From: Bryobacteraceae bacterium CoA2 C42
GTDB taxonomy: Bacteria; Acidobacteriota; Terriglobia; Bryobacterales; Bryobacteraceae
Direction of reading: 5' to 3'
NCBI GenBank assembly: GCA_019931245.1
Contig: JAINDL010000050.1
Coordinates: forward strand, 1 to 56,212
DNA length: 56,212 bases
Of the stretch, positions 1-56,212 are shown one piece after another. A model generated the notes under the pieces. The model ran no database searches, had not been told where the DNA came from, and was given only the letters and a program-made list of their open reading frames with translations. Made by a program: the position numbers and the translations under genes. Positions within the stretch are counted from its first letter, which is position 1, and every line of letters starts with the position of its first letter.

Positions 1-42
1 GGGGAGTACAGCGGGGGAGTACAGCGGGGGGGTACGGGGGGG
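1..42. repeat. G-rich short direct repeats at window edge
   Basis: A 13-base unit (GGGGAGTACAGCG) occurs twice in a row at 1-13 and 14-26. It is followed by G runs broken by GTAC. The stretch may be the end of a longer low-complexity array that begins outside the window. No coding function is apparent. Confidence 0.5.
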
Positions 43-60
43 GGGTACGGAGCGAGGGTC

Positions 61-1522
61 CGCAGGCTGCAAGAGAATTCTCTGCGATGGGGTACTTCTG
101 CCTGGCGTACGGACGGTAGCTTGGGGTATTGTTTTCAATCGAGTACGATGGTGCTTCGCAGTTTTGCCGGGCTGGGCCGCGAAGTCGGAGTTCGACGGGG
201 GGGCATGGGGCCGTTGCGGCTCTGGCGGCGTCCGGATGGGGAAGTTAGTGGTTTGATCTTGCTGGCGGCGGCGATTGAGGAAGAGAGCCGCGCCGCCGCG
301 ACCGAAGTGGAGATGGGTGGATGGCTCCGGGAGCCTGGTGGCATCGCCGAGAAGCAGGAGGCCGGAGGGTTCCTGCTGCCGTTGGGGATGCCCGCGGTCG
401 ATGACGGTGCTTTTTAGCTGACGGTGCTGTCTAAACGATCGAGTTTGCCGGGGATCGCGGCGAGGGGGGGGGAGGGGGAGTTTAGCGCGGAGATGGCTCG
501 GGAGGGCCAGGACGTGATCCTGATCGATCTCGAAGGGCCGGTGCTGATTCGCGTAGGTCAGGGTGGAATGTTGGGGGAGCTTGGGCGAACCCGAGATGGA
601 CCCGTTTGCCCTTGCTGGCTGGGAGTCTTTCCCAGGCTTCACGGAGGCTTGGGGCCTGGCGGAGTTGGCAGAAGAGGATGGCCGGGAACTGTTCCCAGCA
701 GCGAAGAGCGGGGGGGGGCGCTGGCCCTGGTGGTGACGGAGGATCTTTTCAAGGTCGTCCGGGGAACCTGCTCGAGTAGTTAGCTGAAAGTGCCGGATAG
801 TTGAGACCAGGCTGGGGTCGTTGTGGGGCTGGAGTCGATTTTTGCAGGAAGCGTCTTGGTACCCTGGCAAGGCCTCACCCTTCAGGGCGGTACGCTGATT
901 TGGACCCGATTGAGATATTGCAGGGGGGCGGAGGAACGATTGCGGTCGATGGGCAGTTGTCCGATCCACGCACTGCCACTGGTGGCGGTGATCCAGGACG
1001 AAGGTAGAGTCCCTGTGTCCCCGCCAGTTTGCCGCACCGGTCGAAAGGTTCGCCGCAAAACAGGAGGTTGTTCGGGCGGGGTTCTGGACGAGACTGAGGG
1101 ATTCCTGAATTTTCGTCTTTCTCCTTCGCCAGGACCTGGCGTCTTCCCGGGAGGGAGGACCACCTTAGAACGAATCTACTCGGCTGCCCAGGGAAAGTTA
1201 TCCGCAGGTGGTGCTGTTGTGCCGCGCCCTGCCGTACTTTGGGTTAGTACTATCGCTTCGCAATAGTAAGGGCGGACATTCGAGGATTTGCCGGCCCGGC
1301 TGAGTGCTCGGCGGAGTGGGCGGCTATGCCGGTGCGCGGGATTCGAGTCTGTGTGGCTCTTGCGCCGGCCGGTTGAAGCCGGGCGCGGCGCCCTTGGTGA
1401 CAGGGCGGGCTGGAGGCCGGTCCGGCCGGGAGGACTGTTGCGGCTCGGCGGCGGTAGAGGCGGCAGGTGCTCGTGTTGTGTCTGCTGCTTCCGGTGGGCC
1501 TGCCGATCGGTTTTGTGTCCTT
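61..1522. other. About 1.5 kb with no confident gene
   Basis: Both strands contain open frames of 60-150 codons, but none has a recognisable domain, a good ribosome binding site, or the codon pattern of the neighbouring genes. GC is high and the plus strand is G-rich, which by itself keeps antisense frames open. The segment could be decayed coding or mobile-element DNA, or a long spacer downstream of the minus-strand operon that ends at 1541. I cannot name a parent family for any part of it. Confidence 0.5.
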
Positions 1523-1554
1523 GATTACCGGCTTCGCGGATTACCGGCTTCGCG
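1523..1554. repeat. 16-bp tandem duplication at the stop codon of the prenyltransferase-cyclase gene
   Basis: The 16-mer GATTACCGGCTTCGCG is present twice back to back. The second copy contains the TAA stop of the minus-strand gene at 1541-1543. The neighbouring copy would give a similar Pro-Arg-Ser-Arg-stop ending in another frame, so the duplication buffers the 3' end against frame slips. Confidence 0.7.
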
Positions 1555-3547
1555 GGTAAGTGAAGAGACAGGGATCAAGGCCGGTTGGGCGGGATGCTTG
1601 TTCGGTGAGCGATCCGAGGGCGGTGGCAGTGGTGAAGACGCCATCGTGATCGAGATAGCAGGGCCCGGAGGCGAGATTGGTCCAGGGTTCGCGGTAGTTG
1701 GGGCGGGGAAGGCGCAGCCAGGCACCGGGCTCCCAGGAGCCGTCGGGTTTTTGCATGCGGGCCAGGGCATCGCGTTGTTGGGCGAAGGGCAGGCCGAGTT
1801 CGCGGCGGGTAAGGACGAGCAGCGCCAGTTCGAAGGCGCCGGTGGGGCTCCAGCGGCTGATTCCGTCGATGAGGCGCTGGCGGGGGGCGGGGGGCAGTTG
1901 GCGGCCGAAGACGCGGGCGACCCACCAGGCGGGGTAGAGGGGGGAGACCCACCAATAGGCGTTCCAGAGGCCATCGGGGCGCTGCCGGCCGAGAAGCCAG
2001 TCGAGGGTGCGGGCGGGGTCGGGCGGGGAGAGGTACTCGGCGACGACGGGGGTGACGTCGACGGTGCTTTCGCACCAGGCGCCGCCGGGCGGGGTGCCGT
2101 GGGGGTAGGTGGCGACGCCCCCATCGTCACGCCAGCAGGAGGCGAGGAAGCGGCGGACATCGACGGGGTGACCGGCGCGGGCGAGGGCGAGGGCGGCGAG
2201 GGCGGTGGAGTCGGCGTCTTCGGGGGTGGCGGCGTTGTAGCCCCAGGCACCGCGGGGGCCGCGGAGGGAAGCGAGATGTTCGCAGCCGAGTCCGGTGTGG
2301 AAGGCGACGTAGGCGGTGACCCAGTGATCGGCGGTGCCAACGGGGAGGGCGAAGCCGGACCAGCCGCCGGCGTGTTGGCGGCGGGCGGCAAGCCAGGCGA
2401 GGCCGGCGCGGGAGACCTCCGGCAGGTTGGTGTTCGCGGCCCGGGGGGAGAGGCGGGGGCGGGCGGGGGGGAGAGCGGGGGGAGGGGGTTCGAGGTAGAT
2501 ATTGGCCCGGCGGGTGCCGGAGGGGTCGGTGCGGAGGCCGATGAGGCGATGGATGGTGGGTTGGTGGCCGGGAGGGGCGAGGGCGGCGAGGGCGTCTTCG
2601 TAGGGCCCGGCGGGGATGGCCATGCGGTGGAGGAGGTGGCGGACGCGGGCGGCGGTGGTTTGCTCCGTGGGGCTTGGCCGGTTGAGTTCGAGTTCGGTTT
2701 TGAGGGCGGGGGGCTGGTCGGCCGGGGGGAATTCGAGCGAGACGACGATGGCGCCGGGGGGGGCGGGCGTTCGGGAGGGAGGGGCGAAGATTTCGAGCAG
2801 GAGGCGGGCGTGTTCTTCGGCGTGGGGGTAGCCGCAGGCGAGATACCAGCGGGAGAGCCAGGAGGTGGTTTCGACGGCGCCGGAGCGGAAGTAGATTTTT
2901 ACGCCGCCGATGCCGGACGGGCTGAGGGCGATGGCGATGCCGGCGGGCCAGGAGTCGCGGGAGGCGAGGCGGGAGCAGTGACAGAGCGATTCGAGGGCGG
3001 TGGTGCGGCCGAGGGTGGCAAGGAGTTGGCCGGCGCGCCGCCAGCGGGAGGCGGGGTCGCCGGCGGTGAGGTTGCAGTAGATTTTGAGGGCGATGTGGTT
3101 GCCGACGGCGCCGGCGGCGGACCAGAGGGCGCTGCGCCAGTGGGCGGGCCAAGCGTTGGGGAGGAGGTGCTGGCGGGTGAGCTGTTCGGCTTGGAGGGCG
3201 GCGTTTTCGGCGCCGATGAGGCGGGCGGCTTGCTGGAGGCGGGCGAAGGAGTTGGCGAGGCGCTCGGGGCCGGGGGCGCCGACGGGTCCGCATTCGGTGA
3301 GGAAGCGGACGGAGGGTAGGGGTTCTCCGGCGGCGACGGACCACTGGAGGGGGAGTCCGCTGGCGTTGATGTGGGAGAGGCCGGGGTAGTGGGGCTCGGC
3401 GGGGCGGTCGAGGGCATCGCCGGAGAGAAGGGAGAAGACCTGCTGGAGGCGGCGTTGGTTGGCGGGGGGGAGTCCGGCGGCCGCCGAGAGCAGGTGGAGC
3501 TGCTGTTCGGCGGCCTCGCGGAGCAGGGGTAGGGCGGTGGCGGACAT
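1541..3547 (-). CDS. ABBA prenyltransferase / class II terpene-cyclase-like fusion protein
   Basis: This 668-residue protein has two halves. Residues about 55-355 look like an ABBA (DMATS-type) aromatic prenyltransferase: a Pro-rich strand near 65-82 ending in LRF-like SVRF, then repeated strand motifs KIY (155-157), KIY (217-219), LKTELEL (282-288) and NIYLEP (349-354), the Lys/Tyr pattern that binds the prenyl diphosphate in that fold. Residues about 375-645 resemble the alpha/alpha toroid of squalene-hopene and class II diterpene cyclases, with GGW and PDGxW repeat-like motifs (394-396, 524-528, 601-604) and DADST at 444-448, which matches the DxDDT acid motif and keeps its central Asp. 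The ATG at 3547 is chosen because the longer frame runs 160 bases into the upstream gene. It is the last gene of a three-gene operon, 7 bases after the Gly-rich gene. There is no signal peptide, so it is probably cytoplasmic. Fold assignments are by eye; substrate unknown. Confidence 0.7.
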   Translation of the reverse strand: MSATALPLLREAAEQQLHLLSAAAGLPPANQRRLQQVFSLLSGDALDRPAEPHYPGLSHINASGLPLQWSVAAGEPLPSVRFLTECGPVGAPGPERLANSFARLQQAARLIGAENAALQAEQLTRQHLLPNAWPAHWRSALWSAAGAVGNHIALKIYCNLTAGDPASRWRRAGQLLATLGRTTALESLCHCSRLASRDSWPAGIAIALSPSGIGGVKIYFRSGAVETTSWLSRWYLACGYPHAEEHARLLLEIFAPPSRTPAPPGAIVVSLEFPPADQPPALKTELELNRPSPTEQTTAARVRHLLHRMAIPAGPYEDALAALAPPGHQPTIHRLIGLRTDPSGTRRANIYLEPPPPALPPARPRLSPRAANTNLPEVSRAGLAWLAARRQHAGGWSGFALPVGTADHWVTAYVAFHTGLGCEHLASLRGPRGAWGYNAATPEDADSTALAALALARAGHPVDVRRFLASCWRDDGGVATYPHGTPPGGAWCESTVDVTPVVAEYLSPPDPARTLDWLLGRQRPDGLWNAYWWVSPLYPAWWVARVFGRQLPPAPRQRLIDGISRWSPTGAFELALLVLTRRELGLPFAQQRDALARMQKPDGSWEPGAWLRLPRPNYREPWTNLASGPCYLDHDGVFTTATALGSLTEQASRPTGLDPCLFTYPRSR

Positions 3548-3554
3548 GCGGGGG

Positions 3555-4205
3555 TTAAGCCGACTGCTCGATGATATTGATGGAGCCATCTCCGCCGCCG
3601 GTACCGTTCTGGCTGGTGGCGCCGTTGGCGCCGGGGTTGCCCTGGCTACCGGCGTTGCGACCGTTGCCGCGCTGACCGCGAGCGCCGCCCGGGCCGGCCG
3701 CACCGCCGAAGCCGGGTTGGCCGCCTTCGGCGTTGGCGTTGAGGGTTCCGGTGGTGATGTTTTCGGCGACTACCTGGATATTGCCTCCTTTGCCGCCGTT
3801 GCCGCCGCGGCCGCCTTCGCCGCCGGTGCCTCCGTTACCGCCGTTGCCGCCGTCGCCCTGGTCCTCGCAGCCGGAGCCGCTGCCGCCATCGCCGCCTGGG
3901 CCGCCTGCGCCACCGGGGCCGCCGTTGCCGCCGTTGCCGCCGTTTCCGCCGCGGGTGTCGATATCGACGCCGACGATGAAGTCGGAGACCTGAATCAATA
4001 CGTCGCTGCCGTTGCTACCGTTCTGGCCGGCGTTGCCGGGAGAGCCGTCGAGTCCGCGTCCTCCGTTGCCGCCGTTACCGGCGGGGTCGTCGCCGTCCCA
4101 ATTGCAGACGGCCGCGCGGCCGGGGGTGCCATCAAAACCGGGCTGGCCCGCGGTTCCCGCGCTGCCGGCCGCTCCATCCGAACCTCTTGCGACAATGTTT
4201 GGCAT
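3555..4205 (-). CDS. Glycine-rich, polyglycine-II/collagen-like protein
   Basis: The 216-residue product is built mainly of GGxGGx and GxN/GxP triplets, as in bacterial collagen-like or polyglycine-II helical bundle proteins. Two short beta-strand-like inserts interrupt it (about residues 69-82 with DVLIQVSDFIVG, and about 142-156 with NIQVVAENIT). Two isolated cysteines (VCNWD and GCEDQ) could form a disulfide. There is no signal peptide or membrane segment. A good Shine-Dalgarno (AGGAG) lies 8 bases before the ATG and overlaps the stop of the upstream gene, so the two are probably translationally coupled. It is followed after 7 bases by the prenyltransferase-cyclase gene. Function is unknown; scaffold, surface or substrate-protein roles are all possible. 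Confidence 0.7.
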   Translation of the reverse strand: MPNIVARGSDGAAGSAGTAGQPGFDGTPGRAAVCNWDGDDPAGNGGNGGRGLDGSPGNAGQNGSNGSDVLIQVSDFIVGVDIDTRGGNGGNGGNGGPGGAGGPGGDGGSGSGCEDQGDGGNGGNGGTGGEGGRGGNGGKGGNIQVVAENITTGTLNANAEGGQPGFGGAAGPGGARGQRGNGRNAGSQGNPGANGATSQNGTGGGDGSINIIEQSA

Positions 4206-4216
4206 CTGATTTGCTC

Positions 4217-4915
4217 CTAAGATTCTTTCAAGAAAGTGGTGTTTTTAATGAGGTTTGGAGTAGCCGTAATGCCAGTCCATTTATTTTTGTAATCTCCATT
4301 AAAGTTTTGGCAATTAATGGTGATTGGGCCCTGGCAAACGATACGACCGGAACCATGGATACGGATATTGCGCGCATAGAGGGCGTGGGTGCCCGGAGCG
4401 ATGACGAGGGTGGCGCCGTCCTGGATTTCGATGTTCGCGAGGAAGGCGAGGTTGAGGACGGCGTCGGTGAGTTGGACGTAGCGGTCGAGGAAGGCCTTCT
4501 GGGAGGCGGAGGCGCGGGCGCCACTTCTGACATAGTTGCGGGCGTCGAGGCGGGCGGCGGAGAGGGCTTTGCCGCGCACGGCGGGTTCCGGGGAGTCGAG
4601 TTCGTCGATATTGCGGAAACGGCTGGGCTTGCTGCACCCGCATCCTGGCGTGGCGCCGGGTTGGGCGGAGGCGAAGGCGGCGACGGAGGGAGAGACGCCG
4701 ACGAGCTGACGGATCTCATCGATCGACCGCGGTTTCATTTGTCGGAAGGCGGCGCGAAAGCGTTCCGATTCGAAGGTGAGCAGAACGGTCTCGCCCTTTT
4801 CGACCTTGAGACCGGCCCCATCGGCAGCCACGCCACAGTCTTTGGAGACTTGGTCGAATTGCATGGCGAGGAGCTTTCCCAGTGACGGTCGGTTGACACC
4901 AGATTTTAGTTCCAT
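4217..4915 (-). CDS. Unknown protein, first gene of the prenyltransferase-cyclase operon
   Basis: This 232-residue protein belongs to no family I recognise. The N-terminal half is mixed and hydrophilic. A GCGC cysteine cluster lies near residue 93 (PGCGCSKP), then a helical stretch rich in Ala and Arg. The last 70 residues have short repeating strands (DGATLVIAPG, ARNIRIHGSG, GPITINCQN) like a small right-handed beta-solenoid. No signal peptide is seen. The start has a Shine-Dalgarno (AAGGA) at a normal distance. It heads the operon and is transcribed divergently from the Oar receptor; the 222 bases between them must hold both promoters. Its solenoid and the Gly-rich protein next door suggest proteins that assemble together, but this is inference. 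Confidence 0.7.
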   Translation of the reverse strand: MELKSGVNRPSLGKLLAMQFDQVSKDCGVAADGAGLKVEKGETVLLTFESERFRAAFRQMKPRSIDEIRQLVGVSPSVAAFASAQPGATPGCGCSKPSRFRNIDELDSPEPAVRGKALSAARLDARNYVRSGARASASQKAFLDRYVQLTDAVLNLAFLANIEIQDGATLVIAPGTHALYARNIRIHGSGRIVCQGPITINCQNFNGDYKNKWTGITATPNLIKNTTFLKES

Positions 4916-5137
4916 CTTGATTGTTCCTTTGTGAATTCCTGCGAAAATCGCATCTGGATAGTCAGTGAAAAGAAGGGCCCAAGGGTTACAAAAGTTTTCG
5001 GGGGAACTTTTGCGGCCGGGGTGGGGGTGGGGAGGTGCGGGGGGAGGGGAGGGTTCGAGACGGTAGCCGGGGTTGTCCGCTCCCGCGCCCTCGGGAGCTT
5101 TTCGTTTTGGGTTACCATCAACTTACGAGGTATTCTC

Positions 5138-8100
5138 ATGAGAAGCTTAAATCGATCTTTAACCAGGGGTCTTGTTTGTCTACTCGCGGGCGCCAGTTTT
5201 GCCAGCGCGCAGACAATTACCGGCTCCGTTACAGGTACCGTCACCGATCCTTCGGGCGCAATTGTGGCCGGCGGGTCCGTCGTGGCCACCAACAGCGACA
5301 CCGGGGTGCGCACTACGCTTACCGCGAACAACGAGGGCATTTACACGTTTCCGTTCCTCCGGATCGGGAGCTACACCATCTCTTTCGAGGCCAAGGGCTT
5401 TAAGAAGTCCGTGATTGGTCCGTTTAAACTCGAAGCTAACCAGGTGGCGCGTATTGACGCCAAACTCGAGCTTGGCGACATCAGCCAAACCGTGGAAGTT
5501 ACCGACGTGGGTCCGCTGCTGCAGACGGAGACGCAGGCGACGGGCGACACGCTGAGTTCGACCAAGTTGACCAGCATTCCGCTGAACGGCCGGAACTTCG
5601 CTTCGCTAACCCTGCTGATTCCGGGCGCGGTTTCGACCTCGCCGGGCGCTATGAACACGGCGGCCCGCTTTCAGGGTTCCGGTTCGCGGCCGCAGGTGAA
5701 TGGCAACCGCGAACAGACCAACAACTTCCTACTGGATGGCGTGGACATCAACCAATCGGTGGACAACCAGATTGGCTACCAGCCGAGCGTGGATGCGCTC
5801 GAAGAAGTGAAGGTAGTCACGGGCAACGCCGGCGCCGAGTTTGGCAACGTGGGCGGCGCGAGCGTCGTGATGTCGATCAAGTCCGGAACGAACGAGTTCC
5901 ACGGGAACGCGTTTGAGTTTCTGCGGAACGAGAAACTGGACGCCAACGGGTTTTTCGCCAACCGCAACCGGACGCAGCGGCAGGCGCTGCGCCAGAACAT
6001 TTTTGGCGGCACGTTTGGCGGCCCGATTCAGCGGAACAAGATGTTCTTCTTCGTGGACTACGAACAGACTGAGCGGCGGATTGCGGGTCCGGCGACGGCG
6101 TCGGTGGCCCCGGCCGCCTGGCGCGCCGGTGACCTGAGCCAGTTTCTGACCGTCGCCAACCAGGTGGTTCGCGACCCGGCGACGGGCGCCAGCCTAGCGT
6201 CGCGCACCCCGTTTCCGAACAACCAGATTCCGGTTTCTCGCTTCAGCAATACGGCGCGGTTCCTGTTCGGCAATCCGTCGCTGTATCCGTTGGCAAACAA
6301 CACCGGCGTGGGGAGCCTGGGGGTGAGCAGCAACTACATTGGGGGCACCCGCAACTTCCTGTCGAACAAGCAGGGCGATGCGAAGCTGGACTATCGGATT
6401 TCGGAGAAGGACAACCTGATGTGGCGCTATTCGCGGGCCTTTTACGACACTTTCGGCTCGCAGGCGGCTCTTCCGATCTTCATGACGGGCGGCAACCAGG
6501 GTCCGACGTGGTCGACGGTGGGGAACTGGACGCGCACGTGGAACGCGCAGTTGGTTTCGGATAACCGCTTTTCGTACAGCAGCGTCGGCATTGACGACCG
6601 GACGGTGGACTGGTCCGGGCAGTTGGGCGCCGATGGGAACCAGAAGTTCGGGATTCCCGGCGGTCAGCCGATTCCCGGCCTTTCGGCTTTCGGCATTGGC
6701 GAGCAGCTCAGCGGCGCGGGCGCCGCGGCGACGATTGCCACGACCCGCGACAAGAAGTATCAGTTCCAGTCGAACAACACCTACCAGGCCGGCGCGCACG
6801 TGCTGAAGTTTGGGGTGAACCTGCTGCGGAACATTCAGACCCGCTACTACGCCGGCAACAACGGCGCGCTGGGGTCTTTTGGATATAACGGTGCTTACTC
6901 GGGACTGACGATTGGCGACTTCCTGCTCGATACGCTCGCGTCGAAGGGCCGGGGCGCGGTGGCTCCTCCGTGGAACCACATGGGTTGGCGGAACATCATT
7001 TTCGTGCAGGACAGCTGGAAGGTAACGCGCAGCCTGACGTTTAACTTTGGTCTGAGCTGGGAGTACACCTCGCCGATCTATGAGAAAGAGGACCGGCAGG
7101 TGAACATCAACACGTTTACGGGCGAACTGATCTACCCGGGCAAGACGCAGTACGGCCGGGCGCTCTATAACGCCTACAAGAGGCAGTTCAACCCGAACCT
7201 CGGCCTGGCGTACACGATCAATCAGAAGACGGTTGTTCGCGCCGCGTACCGTCTTTCGAACTTCCTCGAAGGCACGGGGGCGAACCTGCGCCTTCCGCTG
7301 AATCCGCCGTTTTTCACCGAGTCCAACGTGACGTATGACGTGAACGCTCCGGGCCGGATTGCGACCGGCTTCGGCGACCTGATTGCGCGCGGCGACCTGA
7401 CCGGTCCGCGGTCGAGCCCGACGGCGGCCCCGTTCTATCAGGGCCGGGCGTGGGACCTGAACCTGCGGCCGCAGATGACCAACCAGTTCAACTTCGCGAT
7501 TGAGCGGGAGATCGACAAGGCCACGAGCGTGAACATCGCCTATGTGGGCCAGCGCGGTACGCACCTGGTGATTCCGCACGAGGCGAATAACCCGCTGCCG
7601 GGCACGGGTCCTTTCAGTACGTGGGCGCCGATCAACGATCGCCGTCCGCTGGCGCGGGTGTTGCCGAACGTGGGCAACATTGCGCTGACCGAGTCGAGCG
7701 GCACGAGCTGGTACAACGCGATGCAGCTATCCGGTCGCCGCCGCATGACGGGCGGGTTCGAGATGCTGTTTCAGTACACCTACTCGAAGACGAACACGGA
7801 CGGGCTGGGCTACTACGGCTGCGGCGGCGTGAACGCCGAGGGGGCGTACTGGCAGGATGCCTACAATCGCCGGGGCAATTACGGTCCGGCCTGCTTTGAC
7901 GTGCGGCATAACTTCACGACGGCCGGCATCTACAATCTGCCGTTCGGCAAGGGCCAGAAGTTTGGCTCGGGCATGAGCAAGGCGGCGGATCTGGTGCTGG
8001 GCGGCTGGAACATCAACTACAACCTGGCGCGGCGCGGCGGCTTCCCGGTGACGGTGTTTGCGAGCCAGCAGAATACGAACTCCGGGCGGTCGCCCCGCGG

Positions 8101-8500
8101 CAACGCGCGGGCGAACCGTTACCGGCCGGCCAACTTCTCCGGTACCCGTACCGTGGACAGCTGGTTTGGCAAGGTGTTCACGGCGAGCGACTTCTGCGCG
8201 GCGGGCGTGGATAACGGCACCTGTGCCTACGGCGTACCGGCTCTGGGCGAATTTGGTTCGTCGGGTGTGGGTACCGAGCGGGCGCCGGGCTTCTTCAACC
8301 TGGATACTTCGATTGGCAAGACGTTCCGCTTCACGGAGCGCCACCGCCTCGAGTTCCGGACGGAGATGTTCAACGTGCTGAACTTCGTGAACTGGGGTCC
8401 TCCCGGACGCGATATCAACTCGCCTTCCACGTTTGGCCAGATCACCGGGCAGATTGGATCGCCCCGCAACATTCAGTTTGGTCTGAAGTACTTCTTTTAG
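5138..8500 (+). CDS. Oar-like TonB-dependent outer-membrane receptor
   Basis: The 1120-residue product has a signal peptide ending near ASAQ (residue about 24), a carboxypeptidase-regulatory-like beta-sandwich (about 25-110, GTVTDPSGA and GVRTTLTANNEG), a TonB plug (about 145-260, with NGRNF and NNFLLDGVDIN) and a long beta-barrel that ends in Phe-Phe, as outer-membrane barrels do. This architecture is the Oar family, strongly expanded in Acidobacteria, where members take up oligosaccharides or peptides. The ATG at 5138 is preferred over the in-frame start at 4931 because it opens directly into the signal peptide and has GAGG 7 bases upstream. A factor-independent terminator follows at 8525. 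The substrate cannot be read from sequence. Confidence 0.92.
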   Translation: MRSLNRSLTRGLVCLLAGASFASAQTITGSVTGTVTDPSGAIVAGGSVVATNSDTGVRTTLTANNEGIYTFPFLRIGSYTISFEAKGFKKSVIGPFKLEANQVARIDAKLELGDISQTVEVTDVGPLLQTETQATGDTLSSTKLTSIPLNGRNFASLTLLIPGAVSTSPGAMNTAARFQGSGSRPQVNGNREQTNNFLLDGVDINQSVDNQIGYQPSVDALEEVKVVTGNAGAEFGNVGGASVVMSIKSGTNEFHGNAFEFLRNEKLDANGFFANRNRTQRQALRQNIFGGTFGGPIQRNKMFFFVDYEQTERRIAGPATASVAPAAWRAGDLSQFLTVANQVVRDPATGASLASRTPFPNNQIPVSRFSNTARFLFGNPSLYPLANNTGVGSLGVSSNYIGGTRNFLSNKQGDAKLDYRISEKDNLMWRYSRAFYDTFGSQAALPIFMTGGNQGPTWSTVGNWTRTWNAQLVSDNRFSYSSVGIDDRTVDWSGQLGADGNQKFGIPGGQPIPGLSAFGIGEQLSGAGAAATIATTRDKKYQFQSNNTYQAGAHVLKFGVNLLRNIQTRYYAGNNGALGSFGYNGAYSGLTIGDFLLDTLASKGRGAVAPPWNHMGWRNIIFVQDSWKVTRSLTFNFGLSWEYTSPIYEKEDRQVNINTFTGELIYPGKTQYGRALYNAYKRQFNPNLGLAYTINQKTVVRAAYRLSNFLEGTGANLRLPLNPPFFTESNVTYDVNAPGRIATGFGDLIARGDLTGPRSSPTAAPFYQGRAWDLNLRPQMTNQFNFAIEREIDKATSVNIAYVGQRGTHLVIPHEANNPLPGTGPFSTWAPINDRRPLARVLPNVGNIALTESSGTSWYNAMQLSGRRRMTGGFEMLFQYTYSKTNTDGLGYYGCGGVNAEGAYWQDAYNRRGNYGPACFDVRHNFTTAGIYNLPFGKGQKFGSGMSKAADLVLGGWNINYNLARRGGFPVTVFASQQNTNSGRSPRGNARANRYRPANFSGTRTVDSWFGKVFTASDFCAAGVDNGTCAYGVPALGEFGSSGVGTERAPGFFNLDTSIGKTFRFTERHRLEFRTEMFNVLNFVNWGPPGRDINSPSTFGQITGQIGSPRNIQFGLKYFF

Positions 8501-8524
8501 AGCTTCAGCCGCTGGTAACTGAGC

Positions 8525-8563
8525 AAAGGCCTTCGCCCTTACCGGGCGGAGGTCTTTGCTTTT
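8525..8563 (+). terminator. Rho-independent terminator after the Oar gene
   Basis: A 14-base stem (8525-8538 pairing with 8544-8557, with two wobbles or mismatches) and a 5-base loop TTACC are followed by GCTTTT. It lies 24 bases after the Oar stop codon and before the next gene, so it separates two transcription units. Confidence 0.75.
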
Positions 8564-8595
8564 GCGCGGAGGTGATAGGCTTTGGTTAAGTTCCC

Positions 8596-9849
8596 ATGCC
8601 AATCCCGATGCGAAGAAGAGAGTTCCTGCCGCTGCTGCTGGCGCCGGGCGCGGCGCTGGCGGCGGCGCCGAAGTTGAAGATTACCGGACTGCAGACGTTC
8701 GTCGTGGACGCTTTCCGCTGTAACTGGGTGTTTGTGAAGATCACGACGGACCAGGGGCTGACCGGGTTGGGCGAGGGGACGACGGAGATGAACGAATTGA
8801 CCGTCGAGGCGGCGATCCGGAACATGAGCCGCTACCTGGTGGGTAAAGATCCGTTCGCCGTCGAGTACCATACGCACATCCTGCGGCGGGAGTCGTACTG
8901 GCGGAACGGGGTGATTCTGCGCAGTGCGCTGGCGGCGGTGGAGGCGGCGCTGCTCGACATTAAGGGCAAGGCGCTGGGGGTGCCGGTGTACGAGCTGCTG
9001 GGCGGACGGTATCGCGACCGGATCAAGTGCTACGCCAACGGGTGGTTTACGGGGGCGAACCGGCCGGAGGAGTTTGCGGCGAAGGCGGCGGCGACGGTAA
9101 AGCAGGGGTTTCAGGCGTTGAAGTTTGATCCGTTTGGGAAGGCTTATCTGACGATGAGCCCGGCCGAACAGGAGATGGCCGTGGCGCGGGTGGCGGCGGT
9201 GCGGGAGGCGGTGGGGCCGCGGGTGGACATTCTGGTGGAGGCGCACGGGCGGCTGGATGTGCCAACGGCGGTGGCGATGGGGCAGCGGCTGGCGCCGCTG
9301 CGGCCGCTGTTCTACGAGGAGCCGGTGCTGCCGGAGAACCTGCGGTCGCTGGCGGAGGTGAAGCGGGGGATGCCGTTGGCGGTGGCTACCGGGGAGCGGT
9401 TTTATGATGTGGAGCGGTTTCAGGAGGCGCTGCGGCTGGGGGCGGTGGACTATCTGCAGCCGGACGTGATTCACGTGGGGGGGATGCTCGAGACGAAGCG
9501 GGTATGCAGTCTGGGACTGGTGGAGGACCGGCCGGTTTCGGCGCACAATCCGAACGGGCCGTTGTGCAACGCGATGACGCTGCAGATTGCGGCTTCGACG
9601 CCTAATTTTGTGATGCTTGAGACGGTGGTGACGGATGTTCCGTGGCGGAAGGATGTGGTGCGGGAGGATCTGGAGATCATCGACGGGGAGATGGTGATTC
9701 CGGACAAGCCGGGTTTGGGCCTGGAGTTGAACGAGGCGGAGGCGGCCAGGCACCCGTACGTGCCGCATGATCTGCGGCACTATACGGGGGCGTTGACGGC
9801 GATCCGGCCGCCGGATGCGGTGCCTTACTGGCGCTTGGGGCGGCCTTAA
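8596..9849 (+). CDS. Enolase-superfamily dehydratase, galactonate-dehydratase-like, exported
   Basis: The 417-residue protein belongs to the mandelate racemase/muconate lactonizing enzyme branch and looks most like D-galactonate dehydratase. It has the EAHGR motif (replacing DFHGR), EEPV, ATGERF, QPDVIHVGG and a His in SAHNPNGP, which correspond to the metal ligands and acid/base residues of sugar-acid dehydratases. The N-terminus (MRRREFLPLLLAPGAALAAA) resembles a Tat signal with RR, so the enzyme is probably periplasmic. ATG 8596 or 8608 could be used; the only strong GGAGG is 20 bases before 8596. Its stop overlaps the stop of the convergent SDR gene. The exact sugar acid is not determined. 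Confidence 0.85.
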   Translation: MPIPMRRREFLPLLLAPGAALAAAPKLKITGLQTFVVDAFRCNWVFVKITTDQGLTGLGEGTTEMNELTVEAAIRNMSRYLVGKDPFAVEYHTHILRRESYWRNGVILRSALAAVEAALLDIKGKALGVPVYELLGGRYRDRIKCYANGWFTGANRPEEFAAKAAATVKQGFQALKFDPFGKAYLTMSPAEQEMAVARVAAVREAVGPRVDILVEAHGRLDVPTAVAMGQRLAPLRPLFYEEPVLPENLRSLAEVKRGMPLAVATGERFYDVERFQEALRLGAVDYLQPDVIHVGGMLETKRVCSLGLVEDRPVSAHNPNGPLCNAMTLQIAASTPNFVMLETVVTDVPWRKDVVREDLEIIDGEMVIPDKPGLGLELNEAEAARHPYVPHDLRHYTGALTAIRPPDAVPYWRLGRP

Positions 9850-10643
9850 GGGGCGGGCGGGGCGAGGAAGGCGCCGCTGATGCGGGCGAGGAGGCCGCGG
9901 GGGGTGAAGCGGGCGGACTGGGCCATGATCCAGTTGCGGAGTCCGACGATGTGGGTGGGGCCGGGGGAGTCGAGGGCGAGGAGGCAGGCCTGGACGACCT
10001 CGTCGACGGTGAGGGGGGTGGCGCGGAGGAGGGGCGTGGACCGGGCGCCGCCGCCGAGGGCGTCGAGGAAGGGGGTTTCGACAGGGCCGGGGCAGACGGC
10101 GGCAACGCGGAGGCCACGGGAGCGGTATTCGGCCCAGAGGGCTTCCGAGAAAGAGAGGACGTAGGCTTTGGTGGCGCCGTAGGCGGCCATGTAGGGGGTG
10201 GGCTGGAAGGCGGCGGTGGAGGCGATGTTGAGCACGGTGCCGCGGCGGGCGAGGAGTTCGGGGAGGAACAGGCGGGTGAGTTCGGTGAGGGCGACGACGT
10301 TGAGTTGGAGCATCTGGGAGAGGCGTGCGGGGTCGTTGCCGGCGAGGGGTCCGAAGAGGCCGAAGCCGGCGCAGTTGATGAGGGTGTCGATGGAGATGCC
10401 GAGGCGCTGGACTTCGTCGAAGAGTTGGCGGGCGGCGCCGGGGGCGGCGAGGTCGAGGGGGAGAACGGTGGCGTGGCCGCCGGCGGAGCGGACCTGTTGG
10501 GCGAGTTCGGCGAGGCGGTCGGCGGAGCGGGCGGTGAGGAGGAGGTGGGCGCCTTTGGGGGCGAGGGCGACGGCGAGGGCGGCGCCGATGCCGGAGGAGG
10601 CGCCGGTCAGGAGGATGACGGCGGAGTGTTTAGACGGTGTCAT
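9846..10643 (-). CDS. Short-chain dehydrogenase/reductase (SDR)
   Basis: The 265-residue enzyme is a classical SDR. It has the Rossmann motif TGASSGIG near residue 13, an Asp-Leu at the end of beta 4, NCAG, a catalytic Ser in NIAST, and the YxxxK pair in YGATK. The C-terminal tail is similar to DltE/YqjQ-type SDRs. It uses NAD(P)H on an unknown alcohol or ketone. It is transcribed divergently from a TetR regulator, and the 59-base gap between them carries a paired operator, so the regulator very likely represses this gene. Confidence 0.9.
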   Translation of the reverse strand: MTPSKHSAVILLTGASSGIGAALAVALAPKGAHLLLTARSADRLAELAQQVRSAGGHATVLPLDLAAPGAARQLFDEVQRLGISIDTLINCAGFGLFGPLAGNDPARLSQMLQLNVVALTELTRLFLPELLARRGTVLNIASTAAFQPTPYMAAYGATKAYVLSFSEALWAEYRSRGLRVAAVCPGPVETPFLDALGGGARSTPLLRATPLTVDEVVQACLLALDSPGPTHIVGLRNWIMAQSARFTPRGLLARISGAFLAPPAP

Positions 10644-10644
10644 G

Positions 10645-10680
10645 TGACAATGTCTATCATGGCTGGGTTGACAATGTCAA
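10645..10680. promoter_or_regulatory. Paired TetR-type operator between SDR and regulator
   Basis: TGACAATGTC occurs at 10645-10654 and again at 10669-10678, 24 bases apart, placing both on the same DNA face within about two turns. The second copy sits in the near-perfect palindrome TTGACAATGTCAA (10668-10680). The sites lie directly before the start codon of the SDR gene and 22 bases before the TetR gene. Confidence 0.65.
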
Positions 10681-10702
10681 GCGGTAATGGGATGCTGGGG
10701 AT

Positions 10703-11278
10703 ATGTCTGTGGATTTACGGGAGCAAGTATTGTTGGCGAGTGTGGAGTTGATTGGGGAGGCGGGTTTGGGGGGCTTGTCGATGCGGGAGGTGGCGCGGCG
10801 GGCGGGGGTGAGTCATCAGGCGCCGTACCATTATTTTGGGGACAAGGCGGCGATTGTGGCGGCGTTGGTGGGTCGGGGATTTGGGATGCTGGCGGAGCGG
10901 TTGGAGGAGGCGGCGGCGGGGGCGGGTGAGGTGACGGAGCGGTTGGAGCGGGTGGGCCGGGCGTACGTGCATTTTGCGTTGGAGGAGCCGGTGTATTTTC
11001 GGCTGTTGTTTCGGCTGGAGGTGGGGGATTTGGGGCGGTATCCGGAGGTGGAGGCGGCGGGGGCGCGGGCGTTTGGGGTATTGGAGAGGTTGGTGGCGGA
11101 GAAGGCGGGGGCGGGGGCAAGTCAGGGGGAGCGGGAGGCGTTGGCGTCGCTGCACTGGTCGGTGGCGCACGGGTTGGCGACGTTGTTGGTGGATGGGAAT
11201 TTGGGGTTAAAGCTGGGGACGCGGTCGGCGCAGGAGGGTCATGTAGACGAGGTGCTACGGTTGTTCGGGAGGCGGTGA
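10703..11278 (+). CDS. TetR/AcrR-family transcriptional regulator
   Basis: The 191-residue protein has an N-terminal TetR helix-turn-helix: residues about 8-50 carry LIGEAGLGGLSMREVARRAG followed by VSHQAPYHYFGDKAAI, the family signature. The C-terminal ligand domain resembles TetR_C_33/WHG-type domains. The gene is divergent from the SDR gene and shares a 36-base operator region with it, suggesting autoregulation and control of the SDR. The inducer is unknown. Confidence 0.92.
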   Translation: MSVDLREQVLLASVELIGEAGLGGLSMREVARRAGVSHQAPYHYFGDKAAIVAALVGRGFGMLAERLEEAAAGAGEVTERLERVGRAYVHFALEEPVYFRLLFRLEVGDLGRYPEVEAAGARAFGVLERLVAEKAGAGASQGEREALASLHWSVAHGLATLLVDGNLGLKLGTRSAQEGHVDEVLRLFGRR

Positions 11279-11310
11279 GGCCTCGCGAAGAGTTGGTGTT
11301 TGGAGAGGGT

Positions 11311-13021
11311 TTATTTGTCGCCTTCGCCGAGGACGACGAGGGGGAAGACGCCTTTGCTATCGCCCCAGAGGACGGAGCTGGCCCAAGTGGTGGCGGTTTT
11401 GGAGTTGGTGAAGAAGGAGTTGGCGGCGTGGGTGATTTTGACGCAGGCGGAGCCGCCGGCGGCGCCGCAGGTGCAGGTGGCCGTGGGGGAGAGGGCGGCT
11501 TTGCCGGCGGGGGCGGTGTTGGGGTTGTTGAGGGCGGCCAGGACATTGAGGTAGCCGGCGCCGACGGTGAACATGTCGTACTGGATGGTTTGGTTGCCGA
11601 AGGTGCTGCGGGAGGGGAAGGACTTGGAGGTCGACTTCATGAGTTTGGCTTTGATGGTGTCGGGGGTGACGGCGGGGCCGAACTTCTGGATGAGGAGGGC
11701 GGCGGCGCCGGCGACCATGGGGCGGCCATGCTGGTGCCGGAGAGTTCCATGAATTCGCCGTTCCATGCAGATGGCAGACCTCTTTGATTGCCAATATTCG
11801 TGAAGAACTCGGTGGTGGCCACGATGTTGGTCGGGAAGAGCATGGAGAGGATTGACGTTGCGGGAAACCCACTGTCGACAACTACCCCGTCGTAATCCAC
11901 AAAGCCGGACAAACTTGGGCGACCGGCGACTGCAGACCGCTGGGCGGCGATGATCCGATTGCCGGGGGCGACGAGATCCGGCTTGACGATCTTGTCGACG
12001 TTGGTGGGTCCTTTGGAACTGTAGGAGGCGACGAGGTCGTCGGTGCGGCTAGGGGTGCCCATGTCGCGCATGGCGCCGACGGTGAGGACATAGGGGTCGT
12101 TGCCGGGGGAGCCGATAGTGCCGTGGCCGTTGGTGTTGAGCGAGTTATCCCGCCCGCGGTTTCCGGCGGCGACGACGACGACGGTGCCGGCGGCCCAGGC
12201 GCGTTCGACGGCCTGGCAGAGGGGGTCCTTCGTATAGGATTCGAGGATCCGCCGGCCGAGGGAGAGGTTGATGACACGGATGCGAAGTCGGTGCCTCTAC
12301 CGTCTTTGTCAAGCACGCGCAGATTGATGAGTCTGGCGAGCGGGGCGATACCGTGAAAGGAGCGGTTGGGTGTCCGGCCGGTGCTACCAACAGTCAAACT
12401 GCAGAGTATCCCCCGGCCAGCCAGGATACCGGCCACATGGGTGCCATGACCTTAGGCATCCTGGGTTCGGGTGGCGGGTTCGGTGGTGACGAAGGATTCG
12501 TTGTGGACGATGCGGCTGGTTTTGCAGTTTTCGTCGAGGAAGTCCGGCTTGGGCCAGATGCCGCTATCGACGACGGCGATGCCGACGCCTTTTCCGGTGA
12601 AACCGCTGTCTTGTGCGACATTGGCGAGGATGGCGGGGCGGGCGGAGTCCATGCTGGCGGAGATTTCGCGGTCTGGGGAGATGTACTTGACGCGGGGGTC
12701 GGCGGCGAGGGAGGCGAGGGCGACGCGGGCGGAGAGGGCCCGGATGAGGCCGAGTTCGGAGACGGGGCGGTGGGCGCTGAGGTTGACGCCGGCGGGGGGC
12801 GTGAAGGGGGCGGGCTGGCGGCGGGCGCCGGGGCGGGCTTCGGGCTCCTCAAGTTGGATGATGACGTCGATGGTTTGGTCCTCGGCGAGGTTGGTGAGGT
12901 CGGGGGCGAGTTTATCGTCCTGGGTCCAGGCGGGGACGGCGGTGAGCAGGAGGAGTACTCCGGCTGCGGCGAACGCTTTGTGCTTGGTTGTTTTGTAAGT
13001 CACGATAGTTTTCCGGGGCAT
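11311..13021 (-). pseudogene. Decayed S8 (subtilisin-like) secreted serine protease
   Basis: The parent was a secreted subtilase of about 560-590 residues: signal peptide (AAAGVLLLLTAVPAWTQ), inhibitor-like prodomain, then Asp (VVDSGI), His (GHGTHVAG) and Ser (SGTSMAAP) regions. Several lesions break it. A TAA at 12452-12454 stands just before GHGTHVAG where relatives have Tyr. Around 12280 the frame changes and roughly 15-20 codons between GRGTDF and RVINLSLG are missing. At about 11725 one base is lost just after GTSMAAP, moving the C-terminus to another frame. The nonsense codon and base losses could be read errors, but the missing segment argues for real decay. All three catalytic residues are still readable across frames. 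The 5' end abuts a 12-bp tandem array. Confidence 0.85.
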
Positions 13022-13026
13022 CCATC

Positions 13027-13098
13027 TCGCGGTTTGGCTCGCGGTTTGGCTCGCGGTTTGGCTCGCGGTTTGGCTCGCGGTTTGGCTCGCGGTTTGGC
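13027..13098. repeat. Six perfect copies of a 12-bp tandem repeat
   Basis: The unit TCGCGGTTTGGC is repeated six times without change. It ends 6 bases before the start codon of the subtilase pseudogene (minus strand), replacing the region where its ribosome binding site should be. There are no spacers, so it is not a CRISPR. The perfect identity points to recent slippage expansion. Confidence 0.9.
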
Positions 13099-13148
13099 TG
13101 CTGGTGTCTTCGTGCCTAGGATGAGTTATCGTGGGCGGCTTGCGATGC

Positions 13149-13163
13149 TGTACTTAGGGTACA
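13149..13163. promoter_or_regulatory. Short palindrome TGTAC-N5-GTACA, possible operator
   Basis: The inverted repeat TGTACTTAGGGTACA lies in the 170-base space between the repeat array and the sulfatase gene and is followed by a run of six T. It could be a repressor site for either divergent gene, or a weak terminator. No regulator family can be assigned. Confidence 0.3.
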
Positions 13164-13268
13164 TTTTTTCCTAATGGCAAATTCCGGGTTGCCCTCGTTT
13201 TACCTGAGAGTAAGTGGGCGAGCCGTAGGCCCCGGTGCGGAGCGGATTACGGGCGGGAGAAGGCGTGT

Positions 13269-14798
13269 ATGATAGCGGCTATGGCAGAATCGATCTCGCG
13301 CCGCGCGCTGCTGGGCAGTGTCCTTCCTTCTCTGTTGGCCGCCCCGGCGAAACGGCCGAACATCCTGTTCGTCTATACGGACGACCACTCCTACCGGACG
13401 CTGAGCTGCTACAAGGAGGCGTATCCTTGGGTCAAGACGCCGAACATCGACCGTCTGGCGGCGCAGGGGGTGCGCTTCACCGCGGCCTATAACGGCGCCT
13501 GGTGCATGCCGTCGCGGGCGACGATGCTGACGGGGCATCTGCAGTATGGCGTCGAGTCGATGCACATGGTGGGGGAGTATCCCGGCTGTGACTACGACGC
13601 GGCGAAGTGCCCGTTCTGGCCGAAGGTTTTCCGGGAGAACGGCTACGTGACCGGGCAGATCGGGAAGTGGCACGTCGGGACCGATACGGGGTTCGGGCGG
13701 GACTGGGACTATCAGCTCGTCTGGAACCGGCCGAAGTTCACGAGCACGGCCACGCATTACTACTACGACCAGCCGATTACTTACCACGGTGGTAAGACGG
13801 AGATCCTGAAGCGGTATTCGACGGACCAGTACACAGACTGGGCGATTGAGTTTATCGAGAACAAAGACCGGGCGCGGGGCGACGGATCGAAGCCGTGGTA
13901 CCTGTGGCTGTGCTACGGGGCGGTGCACGGGCCGTATCAGCCGGCGCAGCGGCATTTGGAGGAGTTGTCGGGGATTGACTTCGCTGCGCCGGCCGACATC
14001 TTCCCGCCGCGGGCGGGCAAGCCGGACTGGGCGCAGAAGATCAACATGTGGGAAAAGGATGCGAACGGCAGGCCGGTGTTCAACCGGCGGTCGCTGAATG
14101 CGTGGGTGCGGCAGTATCACCAGGGGGTGCTGGCGATTGACGAGGGGGTGGGTCGGATTCTGGACGCGCTCGACAAGTCCGGGCAGCGGGAGAATACGCT
14201 GGTTTGCTTCACCTCGGACCAGGGGCTGGCGTTTGGGCAGCACGGGTTCCGGGGGATCAAAATTGCTGCCTACGATGCCAACATCCGCTCGCCGCTGATT
14301 TTCTCGATGCCGGGGCGGATTCCGGCGGGCAAGGTGTGCGAGACGCCGGTGCGGGGCGCGGACCTGCCGCCCACCTTTTTCGCCTTCGCGGGGCTGAAGC
14401 TGCCGTGGTCGATGCACGGCCATGATCTGTCGCCGCTGCTGCGGGACCCGGGGCGGGCGTGGCCGCATCCGGTGCTGCTGGCGGCGACAGGGCATAGTTT
14501 TGGCTCGGATACGAACGCGATTCCGACCGATCCGGAGCATATTCTGCACGGCGGGGTGCCGTGGTATGTGATGCTGCGGGAGAAGAATTGGAAGTATGTC
14601 CGGCCGCTGGTGGAGGATCTGGAAGAGCTATATGACCTCGAGAGAGACCCGGAGGAGCTGGACAACCTGGCGGTGAAGCGCCCGCATCAGGCGCGGCTGC
14701 GGCGGATGCGGGCGGCGGCGGTGGCGGAGTTGCGCAAGACGGGTTGCGGGTTTGTGGAGGCGATGCCGGCGGTGCGGGAGGCGGAGGGCGGCGATTAG
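13269..14798 (+). CDS. Type I sulfatase (formylglycine-dependent)
   Basis: The 509-residue enzyme belongs to the alkaline-phosphatase-like sulfatase family. It has the metal-binding NILFVYTDDH near residue 30, the CMPSRATMLTG signature (Cys-x-Pro-Ser-Arg, whose Cys becomes formylglycine), GKWHVG, and a C-terminal DQGLAFGQHG metal site. A Tat-like leader (SRRALLGS) precedes it, so export is likely. ATG 13269 or 13281 could start the protein. It probably hydrolyses sulfate esters of polysaccharides or glycans. A true formylglycine-generating enzyme is not visible in this window. Its stop overlaps the stop of the convergent M20 gene by 4 bases. Confidence 0.92.
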   Translation: MIAAMAESISRRALLGSVLPSLLAAPAKRPNILFVYTDDHSYRTLSCYKEAYPWVKTPNIDRLAAQGVRFTAAYNGAWCMPSRATMLTGHLQYGVESMHMVGEYPGCDYDAAKCPFWPKVFRENGYVTGQIGKWHVGTDTGFGRDWDYQLVWNRPKFTSTATHYYYDQPITYHGGKTEILKRYSTDQYTDWAIEFIENKDRARGDGSKPWYLWLCYGAVHGPYQPAQRHLEELSGIDFAAPADIFPPRAGKPDWAQKINMWEKDANGRPVFNRRSLNAWVRQYHQGVLAIDEGVGRILDALDKSGQRENTLVCFTSDQGLAFGQHGFRGIKIAAYDANIRSPLIFSMPGRIPAGKVCETPVRGADLPPTFFAFAGLKLPWSMHGHDLSPLLRDPGRAWPHPVLLAATGHSFGSDTNAIPTDPEHILHGGVPWYVMLREKNWKYVRPLVEDLEELYDLERDPEELDNLAVKRPHQARLRRMRAAAVAELRKTGCGFVEAMPAVREAEGGD

Positions 14799-16066
14799 CG
14801 GCCGAGGCGGTAGATGAGGAGGGCGGCGCGTTTGGCTTGTTTGGTGAGGCTGTCGAGTTCGACGGATTCGCCGACGGCGTGGGTGCCGGCGCCGACGGCG
14901 CCGAGGCCGTCGAGGCAGTCGACGTAGGCGGCGATGTAGGAGATGTCGCCGGCGCCGCGCTGCATGGGGTCGAGCTCCTCGATGCGGCCGAGGCCGGCGG
15001 TGCGGCTGGCGTCGTCGTAGAGGGCGAGGAGGCGGCGGTTGCCGGGGGTGGGGGGCATGGGCGGGGCGCCGTCGACGAACTTGATTTCCGATTGGGTGCC
15101 GGGGAGGCTCTTGGCGACGATGGCGTACATGCGGTCTTTGATGCGGCTGACCTGGGCGGGTTCGAGGGCGCGGACTTCGCCGCGGGCGAGGGCCTGGGCG
15201 GCGATGATGTTGGGTTTCCCGTCGGCGGTGGCTTTGCCGTCGGCATCGGCCTGGACGGCGCCGCCGCCGAGGAGGAGGCCGGCGTTGAAGGTGAGGTTGG
15301 GCTCTTTGAGGGTTTGCTCGAAGGTGGAGATGACGCGGCTGATTTCGTAGATGGCGCCGTAGCCGGAGCTTTCCGTGAAGACCTGGCCGGAGTGGCCGGC
15401 TTTGCCGGTGGAGCGGACCTCCCAGCCGAGGTAGCCGCGGCGGGCGGTGGTGGCGTAGTCGAAGCCGAGGCCTTTGATGCCGCCTTCAAAGCTGAGGGCG
15501 GCGCGGGAGAGTTTGGCGAGGCGGACCATTTCAAGCCGGGAGTGGTTGGGGAGGTCAGGGCGGCGGCCGGGCTCTTCTTCGTCGCCGGTGAGCATGACGG
15601 TGAGGGGGAGGGGGGCGAGGTGGCCAGCGGCGTGGAGGGCGCGGAGGGCGGTGAGGAGGACGACGATGCCGCCTTTCATGTCGGCGACGCCGGGGCCGGT
15701 GGCGCCGGGGCCTTTGCGCTCGAACTTTTGGAAGGGGCTGGCGGGTTCAAAGACGGTATCGAGGTGACCGATGAGGAGGATGGGTTTACCGCCGTTGCCC
15801 TTGTGTTCGGCGATGAGGTGGGGGCCGCGATTAACGGCGTCCATGGGGAGGAGGCGCGTGGTGAAGCCGAGAGCGTCGAACTCTGTACGGGTGAGTTCGG
15901 CCATGGCGCGGACGCCGGCGTGGTGGAAGGTGCCGGAGTTCTGGTTGACGAGGGATTCGAGCAGGGTGAGGGCGGGGGCGGCCTGGCGGTCGACGGCGGC
16001 GAGGATGGCGGGTTCCTGGGCGACCAGCGCGAGGGGGAGGGCAAGGGCGAGGATGGGCAGACGCAT
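14795..16066 (-). CDS. M20-family metallopeptidase, exported (carboxypeptidase G2-like)
   Basis: The product has 423 residues from the ATG at 16066, which opens into a signal peptide (LPILALALPLALVAQ). Zinc-site motifs of the M20 family are present: GHLDTVF, GVADMKGG, the catalytic TGDEEEP, a Glu in LSFEGG, and a late His in GAGTHAVGE. A dimerisation domain with GKAGHSGQ lies in the middle. Members remove terminal amino acids such as glutamate or split dipeptides in the periplasm. The upstream in-frame Met at 16126 would overlap the divergent gene, so the signal-peptide start is preferred. Confidence 0.88.
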   Translation of the reverse strand: MRLPILALALPLALVAQEPAILAAVDRQAAPALTLLESLVNQNSGTFHHAGVRAMAELTRTEFDALGFTTRLLPMDAVNRGPHLIAEHKGNGGKPILLIGHLDTVFEPASPFQKFERKGPGATGPGVADMKGGIVVLLTALRALHAAGHLAPLPLTVMLTGDEEEPGRRPDLPNHSRLEMVRLAKLSRAALSFEGGIKGLGFDYATTARRGYLGWEVRSTGKAGHSGQVFTESSGYGAIYEISRVISTFEQTLKEPNLTFNAGLLLGGGAVQADADGKATADGKPNIIAAQALARGEVRALEPAQVSRIKDRMYAIVAKSLPGTQSEIKFVDGAPPMPPTPGNRRLLALYDDASRTAGLGRIEELDPMQRGAGDISYIAAYVDCLDGLGAVGAGTHAVGESVELDSLTKQAKRAALLIYRLGR

Positions 16067-16124
16067 CTCCTTAGGGTAGCGGAGGTGGCTTGACTCTGGT
16101 GCGCGAGAGGAGTGTGCTAAGGGC

Positions 16125-17087
16125 ATGGCGAACTTAACGACTTCCTGGTTGGGCATGAGTTTGACGAGTCCGTTGGTGGTGGCGGCGAGTCCGCTCTCGC
16201 AGGACGCCGGGGCGGTGGCGGCGGCGGTGGAGGCGGGGGCGGGGGCGGTGGTGATGTACTCGCTGTTTGAAGAAGACCTGGTGGCGGAGCAGTCGGCGCC
16301 GCGGGGATTTGTGGGGGTGGATCCTTATCTGCGGCACGTGGAGGCGCTGCGGGTGCGGGTGGGGGTGCCGGTGGTGGCGTCGTTGAACGGGACGACGCCG
16401 GGCGGGTGGACGAAGTACGCGCGGAGTTTGGAGGGGGCGGGGGCGAGTGCGCTGGAGTTGAATTTGTATGAGGTAGCGGCGTCGCCGGCGGTGGGCGGGG
16501 CGGAGTTGGAGTTCCGGCAGGTGGATGTGGTGGCGGCGGTGGTGGGGGCGGTGGGGGTGCCGGTGACGGTGAAAATTTCGCCGTTTTACTCGTCGGTGCC
16601 GGCGTTTGTGCGGCGTTTGGAGGAGGTAGGGGCGCGGGGGGTGACGGTGTTTAACCGGTTTTACCAGCCGGATATTTCGCTCGAGACTCTGGCGGTGGAC
16701 CGGCGGGTGGTGCCCTCGACGGCGGCGGAGTTGCCGTTGCGGCTGCATGCGCTGGCGCTGCTGGCGCCGTTTGCGCGGCTGTCGCTGGGGTGTACGGGCG
16801 GGGTGCAGACGGGGTTGGACGCGGCGAAGGCGATCTTGTGCGGGGCGCACGTGGTGCAGGTGGCTTCGGCGCTGCTTACGCGGGGGCCGGGATATGTAGG
16901 GGTGATGCGGGAGGAGTTGGCGGGATGGTTGGACCGGAAGAGGATCGGGTCGGTAGAGGCGGCGCGGGGGAGATTGGGGTTTGGGTTTACGGCGGATCCG
17001 CACGCCTGGGAGCGGCTGAACTATACGCGGACGCTGCGAGAGTGGCCTGCCACCGGGGAGGGGCGGCAGGCCGGAGGGGAGGTTTAG
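16125..17087 (+). CDS. Dihydroorotate dehydrogenase-like flavoprotein
   Basis: The 320-residue protein is an FMN-binding TIM barrel of the DHOD-like group. It has an N-terminal [29 protein letters not shown], a Lys in [16 protein letters not shown] and a C-terminal phosphate-binding CTGGVQTG. In many bacteria this paralogue accompanies pyruvate:flavodoxin oxidoreductase and is not the pyrimidine enzyme; that partner is not seen here. The start codon overlaps the CATG shared with the opposite strand. Its 3' end overlaps the sod gene by 4 bases, tail to tail. Confidence 0.88.
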
Positions 17088-17710
17088 AAGGAGAGGGTGA
17101 GGGTGCCGTTGAAGAGGCCTTCGGCGGCGTTCCAGTTGACGACGTTCCAGTAGGCGTCGATGTAGTCGGGGCGCTTGTTCTGATACTTGAGATAGTAGGC
17201 GTGTTCCCAGACGTCGAGGCCGAGGATGGGGGTTTTGCCGTCCATGAGGGGAGAGTCCTGGTTGGGGCTGGAGGTGACTTCGACGGAGCCGTCGGCGTTC
17301 TTGACAAGCCAGGCCCAGCCGGAGCCGAAGCGGCCGACGGCGGCGGCCTTGAAAGCGGCCTTGAAGGCGTCGAAGTCGCCGAACTTGGCGGTGATGGCGG
17401 CGGCGAGGTTGCCGTTGGGGGCGCCGCCGGCGTTGGGGCCCATGGTGGCCCAGAAGAGGGTGTGGTTGGCGTGGCCGCCGCCGTGGTTGCGGACGGCGCC
17501 TTTGGCGGCATCGGGGACGATGGCGAGGTTGTTTGCCAGCAGCTCTTCGAGCGACTTGCCTTCGAGCGAGGCGTTGGCCGTCACGGCGTTATTCAAGTTG
17601 GTGACGTAGGTCTGGTGGTGGCGGGTGCGATGGATATCCATCGTCACGGCGTCAATGTAGGGCTCGAGGGCGTCGTTCGAGTATCCCAACTCAGGCAGAA
17701 GAAAAGGCAT
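17084..17710 (-). CDS. sodA: Superoxide dismutase, Fe/Mn type
   Basis: The 208-residue enzyme converts superoxide to peroxide and oxygen. Metal ligands are visible: His in MDIHRTRHH, His in [10 protein letters not shown], and Asp and His in [14 protein letters not shown]. Typical motifs FGSGWAWL and YWNVVNW are present. There is no signal peptide, so it is cytoplasmic. Metal use (Fe or Mn) cannot be decided by eye, so sodA versus sodB is arbitrary. It follows gatA by 17 bases on the same strand with a good GGAGA ribosome binding site, and may be read from the same transcript. Confidence 0.93.
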
Positions 17711-17727
17711 CAGGTTATCTCCTCAAA

Positions 17728-19170
17728 TCAGGCGGTGAAGCCGCCGGCTTTTTCGAATTGGTGCGCGAGACGGAACATCACGTCTTCGGCAAAGTGGTTG
17801 GTAAGAATTTGCATGCCCACCGGCAGACCTTCGGCGGTGGTTCCACAGGGGACGCTCATGCAGGGGACACCTGCGAGGCTCCCCGTAATCGTATAGATGT
17901 CGGAAAGGTACATTTGAATCGGGTCATTTACCTTTTCTCCGATTTTAAATGCGGGGAAGGGGGAGACGGGTGTGATGAGGGCGTCGACGTGTTCGAAGGC
18001 GCGGGTGAAATCTTCGGTGAGCAGGCGGCGGACCTTCTGGGCTTTACGGTAGAAGGCGTCGTAGTAGCCGTGGCTGAGGACGTAGGAGCCGAGCATGATG
18101 CGGCGTTTGACTTCGGCGCCGAAGCCTTCGCCGCGGGTGTTTTTATACATGTCGGCGAGGGTGTGGCTATTGGGAGAGCGGACGCCGTAGCGGACGCCAT
18201 CGAAGCGGCTGAGATTGGCGGAGAGTTCGGCGGTGCAGAGGATGTAATACGTCGCGATGGCGTATTCGGTGTGGGGGAGGCTGACTTCGGAGATTTCGCA
18301 GCCAAGTTTCTTGAGCACCTCGACGCCGGCCATGATACGGTCGCCGGTTTCGGGGGCGAGGTTTGCGAAGTACTCTTTGGGGAGGCCGAGTTTGAGGCCC
18401 TGTACGGAGTCGCCGAGGAGAGCGGCGTAGTCAGGGACGGGCCGGGCGGCGGAGGTGGCGTCGCGGGGGTCGCGCCCGGCGATGGCGCCGAGGAGGGTGG
18501 CGGAATCGGCGACGTTGCGGGAGAAGGGTCCGATGTGGTCGAGGGAGCTGGCGAAGGCGACCAGACCGTAGCGGGAGACGCGGCCGTAGGTAGGGGTGAC
18601 GCCGACGCAGCCGCAGAAGCTGGCGGGTTGGCGGATGGAGCCGCCGGTATCGGAGCCGAGCGAGACGACGGCGGTGCCCTGGACGACGGCGGCGGCGCTG
18701 CCGCCGGAGCTGCCGCCGGGGACGCGGTCGAGGGCGACGGGGTTACGGACGGGGCCGAAGGCGGAGTTTTCGTTCGAGGAGCCCATGGCGAACTCGTCGC
18801 AGTTGGCTTTGCCGAGGAGGATACCGCCGGCGGCTTCGAGGCGTTCGACGGCGGTCGAGTCGTAGGGGGGGAGGTAGTTCGAGAGAATTTTTGAGGCGCA
18901 GGTGGTTTTGACGTCTTTGGTGACGATGACGTCTTTGACGGCGATGGGGACGCCGGCGAGGGGGCCGAGGGGTTGGCCGGCGGCGATTAGGGCGTCGACG
19001 CGGGCGGCGGCGGCGAGGGCGCGCTGGTCGCTGAAGGTGAGGTAGGCGTTGGTTTTGGGGTTTTCGTCCTGGGCGAAGCGGAGGGCTTCGGTGGTGAGTT
19101 CGACGGCGCTGAACTGTTTACCGAGGAGGCCGTCGCGGACGGCGGGGATGGTCAGTTTGGCGATGTTCAT
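17728..19170 (-). CDS. gatA: Asp-tRNA(Asn)/Glu-tRNA(Gln) amidotransferase subunit A
   Basis: The 480-residue amidase-signature enzyme liberates ammonia from glutamine for the GatCAB complex, which amidates Glu-tRNA(Gln) and Asp-tRNA(Asn). The Ser-cisSer-Lys triad is present: Lys in IAVKDVI, the first Ser in PGGSSGGSAAAV, the second in SDTGGSIRQPA. A longer in-frame start at 19245 would overlap gatC, so the ATG at 19170, 4 bases after gatC, is used. gatB is not in this window. Confidence 0.96.
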   Translation of the reverse strand: MNIAKLTIPAVRDGLLGKQFSAVELTTEALRFAQDENPKTNAYLTFSDQRALAAAARVDALIAAGQPLGPLAGVPIAVKDVIVTKDVKTTCASKILSNYLPPYDSTAVERLEAAGGILLGKANCDEFAMGSSNENSAFGPVRNPVALDRVPGGSSGGSAAAVVQGTAVVSLGSDTGGSIRQPASFCGCVGVTPTYGRVSRYGLVAFASSLDHIGPFSRNVADSATLLGAIAGRDPRDATSAARPVPDYAALLGDSVQGLKLGLPKEYFANLAPETGDRIMAGVEVLKKLGCEISEVSLPHTEYAIATYYILCTAELSANLSRFDGVRYGVRSPNSHTLADMYKNTRGEGFGAEVKRRIMLGSYVLSHGYYDAFYRKAQKVRRLLTEDFTRAFEHVDALITPVSPFPAFKIGEKVNDPIQMYLSDIYTITGSLAGVPCMSVPCGTTAEGLPVGMQILTNHFAEDVMFRLAHQFEKAGGFTA

Positions 19171-19174
19171 GGGT

Positions 19175-19474
19175 TTAGCGCTCGATGACCTTGGGTACTT
19201 TGAAGTATCCGGCGCCGGCGAGAGGGGCGTTCGCGAGGGCGACATCGTTTGAGAGGGGTGTGTGTTCGATGTCTTCGCGGAGGGAGTCGTTTTCCTGGCC
19301 GGCGAAGAGGACCTGGGTCATGGGTTCGACGTGGGAGGTGTCGAGTTGGTTGAGCTTCTCCATGTGGGAGAGGATGCCGCTGAGGTCGGCGGTGTACTGG
19401 TGGATTTCCTGGTCGCTGAGAGTGAGGTTGGCGAGGCCGGCGACGTAGCGGACATTTTCTTCGGTTAGTTTCAA
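19175..19474 (-). CDS. gatC: Asp/Glu-tRNA amidotransferase subunit C
   Basis: This 99-residue helical protein wraps around GatA and GatB and stabilises the amidotransferase. The N-terminal MKLTEENVRYVAGLANLTL is the family hallmark, as is the later LREDIEHTPL, which is usually LREDxV. Its start codon overlaps the stop of the upstream dciA-like gene by 4 bases (ATGA), and gatA starts 4 bases after it, showing tight coupling. Confidence 0.94.
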   Translation of the reverse strand: MKLTEENVRYVAGLANLTLSDQEIHQYTADLSGILSHMEKLNQLDTSHVEPMTQVLFAGQENDSLREDIEHTPLSNDVALANAPLAGAGYFKVPKVIER

Positions 19475-19887
19475 GCGGTTTTCCTTTCGCGGCGCTCCTG
19501 TTCGCGTTCGCTGCGGGCGCGCGAGTTCAGGTAGAGCAGTTTAAAGATGGGATCTTCGATGCCGTCGGCGCGGGGGTCGGCGAGGGTGGCGCGGGCGGGT
19601 TCGCGGCGGGGGGCGCCGATGCGGAATTCGAGGTGTTCGACGAGGCCGGGGCCGAGGATGGCGAGGAGTTTGGAGAGAATTTGGGGGGTGAGGGTGGTGA
19701 GTTGGCGCTGCCAGGTCAAGTCTTCGACTTCGACGACGAGTTTGGAGCCGAACAGGCGGACGGCGCCGGTGCGTCCGGCGAGGCGTTTGCCGACGGCGGC
19801 GGGCCAGGCGGCGGCGGCCAACTCCTCGGAGGAGAGGGTGGCGGTCTTGGTCTTCAAGCGGGTGACGAGGCGTCCGGCGCGCTGCAT
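19471..19887 (-). CDS. DciA-like protein (DUF721), helicase-operator homologue
   Basis: The 138-residue protein has the DUF721 core: a Trp in AAAWPAAVGKRLA, then LFGSKLVVEVEDLTWQRQL and a LLAILGPGLVEHLEFRIG strand/helix end. DciA loads or regulates the replicative helicase DnaB in bacteria that lack DnaC/DnaI. A basic, disordered tail of about 35 residues follows. It is the second gene in the minus-strand run kinase-dciA-gatC-gatA. The link to tRNA amidation is positional only. Confidence 0.85.
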   Translation of the reverse strand: MQRAGRLVTRLKTKTATLSSEELAAAAWPAAVGKRLAGRTGAVRLFGSKLVVEVEDLTWQRQLTTLTPQILSKLLAILGPGLVEHLEFRIGAPRREPARATLADPRADGIEDPIFKLLYLNSRARSEREQERRERKTA

Positions 19888-19931
19888 GGGTGGGTTGGGA
19901 AGAGGACCGGGGGAGACTCTTAGTTTACACG

Positions 19932-21578
19932 TTAGTTTCCGCCGAAGTTGACGCTGTAGTCGAGTTGGGCTCCATCTTCGACGTTGACATCACGGGATTT
20001 TTCGCCGCGGCCGGGAAGGGTGACGGTGATTTTGTGGCGGCCGGTGGGGAGGGTGAGGATGGCGGGGGTTTTTTCGGGGTGTTCGACGCCATCGACGAGG
20101 ATTTGGGCGGCGGGCGGGTTGGAACTGACGGCGACGGTGCCGGTTTCGCGGCGGAGGTTGATGTTGACCTGAGATTCGGCGGGGAGGTTGAAGATGCGGT
20201 TGGCGGTTTCGTACTTGTCGAGTTGGGCGACGAGGACGTGGCGGCCGGCGGGGAGTTCCAGGTTGCAGGGGGTGGTGCAGGGTTCGACTTTGCCGTCGTC
20301 GATGAGAACTTTGGCGCCGGGGGGAGTGGAGCGGAGGGAGACGGCGACGAGGTTGGAGGCGGGGGCCGTCTTCTGAGTGGGCGGGGCCGGGGTGGGCGGC
20401 GCCTCGTTTAGCTTGGCTGGGGGTGCTTTGGCTGGGGGCGGGGCGACGGGTTCGGGGGTGGTTTTGGTTTCGGTGGGGATGGTGGCTGCCGCGGGGGGCG
20501 CGGTATTGAGAGCAGTGGCGGGGGTGGGGCGCTTGGACATTTGCCACAGGCCGGCGGCGAGGGCCAGGGCGGCGGCGAGGCCGGCGGCGGCGATGAGTGG
20601 GGTGCGGTTGGATTTGGGCGCGGGAGTGGCGGGGGCCGGAGTTTCGGGGGCGGGTTTGGGTTGGGGCGCGGGTTCGGGGGTGGCCGGGACGACGGCGGTG
20701 GTGGCGTTGAGGGCCTGGCCGCGGGATTGGGGGGTCCAGCCTGGGTGGAGGGCGCACTGTTTTTCGAGAGCGGCGATGAAGGCCGAGCAGGATTCCCAGC
20801 GCTCAGCGGGATCTTTGCTGAGCGCCTTTTGGAGAACGGCGTCGATGGCGGGGGTGAGGGTGGGGTTGAGGCGGACGGCGGGGACGGCGGGTTCGCTGAC
20901 GAGTTTGAAGAGCAGGGTGGGGAGGCTGTCGGCGACGAAAGGTTTTTCGCCGGTGAGGACCTCGTAGGCGATGACGCCGAGCGAGAACTGGTCGGCGCGG
21001 CCGTCGAGGGGCTTGCCTTGAATCTGCTCGGGGGACATGTAGTTGGGGGTGCCGACGACGAGTCCGGTTTGGGTGAGGGACTGCGACTGGGTTTTGGCGA
21101 TGCCGAAGTCGGCGATTTTGGCTGTCCAGTCCTGGCGGACCATGACGTTGGCGGGTTTGATGTCGCGATGGATGATGCCTTTCGAGTGGGCGAAATCGAT
21201 GGCGGCGGCGGTTTGGCGCAGGAGGGTGAGGAGGAGGTTCTTTTCGGGAGGGGTTTCGTCGAGGAGGAGTTTTTCGAGGGTGGAGCCGTCGATGTACTCC
21301 ATGAAGATGTAGACGATGTTTTCGACTTCCTGGATGTCGTAGATGGTGACGATGTTGGGATGGGAGAGGACGCCGGCGCTCTGGGCTTCGCGGAAGATGC
21401 GGTCCTGGATGCGCTGCCGTTCGCGGGGGTCGGAGATTTCGCCGATGCGGATGGACTTGACGGCGACGGTGCGACCGATGGCGGGGTCCTGGGCTTCGTA
21501 GACGACGCCCATGGCTCCCCGTCCCAGTTCCCGCTGGATAACGAATCGACCAATGGTGCCCGGAGGAGTCTGTTCCAA
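19932..21578 (-). CDS. Membrane-anchored Ser/Thr protein kinase with PEGA domains
   Basis: The 548-residue protein starts with a Hanks-type kinase domain (about 10-275): GRGAMGVVY glycine loop, VAVK lysine, IIHRDIKPANV catalytic loop, DFG in IADFGIAK, and SPEQ. A Pro/Ala-rich linker leads to one membrane helix near residue 335 (LIAAAGLAAALALAAGLW), another Pro-rich linker, then two PEGA-type beta domains (STPPGAKVLIDD, SNPPAAQILVDG). This topology places the kinase in the cytoplasm and the PEGA repeats outside. Substrates are unknown. It is divergent from ftsY and heads the run into dciA and gatCA. Confidence 0.93.
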   Translation of the reverse strand: MEQTPPGTIGRFVIQRELGRGAMGVVYEAQDPAIGRTVAVKSIRIGEISDPRERQRIQDRIFREAQSAGVLSHPNIVTIYDIQEVENIVYIFMEYIDGSTLEKLLLDETPPEKNLLLTLLRQTAAAIDFAHSKGIIHRDIKPANVMVRQDWTAKIADFGIAKTQSQSLTQTGLVVGTPNYMSPEQIQGKPLDGRADQFSLGVIAYEVLTGEKPFVADSLPTLLFKLVSEPAVPAVRLNPTLTPAIDAVLQKALSKDPAERWESCSAFIAALEKQCALHPGWTPQSRGQALNATTAVVPATPEPAPQPKPAPETPAPATPAPKSNRTPLIAAAGLAAALALAAGLWQMSKRPTPATALNTAPPAAATIPTETKTTPEPVAPPPAKAPPAKLNEAPPTPAPPTQKTAPASNLVAVSLRSTPPGAKVLIDDGKVEPCTTPCNLELPAGRHVLVAQLDKYETANRIFNLPAESQVNINLRRETGTVAVSSNPPAAQILVDGVEHPEKTPAILTLPTGRHKITVTLPGRGEKSRDVNVEDGAQLDYSVNFGGN

Positions 21579-21638
21579 GTTTGCTACCGTATTCTAACGC
21601 GGATTTCCGTTTGGAATCCCTTATCATAGTAAGATTAC

Positions 21639-22586
21639 ATGCTTTCTTCCTTATTCGGTTCCGGTGATGGCGGCGGCAACCTGCTTGAGCGTCTCAAGAG
21701 CGGTATCGAGAAGACGCGGGCCGGGTTGGTCAGCAAGATTGAGGATGTCGTCCACGGCAAGAAGGAGATTGACGCGGATCTGCTCGAGGAGTTGGAGTAC
21801 GCGTTGATTACGGCCGATGTGGGGGTGCGCACGGCGACCGAGATTCTGGAGACGATCCGGCAGCGGGTGGAGCGGCATCTGGTTAGTGATGCGAGCGAGA
21901 TTCGGGGATTGATCCGGCAGCATTTGTTTGAGGTGCTGGCGGCGTCGGAGCGGCCGCTTGCGCGAGTGGAGGCGCCGCCGCTGGTGATCATGATGGTGGG
22001 GGTGAACGGGGCGGGGAAGACGACGACGACGGGCAAGCTGGCGCGGCGGTTGCAGGAAGAGGGCAAGACGGTGCTGATGGCGGCGGCGGATACCTTTCGG
22101 GCGGCGGCGATTGAGCAGTTGCAGGTGTGGGCGGACCGGGCGGAGACGGATGTGATCAAGCAGGCGCAGGGGGCCGACCCGAGCGCGGTGATTTACGATG
22201 CGATGCAGGCTGGGCGGGCGCGGAAGGCTGATGTGGTGATCATCGACACGGCGGGCCGGCTGCAGAACAAAGAGCATCTGATGGCGGAGCTCGAAAAGAT
22301 GCGGCGGACGGCGGCGCGGGTGATTCCGGAGGCGCCGCACGAGGTGTTTCTGGTGCTGGATGCGACCACGGGGCAGAACGGTCTTGAGCAGGCGCGGAAG
22401 TTTACCGAGAGCGGCGGGGTGACCGGGATTGTGCTGACGAAGCTGGACGGGACGGCGAAGGGCGGGGTGGCGATTGCGATTGCCCGGGAGCTGAATTTGC
22501 CGATTCGTTATATCGGGGTGGGGGAGAAGGTCACCGATCTTCTGCCCTTCCACGCGGAAACTTACATCTCTTCTCTGTTTGACTAA
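21639..22586 (+). CDS. ftsY: Signal recognition particle receptor FtsY
   Basis: The 315-residue SRP GTPase receives ribosome-nascent-chain complexes with Ffh at the membrane. It has a helical N domain (about 12-90) and a G domain with GVNGAGKTTTTGKLA, DTFRAAAIEQL, DTAGRLQNK and TKLDGTAKGG. The acidic A domain is almost absent, as in many compact FtsY proteins. It begins a plus-strand group with ribD only 4 bases downstream. Confidence 0.96.
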   Translation: MLSSLFGSGDGGGNLLERLKSGIEKTRAGLVSKIEDVVHGKKEIDADLLEELEYALITADVGVRTATEILETIRQRVERHLVSDASEIRGLIRQHLFEVLAASERPLARVEAPPLVIMMVGVNGAGKTTTTGKLARRLQEEGKTVLMAAADTFRAAAIEQLQVWADRAETDVIKQAQGADPSAVIYDAMQAGRARKADVVIIDTAGRLQNKEHLMAELEKMRRTAARVIPEAPHEVFLVLDATTGQNGLEQARKFTESGGVTGIVLTKLDGTAKGGVAIAIARELNLPIRYIGVGEKVTDLLPFHAETYISSLFD

Positions 22587-22590
22587 TTGC

Positions 22591-23691
22591 ATGGACTTTC
22601 TTGAACAGGCGCTGGCGCAGGCGCGACTTGGCTCCGGCCGGACCTCTCCGAATCCGGCGGTGGGTGCGGTGGTGGTGAAAGACGGGGTCGTGGTGGGGCA
22701 GGGGTATCATGTGTACGCCGAGAAGCGGCACGCCGAGACGGTGGCGCTCGAGGCGGCGGGCGAGGCGGCGCGGGGTGCGACGCTTTACGTGACGCTCGAA
22801 CCCTGCGCGCATACGGGGCGGACGGGGCCGTGCGCGGAGGCGGTGATCGAAGCGGGGATTACCCAAGTGGTGGCGGCGATGGAGGATCCGAATCCTCTGG
22901 TGGCCGGCCAGGGTTTTGCCAAGCTGCGGGCGGCCGGGATCGCCGTCAGTATTGACAGCCGGTACACAGCGGCGGTCGAGGCGCTGAACGAGGCGTTTTG
23001 CTTTTACATGCGGGAGCGGCGGCCGCTGGTGACATTAAAGAGCGCGCTGACGCTGGACGGCAAGATTGCGGCGCCGGATGACAATACAGGATGGATTACT
23101 TCGGAGTTGGCGCGTCTGCATGTGCAGGGCCTGCGCCACGGGACCGATGCGATTCTGACGGGGATTGGCACGGTGCTCTCGGATAACTGTCTGTTGACGG
23201 ACCGGTCGGGGGCGGAGCGGAGCCGGCCGCTGCTGCGGATTGTGATGGACTCGCAGCTGCGGATTTCGCCGCACTCGAACATGGTGGAGACCTGCGATGG
23301 GGATGTGCTGGTGGCGACGACCTCGGCGGCGAGCGCGGAACGGCGGGCGGCGCTCGAACGGCGGGGGGTGGAGGTGGTGGTGCTTGATGGGCCGGACGGG
23401 CGGACGAGTCTGCGGGCGGTGGTGGAGTTGCTGGCGGTGCGGCAGTATCAGTCGTTGATGATCGAAGCCGGCAGCAAGGTGAACTGGGCGGCGCTCGAAG
23501 CCGGGATTGTGGACAAGATTTTCTTCTACTACGCGCCGAAGATTCTGGGTGGGACCCAGTCGCTGCCGGTGGCGGGGGGAAGCGGGCGGCGGCGGCGGTC
23601 CGATGCGCTGTTGTTCCGGGATGTGAAGCTGCACCCGATGGGCAGCGATGAGTTTGCTGTTGAGGCATGGATGCAGCGGGCGGGGCGGTAA
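22591..23691 (+). CDS. ribD: Bifunctional riboflavin deaminase/reductase RibD
   Basis: The 366-residue enzyme performs the second and third steps of riboflavin synthesis. The N-terminal deaminase has SPNPAVGAVVV, the zinc/proton motif HAE and PCAHTGRTGPC. The C-terminal reductase begins at LKSALTLDGKIA near residue 150 and contains GTDAILTGIGTVLSDN. ATG 22591 is preferred over the TTG at 22579, which lies inside ftsY. The next gene is riboflavin synthase, so the two work in one pathway. No FMN riboswitch is apparent upstream; the genes appear to ride on the ftsY transcript. Confidence 0.95.
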   Translation: MDFLEQALAQARLGSGRTSPNPAVGAVVVKDGVVVGQGYHVYAEKRHAETVALEAAGEAARGATLYVTLEPCAHTGRTGPCAEAVIEAGITQVVAAMEDPNPLVAGQGFAKLRAAGIAVSIDSRYTAAVEALNEAFCFYMRERRPLVTLKSALTLDGKIAAPDDNTGWITSELARLHVQGLRHGTDAILTGIGTVLSDNCLLTDRSGAERSRPLLRIVMDSQLRISPHSNMVETCDGDVLVATTSAASAERRAALERRGVEVVVLDGPDGRTSLRAVVELLAVRQYQSLMIEAGSKVNWAALEAGIVDKIFFYYAPKILGGTQSLPVAGGSGRRRRSDALLFRDVKLHPMGSDEFAVEAWMQRAGR

Positions 23692-23704
23692 GGGAGCGTC
23701 TGGG

Positions 23705-24304
23705 ATGTTTACGGGAATCATTGAAGAGTTGGGGGTGGTGGAGAGCTTTACGCCGCAGGAGGCGGGGGCGCGGCTGCGAATTGGCGCGGCGACGGTGCTG
23801 ACGGATGTTTTTCCGGGCGCGAGCCTGGCGGTGAACGGGGTGTGCCTGACGGCGGTGGCGCTTGAGCCGGGTTCGTTTGCGGCGGATCTTGCGCCGGAGA
23901 CGCTCGAGCGGACCAACCTGGGGCGGCTGCGTCCGGGCGACCGGGTGAATCTGGAGCGGCCGCTGTCGCCGACGGGGCGGTTGGGCGGGCATATGGTGCA
24001 GGGGCACGTGGACGGGACCGGGGAGTTGCTGGCGCTGGAGGCGTTGGGGAATGGCAACTGGTGGCTGCGGATTGGGGTACCGGCGGGCTTCGAGCGGTAT
24101 CTGGTGGAGAAGGGGAGTGTGGCGGTGGACGGGATCAGCCTGACGGTGGCGCGGATTGGGGGGGGGGAGATGGCGATTACGATCATTCCGCACACTTATG
24201 AGCACACGACGCTGGGTTCGCGGCAGCCGGGTTGGCCGGTGAATCTGGAGTGCGACATGCTGGCCAAATACGTCGAGAAGCTGCTGGTGGCGCGGCAGGG
24301 GTAA
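23705..24304 (+). CDS. ribE: Riboflavin synthase alpha chain
   Basis: The 199-residue enzyme dismutates two lumazines into riboflavin. It begins MFTGIIEELG and has two lumazine-binding repeats, each with a GVCLTA/DGISLTV motif, and the joining GHMVQGHVDGTG. It starts 13 bases after ribD. The name ribE is used for this subunit (ribC in some organisms). Lumazine synthase and GTP cyclohydrolase II/DHBP synthase are not in the window. Confidence 0.95.
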   Translation: MFTGIIEELGVVESFTPQEAGARLRIGAATVLTDVFPGASLAVNGVCLTAVALEPGSFAADLAPETLERTNLGRLRPGDRVNLERPLSPTGRLGGHMVQGHVDGTGELLALEALGNGNWWLRIGVPAGFERYLVEKGSVAVDGISLTVARIGGGEMAITIIPHTYEHTTLGSRQPGWPVNLECDMLAKYVEKLLVARQG

Positions 24305-24314
24305 ACTGTTGGGT

Positions 24315-24551
24315 ATGGCTAAATTGAAAGTGACGGTTGATCCTGACCTGTGTATTGCGGCGGCGGCCTGTATGGGTTCGGCCCAGAAGTTTTTCCGAAT
24401 GGATGATGACAACCGGGCGGTGGTGGTGGGCGCCGATGGCAGCGAGGCGTTTGTACAGATTTTGGAGGTGACTCCGGCCGAGAAGGCGGCGCTGCTGGAG
24501 GCGGCGGGTTCCTGTCCGACAACGGCGATTGCGGTAGAAGACGTCGCGTAG
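24315..24551 (+). CDS. Small ferredoxin, [3Fe-4S] type
   Basis: The 78-residue protein has the cluster pattern of single-cluster ferredoxins that partner cytochrome P450s: C-x5-C (CIAAAAC) near the N-terminus and a late Cys followed by Pro (SCPTTAI). The usual central Cys is replaced by Ala, so a three-iron cluster is likely. It is probably a cytoplasmic electron carrier. It starts 10 bases after ribE and its stop overlaps the next start by one base. Its redox partner is not evident here. Confidence 0.85.
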   Translation: MAKLKVTVDPDLCIAAAACMGSAQKFFRMDDDNRAVVVGADGSEAFVQILEVTPAEKAALLEAAGSCPTTAIAVEDVA

Positions 24552-25102
24552 TGGGCGAGCGGCGGATTCTCGACGTCGGCTGCGGGTTGAAGAAGTTTCC
24601 GGGCAGTGTGGGCATTGACCGGAATTGCGACACGGCGGCCGATATCTTATGGGATCTCGATCAGTTTCCGTGGCCGGTGGAGGCGGCGAGTTTTGACGAG
24701 GCCCGGATGATCCATGTGATTGAGCACGTGGGGGATGTGATCCGGACCATGGAGGAGTTACACCGGATTCTGCGCCCCGGGGGCCGGATTGTGCTCGAAA
24801 CGCCGCACTATACGGACTTCAGCAGTTGGTGCGACCCGACGCACAAGTGGCATCTGAACAGCTTCAGCTTCCGCTATTTTGGCGCGGACAACGCGGGCTA
24901 TGGCTACTACAGCCGGGCGTGTTTGCGCGAGGTGAGCGTGGAGGTGAAGCTGCTGGCGTTGTGGCGGTATCTGGGGTTTGAGTTTCTCGTGAACCGATTC
25001 CGGTGGTTCCGCCGGTTCTGGGAGTTTTATCTTTGCTTTGTGATCCGCGGGAAGGTTCTGCGGTTCGTCTTTGAGAAGGCGGAGCAGAAATCCGCTGCTT
25101 AG
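24551..25102 (+). CDS. Class I SAM-dependent methyltransferase
   Basis: The 183-residue protein starts with GTG and has the SAM-binding motif I (ILDVGCGLKKFPG), an acidic residue after strand 2 (IDRN), HVIEHV, and the post-motif III LRPGGRIVLETPH. It fits the Methyltransf_11 group. A basic, aromatic C-terminal part (RFRWFRRFWEFYL) may contact the membrane. The GTG overlaps the ferredoxin stop by one base, so translation is coupled. The acceptor is unknown. Confidence 0.87.
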   Translation: MGERRILDVGCGLKKFPGSVGIDRNCDTAADILWDLDQFPWPVEAASFDEARMIHVIEHVGDVIRTMEELHRILRPGGRIVLETPHYTDFSSWCDPTHKWHLNSFSFRYFGADNAGYGYYSRACLREVSVEVKLLALWRYLGFEFLVNRFRWFRRFWEFYLCFVIRGKVLRFVFEKAEQKSAA

Positions 25103-25133
25103 GACTAAAGTCCCGATGGGGGGTGGTCGATAG

Positions 25134-25823
25134 ATGGGTATGCCAAGGATCTGTACCCTCCGACACCTGATGATCACCGCGATGGCGGTGCTTTTTCCGG
25201 TCTGCGCTTTTGCCCAGGCCAACAAGAACGCCGAAGGCGGCGGGGCCAAGTACGAGTTTGGCTTTGGTATTATGGGAAGCTTTTATGACACCAAGTCGTT
25301 TTCCGGCCCTGGCGGTTCCGCCAAGGGGGGCTTTGAAAACGCGTTGGGAGGAAGTGTGTGGCTGGGACAGAACATGTACCGGCGGATTGGCGGCGAACTG
25401 CGGTACGACTACGCGATGAACGGCATGCGGCTCGACGGGGGCAACACGAAGGTGACGTTCGGTGGTCAGTCGCACGCTTTCCACTATGACATGCACTATC
25501 ATTTCACCGACCGGGGCGGGAAAGTTCGTCCGTATGTCTTGTTTGGCGGCGGTGTGAAATTTTACGATGGGACCGGGACTGAAACGGCGTTTCAGCCTCT
25601 GCAGACCGTGGCGGTGCTGACTAAGACGCAGGAAATTGTGCCGATGGTGACCTATGGCGGCGGCGTGAAGTTTCAGCTTTCGTCGAAGGTGAATTTGCGT
25701 CTGGAGATGAGGAACAACATGTCCCCGTTCCCGAAGAAGGTGATTGCTCCGACGCGTTCGACCGGCGGTCAGGGCTGGACGAACAACCTGCTGCCGATGT
25801 TTGGTGTCAGTCTGGTGTTTTAG
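25134..25823 (+). CDS. Small outer-membrane beta-barrel protein
   Basis: The 229-residue product has a signal peptide (ITAMAVLFPVCAFAQ) and alternating hydrophobic/polar strands rich in Gly and Tyr (GELRYDYAMNG, VRPYVLFGGGVKF) ending in a terminal Phe (GVSLVF), like OmpA/OmpW-type 8-strand barrels. The ATG may be 25134 or 25140. Its 3' end overlaps the PilZ gene tail to tail by 17 bases. Specific function is not predictable. Confidence 0.8.
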   Translation: MGMPRICTLRHLMITAMAVLFPVCAFAQANKNAEGGGAKYEFGFGIMGSFYDTKSFSGPGGSAKGGFENALGGSVWLGQNMYRRIGGELRYDYAMNGMRLDGGNTKVTFGGQSHAFHYDMHYHFTDRGGKVRPYVLFGGGVKFYDGTGTETAFQPLQTVAVLTKTQEIVPMVTYGGGVKFQLSSKVNLRLEMRNNMSPFPKKVIAPTRSTGGQGWTNNLLPMFGVSLVF

Positions 25824-26151
25824 TTGCGGGAAGCGGACCCTGCTCGATGCGGAACCCGCTCTCGATCTGTTCTTCGAGAATGCGGTTCCAGATCACCCGT
25901 ACCGGGACCTCTACGCCGGCGAGACGGCAGCGCAGCAGTTGACCGCTGGCCAGGGCGGGATACATGTGGGAGGCGCGAAAGCCGCTGGGGCTTTGATCGA
26001 TAAGGCGGGCACGCACCTCGATGGGTTGCGGCGTTTCGATGAGGAGCACGATGTCGCCGTGGGTGCTTAGGCGAGGCTCGCTTCGGCGGTCGTCGACGGC
26101 GGCGGCGTGGCCGGGGAGGGGTTTGGGGTTGGATCTGAAGAAGGAGAACAT
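25807..26151 (-). CDS. PilZ-domain protein (c-di-GMP receptor-like)
   Basis: The 114-residue protein is essentially a single PilZ domain. The c-di-GMP binding pattern is present: RSEPR (RxxxR) near residue 23, and DQSPSGFR (D/N-x-S-x-x-G) about 30 residues later. The ATG at 26151, 10 bases after the sigma-54 activator gene, is chosen because the longer frame lies inside that gene. The two form an operon, and a large HD-GYP protein is encoded divergently next door. Confidence 0.82.
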   Translation of the reverse strand: MFSFFRSNPKPLPGHAAAVDDRRSEPRLSTHGDIVLLIETPQPIEVRARLIDQSPSGFRASHMYPALASGQLLRCRLAGVEVPVRVIWNRILEEQIESGFRIEQGPLPATKTPD

Positions 26152-26161
26152 CCGGCGGGCC

Positions 26162-27232
26162 TCAATAATCGTCTTCTTGCGGAGGGGAGAGGGGATCGGC
26201 CAGGGCGATGCTGGCGACCGATTGTTCGTAGAGGCGCAGTTTCCGGCTGAGGGTGCGGCGCGAGATGCCGAGCAGGCGGGAAGCGCGTTCCTGGTGCCCG
26301 CCGGTTTGGCGGAGGACGTGAAGGATGAGTTGCCGCTCCATGTTTTCGAGCATGGCACCGTGGGGAAGTGTCACATCGGGTTCGGCCGGGCTGGCGGAGG
26401 GAGACGAGTGGACGGCGGCATAGAGTCTTTTTAGGTCGCACTCGTCGAGTGGCAGTCGGGCATAAGCGTCCTGGATGGGTTCGGGCAGATCGAGGGTGCA
26501 GATCTCGTCGTTGTTGGTGAGCAGGATGCACTGCACGACGACGTTGCGAAGCTCGCGAACGTTGCCCGGCCAGGGGTAGGCCTCAAGTGCGCGCAGGGCA
26601 TCGGTCGTGAATTGCCGGCCCTTGGCATGCTGTTCGAGGAAGAGGCAGGCAAGAGGGGCAATGTCTTCAGTCCGTTCGCGGAGGGGCGGTACGGTGACGG
26701 AAACCTGGGCCAGCCGATGGTAGAGGTCTTCGCGGAATTTCCCGTCCTGGACGAGTCCGGCGAGGTCGCGGTTTGAGGCGGCGACGATGCGGACATCGAC
26801 ATCGACCTTTTTGGTGCCGCCGAGCCGGAAGAACGGCACGCCGTCGAGCACGCGCAGTAGCTTGGTTTGCAGGCGGAGGTCGAGGTCCCCGATTTCGTCG
26901 AGAAACAGAGTTCCGCCGTGAGCGAGTTCGAACAGGCCCGGTTTGGCGGTATCGGCGCCGCTGAAGGCGCCGCGCTCGTACCCGAATAGTTCGCTCTCGA
27001 TCAGTTGTTCGGGCAGCGCCGCGCAGTTCAGATCGACCCATGGTTTTTTCGCGCGAAGGGAGAAGTGATGAACGGCCCGGGCGGCCAGCTCTTTGCCGCT
27101 GCCACTTTCGCCGTGGATCAAAACGGCGAAAGTGCTCTTGGCGATGCGCTCCAGCTTGCCGAACAGATCCTTGATGGGACGGCTGCAAAGGACTGCCGAC
27201 ATGCCAAGGAAAGTGTGAGCGGGTGAAATCAT
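26162..27232 (-). CDS. Sigma-54-dependent transcriptional activator without a sensor domain
   Basis: The 356-residue protein begins directly with the AAA+ domain: Walker A GESGSGKE, a GAFSGA loop (GAFTGA in most relatives) that contacts sigma-54, Walker B TLFLDEIGDL, and a GNVRELRN arginine-finger region. The C-terminus has a Fis-type helix-turn-helix (ERASRLLGISRRTLSRKLRLY). No receiver, GAF or PAS domain precedes it, so it resembles PspF- or HrpR-like activators controlled by another protein. ATG 27232 or 27202 could be the start. It precedes a PilZ gene by 10 bases. Confidence 0.9.
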   Translation of the reverse strand: MISPAHTFLGMSAVLCSRPIKDLFGKLERIAKSTFAVLIHGESGSGKELAARAVHHFSLRAKKPWVDLNCAALPEQLIESELFGYERGAFSGADTAKPGLFELAHGGTLFLDEIGDLDLRLQTKLLRVLDGVPFFRLGGTKKVDVDVRIVAASNRDLAGLVQDGKFREDLYHRLAQVSVTVPPLRERTEDIAPLACLFLEQHAKGRQFTTDALRALEAYPWPGNVRELRNVVVQCILLTNNDEICTLDLPEPIQDAYARLPLDECDLKRLYAAVHSSPSASPAEPDVTLPHGAMLENMERQLILHVLRQTGGHQERASRLLGISRRTLSRKLRLYEQSVASIALADPLSPPQEDDY

Positions 27233-27470
27233 GTCGGGACTACCCTATTTTGCGGGGAGCGCCGGTTCTGCGGAAGTGGCCGATCTCCGGGGTCGCTGCT
27301 CCAAATCACCTTAGCCCTATTCGGAGTCGTGTACTGAGTCGGAGGGGGATGCGGTACTTTCCGTAGGGGTTAAGTGTTGCATGGAATGATGCCGTAGCTC
27401 TATTGGAATTTTCTCGACATACCGATAGAACTGTAGAAGAAAAGTTTCATCGAGCCCTGTTGCACGAATC
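27233..27470. other. Divergent intergenic region of the sigma-54 activator and HD-GYP genes
   Basis: This 238-base spacer is AT-richer than its surroundings and must hold the promoters of both divergent genes. I looked for a TGGC-N9-TGC sigma-54 box and a sigma-70 pair and saw no convincing match. Confidence 0.5.
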
Positions 27471-29927
27471 ATGAAAAGCACCTCTAACAATGAATTTTCG
27501 ACAACGGTTTTCCTGCATGCGACGACGGTTTTGGGAATAGCGGCATTAGGGCTGGGTCTGTTTCCTTACGTTTCCACCGATGTTTGGAAGTTTGTGTGTC
27601 ATCTGAGTCTGGCTGTTTTGTCGGCCTGCTTTCGCATCAGCCTGCCGACGATTACCGGCACCCTGACAATCAACTTTCTGTTCATCCTGATCGGGGTTGC
27701 CGAGTTCAGTTTGAGCGAGGTTCTGGTGATCGCGACAGCGATGACGGGGCTGCAGTGCGTTCTGGCGCAGGACCGCCGTCCGACGACAAGCAAAATCCTG
27801 TTTAATGTTGCGGTCGTGGCGCTGGCGACAACGGGAACCTACCTGGTGTACTGGGACCCGCGTTTCGCGCAGGCGGGTATACCGGTGGCGGTGAGGCAGG
27901 TGACGGCCGCCTTTGTGCTGTATGTGATGACGACTTTTCCGATTTCGATAGCGATTGCCCTAACCGAGCGGCGGTCGATCGTGCGTACTTGGCGGGAGTG
28001 CAGCTTGTGGACGGGTCCGTACTACCTGGCTGGCGCGGCGGTCGTGATTCTGCTGAGCGCCACGACCAGGATGCTGGGGTGGCAGATGGTGTTGTTTGTG
28101 ATGCCGGTGGCTTATCTGATCACGCGTTCGTATCAGTTGTACGCGGGGCGGATTGAGGACGGACTCAAGCACATGCAACAGATGGCGGATCTTCACCTGC
28201 GTACGATTGAGTCGCTCGCTTTGGCGATTGAGGCCAAGGATACGACCACGCATGATCATCTGCAACGCGTGCAGGTGTATGCCATTGAGATTGCAAAGAG
28301 GCTGGATCTGCCGGAAGAGCAGATTGAGGCGCTACGGGCGGCGGCGTTGCTGCACGATATCGGGAAACTGGCGGTTCCCGAGCACATTATTTCAAAGCCG
28401 GGCCGGTTGACGCCGGAAGAGTTCGAGAAGATGAAGGTTCACCCGATCGTGGGCGCGGAGATTATTGAGCAGGCGCGTTTCCCTTATCCGGTGGCGCCCA
28501 TTGTGCGATCGCACCATGAGCGTTGGGATGGTGAGGGGTACCCGGATGGTCTGGCCGGCGAGGCGATTCCGATTGGGGCGCGGATTCTTTCGGTGGTGGA
28601 CTGCTTTGATGCGCTTTCGCAGGACCGGCAGTACCGGCGTGGGCTGCCGGTCTCTGAGGCGCTGGCGATGATCGCGCAAGACGCGGGCCGGTCGTTTGAT
28701 CCTGAAATTGTCCGGATTCTGGCCGAGAACTACCTCGAACTGGAGGAGATGGCGCGGCTTCGCTTGCCGGCCCGGACTCGTTTGTCGACGGAGGTCCGGG
28801 TAGAACGGGGCCTGGGGCCGGCGGCGGGTTACGAGCGGGAGAACCAGGAGACGCGCCCGATCGGGGAGGCGCGCGGCCCGTTTGATTTGCTGCAGTCGGT
28901 CGCATCGGCGCGGCAGGAGGTGGAGTCGTTGGTTGAGTTGTCGGAGGACCTGGCGAGTTCGCTCAGTTTGAGTGAGAAGCTGGGAATGATGGCCGAGCGT
29001 CTGGAGCGGATTGTGCCATACGACTCGATGGCGCTCTATGCGGTGCGGGACGGCAAACTGGTGTGTCAGTTTGTCACGGGCGCAAATTCCCGCCTGTTCC
29101 GTTCGCTCGAAATGCCTGTCGGGCAGGGGCTCAGCGGCTGGGTGGCCGAGAGCAAGCAGCCGATTCTGAATGGGAATCCCTCCGTTGAGCCGGGGTATCT
29201 GAAGGATCCTTCGAAGTTTTCGACCCTGCGCAGCGCCCTGGCGGTGCCGCTGCTCAACGACAAGCAGCGGGCGGTGGGCGTGCTGACGCTGTATGCCTCA
29301 GAACGGGACTTTTTCACGGGCGATCATCTCCGGGTGCTGCTGTCTCTTAGTGGCAAGCTGGCGCAATGCCTTGCCCATGCGAGGACTCAGGAGTTGGTCG
29401 AGACCGGCGCGACGACCGACTGCCAGACGATGCTACCGACCGCCCGAGGCCTGGTGGCGCAGATGAACGCCGAGATCGCCCGCTGCGAACGAACCGGTGG
29501 GGGCTTCGAGATTCTGGTCTGTGGTCTGAACGGGATTAACCAAGTTAGAGACCGTATCGGACATCTCGAAGCCAACCGGGTGGTGCAGCAGTTTTCGACT
29601 CTGCTCGAGGAGTGCCGGCGCACCGGGGAGCTGGTGGCCCGGATGGGAGAAGGCGAGTTTGCTCTGCTGCTCCCGGCGCGGTCGGCGCAAGGACTTGATG
29701 AGAAGATCCTGCAATTGCATGATTTTGCCTGGGAAGCAGGCCAAGTGTTGGCTGACGAGGCGATGCTGTCCGTGGCCGTTGGTACGGCCGCTTACCCGGT
29801 CGATGGGCAGGAGGCCGAGCGGTTGTTGGCGATGGCCGACGAGCGGATGAACTTGGAGAAAGCAGCGACGAAGCTATCCTTGCCGGGCCGGCCTGCCAGG
29901 CGACTGGTCGCTTCCCCCCTGACGTAG
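27471..29927 (+). CDS. Membrane HD-GYP phosphodiesterase with GAF and degenerate GGDEF
   Basis: The 818-residue protein has about six membrane helices (1-225), then an HD-GYP domain (about 235-400) with LLHDIGKLAVP and HHERWDGEGYPDGL, then a GAF domain (about 480-640), then a GGDEF-like domain (about 655-800) whose signature reads GEGEF (near 725). HD-GYP domains hydrolyse c-di-GMP to pGpG or GMP. The altered GGDEF lacks the Gly-Gly pair, so cyclase activity is doubtful. This N-to-C order, with the degradation domain before the cyclase-like one, is uncommon. It lies opposite the sigma-54 activator and PilZ genes. Confidence 0.9.
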   Translation: MKSTSNNEFSTTVFLHATTVLGIAALGLGLFPYVSTDVWKFVCHLSLAVLSACFRISLPTITGTLTINFLFILIGVAEFSLSEVLVIATAMTGLQCVLAQDRRPTTSKILFNVAVVALATTGTYLVYWDPRFAQAGIPVAVRQVTAAFVLYVMTTFPISIAIALTERRSIVRTWRECSLWTGPYYLAGAAVVILLSATTRMLGWQMVLFVMPVAYLITRSYQLYAGRIEDGLKHMQQMADLHLRTIESLALAIEAKDTTTHDHLQRVQVYAIEIAKRLDLPEEQIEALRAAALLHDIGKLAVPEHIISKPGRLTPEEFEKMKVHPIVGAEIIEQARFPYPVAPIVRSHHERWDGEGYPDGLAGEAIPIGARILSVVDCFDALSQDRQYRRGLPVSEALAMIAQDAGRSFDPEIVRILAENYLELEEMARLRLPARTRLSTEVRVERGLGPAAGYERENQETRPIGEARGPFDLLQSVASARQEVESLVELSEDLASSLSLSEKLGMMAERLERIVPYDSMALYAVRDGKLVCQFVTGANSRLFRSLEMPVGQGLSGWVAESKQPILNGNPSVEPGYLKDPSKFSTLRSALAVPLLNDKQRAVGVLTLYASERDFFTGDHLRVLLSLSGKLAQCLAHARTQELVETGATTDCQTMLPTARGLVAQMNAEIARCERTGGGFEILVCGLNGINQVRDRIGHLEANRVVQQFSTLLEECRRTGELVARMGEGEFALLLPARSAQGLDEKILQLHDFAWEAGQVLADEAMLSVAVGTAAYPVDGQEAERLLAMADERMNLEKAATKLSLPGRPARRLVASPLT

Positions 29928-30051
29928 CAGGTCCGAATGGGAGACGCCGTCGGGCAGAATAGCGGTAGGGATCTGTCTCGCCTCGAGTGCGCGGCTGGTC
30001 GCGGCGGCCGGAAAGGGGGCCTCGTCCGGGGTGGATTGTTTCGGGGGTTGG

Positions 30052-30372
30052 ATGCTGGTGGATAGAAGACGGAGGCCCGGTGAGGATTTTTGGCTGCGCT
30101 GGGCAGGCTGGGCGGAGGGCCTCTCCTTCCTGCTGCTGCTGGGCGTGGCGATGCCGCTCAAGTATCTGGCGGGCCGGCCGGAGGCGGTGCGAGTGGTAGG
30201 CGCGGCGCACGGCGGTCTGTTTGTCATCTACATAGTGCTAGTGCTGCTCGCGGCGCGCCGGGACGCCTGGCCGGCCCGGCGGGTGGGCGAGGCGTTTGCC
30301 GCCGCATTCCTGCCGTTTGGTCCGTTCTGGTTTGACGCCCGGCTGCGCCGCGAACTCAATCGAGACGCTTGA
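30052..30372 (+). CDS. DUF3817-family small membrane protein
   Basis: The 106-residue product has two to three membrane helices (LSFLLLLGVAMPLKYL, AHGGLFVIYIVLVLLAA, and a C-terminal FLPFGPFWFD), matching the DUF3817 pattern. An upstream in-frame GTG at 30031 would add seven residues. Function is unknown. Its 3' end overlaps the convergent gene by 17 bases. This gene marks the start of a block where C rather than G dominates the plus strand. Confidence 0.8.
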   Translation: MLVDRRRRPGEDFWLRWAGWAEGLSFLLLLGVAMPLKYLAGRPEAVRVVGAAHGGLFVIYIVLVLLAARRDAWPARRVGEAFAAAFLPFGPFWFDARLRRELNRDA

Positions 30373-30745
30373 GGAGTTCGAACTCGCCGATCCGGAGGCG
30401 CGTTGCCGACAACCATAGCAATCCGCCCAGATTCGTCTCTTCGCCCGCCCGAAAGCGCCCGCCGACCTTGGGGGCCGTCGCCACCGCGACGACGAACTCG
30501 TCCGCCGCTGTGATCCGGTAAGAGCCCGTCACCGTTTGCGGCTCGCCCACGCGGCGGACCTCGTCGAGCCGGAAGGTGCCGTCCTTGCCGAGGATAAACT
30601 CCAGCCGCGCCGCGTTGCGGCCCTGCTGCCGCCCGGTGGGCTGCCGTGCCGTCCACCGTCCGGCCAGTTGGCGCTCCTCGCGTTCCTGCGCGCAGACGGG
30701 CATCGCCAGCAGCAGAAGAAACGCGCGGCGGCCGAGAGGGTCCAT
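30356..30745 (-). CDS. Small secreted protein of unknown function
   Basis: The 129-residue product has a short signal peptide (RRAFLLLLAMPVCAQ) and about 110 residues of beta-rich sequence (GRWTARQPTG, ARLEFILGKDGTFRLDE, TVTGSYRITAADEF) like a small lipocalin-like or DUF-type beta-barrel. The signal-peptide ATG at 30745 is chosen over the longer frame from 30793. It is tail to tail with the DUF3817 gene and divergent from the ABC exporter. Confidence 0.65.
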   Translation of the reverse strand: MDPLGRRAFLLLLAMPVCAQEREERQLAGRWTARQPTGRQQGRNAARLEFILGKDGTFRLDEVRRVGEPQTVTGSYRITAADEFVVAVATAPKVGGRFRAGEETNLGGLLWLSATRLRIGEFELLKRLD

Positions 30746-30787
30746 AACCCGATTCTCCCGCGCCAAACCGCTAAACTCAAGAAGTTT

Positions 30788-32611
30788 ATGCACCCACCAC
30801 CTCCGGCTTCTTTGACGCCTTGGCGCGAACGGCTGCGGGCTTTGCGCAACATTCCTCCGCTCGCGGCGATGGTCTGGGAGACCTCGCCTGCCCTGGCTGC
30901 GGCCAGCCTCGGTCTCCGTCTGCTCGCCTCCTGCCAGCCCGTGGCCATGCTTTGGGTCGCGAAGCTAATTGTCGATCGCGTGGTTGCCGCCGTCGTGGCG
31001 CAGACTGCTGTTCCCGGTGATCTCTGGCCGCTGGTGGCACTGGAACTCGCTTTGGCTGTGGCGGGCGACCTGCTGCTGCGTGCGGTGAATCTGGGCGAAT
31101 CGCTGCTTGGCGACCGGTTTTCCAATCACGTCTCGCTGCGGCTGATGCGCCATGCCGGCAAGCTGGAGCTCGCCCACTTTGAGGACCCGGTTTTTTACGA
31201 CAAGCTGGAGCGCGCCCGCAAACAGACGACCTCCCGGCTGAGTATGCTGACGCAGTTGGCTGGGCTGGCCCAGGGCGCTATCACGCTGCTGTCGGTGTCG
31301 CTGGTGGTGGCCGCCTTTTCCGGTTGGTTACTGGTCCTGCTGGTGGCGGCGCTGCTGCCGGTCTTCTGGGGCGAAACCCGCTTTGCGATGCTGGCCTATT
31401 CGCTGCTGTACCGCTGGACTCCCGAGCGGCGTGAACTGGATTACCTTCGCATGCTGGGCGCCTCGCTGAACACCGCCAAGGAGGTGAAGATCTTCGGTCT
31501 CGGGGACTTCCTGCTCGAGCGCTCGCAGGACCTGTTTGAGCGCTACTTTACCGAACACCGGCGCCTGGCGATTCGCAAGGCGATCACCGGCTCACTGCTG
31601 CACCTGCTGCCGACTTGCGGCTACTACGGCGCCTACGCCTACATCCTGCACCAGACCATTGGCGGCGCCCTTTCGGTGGGTGACCTGACCTTTCTGGCGG
31701 GCGCCTTCCTCCGCTCCCGGTCCACGATGGAAGGCGTCTTTGCGGGCCTCGCCAACGTCTCCGAGCAGGCGCTCTACATCCAGGACCTGTTTGATTTTTT
31801 CGCCACCGAATCGCGCCTCGAAAACCGTCCGCACGCCCTGCCGGCCCCGCGGCCCATCCGCGATGGTTTTGAGTTTCGCCGCGTCAGCTTTGTCTATCCC
31901 GGTCGTCCGCAGCCTGTACTGAACGAGGTCAGCTTCCGGCTCGAGACCGGCCAGAAGATTGCGCTCATTGGCGAGAACGGCGCCGGCAAAACCACTATTG
32001 TCAAGTTACTTGCCCGGCTGTACGACCCCACGGGCGGGCAGGTCCTGCTCGACGGCGTCGATCTGCGGGAGTACGACGCCACCTCTCTTCGCCGCGAAAT
32101 TGGTGTTATCTTTCAGGACTATGTCCGCTTTGATATGCTGGCGCGGGAGAACATCGGCGTTGGCCTCGTGGACCACCTGGCCGACATGGACCGCATCCGC
32201 GGGGCCGCCGAAAAGTCGCTGGCCGACAGCGTGATCGCGGGCTTGCCGCTTGGTTATGAGCAGATGCTCGGCCGTCGCTTTAGTGGGGGCAGCGACCTGT
32301 CGGCCGGCCAATGGCAGAAGATTGCTCTTGGCCGCGCGTACCTGCGCGACGCCCAACTCGTCATCCTGGATGAACCCACGGCCAGTCTCGATGCGCGGGC
32401 CGAGTTTGCCGTCTACGAACGCTTCGCCGAATTGACCCGCGACAAGATGGCGGTTCTCATCAGCCACCGATTCTCCACCGTCCGCATGGCGGACCGGATT
32501 CTCGTGCTGGACAGCGGGCGGATTGTCGAACAGGGTGCCCATGCCGAACTGGTTGCGCTCGGAGGCCGCTACGCCGAACTGTTCGCGCTCCAGGCGGCGG
32601 GATACCGCTAG
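30788..32611 (+). CDS. ABC exporter, fused membrane and ATPase domains
   Basis: The 607-residue half-transporter has an N-terminal six-helix export domain (about 20-330) and an ATPase domain with Walker A GENGAGKTT near residue 394, signature LSAGQ near 504, Walker B LVILDEPTASLD near 527 and H-loop SHRFS near 558. The signature context GQWQKIALGRAYLRDA is found in peptide- and lipid-type exporters. It works as a homodimer. The ATG at 30788 avoids a run into the opposite gene. A decayed copy of its 3' end follows at 32652. Confidence 0.93.
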   Translation: MHPPPPASLTPWRERLRALRNIPPLAAMVWETSPALAAASLGLRLLASCQPVAMLWVAKLIVDRVVAAVVAQTAVPGDLWPLVALELALAVAGDLLLRAVNLGESLLGDRFSNHVSLRLMRHAGKLELAHFEDPVFYDKLERARKQTTSRLSMLTQLAGLAQGAITLLSVSLVVAAFSGWLLVLLVAALLPVFWGETRFAMLAYSLLYRWTPERRELDYLRMLGASLNTAKEVKIFGLGDFLLERSQDLFERYFTEHRRLAIRKAITGSLLHLLPTCGYYGAYAYILHQTIGGALSVGDLTFLAGAFLRSRSTMEGVFAGLANVSEQALYIQDLFDFFATESRLENRPHALPAPRPIRDGFEFRRVSFVYPGRPQPVLNEVSFRLETGQKIALIGENGAGKTTIVKLLARLYDPTGGQVLLDGVDLREYDATSLRREIGVIFQDYVRFDMLARENIGVGLVDHLADMDRIRGAAEKSLADSVIAGLPLGYEQMLGRRFSGGSDLSAGQWQKIALGRAYLRDAQLVILDEPTASLDARAEFAVYERFAELTRDKMAVLISHRFSTVRMADRILVLDSGRIVEQGAHAELVALGGRYAELFALQAAGYR

Positions 32612-32651
32612 TCTGGAGCCGGAAGGCCGTTCGCCCGGCCCCGGTTGGTGG

Positions 32652-32783
32652 GCGGTTCTCCTCCGTCACCCATCTTCGCCCGCGCGCCCGGCGGGCCGGA
32701 TTCTCGCAGTGAACGGCGGCCGGATCGTTGAACAGGGCGCCCATGCTGAACTTTTCCCGCTTGAGGCGGCGGGATACCGCTAA
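32652..32783 (+). pseudogene. Truncated duplicate of an ABC-exporter 3' end
   Basis: About 130 bases match the last 130-odd bases of the intact exporter gene just upstream. The shared peptide reads RI...GGRIVEQGAHAELF...EAAGYR-stop, with an internal deletion that removed about 14 codons present in the parent. It is either a partial tandem duplication or the remnant of a second paralogous exporter destroyed by the IS insertions that begin a few bases later. Confidence 0.75.
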
Positions 32784-32799
32784 GTCCAATATTGTTCAT

Positions 32800-33875
32800 T
32801 TAACGGTTTTTGATCCGAATCAGCGGCACGTGTCGCTGCGTGGGGTGTCGTTTGCGGCGCCGCAACGGGTAGGTGCTCATTTTCCGCTCGACGCCGCGCG
32901 GGTTGATCCGGTGGCGGCTCGACACGCACCGTTCCGGTAAGGTCTCGCCCAGGATGGCCTTATGAAAGGTTTTTCTCAGCCGAGGGGGGAATAGCGGCAG
33001 AGCGCGCCATGCGGCGATGGACAACGCGAATGGAGTGAGGCGAAAGACAGCCGATCCGGATCCTCGCCGGCTTCGAGCGCCGCTTCGTGCAGCAACCCGC
33101 GTACCGCAAGATGCGCCATCCGCAAACCAGAGAACTCCTGCTTGACCAATTCCGGCGTCTTGCTCCGCAATACGATCTGCGCCCCGCGTCGATGGGTCTT
33201 GAGTTCATCGAACGCCGTTCCGATCTCCGAGCGTTGGTGGTACAAAGCCGCCAATTCTTTGGCCGGAGCTTGTGTGTGGTCGAGGATGGTAGTGATCAGG
33301 CGATAAACCGGCTTGGCGCCGGGCAGGTTGCCCAGGTGATAATCGATCACCCGCACCACCACGGCGTTTCGCTCCCGGCGTCTGTCCGATGTCGACGGGT
33401 CGATTCGGCTGAGATAGGAGCCGTCCGGCAAGTGCTGGTCTGGATGGAGAATGGAGTTGTTCCGGGTTCTCGAGCGCAGGTCCGCGCCAGTACTTGCCGC
33501 CGCCTTCCCAAGCTGATGACTTGGAGATAAGCGGTCGGCCAAGCCGAGCATGCGTTTGCTCCCCGCGAGGGCTGAGGGCTGGAATGACTGCTTCGGCCAG
33601 CTTCCATTCATCGACGCTGTAGCGGTCCATGCGGGCGGCCCTCAGCACGGGAGTGCCATTTTCGAGCCAGGCCACGAAACGGATCTGGGGAAAGGCGGTG
33701 GCGCCGCGACTGGCGCCCGGCCGGCCGAAGGCTTCTGCGGCTTCCCTTGAGACCGACGACACGCCCCTGCCGGTACAGGCGCCTTTGGTTTCCGACTGGG
33801 CGATCGGGGCCACGACCGCCTCATACAGCCTCTGGAGCGGCTCTGCGCCCAAGCCGCTGCGCGCTTGCGAAATGC
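32800..33875 (-). pseudogene. IS4-family transposase remnant (left copy)
   Basis: Read from right to left, fragments in three frames reconstruct an IS4-type DDE transposase. They include LGAEPLQRLYEAVVAPIAQ, AEAFGRPGASRG and FPQIRFVAWLENG, then LPDGSYLSRI, VVVRVIDYHL, the YREK-like YHQRSEIGTAFDELK, and finally RCVSSRHRINPRGVERKMS near the end. The N-terminus is cut off at about 33875, where an IS701 fragment begins. Frameshifts include one at a run of six C (complement of 32983-32990). The element abuts the exporter remnant at its 3' side. It cannot be active. Confidence 0.85.
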
Positions 33876-34971
33876 CCGACTCACCAGTCCCTGCACCACG
33901 TTGTCGCCGTAGCGCCCTGGAACGACCAACTCCTCCTCCAAGCCGTCCGCCAGTACGTGCTCCCACAGATGACTGGCCGTGCTCCCATGGCTGCCTGGGT
34001 CGTCGACGATACCGGCTTGCCGAAGAAAGACAAACACTCCGTCGGCGTCGCGCGGCAATCCTGCGGACCAATCGGCAAACAGGACAACTGCCAGGTGGCC
34101 GTCAGCCTGTCAGTCAGCACCAACGCAGCCAGCCTTCCGGTCGCCTACGAACTCTACCTGCCAGAAACCTGTAGCGAGGACCCGGAGCGCCGTCGGAAGG
34201 CCGGGGTACCGGACGAGGTCGTCTTCCGCACCAAACCGCTCATCGCCGCCGAACCGATGCAGCGGGCAGTCGTCGATGCGGCTTACGGCAACGACACCAA
34301 GCTCCGCAAGGCCCCGCTAAACATGGGAGCTGGATATGGGACTGGAATACGTGGTGGGCATTCAGCCGATGCTGTCCATATGGCCTGCGGGACAGGAACC
34401 CCTGCCGCCGAAGCTTCGCCAGCGCGCGCCTCACCACCAACCGGTTCTCGCCCAGGATCTTGCGTTGGGTCTCCCCCCACGGCTTGGAAGATGATCTTTT
34501 GGCGCAAGGGCACAAAAGATAAGCTCGAGTCCCGTTTTGCGGCGGTGCGGGCCAGGCCGGCGAACCGGGATTTCGAACGCCGCGAACCGTTGCCGGAGCA
34601 AGGGCTCCTGATCGAATGGCCCCCAAACGAATGGCACAAAAACGAGGCGCAGCCGACGAAGTACTGGTGGGGGAACCTTGCGGCGGACACGAGTGTGACG
34701 ACCCCAAGTGGCGACGGCCAAGCGCCGATGGATCATCGAGCGTGACCACGAAGATCTGAAACAGGAGCTTGGCCTGGGGCACTATAAGGGGCGCGGGTGG
34801 CGGGGATTCCATCATCACGCCACACGCTGCATTGCCGCTTACGGCTTCTTGCTCGCGGAACGGAGCCGTTTTCCCCCTCGGCCCGCGCTGGACCGCTCCA
34901 ACTTGCCCTACCCGAAGTTTCACCCAACGGGAAGCCGCGCGGGCGGGCACAACGCCATAACCCGCTTACCC
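33876..34971 (+). pseudogene. IS701-family transposase remnant
   Basis: Plus-strand fragments match IS701-type transposases: HQSLHHVVAVAPWND, WVVDDTGLPKKDKHSVGVARQ, GKQDNCQVAVSLSV, VDAAYGNDTKLRKA, PTKYWW, ERDHEDLKQELGLGHYKGRG and WRGFHHHATRCIAAYGF. At least three frame changes (near 34330, 34470 and 34710) break it. Both ends are replaced by inverted IS4-type fragments. The first catalytic Asp motif VVDDTG and the YREK-like ERDHEDLKQE region remain recognisable. Confidence 0.88.
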
Positions 34972-35395
34972 GACCGACCGCACTCGATGCGCTCAAGATC
35001 TAACTGCGCGGGGTCCAGATCGTGTTGCGGAGTGACGACACCGGAATTAGTCAAGCAGGAGTTCTACGGATTGTTGATGGCGCATTTCGCGGTACGCGCG
35101 ATGATGCAGGAAGCAGCGCTTCAAGCAGACGAGGACCCGGGCCGGCTGTCCTGCGCCTCACTCGGTTTGCGTTGCCCCACGCCGCATGGCACGCTCTGCC
35201 GTTATCCCCCGTCGACTGAGAAAACCCTTCTTGAGGCAATCCTGGCGGAAATTCTCTAAGTAAAGATGCGTGTCGAGTCGCGATAGGAGCAACCCGCGCG
35301 GTGTGAAACGAGACGGGAGCGACTATCGGTGGCACCCTCGCCAACGGCCTCCAACGCAGCGTATGGCGCCACCCAATCGGATCAGAATCTGTTCA
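34972..35395 (+). pseudogene. IS4-family transposase 3' remnant (right copy, inverted)
   Basis: This fragment holds only the C-terminal third of the same transposase family as the left copy, in opposite orientation. Recognisable parts, in changing frames, are TALDALK-stop-LRGVQIVLRS, TPELVKQEFYGLLMAHFAVRA, EAALQADEDPGRLS and VSSRDRSNPRGVKR near the end. It contains an in-frame TAA and several slips. It is not the missing half of the left copy, since both retain the C-terminal end. Confidence 0.82.
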
Positions 35396-35550
35396 CTGAA
35401 CAGCATTGGGCCTAGCCCGGGGCGAACTACCGTTCTCCCGGCCCCGGCTTCTCCCGAGCCGGCGGCGATGACCGGATGGCCGCGTTCGACGGCGGCCGGG
35501 GCCCGCCCGGACATGAAGTCGTAACCGCGGGCTGTTACAGTGAAGCAATC

Positions 35551-36837
35551 ATGCGCCGATTGCTTGCGTGCGGATTTTCTCTTTGTCTGATCTTGATCAC
35601 GTACCGGCTCACTGGGCAACCCGATCCCAAAGTCAAGCCTGGCGAACTCTACAAGCCCACCGCTCACCCCGACCGAGTCATCCTCACCTGGTCGGCCGAC
35701 CCGGCCACCACCGCCTCGGTCACCTGGCGCACCGCGCCGGAGGTCAATGGCCCGCTGGCCGAAATCGCCCTGGCCGAGGACGGGGCCGGCTTCGTCAAGA
35801 AGGCCACCCGCGTCAACGCCACCTCCGAACCGCTCAAGACCGAACTCCACCTGGCGCACTATCACTCGGTCACGTTCGCCAACCTTCAGCCGGATACCCC
35901 CTACGTCTACCGCGTGGGCGATGGCCACAACTGGTCGGAGTGGAACCAGTTCCGCACGGCCGCCGCGGGCCCCGCGCCGCTCGAGTTCATCTACCTCGGC
36001 GACGCGCAGAACGACCTCTACTCGCTCTGGTCCCGCGTGATCCGCGCCGGATACGCCGAGGCGCCCAGAGCCCGCTTTATCCTTCACGCCGGGGATCTGA
36101 TCAACAACCCCAATCGCGACGACCAGTGGGGCGAGTGGCACAACGGGGCGGGCTGGATCAACCGCTCCATTCCTTCCGTGCCCACCCCGGGCAATCACGA
36201 ATACGGCGGCCGCGTGCTTAACAGCCACTGGCGCCCGCAGTTCACCCTGCCGGCCAATGGGATCCCCACGCTGCCCGAAACCAACTACTTTCTCGACATC
36301 CAGGGCGTCCGCATCGTCTCGCTCGACTCGAACGGGAAGCACGCCGAGCAGGCCGCCTGGCTCGATCAACTGCTCGCCAACAACCCGTGCCGGTGGACCG
36401 TGCTCACCTTCCATCACCCGGTCCTGTCCACCGCCAAAGGGCGCGATAACAAGGCGCTGCGCGAGGCCTGGCAGCCCATCATCGACAAGCACAAAGTGGA
36501 CCTCGTGCTGACCGGCCACGACCACACCTACGGCCGCAGCAACCTGCAGACGGGCCTTTCGACGCAGAAGGGCGGCACCATCTACGTGGTCTCCGTTTCG
36601 GGCCCGAAGATGTACGAGCTCGAAAAACAGGCCTGGATGGCGCGCGCCGCCGAAGATACGCAGCTCTTCCAGGTGATCCGCATCGACGGCGACGTGCTGA
36701 ACTATCAGGCCCGCACGGCGCGCGGGGTCCTGTATGACGCCTTCGAACTCCGCAAGGCGAAGGGGAAGCCGAACCGGTTGATCAGCCGGATTCCGGCGAC
36801 ACCCGAAAACCGGCGGGCTCCCAAGAACAAGAAGTAG
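35551..36837 (+). CDS. Purple-acid-phosphatase-like metallophosphoesterase, exported
   Basis: The 428-residue enzyme has an N-terminal signal peptide (LLACGFSLCLILITY), a fibronectin-like PAP N-terminal domain (about 25-145, ending in PDTPYVYRVGDG), and a calcineurin-like phosphoesterase domain with the five metal-binding blocks GDAQND, HAGDLINN, TPGNHEYGG, FHHPV and GHDHTYGR. Members hydrolyse phosphomonoesters outside the cytoplasm. The ATG at 35551 opens into the signal peptide. It is the first intact gene after the IS remnants and precedes a DUF418 gene by 29 bases. Confidence 0.92.
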   Translation: MRRLLACGFSLCLILITYRLTGQPDPKVKPGELYKPTAHPDRVILTWSADPATTASVTWRTAPEVNGPLAEIALAEDGAGFVKKATRVNATSEPLKTELHLAHYHSVTFANLQPDTPYVYRVGDGHNWSEWNQFRTAAAGPAPLEFIYLGDAQNDLYSLWSRVIRAGYAEAPRARFILHAGDLINNPNRDDQWGEWHNGAGWINRSIPSVPTPGNHEYGGRVLNSHWRPQFTLPANGIPTLPETNYFLDIQGVRIVSLDSNGKHAEQAAWLDQLLANNPCRWTVLTFHHPVLSTAKGRDNKALREAWQPIIDKHKVDLVLTGHDHTYGRSNLQTGLSTQKGGTIYVVSVSGPKMYELEKQAWMARAAEDTQLFQVIRIDGDVLNYQARTARGVLYDAFELRKAKGKPNRLISRIPATPENRRAPKNKK

Positions 36838-36866
36838 AGGGGCCGGGAGCGGTATTGTTAACGGCC

Positions 36867-38066
36867 ATGGCCCGCATTGTCTCGCTTGATGTCCTCCGCG
36901 GCTTCGCTCTGCTCGGCATCCTGCTGCTGAATATCGTCTCGTTCGGACTGCCCTTTGCCGCCTACCTGAATCCCACGGTTGCCGGCGGTGCGACCGGCGC
37001 CAACCTCACCGTCTGGTACCTCGCCACGATCTTCTGGGACGGCAAGATGCGGGCGATCTTCTCGATGCTGTTCGCCGCCAGTTTCGACGCGTTTCTCGCG
37101 GGCCTGCCGGAGGCCGACCGCGCCAAGCTCTACTACCGGCGCACCCTGTGGCTGATCGTGTTCGGGCTGCTCCACGCGCACCTGCTCTGGTCGGGCGATA
37201 TTCTCTATCCTTACGGCGTCATCGGTCTGCTGCTCTATTTCTTCCGCCAGTGGCCGGCGCGGAAACTGATCTGGACCGGGGCGGCGATTCTGGTGCTGCA
37301 CTCGCTGTGGAATTTCGGCGGTTCCTCGATGATGCGCGACATGCAGCAGCGGGGCGGTGAAGAGTGGGCGCAGATTGAGCGACTTTTTGCTCCTTCGCCG
37401 CAGGTGGTGGAGGAGCAGATCCGGACGCACCGCGCGGGCTATCTGGCGTCGCTTGCGATGCGCAGCCGCGACGCCTACGAGTTCGAGGGGCCGCTGTTTT
37501 TCCAGTACATTTTTCTCGACGTGCTTGGGATGTTCGTGCTGGGCCTCGGGCTGGCCCGGGCCGGCCTCTTTGATGCTTCGCGCAGCGCCCGGTTTTACGC
37601 GGTGATGGCGGTGGCGGGTTTTGCGCTGGGTCTGCCGCTGAACTACTGGGCGGCGGCGCAGTGGCACGCCGCCGAATTCGGCATCCCGGCGTACTTTGCC
37701 TACATTGCCTCGACGCAGGACCCGGGACGCTTGCTGGTGGCCGCCGGCTACATTGGCATCGTCATGCTTCTTGTCCAGGCTAACGTCCGCTGGTTCGTGC
37801 AGCCGCTGGCCAACGTGGGCCGCATGGCGCTGTCGAACTATCTGCTCACCTCGCTGCTGATGACGCTGTTTTTCGACGGTATCGGACTGGGGCAGTTTGC
37901 CCGCTGGGAGCGGGCCGAACTCTACCGGGTGGTGCTGGGGATGTGGGTGATCAATCTGACGTGGTCGCCGCTGTGGCTCCGGTATTTCCGTTACGGGCCG
38001 GCCGAATGGGTGTGGCGGTCGCTTACTTACTGGCGGCTCCTGCCGCTGCGCCGAACCAGCGCGTAA
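36867..38066 (+). CDS. DUF418-family integral membrane protein
   Basis: The 400-residue protein starts with the family hallmark RIVSLDVLRGFALLGILLLN and has about ten membrane helices. The C-terminal DUF418 domain carries VGRMALSNYLLTSLL and ends with LRYFRYGPAEWVWRSLTY. These proteins (YeiB/YxaH type) have no established activity; acyltransferase-like or transport roles have been proposed. Its last 44 bases overlap the convergent SUMF1-hydrolase gene. Confidence 0.9.
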   Translation: MARIVSLDVLRGFALLGILLLNIVSFGLPFAAYLNPTVAGGATGANLTVWYLATIFWDGKMRAIFSMLFAASFDAFLAGLPEADRAKLYYRRTLWLIVFGLLHAHLLWSGDILYPYGVIGLLLYFFRQWPARKLIWTGAAILVLHSLWNFGGSSMMRDMQQRGGEEWAQIERLFAPSPQVVEEQIRTHRAGYLASLAMRSRDAYEFEGPLFFQYIFLDVLGMFVLGLGLARAGLFDASRSARFYAVMAVAGFALGLPLNYWAAAQWHAAEFGIPAYFAYIASTQDPGRLLVAAGYIGIVMLLVQANVRWFVQPLANVGRMALSNYLLTSLLMTLFFDGIGLGQFARWERAELYRVVLGMWVINLTWSPLWLRYFRYGPAEWVWRSLTYWRLLPLRRTSA

Positions 38067-39606
38067 TCCAGTCCATCGCGCGGCCGACGGCTTCGGCGGT
38101 GGGCGAGTGTCCGGTGCGGTGGTTGTAGAATCCGAGCCGCTCCGGCTCCGGGTACAAAGGCCGCGCCGCGGCCAGGAAATCGAGCGCCTGGTCGTTGTCG
38201 GCCGAATCGCCGGCGATGAGGAAAAACGGCCGCGGCGCCAGCAGGCCAAGCAACTCGTGCTGGTCGGTTCCGGGCGGCAGCTGGCGGATCTTCTCGCCCC
38301 AGTACCAGAAGTCCTCGTAGTTGGAAAAGGCAAAGCCGATGCCCGGCTCGGAAGCCACGGCCACGTGAATTCGGGGGTCGAGCGCTGCTGCGTATAGCGT
38401 CATCTTCCCGCCGAGCGAGTGCCCGATCATGGCCACCCGGCCGCGGTCCACATCCGGCCGGGTGTGGAGGTAGTCCACCAGCCGCTGCGCGTCCCAGACC
38501 CACTTGCCCAACCCGGTCACGCCGGGATGGCGCAGCGCCAGGTTGGCCACCGCCTCAGTGTAGCTTTCCCCGTAGCTCTCGCCGAACCAGCGGATGGCCA
38601 CGGCCATGTAGCCGCGATCGACGGCGTGCTGGGCGAAATTGCGCACCCCGGGCGGGGCGAAGTTGCGGCCGCCCAGGTTGCGGCCCGCCGGGGCGTCCAC
38701 GTCGTAGAACGGCACGATGACGACGGGCAGCGGGCGCGCCCCCGCGTCGGCGGGGCGCAGGATCAGAATCTTTTCGGCGTAATCGGATTCAACGCGGAGG
38801 TAGCCCAGTTCGACGCCCGGGTAGGCCTCGACGCGCTCGAAGCGCGGCGTGGGCGCGGGGCCGGCCGGTTGGCCCAGCGCCTGCAGCCACTTCTCGCGCA
38901 GACCCGCCGCCGACCGCAGCACCGCCGGCCGCGCCGCCGGCGCGTTCCGGGCGACGCGGAAGCCGGTGTACCGGCTGCGGCGGTCCGGCGGGAACGACGA
39001 GCGGAAGCCCTTGGTCCAGCCGGAGGCCGGTGTCAGAAAACTGCCTCCGCGCAGCGCCCGCTCCACGCCCTGACTGGGGTTGGCGTCCGGCGCCGCCGGG
39101 TCGAACCAGTTCTGGCACCACTCCCAGACGTTGCCGACCAGGTCGTGCATCCCTAGCCGGTTGGCGGCGTAGGAGGCGACCGGCGCCGTGCCCTTGGCCA
39201 GCGGTTCGCGCAGGCGTTCGACACTCTTGGTATCGGCGGCGGCCAGGCGGCCGGGGGACGGTTCGGTACCCGCGGCGGCGCTCCATTCGGCCTCGGTCGG
39301 CAGACGATAGCCGTTGGCCATCGGGTTGGCCTGCCCCGTTGCCGGATCATAGACCGGGCTGAGTCCCTCCTGCTGGCTCCGCCGGTTGCAGTAGCGCACC
39401 GCGTCCCACCAGGAGACGTTTTCGACGGGTCGGGTGGGCCCCGGGTAAACTGAAGGGTTCTGCCCGGTGATCGCCTGGTAGCTCTCCTGGGTGACCTCTG
39501 TCTTCCCGAGCAGGAAAGGCTGCGTGCCAGGACGTACGGGAATCAGGACGAGGTCCTGCGCCGCCGCGGCGGCGGCGAACAGACCGGCGAGGATTAGGGT
39601 GTGCAT
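38023..39606 (-). CDS. SUMF1-like domain fused to an alpha/beta hydrolase, exported
   Basis: The 527-residue product has a signal peptide (LILAGLFAAAAAAQ), a formylglycine-generating-enzyme-type sulfatase-modifying fold (about 25-235: TEVTQESYQ, PVENVSWWDAVRYCN, YRLPTEAEW, GNVWEWCQNW, LRGGSF, YTGFRVAR) and a C-terminal alpha/beta hydrolase (about 285-520) with nucleophile elbow GHSLGG. The paired C-terminal cysteines that catalyse formylglycine formation are absent, so the first domain is probably for binding. The hydrolase half resembles dienelactone-hydrolase or acetyl-xylan-esterase types. The signal-peptide ATG at 39606 is used. It is divergent from smc. Confidence 0.88.
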   Translation of the reverse strand: MHTLILAGLFAAAAAAQDLVLIPVRPGTQPFLLGKTEVTQESYQAITGQNPSVYPGPTRPVENVSWWDAVRYCNRRSQQEGLSPVYDPATGQANPMANGYRLPTEAEWSAAAGTEPSPGRLAAADTKSVERLREPLAKGTAPVASYAANRLGMHDLVGNVWEWCQNWFDPAAPDANPSQGVERALRGGSFLTPASGWTKGFRSSFPPDRRSRYTGFRVARNAPAARPAVLRSAAGLREKWLQALGQPAGPAPTPRFERVEAYPGVELGYLRVESDYAEKILILRPADAGARPLPVVIVPFYDVDAPAGRNLGGRNFAPPGVRNFAQHAVDRGYMAVAIRWFGESYGESYTEAVANLALRHPGVTGLGKWVWDAQRLVDYLHTRPDVDRGRVAMIGHSLGGKMTLYAAALDPRIHVAVASEPGIGFAFSNYEDFWYWGEKIRQLPPGTDQHELLGLLAPRPFFLIAGDSADNDQALDFLAAARPLYPEPERLGFYNHRTGHSPTAEAVGRAMDWITRWFGAAAGAASK

Positions 39607-39714
39607 ACCCCACGAGGGTATCACCACGTCTCCTGGGCGGTGGCTTTCGCGCGACTGCGCCACAAGATATAGACAAGTTTTCCATCCCACCCCAGCCGGC
39701 TGTGGCGATTGTGC

Positions 39715-39743
39715 TTGCATTCTGGTTTCTACCCCTGTACTCT
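39715..39743 (+). promoter_or_regulatory. Possible sigma-70 promoter of smc
   Basis: TTGCAT at 39715-39720 and TACTCT at 39738-39743 are separated by 17 bases and lie 70 bases before the smc start. The match to TTGACA/TATAAT is only moderate. Confidence 0.3.
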
Positions 39744-39813
39744 ACTGGTATCCCCCCCGAGCGCCGCGATACGACTATCGTGGTGAATTTTATTTCTGGT
39801 AGGGGTGACTCCG

Positions 39814-42800
39814 TTGTTAAAACTGAAACGCGTCGAGCTGCAAGGCTTCAAATCTTTTGCTGACAAGACGGAAATGCGGTTCAACGGCTCCGGCATAGCC
39901 GCAGTTGTGGGTCCCAACGGATGTGGAAAATCGAACCTGAGCGACGCCATCAATTGGGTGCTCGGGGAGCAGTCCGCCAAGAGTCTGCGCGGCGCTCGCA
40001 TGGAAGACGTGATTTTTGCCGGGACCCGGGACCGCAAGCCCATGGGAATGGCCAGCGTCACTCTGACGCTGTTCGATCCTTCGGCCGGCGAAGTGGTTCT
40101 GCCGGCGGTGGACGCGGTGGTGTCCACCGGCGAAAAGCGCCGGGAGTTGACCATTACCCGCCGTTTGTTCCGCTCCGGCGACAGCGAGTACCTGATTGAC
40201 GGGAAATCGGCCCGTCTGCGGGATATTCAGGACATTTTCATGGGAACCGGCCTTGGTCCGGAGTCTTACGCCATTATTGAGCAGGGCCGCATCGGGCAGA
40301 TTCTGTCGAGCCGCCCGGCCGACCGCCGCGCCGTTATCGAAGAGGCCGCCGGGATCACGAAGTTCAAGACCAAGCGCCGGCTCGCGGAAGCCAAGCTCGA
40401 AGGCGCCAAGCAGAATCTCACCCGCGTCTTTGACATTCTCGAAGAGGTAGGCCGTCAGGTGAACTCGCTCAAGCGGCAGGCCGTGAAGGCCAAACGCTAC
40501 GAGGAGCTGCGTGAAGAACTCGTCGGCAACCTGCGTCTCTCCCTGGCCGGTAAAGGCCGACGGATCGAAGCCGAGGCGGCCAAAGCCGCCGCCGAACTGA
40601 GCCAAGCCACCGCTCACTACGAGCAATTGCATAAGGACCTGCAGGAGAAAGAGACCCAGCACGGCGAACTGCAGCAGTCCTGCTACGCGCTCGAAGAGCA
40701 GTTGACGGCCCAGCGCCAGGAGCTGGCCGACCGGAATCTCGAAGCCGAACGGGCCCGCGGGCGGCTGACGTCGCAGTCGCAGCAGATTGCCGGTATGGAG
40801 CAGCGGCTGAACCAGGGAGAGGCCGAGGCTGAGGCAGTCGAGCAGCGGCTGACCGGTCTGACGACAGAGGTGGAGTCGCACCGGCAGAAGCTCGAAGAAC
40901 TCGAACGCCAGGTGAATGATGCGCGGGAGCGGCTCCGGCTGCGGAACGAGGAGCGCGACCAGTTGCAAGGGCAGCTGCGGGCGCGCGAACAGGGGATGGA
41001 GGCGGCGCGGCAGCAGGTGCTCCGGCTGCTAGGAGAAAGCTCCAGCCTGCGGAATCAGCTGGCGCAGGTGGAGGAGTATCTGGCTTCGAACGAGCGTGAC
41101 CGCGCCCGCGCCACCCGGGAGGCCGAGGCCGCGCAGACCGATCTGGCCCGTATCGCCCAAGCGAAAGAGGACCTCACCCGGCGACTCGCCAACCGCCAGA
41201 CCGAGATCGAATCGATCACCGACCAGCGCAAGCGCGTTGACGAAGAACTGGCCGCCCGCAAAGGGCAGATCGCCGAAACCCGCCGTCAGTTGGAGCAGGT
41301 CCGCGCGGAACTCAGCCGTTTGAAGGCCCGCCGCGATTCGCTGCAGGAGATCCTCTCGCACCGCGCCTACACGACCGAGTCCGTAAAGGCGCTGTTCACC
41401 GCCATCGAACGCGGCAAGACGCAGGATCTGAAGCCGGCCGGGGTGCTGGCTGATTTCGTCGACGTGCAGCCGGCGTTTGAGAAGGCCACCGAAGAGTTCC
41501 TCCACGACGAGCTCGAGTACGTGGTGGTCAAGAACTGGCAGCAGGCCGAGCAGGGCATCGACTTCATGCGGAGCGATTTCGACGGCCGGGCGACCTTTCT
41601 GGTTCATCCCGAGGAGAACGACCGATACGCCAGCGGGCCGCCGGTGGAGCCGGCCATTGGCCCGGAAACCGGGATTGTCGGCCGCCTGAGCGAGATGCTC
41701 AACCTGACCAACGGGCTCACCAAGGCTCCCGCAGAACTTTTGCCCCGTTTGGCCCGGTGTTATCTCGTACAGGACCGCGCCGCCGCGCAGCGGCTGGCGC
41801 TGCAGTACCCGGACGTGTTCTTTCTGCTACCCGATGGGGTCTGCTACCACGGCCATGCCGTCTCCGGCGGCCGCAAGACCGGCTCCGGCCCGCTGGCCCT
41901 CAAGCGCGAACTGCGCGAGCTGACCGGGCTGGTCACGCAGCGCCAGCGGCAGTTTGAAGGTGCCGCCGGCCAGATCGAAGAGCTTGAACGGCAGATAGCC
42001 GCTTTGCACGAAGAGCAGGAGATGCTCCGGCAGAAGCAGCAGAAGGAGGAGCGCGAGGCGCTCGCCCTCGACCACGAGATGCGGAAGCTGGGCGAGGAGA
42101 CGACGCGTTCCAACCAGCGCCTGTCGGCGTCGAAGATGGAGCTGGAGCGCCTGGGCCGGGATCTCGAACGCGCGGCGACGCAGCGGGAGGAGCGGCAGAC
42201 GCTGCTTGAGACCAAAGAAACCGCCCGGCGGGAGCAGGAGTCCAAGCTCGAAGAGGGTCGTAATCAGCTGGAGTATCTGCGCGAGTCGGTGCAGAAGGCG
42301 ACCGAAGACCACTCGCACGTGCGGATCGAGCTGACGTCGTTTGATGAGCGCCGCCGGGCCGAAGCCAACGCGCAGCATCGCCTCGAAGCGCAGATTCAGG
42401 AGTTGACGCGCCGCCGGCAGGAGATTGCCGGCGAGATGGAGCGGCTCAGCCTCCACCGGGCGCGTCTGCTGAACGACAACATGGAGCTGGACGCGCTGGT
42501 GGCCCGTTCGGCCGAAGAGATTGCGGTGCTCGATGGCAAGGTTCGCGTGCAGTCGGCCAAGGACCACGAGATGCGCGCCCAGCTGACCGGGCTCGATGAA
42601 AGTCTGAAGGCACTGCGCTCGAGCGCGCAGGTGGCGCAGGAGCGCCGCACGCAGGTGGAGATTGAACTCGTTCGTCTGCATTCGGACCTGAAGCATCTTG
42701 AAGAGACGAGCCAGCATGAACTTGGCCTGCCCCTGGCCGAGCTCGCCAAGGCGGACGACCCGGAGCTGGACGAGGTTGCTCTGGCCGAGATCGAGGCCAA

Positions 42801-43476
42801 ATACCAGGAGGTGCGCAAGCGCATCGAATCGCTCGGCCCGGTAAACCCGCAGGCGCTCGAGGAGCATCGCGAGGCCGAGACTCGCTATAACTTCCTCAAC
42901 GAACAGCGGCAGGATCTGCTCGATTCCATCCGCGACACCGAGAAGGCGATTCAGGATATCGACGTCGAGTCGCGCAAGCGCTTCGCGGAGGCTTTCCACG
43001 CCGTCAACGCCAACTTCAAGGAGATGTTCACGACGCTGTTCGGCGGTGGGGCGGCCGAGATGCGGCTGACCGACGAATCGAACATCGGCGATAGCGGCAT
43101 CGAGATCATCGCCTCGCCTCCCGGCAAGCGGCTGCAGAACGTTCTGCTGCTGTCGGGTGGGGAGAAGTCGCTGACGGCGATGGCGCTGTTGATGGCGATC
43201 TTCAAGTACCAGCCGAGTCCGTTCTGCGTGCTTGACGAGGTGGACGCGCCGCTTGATGAGTCGAACACGGTTCGTCTGGCGCGACTGATCAAGGAGATGT
43301 CGCTCGAGACCCAGTTCGTCGTCATCACCCACCACAAACGCACCATGGAAGCGGCGCAGGCGCTCTATGGCGTCACGATGCAGGAACCGGGCGTTTCGCA
43401 GCTGGTCAGCGTGCGCTTCGGTCCGCAGGCTCCCCCCCTCTCCCCCGAGCCCCGCGGGGTGGCCGCTACGGCCTAA
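39814..43476 (+). CDS. smc: Chromosome segregation protein SMC
   Basis: The 1220-residue condensin ATPase organises the chromosome. It has an N-terminal Walker A (GPNGCGKSN), two long coiled-coil arms rich in Glu, Arg and Gln, a hinge near residues 515-690 (GVLADFVDV, EYVVVKNW), and a C-terminal head with signature LSGGEKSLTAMAL and Walker B FCVLDEVDAPLDE. TTG 39814 is preferred because AGGGG stands 8 bases before it, giving LKLKRVELQGFKSF at the start; GTG 39805 would add three residues. The last 15 residues (PLSPEPRGVAATA and neighbours) are encoded by the first unit of a repeat shared with the adjacent peroxiredoxin 3' region. Confidence 0.96.
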   Translation: MLKLKRVELQGFKSFADKTEMRFNGSGIAAVVGPNGCGKSNLSDAINWVLGEQSAKSLRGARMEDVIFAGTRDRKPMGMASVTLTLFDPSAGEVVLPAVDAVVSTGEKRRELTITRRLFRSGDSEYLIDGKSARLRDIQDIFMGTGLGPESYAIIEQGRIGQILSSRPADRRAVIEEAAGITKFKTKRRLAEAKLEGAKQNLTRVFDILEEVGRQVNSLKRQAVKAKRYEELREELVGNLRLSLAGKGRRIEAEAAKAAAELSQATAHYEQLHKDLQEKETQHGELQQSCYALEEQLTAQRQELADRNLEAERARGRLTSQSQQIAGMEQRLNQGEAEAEAVEQRLTGLTTEVESHRQKLEELERQVNDARERLRLRNEERDQLQGQLRAREQGMEAARQQVLRLLGESSSLRNQLAQVEEYLASNERDRARATREAEAAQTDLARIAQAKEDLTRRLANRQTEIESITDQRKRVDEELAARKGQIAETRRQLEQVRAELSRLKARRDSLQEILSHRAYTTESVKALFTAIERGKTQDLKPAGVLADFVDVQPAFEKATEEFLHDELEYVVVKNWQQAEQGIDFMRSDFDGRATFLVHPEENDRYASGPPVEPAIGPETGIVGRLSEMLNLTNGLTKAPAELLPRLARCYLVQDRAAAQRLALQYPDVFFLLPDGVCYHGHAVSGGRKTGSGPLALKRELRELTGLVTQRQRQFEGAAGQIEELERQIAALHEEQEMLRQKQQKEEREALALDHEMRKLGEETTRSNQRLSASKMELERLGRDLERAATQREERQTLLETKETARREQESKLEEGRNQLEYLRESVQKATEDHSHVRIELTSFDERRRAEANAQHRLEAQIQELTRRRQEIAGEMERLSLHRARLLNDNMELDALVARSAEEIAVLDGKVRVQSAKDHEMRAQLTGLDESLKALRSSAQVAQERRTQVEIELVRLHSDLKHLEETSQHELGLPLAELAKADDPELDEVALAEIEAKYQEVRKRIESLGPVNPQALEEHREAETRYNFLNEQRQDLLDSIRDTEKAIQDIDVESRKRFAEAFHAVNANFKEMFTTLFGGGAAEMRLTDESNIGDSGIEIIASPPGKRLQNVLLLSGGEKSLTAMALLMAIFKYQPSPFCVLDEVDAPLDESNTVRLARLIKEMSLETQFVVITHHKRTMEAAQALYGVTMQEPGVSQLVSVRFGPQAPPLSPEPRGVAATA

Positions 43477-43880
43477 CCCCCGTAGCCGCGTGTTCCCGCG
43501 GGTGAGGACCCGTCCCCCGCGGTTTGGCCGGCGCCAGGAGCGCGCCAGACCGCCGGGGAGGGGTGCGTCCCGACGCAGTGTCGATCTCCCCATCTCCCCC
43601 GAGCCCCGCCAAGTGGCGGCCAAGGTTTACGCTCCGTGGCCGCCCTGCCGGCGGGTGAGAGTCTTGGCGAGGGATGGTTTGCCAAGTTGGACAATCCGGC
43701 TTCGGTTGTCCGCGCCGATCTCAAAGATTCGATTCCCCATCTCCCCCGAATTCCGCGCGGCAGCGGCCAAGGACTACGGTTCGTGGCCGCTCTGCCGGCG
43801 GGTGAGGATCTCGGCGATCGAGGGTTTGCCGCGTTTGGCAAACCGGATGCGGCCATCGGCGCCGATGAGATAAACCGTGC
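43440..43880. repeat. Three diverged ~150-bp units derived from a peroxiredoxin 3' end
   Basis: Units begin with CTCCCCCGA at 43440, 43594 and 43741 (spacing 154 and 147). The last unit is the 3' end of the peroxiredoxin gene. On the minus strand the middle unit still encodes GKPSLAKTLTRRQGGHGA-stop, matching GKPSIAEILTRRQSGHEP-stop of the real gene. The first unit is more degraded and forms the 3' end of smc. This looks like tandem duplication of a gene end, followed by decay and capture by smc. Confidence 0.75.
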
Positions 43881-44226
43881 GTTTGGCGATCAGCCCGTGC
43901 GTGTGATAAAGCTTTCCGACCTGCTGCCCCGGGTCCACGAGCAGTGGGAAGGGAAGGCGGTACTTGGCGGCGAATTTTTCGTGACTGGCTGCTCTCTGCG
44001 GATTCACGCCGAAGACGGCCATGCCGGCAAAGGCGGCCCAGGAGTCGCGAATTTCACAGAGTTGCTTCGTGCAGACGGTCGTATCGTCGCCGGGATACCA
44101 AACGAGCAGGACCTCGCGCCCGCGCAGGGCAGAGAGAGTGACCGTTTCGCCCTCCGCGGTTTTGAGCGTGAAGTCGGGGGCCGGGGAGCCTTCGGGTAAG
44201 GGGCGGGAGAATAGCCAGGAGATCAT
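43774..44226 (-). CDS. PrxQ/BCP-type peroxiredoxin
   Basis: The 150-residue thiol peroxidase has a thioredoxin fold. The peroxidatic Cys lies in DDTTVC near residue 52 and a second Cys follows five residues later (CTKQLC), the atypical 2-Cys arrangement of BCP/PrxQ. A conserved Arg appears in RLPFPLLVDP or RTVYLIG. It reduces hydroperoxides with thioredoxin. The ATG at 44226 overlaps the queA stop by 4 bases (ATGA), so the pair is translationally coupled. Confidence 0.9.
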   Translation of the reverse strand: MISWLFSRPLPEGSPAPDFTLKTAEGETVTLSALRGREVLLVWYPGDDTTVCTKQLCEIRDSWAAFAGMAVFGVNPQRAASHEKFAAKYRLPFPLLVDPGQQVGKLYHTHGLIAKRTVYLIGADGRIRFAKRGKPSIAEILTRRQSGHEP

Positions 44227-45212
44227 AGGATCAACATACAATCGCCGTAGCTGAAGAAGCGGTAGCGCTCGCGGACGGCGTGGCGGTAGGCGGCGAGCAT
44301 GAGTTCGGTGCCGCCGAAGGCGCAGACCAGCAGCAGCAGGCTCGACTGCGGGAGATGGAGGTTGGTGAGCATCGCCCCGACGCGTTTAAAGGTGTAGCCG
44401 GGGTAGATGAAGATGTCGGTTTCGCCCTGCTTTTCATCCATGGATTCGAGGGTGCGCACGGAGGTGGTGCCGGCGGCAACGACGCGCCGGGCGGCGTTGA
44501 TCGAGGCACGGGCCTCGTCGCTGACGTAGAAACGCTCCTTGTGCAGGTGGTTCTCTTCGACGGTGGTCGAGTGCAGTGGCTGGAAGGTTCCGAGGCCGAC
44601 GTGGAGCGTGACGCGCGCTACGGGGGCAGTGATTTCGGCCAGCACGCGGGGTGTGAAGTGGAGTCCGGCGGTGGGCGCGGCGACGCTGCCGCGTTCGCGG
44701 GCGTAGACGGTCTGGTAGCGGTCGCGATCTTCGGCCTCGTCGGCCCGGCCGATGTAGGGTGGCAGGGGAACGTGGCCATGGGCGAAGATCGCCTCCCACA
44801 CGTCGGGCGCATGGAGTTCGAGAATGCGCTGGCCGTGCTCTTCGCGATCGAGCACGGTGGCGGCGAAGTCCGGCCCGAAGAGAATGCGCTCGCCGGCGGG
44901 GAGTTTGCGGCCGGGCCGCACGAGGGCCCGCCAGCGGCGTTCGTCGGCCGAGACCGGTTCGACGAGAAAGACCTCGATGCGGCCGGTGCGGCCTGGACGG
45001 TGGCCGAGCAGGCGGGAAGGGAAGACCTTCGACTCGTTGAGCACGAGACAGTCGGTGGGTTGGAGGTAGCCGGGCAGGTCACGGAAGGTGCGGTCGGCCC
45101 AGGTTCCGGACTGCCGGTCGATCACGAGCATGCGGGAGCCATCCCGTTCGGCGAGCGGCGCCTGGGCGATCAGCTCTTCAGGCAAATCATAATGGAAGGT
45201 AGATAGGTCCAA
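44223..45212 (-). CDS. queA: S-adenosylmethionine:tRNA ribosyltransferase-isomerase QueA
   Basis: The 329-residue enzyme makes epoxyqueuosine from preQ1-tRNA and SAM. It has [19 protein letters not shown] at the start, [57 protein letters not shown], and [15 protein letters not shown] at 45212 is the only start that gives the conserved N-terminus. It is head to head with tsaD with no base between their start codons. A peroxiredoxin gene overlaps its end. Confidence 0.96.
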
Positions 45213-46253
45213 ATGAATATTTTAGGTCTGGAATCGTCGTGTGATGAAACCGCTGCCGCGGTGGTGAGCGACGGGCGCCAGGTTTTGTCGTCGGTGGTGG
45301 CATCGCAGGTGGAGACGCATGAGCGCTATGGCGGGGTGGTGCCTGAGTTGGCCTCGCGCGAGCACCTGCGGGCGATTGTGCCGGTTGTGGAGGAGGCGAT
45401 AGCGCGGGCGGCGGTGCCGATTGACGCGGTGGCGGTGACGCAGGGGCCGGGACTGGTGGGGTCGCTGCTGGTCGGCATCACCTTTGCGAAGGCCTTTGCG
45501 CTGGTGCGCGGGCTGGCGCTCGTGCCGGTGAATCATCTCGAAGGCCACATCCACGCCGTGCTGCTCGAGCACCCGCAAACGGAGTTGCCGGCGCAGGCGC
45601 TGATTGTGAGCGGCGGCCATACGCACTACTACCGCTGTGAGTCGAACTTCCGCTACGAACTGCTGTGCCGCACCCGGGATGACGCGGCGGGCGAAGCCTA
45701 CGACAAGGTGGCCAAGTTGCTCGGCTACGCCTATCCGGGCGGACCGATTCTCGACCGGTTGGCGCCCTACGGCAACCCGAAAGCGGTAAAGTTTACACGG
45801 GCCAAGATGAGCGACCATTCGCTGGACCTGAGTTTTTCCGGCATCAAGACCGCCGTGCTGCGGTGGACCGAAGCGCGGGATATCCGGGCCGAGATTGCCG
45901 CCCGCCGCGCGCTGGTGCGGCCGTCGTTCGAGGATTGGCTGGCCGCGACGCCGCCGCCGACCCTCGATCTCATCGCTTCGTTTCAGGCCACGGTGATTGA
46001 CGAGTTGCTCTCGCGGGTGCGCGTGTTTGCCGAGGATCTGGACCTGACCAACGTGATCATCTCCGGGGGCGTTGCCTGCAACGCGGGGCTCCGGGCGGCG
46101 GCGCGGCGGCTGCCCTATGCCATCTCGTTTCCGACGCCCAAGTTGTCTACGGATAACGCGGCGATGATTGCGGCGGCGGCGTATCCGCGGCTGCTGGCCG
46201 GGCACACGGCGGGGTTTGATCTGCGACCGAAAGCGAACTTTGCTCTGGCGTAG
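45213..46253 (+). CDS. tsaD: tRNA N6-threonylcarbamoyladenosine transferase TsaD
   Basis: The 346-residue protein transfers threonylcarbamoyl to A37 of ANN-decoding tRNAs with TsaB and TsaE. It begins [18 protein letters not shown] and has the metal-binding HLEGHIHA, the ATP-binding [19 protein letters not shown], and [11 protein letters not shown]. The AGG at 45205-45208 inside queA could serve as ribosome binding site. It is divergent from queA with zero intergenic bases. Other tsa genes are not in the window. Confidence 0.97.
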
Positions 46254-46270
46254 CGGCCCGGCGTGTTGTA

Positions 46271-48199
46271 ATGATTTCCATGCTTTTTCGTGTCTCTGTG
46301 TGGCTCATCGCCGGCGCCGTACTTCTGCCGGCGGCCGTCAAGAAGATCTACGTTGTGGAGCGCACCGACGCGCCGCGCAACTACGAGCACATCACCGCCA
46401 AGGCCCATTTCGCCATCGACCCCAAGCTGCCGGCCAATCAGATCATCCGCGACATCGCGATGGCGCCGCGCAACGAGGCGGGCCTGGTGGAGTTTGTCTC
46501 TGACCTCGAGGTGCTGAAGCCGCGCGATCCGTCCAAAGGCAACGGGACGATTCTCTACGAGGTTTCCAACCGCGGCGGCAAAGGCATGCGCAATATGTTC
46601 GAGCAGGGCGACGAGTATCTGCTTGAGCAGGGCTACACGCTGGTCTGGCTCGGCTGGCAGTTCGACCTGCCCCAGGCGGGGAGCCTGTTGCGGATTGAAG
46701 TGCCGCGCGCGAAGGGTGCAACCGGCCTGGTGCGGAGCGAATATGTGCCGGTGGCAAAGGTGGATGTCTATTCGCTGGGCGATCGCACGATGCAGGCCTA
46801 TCCGGTTGCGAATCCGGAGGACCCGGCGACGCAGATGACCGTGCGCGATGCGCCCGAAGGTCCGCGGCGGGTGATACCGCGGACGCAGTGGCGTTTTGTG
46901 GACGAAACGCGGGTTGGGCTGACGGGTGGTTTTCAGCCCGGTAAGCTCTACGAGGTGATCTACCGGGCGAAGGATCCGGCCATCGTCGGCCTCGGCATGG
47001 CGGCGACGCGGGATCTGATTTCTTTCCTGAAGGGCAAACCGGATAGCACGATTCTGCTGGGCGACCAGGGAAGGTACCTCAAGAACGCCATCGGCTTCGG
47101 CACCTCGCAAAGCGGGCGGTTTCTACGGACCTTTCTCTACATGGGGTTCAACCGGGATGAGAGTGGCCGCCGCGTGTTTGACGGGGTGTGGGCGCACGTG
47201 GCCGGCGCCGGGCGGGGCAGCTTCAACCACCGCTTCGCGCAGCCTTCGCGCGATGGCCATCGCATGACGAACACCTTCTACCCGTCCGACCTGTTTCCGT
47301 TCGCGGACCTGCGCATGCTGGATCCGGAGACGAGAGACGACGACGGGTTGTTGACGCGGGCGGTGGATGAGCAGGTGGCGCCGCTGATCTTCTACACCAA
47401 TGGTTCCTACGAGTACTGGGGGCGGGCGGCTTCGCTGATCCATACCTCGCTGGACGGGAAGAAGGACGACGGCCTGGCGGGCGGTTCGCGGGTTTATTTC
47501 CTGACGGGCACCCAGCACGGACCCGGCCGGTGGCCGGCGGCGAAGACGGCGGAGACGGCCTATCGCGCCAACCCGAACGACTACCGGTTTCTGATGCGCG
47601 GGTTGTTGGGGGCGCTGACGCGATGGGTGGTGGCCAAGGAGGCCCCGCCGGCTTCGCGCTACCCGCGGATCGATCAGCAGCAGTTGGTGGCGCCGGCGGC
47701 GCTGCAGTTTCCGAAGATTCCCGGGGTGCGGTTACCGCGGGCGCCGCATCAGGCCTGGCGGGTGGATTACGGTCCCGATTTCAAGTCCGATGGGGTGATT
47801 GCCTTCGATCCTCCGAAGGTCGGCAAGCCGTTTCCCACGCTGGTGCCCGCCGTGGACGCGGATGGGAACGAGGTGGCGGGCTTGCGTCTACCCGATGTAG
47901 CGGTGCCGCTCGGGACGTTTACGGGCTGGAACCTGCGCGACCCGGCGACGGGGGCGCCGGCGGAGATGCAGAGCATGACCGGCGGCTTTCACCCATTCGC
48001 GCGGACGAAGGCGGAGCGGGAGGCGAGTAAGGATCCGCGGCCCTCGATCGAGGAACGCTACGCCAGCAGGGACGAGTACTTGAGCAAGGTGGACCGCGTG
48101 ATCGACGGGCTGGTGACGGGCCGGTATGTGCTTGATCGGGACCGGGCGGCGCTGCGGGAGCGGGCGGCGGCGCATTGGGATGGGGTGACCCGGCGATAG
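46271..48199 (+). CDS. Exported alpha/beta-hydrolase domain protein (Abhydrolase_10-like)
   Basis: The 642-residue protein has a signal peptide (VWLIAGAVLLPAA) and then an unusual large alpha/beta hydrolase. The nucleophile elbow is GTSQSGRF near residue 280, and a His candidate is in GTQHGPG near 417. Motifs YEVSNRGGKGM and ILLGDQGRY also fit the Abhydrolase_10 group common in Acidobacteria. Substrate is not known; related hydrolases act on esters. It starts 17 bases after tsaD but is probably functionally separate. Confidence 0.82.
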   Translation: MISMLFRVSVWLIAGAVLLPAAVKKIYVVERTDAPRNYEHITAKAHFAIDPKLPANQIIRDIAMAPRNEAGLVEFVSDLEVLKPRDPSKGNGTILYEVSNRGGKGMRNMFEQGDEYLLEQGYTLVWLGWQFDLPQAGSLLRIEVPRAKGATGLVRSEYVPVAKVDVYSLGDRTMQAYPVANPEDPATQMTVRDAPEGPRRVIPRTQWRFVDETRVGLTGGFQPGKLYEVIYRAKDPAIVGLGMAATRDLISFLKGKPDSTILLGDQGRYLKNAIGFGTSQSGRFLRTFLYMGFNRDESGRRVFDGVWAHVAGAGRGSFNHRFAQPSRDGHRMTNTFYPSDLFPFADLRMLDPETRDDDGLLTRAVDEQVAPLIFYTNGSYEYWGRAASLIHTSLDGKKDDGLAGGSRVYFLTGTQHGPGRWPAAKTAETAYRANPNDYRFLMRGLLGALTRWVVAKEAPPASRYPRIDQQQLVAPAALQFPKIPGVRLPRAPHQAWRVDYGPDFKSDGVIAFDPPKVGKPFPTLVPAVDADGNEVAGLRLPDVAVPLGTFTGWNLRDPATGAPAEMQSMTGGFHPFARTKAEREASKDPRPSIEERYASRDEYLSKVDRVIDGLVTGRYVLDRDRAALRERAAAHWDGVTRR

Positions 48200-48242
48200 T
48201 CGAGGTGGGGCACCATCCGCGATTGGTAGGATGGAAGAAGCA

Positions 48243-49067
48243 ATGGGTCCTCAACAGACAGAATTAAAGACGACGGCGATTGACGGCGTGCGGCAGATCA
48301 TCGCCGTTGGTTCGGGGAAAGGCGGGGTCGGCAAGACGACGGTATCGGTGAATCTGGCGATTGCGCTGGCTGGATTGGGGTATCGGGTGGGCCTGATCGA
48401 CGCGGATGTGTACGGACCGAACGTACCCTTGATGATGGGCATCCGGGAGGCTCCCCATGCCATCGGCGAGAGGATTCAGCCGCTGGTGCAGCACGAGGTG
48501 AAGCTGATCTCGATGGGGTTTTTGAGCCCCGGCGACAAGCCGCTCGTGTGGCGCGGACCAATGCTGCACTCGGTGATTCAGCAGTTTCTGCGCGGGGTGG
48601 ACTGGGGGACACTCGACTATCTGCTGATTGATTTGCCGCCGGGAACGGGCGATGTGCAGCTTTCGCTGATGCAGACGACGACGGTGAGCGGCGCGGTGGT
48701 GGTGACGACGCCTTCGGAGGTTTCGCTCGAAGACGCCCGGAAGGCCGTGCTGATGTTCCAGAATGTGCGGGTGCCGGTGCTGGGTCTCGTCGAGAACATG
48801 AGCTATCTGATTGCGCCGGGTTCGGGTGAGCGGATTGACGTGTTTGGGCACGGGGGCGGCGAGCGGACGGCGAACGCGATGAGCGTGCCGTTTCTGGGCT
48901 CGCTGCCGCTGGACCCGGCGGTGCGCGTGGGCGGCGACAGCGGGCGGCCGGCGGCGCTGGACCCGGCGGGCAAGGGTGCTCCGTTCGTCGAACTGGCCGA
49001 ACGGGTGGTGGAGCGGTTGGCGGCCCGCGGGGCCGGCAAGGCACCGACGATGACCGTCAGCGACTAA
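48243..49067 (+). CDS. Mrp/ApbC-type P-loop ATPase, iron-sulfur carrier
   Basis: The 274-residue protein belongs to the Mrp/NBP35 MinD-like ATPases that carry Fe-S clusters to apoproteins. It has the deviant Walker A GSGKGGVGKTT, DADVYGPNVPLMMG, DLPPGTGDVQL and GLVENMS. The usual CxxC near the C-terminus is not present and the N-terminal DUF59 extension is missing. ATG 48243 is preferred because GGAAG stands 5 bases before it; 48231 would add four residues. tilS starts one base after its stop. Confidence 0.88.
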   Translation: MGPQQTELKTTAIDGVRQIIAVGSGKGGVGKTTVSVNLAIALAGLGYRVGLIDADVYGPNVPLMMGIREAPHAIGERIQPLVQHEVKLISMGFLSPGDKPLVWRGPMLHSVIQQFLRGVDWGTLDYLLIDLPPGTGDVQLSLMQTTTVSGAVVVTTPSEVSLEDARKAVLMFQNVRVPVLGLVENMSYLIAPGSGERIDVFGHGGGERTANAMSVPFLGSLPLDPAVRVGGDSGRPAALDPAGKGAPFVELAERVVERLAARGAGKAPTMTVSD

Positions 49068-49068
49068 C

Positions 49069-50331
49069 GTGCTGGACGCGGTGGCAGCGGCGCTGGACCG
49101 GCTGGGAGTTTCCGGCGCGACGCTGGGGGTAGCGGTTTCGGGCGGCGCCGACAGCGTTTTTCTGCTCCACGCCCTGCGGGCGGTGCACCGGGGGCGCCTG
49201 GTGGTGCTCCATGTGAACCATGGGCTGCGCGGGTCTGCCTCGGAGGAGGACGAAGCCTTTGTCCGTCGATTGGCCGGGGAGTTGCCGTGCGCGGTGGCGC
49301 GCGGCGGACCGGTGGAGGGGAATCTGGAGCAGTTTTGCCGCCGGACTCGGCTCCGGTGGTTTGCCGAGTGGCGGGGTACCGGACTCGTCGATTGGGTGGC
49401 GACGGGGCATACGGCTTCCGATCAGGCCGAGACGGTGTTGCTGCGGCTGCTGCGCGGCACGGGGCCGACAGGTTTGCGGGGGGTGCTGGAGCGGACGAGG
49501 TCCGGGTTGATCCGGCCGCTGCTGGGGGTATCGCGGGAGGCGGTGCGGGAGTATCTGGCCGGGCAGGGGATGGCGTGGCGCGAGGATGCTTCGAACGAGG
49601 ACCCGCGGTTTCTGCGCAACCGGGTGCGGCGGGAGGTGCTGCCGCTGCTGCGGGCGCTGTCGCCAGCGGTGGAGAGTCATTTGGCCCGGCTAGCAGGGAT
49701 AGCGGCTGTTGAGGAGATCTACTGGCGGGCGCAGATGCCAGCGGCGGGAGCGGTACGGGAGGTGGGGGCGCTGCGGGAGATGCACCCGGCGCTGCGGCGG
49801 CGGGTTTTGCGGGATTGGGTCGCCGCCGCCAAGGGCGACCTGCATCGGGTTGAGGAGCGGCACATCGGGCAGTTGGAGCGACTGGTGATGGATAGCCGGG
49901 GCGAGGGAGCGGTGACGCTGCCGGGGGTGGTGGCAACGCGGTCGTTTGGGGAGATTCGGATGGCGTGTCCAGGGGCGATGGATTCCCGATATACTGAAGA
50001 GATTGTTTTAGAGCTTGACCAGGAACGGTTACAGGGAGAGTTGCGTGTGCGCACGTGGCAGCCCGGAGATCGTTTTCAACCGGCAGGGCGTAGTGAGCCG
50101 ATTCTTTTGAAGAGATTGTTTCAAGTCGCTCGCATACCCTTATGGGAAAGAGAGAATTGGCCGATTGTTACCGATGGAGTGAGTGTCGTTTGGTCGCACC
50201 GGTTTGGCGTCGATGTAAGGTTTCTGCCCACTGGTGACACAAGGAACATTTTGCGATTTGTAGCGCGGATTTCCGGACTCGATGAATCGATCCCTTCATC
50301 CTCGACGTCCTGTATATTGAGGAAGCAATGA
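49069..50331 (+). CDS. tilS: tRNA(Ile)-lysidine synthase TilS
   Basis: The 420-residue enzyme modifies C34 of tRNA(Ile2) with lysine so that it reads AUA. It has the PP-loop [10 protein letters not shown] near residue 25, [30 protein letters not shown] and [14 protein letters not shown]. The C-terminal lysidine-tRNA binding region has [15 protein letters not shown] start. The last 110 codons (from about 49980) are markedly AT-richer than the rest. Its stop overlaps the ftsH start (ATGA). Confidence 0.94.
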
Positions 50332-52241
50332 CATCTAACGTAAATAAGCTGATCTTCTGGGTTGTTATCATCTGCCTAGCCGTGATTTTGTACACGGTGG
50401 TAGGCCGGGGGAAAGGCAAGCCGGAAGTGAATCTGGCGTTTTCCCAGTTCCTCTCCGAGGTGGAGGCGGGGCGGGTGAAGTCAGTGAAGATCAGCGGCAC
50501 GGAAGTGCGTGGTCAGTTTGTGGACGATTCGCAGGGCCCGTTGCGGACTCTGATTCCGGCGAATTATCCGAAAGTGTATGAGATTCTGACGGCGAAGAAC
50601 GTCGCGATCGAAATGCAGGAGTCGACCAACGGTACGCTGGTGTCGCTGCTGGTGAACGCGATTCCGTTTGTGCTGCTGCTGGCGCTGTGGATCTTCATGA
50701 TGCGGCAGATGCAGAGCGGGGGCAACAAGGCACTTAGCTTTGGCAAGAGCCGGGCGCGGCTACACTCTTCTCAACAGAAGAAGGTGACGTTTAAAGACGT
50801 GGCCGGCGTCGAAGAGGCGAAAGAGGAGCTTGGCGAGATCATTGAGTTTTTGCGGGAGCCGCAAAAGTTCCAGAAGCTGGGCGGTCGGATTCCGAAAGGC
50901 GTGCTGCTGGTCGGGCCGCCGGGAACGGGCAAGACGCTGCTGGCGCGGGCGATTGCCGGCGAGGCGAACGTTCCGTTTTTCTCGATTTCGGGTTCGGACT
51001 TTGTGGAGATGTTTGTGGGTGTGGGCGCAAGCCGCGTGCGCGATCTGTTTGAGCAGGGTAAGAAGAATGCCCCTTGCATCATCTTCATCGATGAGATTGA
51101 CGCCGTTGGTCGGCACCGCGGAGCGGGATTGGGCGGGGGTCACGACGAGCGGGAGCAGACGCTGAACCAGTTGCTTGTGGAGATGGACGGTTTTGAGTCC
51201 AACGAAGGGGTGATTCTCGTCGCGGCGACCAATCGGCCAGACGTTCTTGATCCGGCGCTGCTGCGGCCGGGTCGGTTTGACCGCCGCGTGGTGGTGGGCC
51301 GGCCGGATGTGAAGGGTCGGGAGCAGATTCTGCGGGTGCACACCAAGAAAGTCCCGCTGGGTGATGATGTGGACCTGATGGTGCTAGCGCGCGGGACACC
51401 GGGATTTGCGGGCGCGGATCTTTCCAACCTGGTGAATGAGGCGGCGCTCGTGGCGGCGCGGCAGAACCGGAAGGTGGTGACGCAGTTGGATTTTGAGCTT
51501 GCCAAGGACCGGGTGATCATGGGCGCCGAGCGGAAGTCGATGATGCTCTCGGATGAAGAGAAGAAGAACACGGCTTACCACGAGGCGGGTCATGCACTGG
51601 TGGCGGTGCTGATTCCGGACGCCGATCCGCTGCACAAGGTGACGATCATCCCGCGCGGGATGGCTCTGGGCTTGACGATGCAGCTGCCGCTGGACGACAA
51701 GCACTCCTACAACAAAGACTATCTCGAGGCGCAGTTGGCCATCCTGATGGGTGGGCGGATTGCGGAAGAGATCTTCATGAAGCAGATGACGACGGGCGCG
51801 GGTAACGATATTGAGCGCGCGACGGACATGGCGCGGAAGATGGTCTGCGAGTGGGGTATGAGCGAACTCGGGCCGATGAGCTTCGGTAAGAAAGAGGAGC
51901 AGATCTTCCTGGGCCGCGAGATTTCGCAGCACCGGGACTACTCCGAGACGACGGCGATCGCGATTGACGCGCAGGTGCGGAAGCTGGTGGACAACGGCTA
52001 CAGCCGGGCGCGGAAGTACATTGAAGACTACCGGGATGCGATGGTGCGGATTGCCGAGGCGCTGCTGGAGCGCGAGGTGCTTGACGGCTCCGAGGTGGAG
52101 CAGTTGATCCGGGGCGAGTCGCTGGCGGCGTTTCGCGGGACGGTGAAGCCGCGGAGTGACGAGGACAACAAAGTGGCGCCGCCGAGCGGTCTGGGCGGCC
52201 TGCGGATTCCGCCGCTGGCGGATGGTCCTTCGCCAGCGTAA
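50328..52241 (+). CDS. ftsH: ATP-dependent zinc metalloprotease FtsH
   Basis: The 637-residue membrane protease extracts and degrades misfolded membrane proteins. It has two N-terminal membrane helices ([37 protein letters not shown]) around a periplasmic loop, an AAA+ domain with [18 protein letters not shown] and a second region of homology at [20 protein letters not shown], and the zinc HEAGH motif. Its ATG overlaps the tilS stop, and the HAD-phosphatase ATG follows its stop directly. Confidence 0.97.
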
Positions 52242-52865
52242 ATGGCGCGGTCCTACCGGCTTTACCTGTTCGACGTGGATGGCACGTTGACGGATTCGGC
52301 GGAGGATATCTGTGGCGCGGTCGGGGCGGTGCTCGACCGGAACGGATATCCTCCGCAGCCCTTTGCCTTGGTGCGGAGTTACATTGGGCGGCACCTGACG
52401 GACCTGTTTGGCGATGTCGTGCCCGGGCTCCCGGCGGAGGCTATGGAGCGGCTGATTGCCGAGTACCGGGAGATCTACTGGGCGCGGGAGCATAACGCGA
52501 CGAAGCTGTTTCCGGGCGTAGCGGAGGCGGTGCGGGCGTTGGGCGGGATGAAGGCGACGGCGACGACGAAGGGGACGCCGACGACGCGGGTGGTGCTTGA
52601 GAAGTTCGGGTTGCTGCCTTACTTTGACCACGTGCAGGGGACGGACGGGTTTCCGGCCAAGCCATCGCCTGAGGTGATTCAGCGTTCGCTGCGCGCTTTG
52701 GGCGTGGACCCGCGGGAGGCGCTGATGATTGGGGATGCGCCGGCGGATATCGCGGCGGCGCGGGCGGCGGGCGTGACGGTTTGCGCGGTAAGCTATGGCT
52801 ACGGCAATCCGCGGGAGATGGAGCCGGACTTCTGGATCAACGACCTATGCGAGTTATTGGATTAG
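52242..52865 (+). CDS. HAD-superfamily phosphatase, phosphoglycolate-phosphatase-like
   Basis: The 207-residue protein has the HAD motifs I (DVDGTLTDS), II (TTKGTP), III (Lys in FPAKPSPE) and IV (GDAPADIAAA), with an alpha-helical cap after motif I. This fits phosphoglycolate phosphatases (Gph) and pyrophosphatase PpaX, but specificity is not visible. Its start follows the ftsH stop with no gap, and its 3' end overlaps the next gene by 19 bases. Confidence 0.88.
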   Translation: MARSYRLYLFDVDGTLTDSAEDICGAVGAVLDRNGYPPQPFALVRSYIGRHLTDLFGDVVPGLPAEAMERLIAEYREIYWAREHNATKLFPGVAEAVRALGGMKATATTKGTPTTRVVLEKFGLLPYFDHVQGTDGFPAKPSPEVIQRSLRALGVDPREALMIGDAPADIAAARAAGVTVCAVSYGYGNPREMEPDFWINDLCELLD

Positions 52866-54541
52866 TTCTGGGCGCCGCGGCGGCGCTGGTGGCGGCGCCG
52901 GAGATGATTGTGCACAACGGTCGGATCGTGACGGCCGATGCGCGGTTCACGATAGTCGAGGCGATGGCGGTGGAGAAGGGCCGGATTGTCGCAACGGGTA
53001 CGAGCGCGGCGGTGCTGCGGCGGAGGGGTCCGGATACGAAGCTGATCGACCTGGGCGGGAAGATGGTGCTGCCGGGTCTAATTGACGCGCACGTGCACGC
53101 GCTCGGGGCGGGATTGACGGAGTATAAGCGGAAGCTGCCGCCGCTCGACAGCATTACGGACATCCAGAACTATATCCGGGAGCAGGCCAAGACAACGCCG
53201 AAGGGCGAATGGATTGTGGTGCCGCGGACGCTGCCACCGCGGCTGGCCGAGCAGCGGTTTCCGACCAAGCAGGACCTGGACGTGGCGCCGGAGCATCCGG
53301 TGGCGTTTGACGGGTCGTACGTGTGGGGCGCCAATACGATGGCGCTGCGGATCAGCGGGATTACGGCGGCGACGCCGAATCCGCCGGGCGGCGAGGTGGT
53401 GAAGGGGGCGGACGGGGAGCCGAACGGGATTCTGCGCAACGCGGCTTCGCTGCTGCAGCGGGTGCCGCAGGGGGCTAACTACAGCGAGGCGGAGAAGCTC
53501 GAGGCGCTCGAGACGATGCTGAAGCTCTATGCCGCGGCGGGCCTGACGACGGTGGGGGACCGGGCGGCGGTGCTCGAGGACTACAATCTCTACGCCAAGC
53601 TGAAGGCGCAGGGGCGGCTGCCGGTGCGGACGGTGCTGACGTGGCGGATCAACGCGATGCGGCCGGTGGAGCAGGTGGTGGCCGAGATTGAGGGCAACGG
53701 ATGGAAGACGGGTCAGGGGGATGAGTGGCTGAAGTTTGGGTCCTTTAAGGTGACGCTCGACGGCGGGCAGAGCGTGGGGACGGCTTATCAGCGGATGCCG
53801 TACGGGGCCTACGGGCGGCAGCTGTACGGGCAGACGAATCCGGATGCGCGGGGGACGCTGTTCGTGGACGGGCCGAAGCTAACGCAGATTATGCGGGCGG
53901 CGCGGAACAAGGGCTGGCAGTTGACGAGCCATGCACAGGGCGGGGCGGCGATTGACGTGTTGCTCGATACGTTCGAGGCGCTCGATAAGGAGCGGCCGAT
54001 TGGGCCGACGCGGTCGCACGTGATGCATGGGAGCTTCATGAGCGAGGCGGCGGTGGCGCGGATGAAGCGGATGGGGGTGTTGGCGGATGTGCAAGCCGGG
54101 TGGCTGCATTTTGACGTGCCGGCGCTCGAGCAGGTGTTCGGGTACAAGAACATGCGGTACTTCTTCCCGCTGCAGACGTACCTCAAAAACGGGATTGTAA
54201 TCGCGGGCGGGAGCGACCACATGATCGGGCAGGATAAGAACCGGGGCGTGAACCCGTTCAACCCGTTCTATAACCTATGGATGGCGATCACGCGGGAGAC
54301 GCGGGCGGGCAAGCAGATTTATCCGGAAGAGAAGATTACGCGGGAGCAGGCGCTGCGGATGTATACGAACGGGGGCGCTTACCTGCACTTTTCCGAGAAG
54401 GAACTCGGGTCGCTCGAGGTGGGCAAGTGGGCCGATTTCGTGGTGATCGACCGGGACTATTTGCGGTGTCCGGAGGCGGAGATCCGGCGGATTGAGCCGG
54501 TGATGACGGTGGTGGGCGGCCGGACGGTGTACACGAAGTAG
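52847..54541 (+). CDS. YtcJ-like amidohydrolase, exported
   Basis: The 564-residue metal-dependent hydrolase has a signal peptide (VIGLVLGAAAALVAA), a composite beta-sandwich and a TIM-barrel: HVHALG metal site in GLIDAHVHALG, later LTSHAQGG, HGSFMSE, GGSDHMIG and a C-terminal LGSLEVGKWADFVVID. These fit the YtcJ/amidohydrolase_3 subfamily, which acts on N-substituted amides or cyclic imides. The ATG at 52847 is chosen because it opens into the signal peptide; the longer frame lies inside the HAD gene. Confidence 0.88.
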   Translation: MRVIGLVLGAAAALVAAPEMIVHNGRIVTADARFTIVEAMAVEKGRIVATGTSAAVLRRRGPDTKLIDLGGKMVLPGLIDAHVHALGAGLTEYKRKLPPLDSITDIQNYIREQAKTTPKGEWIVVPRTLPPRLAEQRFPTKQDLDVAPEHPVAFDGSYVWGANTMALRISGITAATPNPPGGEVVKGADGEPNGILRNAASLLQRVPQGANYSEAEKLEALETMLKLYAAAGLTTVGDRAAVLEDYNLYAKLKAQGRLPVRTVLTWRINAMRPVEQVVAEIEGNGWKTGQGDEWLKFGSFKVTLDGGQSVGTAYQRMPYGAYGRQLYGQTNPDARGTLFVDGPKLTQIMRAARNKGWQLTSHAQGGAAIDVLLDTFEALDKERPIGPTRSHVMHGSFMSEAAVARMKRMGVLADVQAGWLHFDVPALEQVFGYKNMRYFFPLQTYLKNGIVIAGGSDHMIGQDKNRGVNPFNPFYNLWMAITRETRAGKQIYPEEKITREQALRMYTNGGAYLHFSEKELGSLEVGKWADFVVIDRDYLRCPEAEIRRIEPVMTVVGGRTVYTK

Positions 54542-54547
54542 CCGGGT

Positions 54548-55420
54548 TCAGGGCCGGGAGGAGACTTTATCCTTGCCGGGGAAGTCGGCAGGGAGCATTT
54601 GGGTGACTTTGCCGGAGGCGGCCCATTCGGCGCCGCGCTGGTAGGTGACGATGAAGTCGACCGATTGCATGGCTTCGACGGCGTGGCCGAGGCAGGTGTG
54701 GAAGATGCGCCCTTTGCCGTAGGAGAGGACCATGATGAGGGGCTCGTGTTCGCCGGTGCCGCGGGTGGACTTGTCGGAGAAGGCGGAGGCCAGGATGCGG
54801 ACGTTTTTGGCCGGGCCGCGCAGACGGTCGTAGAGTTCGTCTTTGGCGTGGAGCCATTCGGCGGGGAGGCCCTTGGTGATGGGGTGGTTGGGATCGCGGA
54901 GGGTGATGAGGTAGGGGTGCTGGGCTCCGTGGCTGCCGCCGCGGCCGGGTTGGGTATCGGGGACCCACTTGCCTTCGCGGAGGCGGAGGTAGGGGCCGTC
55001 CTTTTCGTTGCGGTTGCCCCAGCCGCCGAGGCCGATCATTTCGTTGAATTCGGGCCAGGTGGGGAAGGCGTTATTGGCGGCGTGGACGACGACGAGGCCG
55101 CCGCCGGAGCGGACGTAGCGGACGAAGTCGGCTTCGGTGGTTTTAGACCAGTCTTCGCCGTTGTAGTTGAGGACGACGACGTCGTGGCCGGCGAATTTGG
55201 GGCGGTAGGCTTCCATGTCGCCGCCTTTGGGCGGGGTGGTGGAGACGGTGACGGTGAACAGGCCGGTCTGTTCGAGGTAGCGCTGGAGGAGGGGGGTGGT
55301 TTGGATCCAGGCGTGGTTGTTCTGACCATCGATGAGGAGGGCGGAACGCTTGCGGGCGGCGAGGGCGGGCAGCGCCGGCAGGGCGGCGAGGAGAGCGCGT
55401 CGGGAGAGCATCGGATTCAT
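54548..55420 (-). CDS. ThuA-like domain protein, exported
   Basis: The 290-residue protein has an N-terminal signal (LSRRALLAALPALPALA, possibly Tat) and a ThuA-like flavodoxin-type fold: SALLIDGQNNHAW, a Pro-rich loop, GHDVVVLNYNGEDW, GGGLVVVHAANNAF and GKGRIFHTCLGH. ThuA proteins take part in disaccharide or trehalose breakdown; many planctomycete and acidobacterial copies are secreted. It is tail to tail with the amidohydrolase, 6 bases apart. Start at 55420 or 55411. Confidence 0.87.
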   Translation of the reverse strand: MNPMLSRRALLAALPALPALAARKRSALLIDGQNNHAWIQTTPLLQRYLEQTGLFTVTVSTTPPKGGDMEAYRPKFAGHDVVVLNYNGEDWSKTTEADFVRYVRSGGGLVVVHAANNAFPTWPEFNEMIGLGGWGNRNEKDGPYLRLREGKWVPDTQPGRGGSHGAQHPYLITLRDPNHPITKGLPAEWLHAKDELYDRLRGPAKNVRILASAFSDKSTRGTGEHEPLIMVLSYGKGRIFHTCLGHAVEAMQSVDFIVTYQRGAEWAASGKVTQMLPADFPGKDKVSSRP

Positions 55421-55671
55421 GGTATCGCAGGGGAGGGTGGGTGCTGGCGGTGGGCTGGGGCCCTTGGCGTTGAGGGAGTGGGGCTTGGCGGCTGATGGGC
55501 GGCGGAACAGGAGGACCGGGAGCGGTTTGGTGCGGGCTGCAGCCGGAGGAGGCAGCCGGCTTCCCGGACGGCGGGCGGTGGCGACTGGGGCGAAGGGTGT
55601 GGCTGGCGGCTGGTCGTTCGGGTTTCGGGGCTTCCGCGGCCGGGGTAGAGGCAGTCCTTGGGATGGTCGAC

Positions 55672-55926
55672 GGCCTGCCCGTTGGCCAGGGCCAGGGCGA
55701 CGAGGACGTCGCGATTGTGGCGGTGATGCTGCAGGGTGCGGACTAGGGCGACACGATGGCGATGAGGGAGACGGCGGCGGCAGTCAGGAACGAGGCGGAT
55801 GGCGAGCGGGTGAGCGCGGAGGTTCCGCTAGAGGTGGTGGCGGACAAGGGTTATCCTGGATTACGCGACCAACTGAGCAACCGGAGAATAGACCGAATGG
55901 TGTACAGCGATACGACATTCGACTAA
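55672..55926 (+). pseudogene. IS1182-like transposase fragment
   Basis: The frame carries DVAIVAVMLQGAD-stop-GDTMAM and later VVADKGY, which match IS1182-type transposases (their LQGADQGDT and ADKGYHS motifs). The TAG at 55743-55745 stands where relatives have Gln (CAG), so one base change made it. Only the DDE middle part remains, and its 3' end abuts an IS4 fragment at about 55940. The 250 bases before it hold nothing recognisable. Confidence 0.7.
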
Positions 55927-55939
55927 AGTACCGAACAGG

Positions 55940-56212
55940 TGCACGCTCTGCTTGTTGCTCATTTTGCGTTTTACGCCGCGTGCGTTGAGCCTGTTGCGGC
56001 TGGACACACATCGTTCCTGAAGAATCTCTCCCAGGACTGCCTCATGAACCGTTTTTCGCTGCCGAGGGGGGAATCGCGGCGGAGCGAGCCATGCGGCGTT
56101 GGACCACGCGTACCGAATGAAGGAAGGACAAACGGTCAGGATCCTCCTCGGCCTGTAGCGCGGCTTCCTGCATCAACCCTCGCACCGCGAAATGCGCCAT
56201 CAGCAGGTCGTA
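55940..56212 (-). pseudogene. IS4-family transposase 3' fragment, cut by window end
   Basis: On the minus strand, the frame entering from the right edge reads YDLLMAHFAVRGLMQEAALQ, then EEDPDRLSF and RRMARSAAIPPS. After a run of six C it continues in another frame as [19 protein letters not shown] and [17 protein letters not shown]. This is the same transposase as at 32.8-33.9 and 35.0-35.4 kb. The upstream frame stops at 56042-56044. The rest of the gene lies outside the window, so it may be a full-length but frameshifted copy. Confidence 0.82.

Follow-up and report, generated by a model that had tools for sequence, protein, structure and literature searches.

The window analysed here, a stretch of 56,212 nucleotides from a Bryobacteraceae genome, carries on its minus strand a gene whose product raises the question whether one polypeptide could attach a prenyl chain to an aromatic acceptor and then close that chain into rings, and which acceptor would be served. 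In the reading that we prefer, at a probability of about 0.5, a bifunctional enzyme prenylates Trp36 of orfB, the protein encoded directly upstream, and then cyclises the attached chain, with the product of orfA helping.

Domains of the fusion protein

The reading frame at positions 1541-3547 of the minus strand (the strand of all window features below unless stated) starts with ATG, is open throughout and encodes 668 residues, assigned by phmmer and profile searches to an N-terminal DMATS-like prenyltransferase and a C-terminal monodomain class II terpene cyclase. The KIY and NIYLEP strands and the DADST motif listed in the preliminary description are all present in this frame (LKIY at residues 154-157, VKIY at 216-219, ANIYLEP at 348-354 and DADST at 444-448). 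The frame is conserved in a second copy, that of locus L002, with 95% identity in the N-terminal and 86% in the C-terminal half. L002, recorded as belonging to an Acidobacteriaceae MAG, is the same locus as that of genome G613 (100% across 3,885 bases). An antisense frame of 671 codons (1304-3319, plus strand) scored above the fusion gene in a crude codon test, and the minus strand was chosen since homology decides; the antisense frame has a glycine-rich translation and is a mirror frame of GC-rich DNA, for which homology gives no sign of a gene. The fusion gene stands third in a tightly packed run made up only of orfA (4217-4915), orfB (3555-4205) and itself, the same trio as in L002, and divergent from this run lies a gene for a TonB-dependent receptor with carboxypeptidase-regulatory and barrel domains (4931-8500, plus strand).

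By profile comparison, the N-terminal half (residues 1-360; 2468-3547) is homologous to DMATS prenyltransferases. Three profiles of this half were employed, A1 with six rows including the window, A7 with nine and A9 with ten. Against PDB, A1 matched eight DMATS sequences (best 6zrz, 1.1e-10), the two remaining rows below the E limit of 10 having values of 0.13 and 0.78, and the top eight rows obtained with A7 were all DMATS (E 1.5e-11 to 2e-6), followed by an unrelated row at 0.33; the A7 matches represent homology across most of the prenyltransferase domain. As a single sequence, the N-terminal half of the window matched no DMATS chain in PDB (phmmer, E up to 10) and no family in Pfam and NCBIfam (E up to 5). 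The DMATS family TIGR03429 was matched by three of the six N-terminal sequences (best E 2.4e-5), the window's not among these, and in the window's own genome TIGR03429 gave no match at E up to 0.1. Since TIGR03429 did not match it, the half is filed as DMATS-like and not as a TIGR03429 member. An AlphaFold model built from two input sequences is weak (pLDDT 42.6) and shows a helix-helix-strand-strand order in DSSP. When this weak model was used with Foldseek, 46 of the best 50 of 143 matches at E up to 10 were DMATS-fold prenyltransferases, occupying rows 1 to 46, with a best E of 3.5e-4, nine matches at E up to 0.001 and TM values of only 0.30-0.51. The preliminary description had postulated an ABBA prenyltransferase and proposed a fold search with the N-terminal half; the A7 matches to DMATS structures bear out the former, and the latter, with a weak model, placed DMATS-fold enzymes at the top. 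A model of the full-length fusion (pLDDT 33.0) was discarded as evidence.

In DMATS enzymes, pairs of lysine and tyrosine bind the diphosphate and a glutamate is catalytic. In the printed alignment, R81, K155/Y157 (3077-3085), K217/Y219 (2891-2899) and Y351 fall on DMATS positions, each of the two K-x-Y pairs aligning with the K-x-Y of a DMATS strand and Y219 being identical in nine of nine rows. The usual DMATS Glu aligns with Gln68 in the window, a column with E in three of the nine rows. The Lys/Tyr pairs suggested in the preliminary description therefore align with those of DMATS, and judged by alignment they may line a diphosphate pocket. A C-x-H-C motif following the K-x-[ED] strand (columns of window positions 2672-2695) occurs in six of the nine A7 rows and seven of the ten A9 rows, and in none of the fused forms checked, namely the window, L002, G054, Paracoccus and the Deinococcus part.

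The C-terminal half is, to judge by its nearest relatives, a catalytic-looking class II cyclase, which groups with catalytic monodomain cyclases. It consists of a single domain of about 300 aa that aligns with MstE and 6ij1, and in phmmer searches of PDB with the whole protein it was through residues 378-653 (1589-2416) that 6ij1 'Prenylcyclase' (3.7e-15) and MstE (1.4e-10) were matched, with 8pak (1.3e-10) aligned from residue 364. A six-row cyclase profile, A2, matched 8paj at 1.3e-46, MstE at 1.2e-35 and a squalene-hopene cyclase at 2.8e-20. In class II cyclases, the middle Asp of the acid motif donates the proton. The DADST motif (residues 444-448; 2204-2218) is identical in all six aligned cyclase domains and is present also in the cyclase of genome G742; the corresponding motif is DADST in 6ij1 and 8pak and DADTT in MstE. 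Hence, the class II cyclase domain of the preliminary description holds, and its possible refutation, a toroid of a non-catalytic repeat family, was not seen: a non-catalytic toroid was rejected with DADST kept and the nearest PDB sequences being monodomain cyclases. The two other refuting outcomes named in that description were not observed either. An identity as squalene-hopene cyclase was likewise rejected (TIGR01507, 9.6 bits versus a curated cut-off of 431.1).

Distribution of the prenyltransferase-cyclase pairing

Statements of absence rest on six-frame searches of fetched stretches and on whole-genome searches. The A7 prenyltransferase profile matched 10 of 237 genomes of the window's family, nine of them strongly and G103 partially (E 2.5e-4). 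A cyclase is fused or adjacent in six of the nine strong genomes: fused in the order prenyltransferase-cyclase in the window and G613, whose loci are near-identical, fused in the reverse order (673 aa) in another acidobacterial genome, G054, and encoded by a neighbouring gene in G119, G022 and G078. When 299 genomes of the class were sampled, one more split pair came from G742, a member of another family. In all four of these pairs the start of the cyclase gene, as placed, overlaps the stop codon of the prenyltransferase gene (GTGA or ATGA). In G056, G115 and G081, no such cyclase was present in any of the six frames of the 15.0, 11.7 and 10.0 kb fetched, respectively. The cyclase profile by itself matched 132 of the 237 genomes with E values of 1e-10 or lower, for the most part, among the matches listed, in long frames resembling squalene-hopene cyclases; the six linked cyclase domains stand apart with E below 1e-120. 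Near distant monodomain cyclases (G601, G008, G080 and G050), no prenyltransferase of the window's family was found in six frames of the fetched stretches. With a six-row profile, the window alone matched among 396 genomes of the phylum. A search of 39 genomes of the family of G742 gave G742 alone.

The preliminary description proposed an HMM search for other ABBA-toroid fusions; reverse fusions were found in G054, in Paracoccus and, interrupted, in Deinococcus. On a plasmid of Deinococcus sp. QL22 (L073:5953-8118), a cyclase gene is followed by a 'hypothetical' gene in the same frame, with an interruption between them that reflects either sequence error or decay, and the parts match the G054 fusion, one with 36.7% identity in 420 residues and the other with 38.6% in 220. 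In Paracoccus, two plasmid records contain the same reverse fusion, which is 698 aa long (29.1%, E 4e-30) and has the motif DSDST. G054 (L016:877-13623) and Paracoccus (L080:119-10581) have a common gene order of PLD-like, 749-aa-type, 738-aa-type (both for large, uncharacterised proteins), reverse fusion and tyrosinase genes, with one extra gene after the PLD-like gene in each, and identities in the aligned parts of 42, 37, 32, 30 and 40% in gene order. Nothing useful came from searching phages for the reverse fusion, or plasmids for orfB and the prenyltransferase of L055.

ABBA-cyclase fusions thus exist in two gene contexts, and since the domains occur in either order, fusion or rearrangement seems to have taken place at least twice. 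Given their other cluster, with a tyrosinase, the reverse fusions may have different substrates. The linkage of prenyltransferase and cyclase is not accidental, and it is well supported, as is the homology of both halves.

The upstream genes and a candidate acceptor

orfB (3555-4205), the proposed substrate, encodes a glycine-rich protein of 216 aa, with 36% Gly and GGx repeats, and lies directly upstream of the fusion gene with 7 bases between them; in L015, L055 and L056, the orfB stop overlaps the prenyltransferase start. Its only tryptophan lies in C34-N-W36-D-G-D39 (4089-4106), the proposed prenylation site. The pattern C-x-W-x-G-D, with a single Trp in the aligned part, was found in all six orfB homologues located beside a prenyltransferase of the window's family, in the variants CNWDGD (window and L002), CHWYGD (G078 and G115) and CHWDGD (G056 and G081); two of the six are 96% identical to each other. 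These six linked proteins have 15 identical non-Gly residues, including C34, W36, D39 and C113. A genome without a match to the prenyltransferase profile, G121, contains two tandem glycine-rich genes beside an orfA-like gene (L057, 157-1581), whose products have a Trp in the aligned column, near a Cys, though not as C-x-W-x-G-D, and when these two are added to the six, the non-Gly identities are reduced to M1 and W36.

orfA (4217-4915) encodes a 232-aa companion of orfB with no significant family match and a putative helper role. Its profile matched 7 of the 237 genomes and that of the prenyltransferase 10, with both present in six, and in all six the genes orfA, orfB and prenyltransferase are consecutive. 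For this co-occurrence of orfA and prenyltransferase, the hypergeometric P is 6e-9 by genome, a value too small on account of kinship, and 1e-3 by genus. In the tree, the window prenyltransferase falls outside a supported clade (100/99) of G078, G056, G115 and G081, so that the orfA-orfB link spans two lineages, the exact place of the window sequence being unsure due to long branches. For three of the orfB homologues, the 10-15 kb examined contain the adjoining prenyltransferase but no such cyclase. In each of these three cyclase-less loci, a short C-x-x-C protein is encoded directly after the prenyltransferase (L055:9791-10048, L056:506-796 and L054 at about 4897-5421); a possible target of this protein is the pair of conserved cysteines in orfB. 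In G078, a cytochrome P450 gene (L015:7966-9186) lies downstream of the split pair.

In G119, G742, G054, Paracoccus and Deinococcus, no orfB was found beside the prenyltransferase and cyclase, and in Deinococcus the 12.9 kb examined contain no glycine-rich ORF of at least 80 aa. The G022 contig ends inside the gene upstream of its split pair. By eye, G119 and G742 have in common an upstream 252-aa protein and a longer one (L014, about 8735-10485; L075, 8275-9377). A rule that the upstream gene has one Trp was rejected, since the 252-aa protein of G119 has one (EEWCGCAGD), it is absent there in G742, and the 738-aa protein of G054 has seven.

In the preferred reading, the DMATS-like domain would transfer an allylic prenyl chain to the indole ring, and the chain would probably be C15-C20, given the class II cyclase that comes next. 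With D446 of DADST as proton donor, the cyclase domain would then protonate the distal end of this chain and close the rings; two polyprenyl synthase homologues are present in the window's genome. With Trp36 of orfB as acceptor and orfA assisting orfB, the outcome would be a ribosomal protein carrying a cyclised terpene on one tryptophan. The preliminary description had suggested prenylation followed by cyclisation in one chain, which is plausible: both domains are present by homology (A7 matches; 6ij1 and MstE), and both reactions, their order, the chain length and the choice of Trp36 we infer. The core of the system would be orfA-orfB-prenyltransferase, to which the cyclase was added, since this core is present in three relatives that have no such cyclase nearby. 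Given its adjacency and single conserved Trp, orfB is a concrete candidate acceptor, and the gene neighbourhood at this locus suggests that the target is a ribosomal protein in which a single Trp is conserved. Points against this reading are the poor structure models, Gln68 in place of the usual DMATS Glu, the weak constraint on the prenyltransferase half, the absence of an NHLP or Nif11 leader match, and the prenyltransferase-cyclase loci lacking orfB, among them reverse fusions in two further phyla.

A small-molecule meroterpenoid is less likely at this locus, and it is rather unlikely that the fusion prenylates and cyclises a free indole or phenol with orfA and orfB being unrelated to it. 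Such a synthase would be in keeping with the DMATS enzymes among the PDB matches, whose substrates, according to their entry titles, are free Trp or small indoles, with MstE, whose substrate is a small aromatic acid, with the P450 downstream in G078 and the tyrosinase after the reverse fusion in G054 and Paracoccus, and with the several prenyltransferase-cyclase loci that lack orfB. However, the window run contains nothing besides orfA, orfB and the fusion, and the link of orfB with the prenyltransferase is kept without this cyclase in three genomes, with a stop/start overlap in the two checked. If a protein is the target, W36 may be structural instead, as C34 and C113 are equally conserved in the six linked orfBs and the Trp of this column is found also in the two glycine-rich proteins of G121, where the prenyltransferase profile had no match. 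Prenylation of another residue (Cys34, Tyr or His), or of a protein other than orfB, nevertheless seems improbable: Cys34 is indeed as well conserved as Trp36 in those six, and cyanobactin prenyltransferases modify diverse residues, as described in the review PMC13290415, but the nearest structures are indole prenyltransferases, and besides Met1 this Trp is the sole non-Gly residue identical in all eight orfB-like proteins.

Finally, the fusion could be a decaying or non-catalytic relic in the window's lineage, which we consider highly improbable. Between the window and L002, dN/dS is 0.75 in the prenyltransferase half (29 changes), 0.42 in the cyclase, 0.33 in orfA and 0.18 in orfB, as compared to 0.09 and 0.05 in two neighbour genes, and hence the fusion is under weaker constraint, above all its prenyltransferase half, which is also devoid of the C-x-H-C found in most A7 and A9 rows. 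Against decay, the 668-codon frame is intact in two genomes, the Lys/Tyr pairs and DADST are kept, the cyclase value is lower, and the other fused forms likewise have no C-x-H-C. 

With Trp36 of orfB as the acceptor, these loci may, tentatively, represent a new class of ribosomal products, in which a collagen-like or polyglycine-II-like orfB is lipidated at the Trp of C-x-W-x-G-D by a DMATS-like protein prenyltransferase, some lineages adding a split or fused cyclase to yield a polycyclic terpene anchor, together with a second cluster, found also on plasmids of other phyla, with the reverse fusion and, in two of its three hosts, a tyrosinase. Should orfB be the acceptor, terpene decoration would extend to a structural-looking glycine-rich protein and not a short peptide, and the one-Trp motif could be searched for in other genomes. 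As the ABBA-cyclase pairing is seen fused both ways and split, with the prenyltransferase also occurring alone, substrate channelling and the acquisition of the cyclase become testable.

Comparison with known systems

The bacterial DMATS enzymes (6zrz/6zs0, 6zrx, IptA 7w8u, CymD 6os3, PriB 5inj and TleC 4yzj) resemble the N-terminal half of the fusion in homology and in the Lys/Tyr strand residues, but their PDB entries are of stand-alone enzymes with small indoles as substrates, and they have a Glu where the window has Gln68. MstE and 6ij1 resemble its cyclase in having one domain, the DAD[ST]T motif and a nearly domain-long alignment, whereas in the PDB entries they are separate proteins and not fused. 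Fused maturases are common, and the precursor of one fused enzyme, NctPC, is reportedly a proteusin, a ribosomal peptide; proteusin precursors have an NHLP/Nif11-type leader and are encoded adjacent. The window differs in this respect, as neither orfA nor orfB gave an NHLP or Nif11 leader match in NCBIfam (E up to 1).

The preliminary description, which knew of no described family with such a fusion, is contradicted by two prenyltransferase-cyclase fusions, NctPC and ChrPC, both named in PMC13290415. A literature search, in a coverage excluding most subscription journals, turned up nothing pertinent on systems of this type from Acidobacteriota or acting on a glycine-rich substrate. NctPC, originally reported by Hubrich et al. 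2024 (PMC11484575) according to PMC13290415 and found also among the references of PMC12715784, is described as an ABBA-fold prenyltransferase domain with an MstE-like cyclase domain, which attaches a C20 chain to Trp that is then cyclised; going by this description, it is like the window fusion in joining an ABBA prenyltransferase to an MstE-like monodomain cyclase. ChrPC, as outlined in the same review, likewise has prenyltransferase and cyclase domains and carries out Trp prenylation followed by cyclisation, as is predicted for the window fusion, but its prenyltransferase has a trans-IDS-like fold and not the ABBA fold. The fusion architecture is therefore already known, and it is the gene neighbourhood with the glycine-rich orfB that is new.
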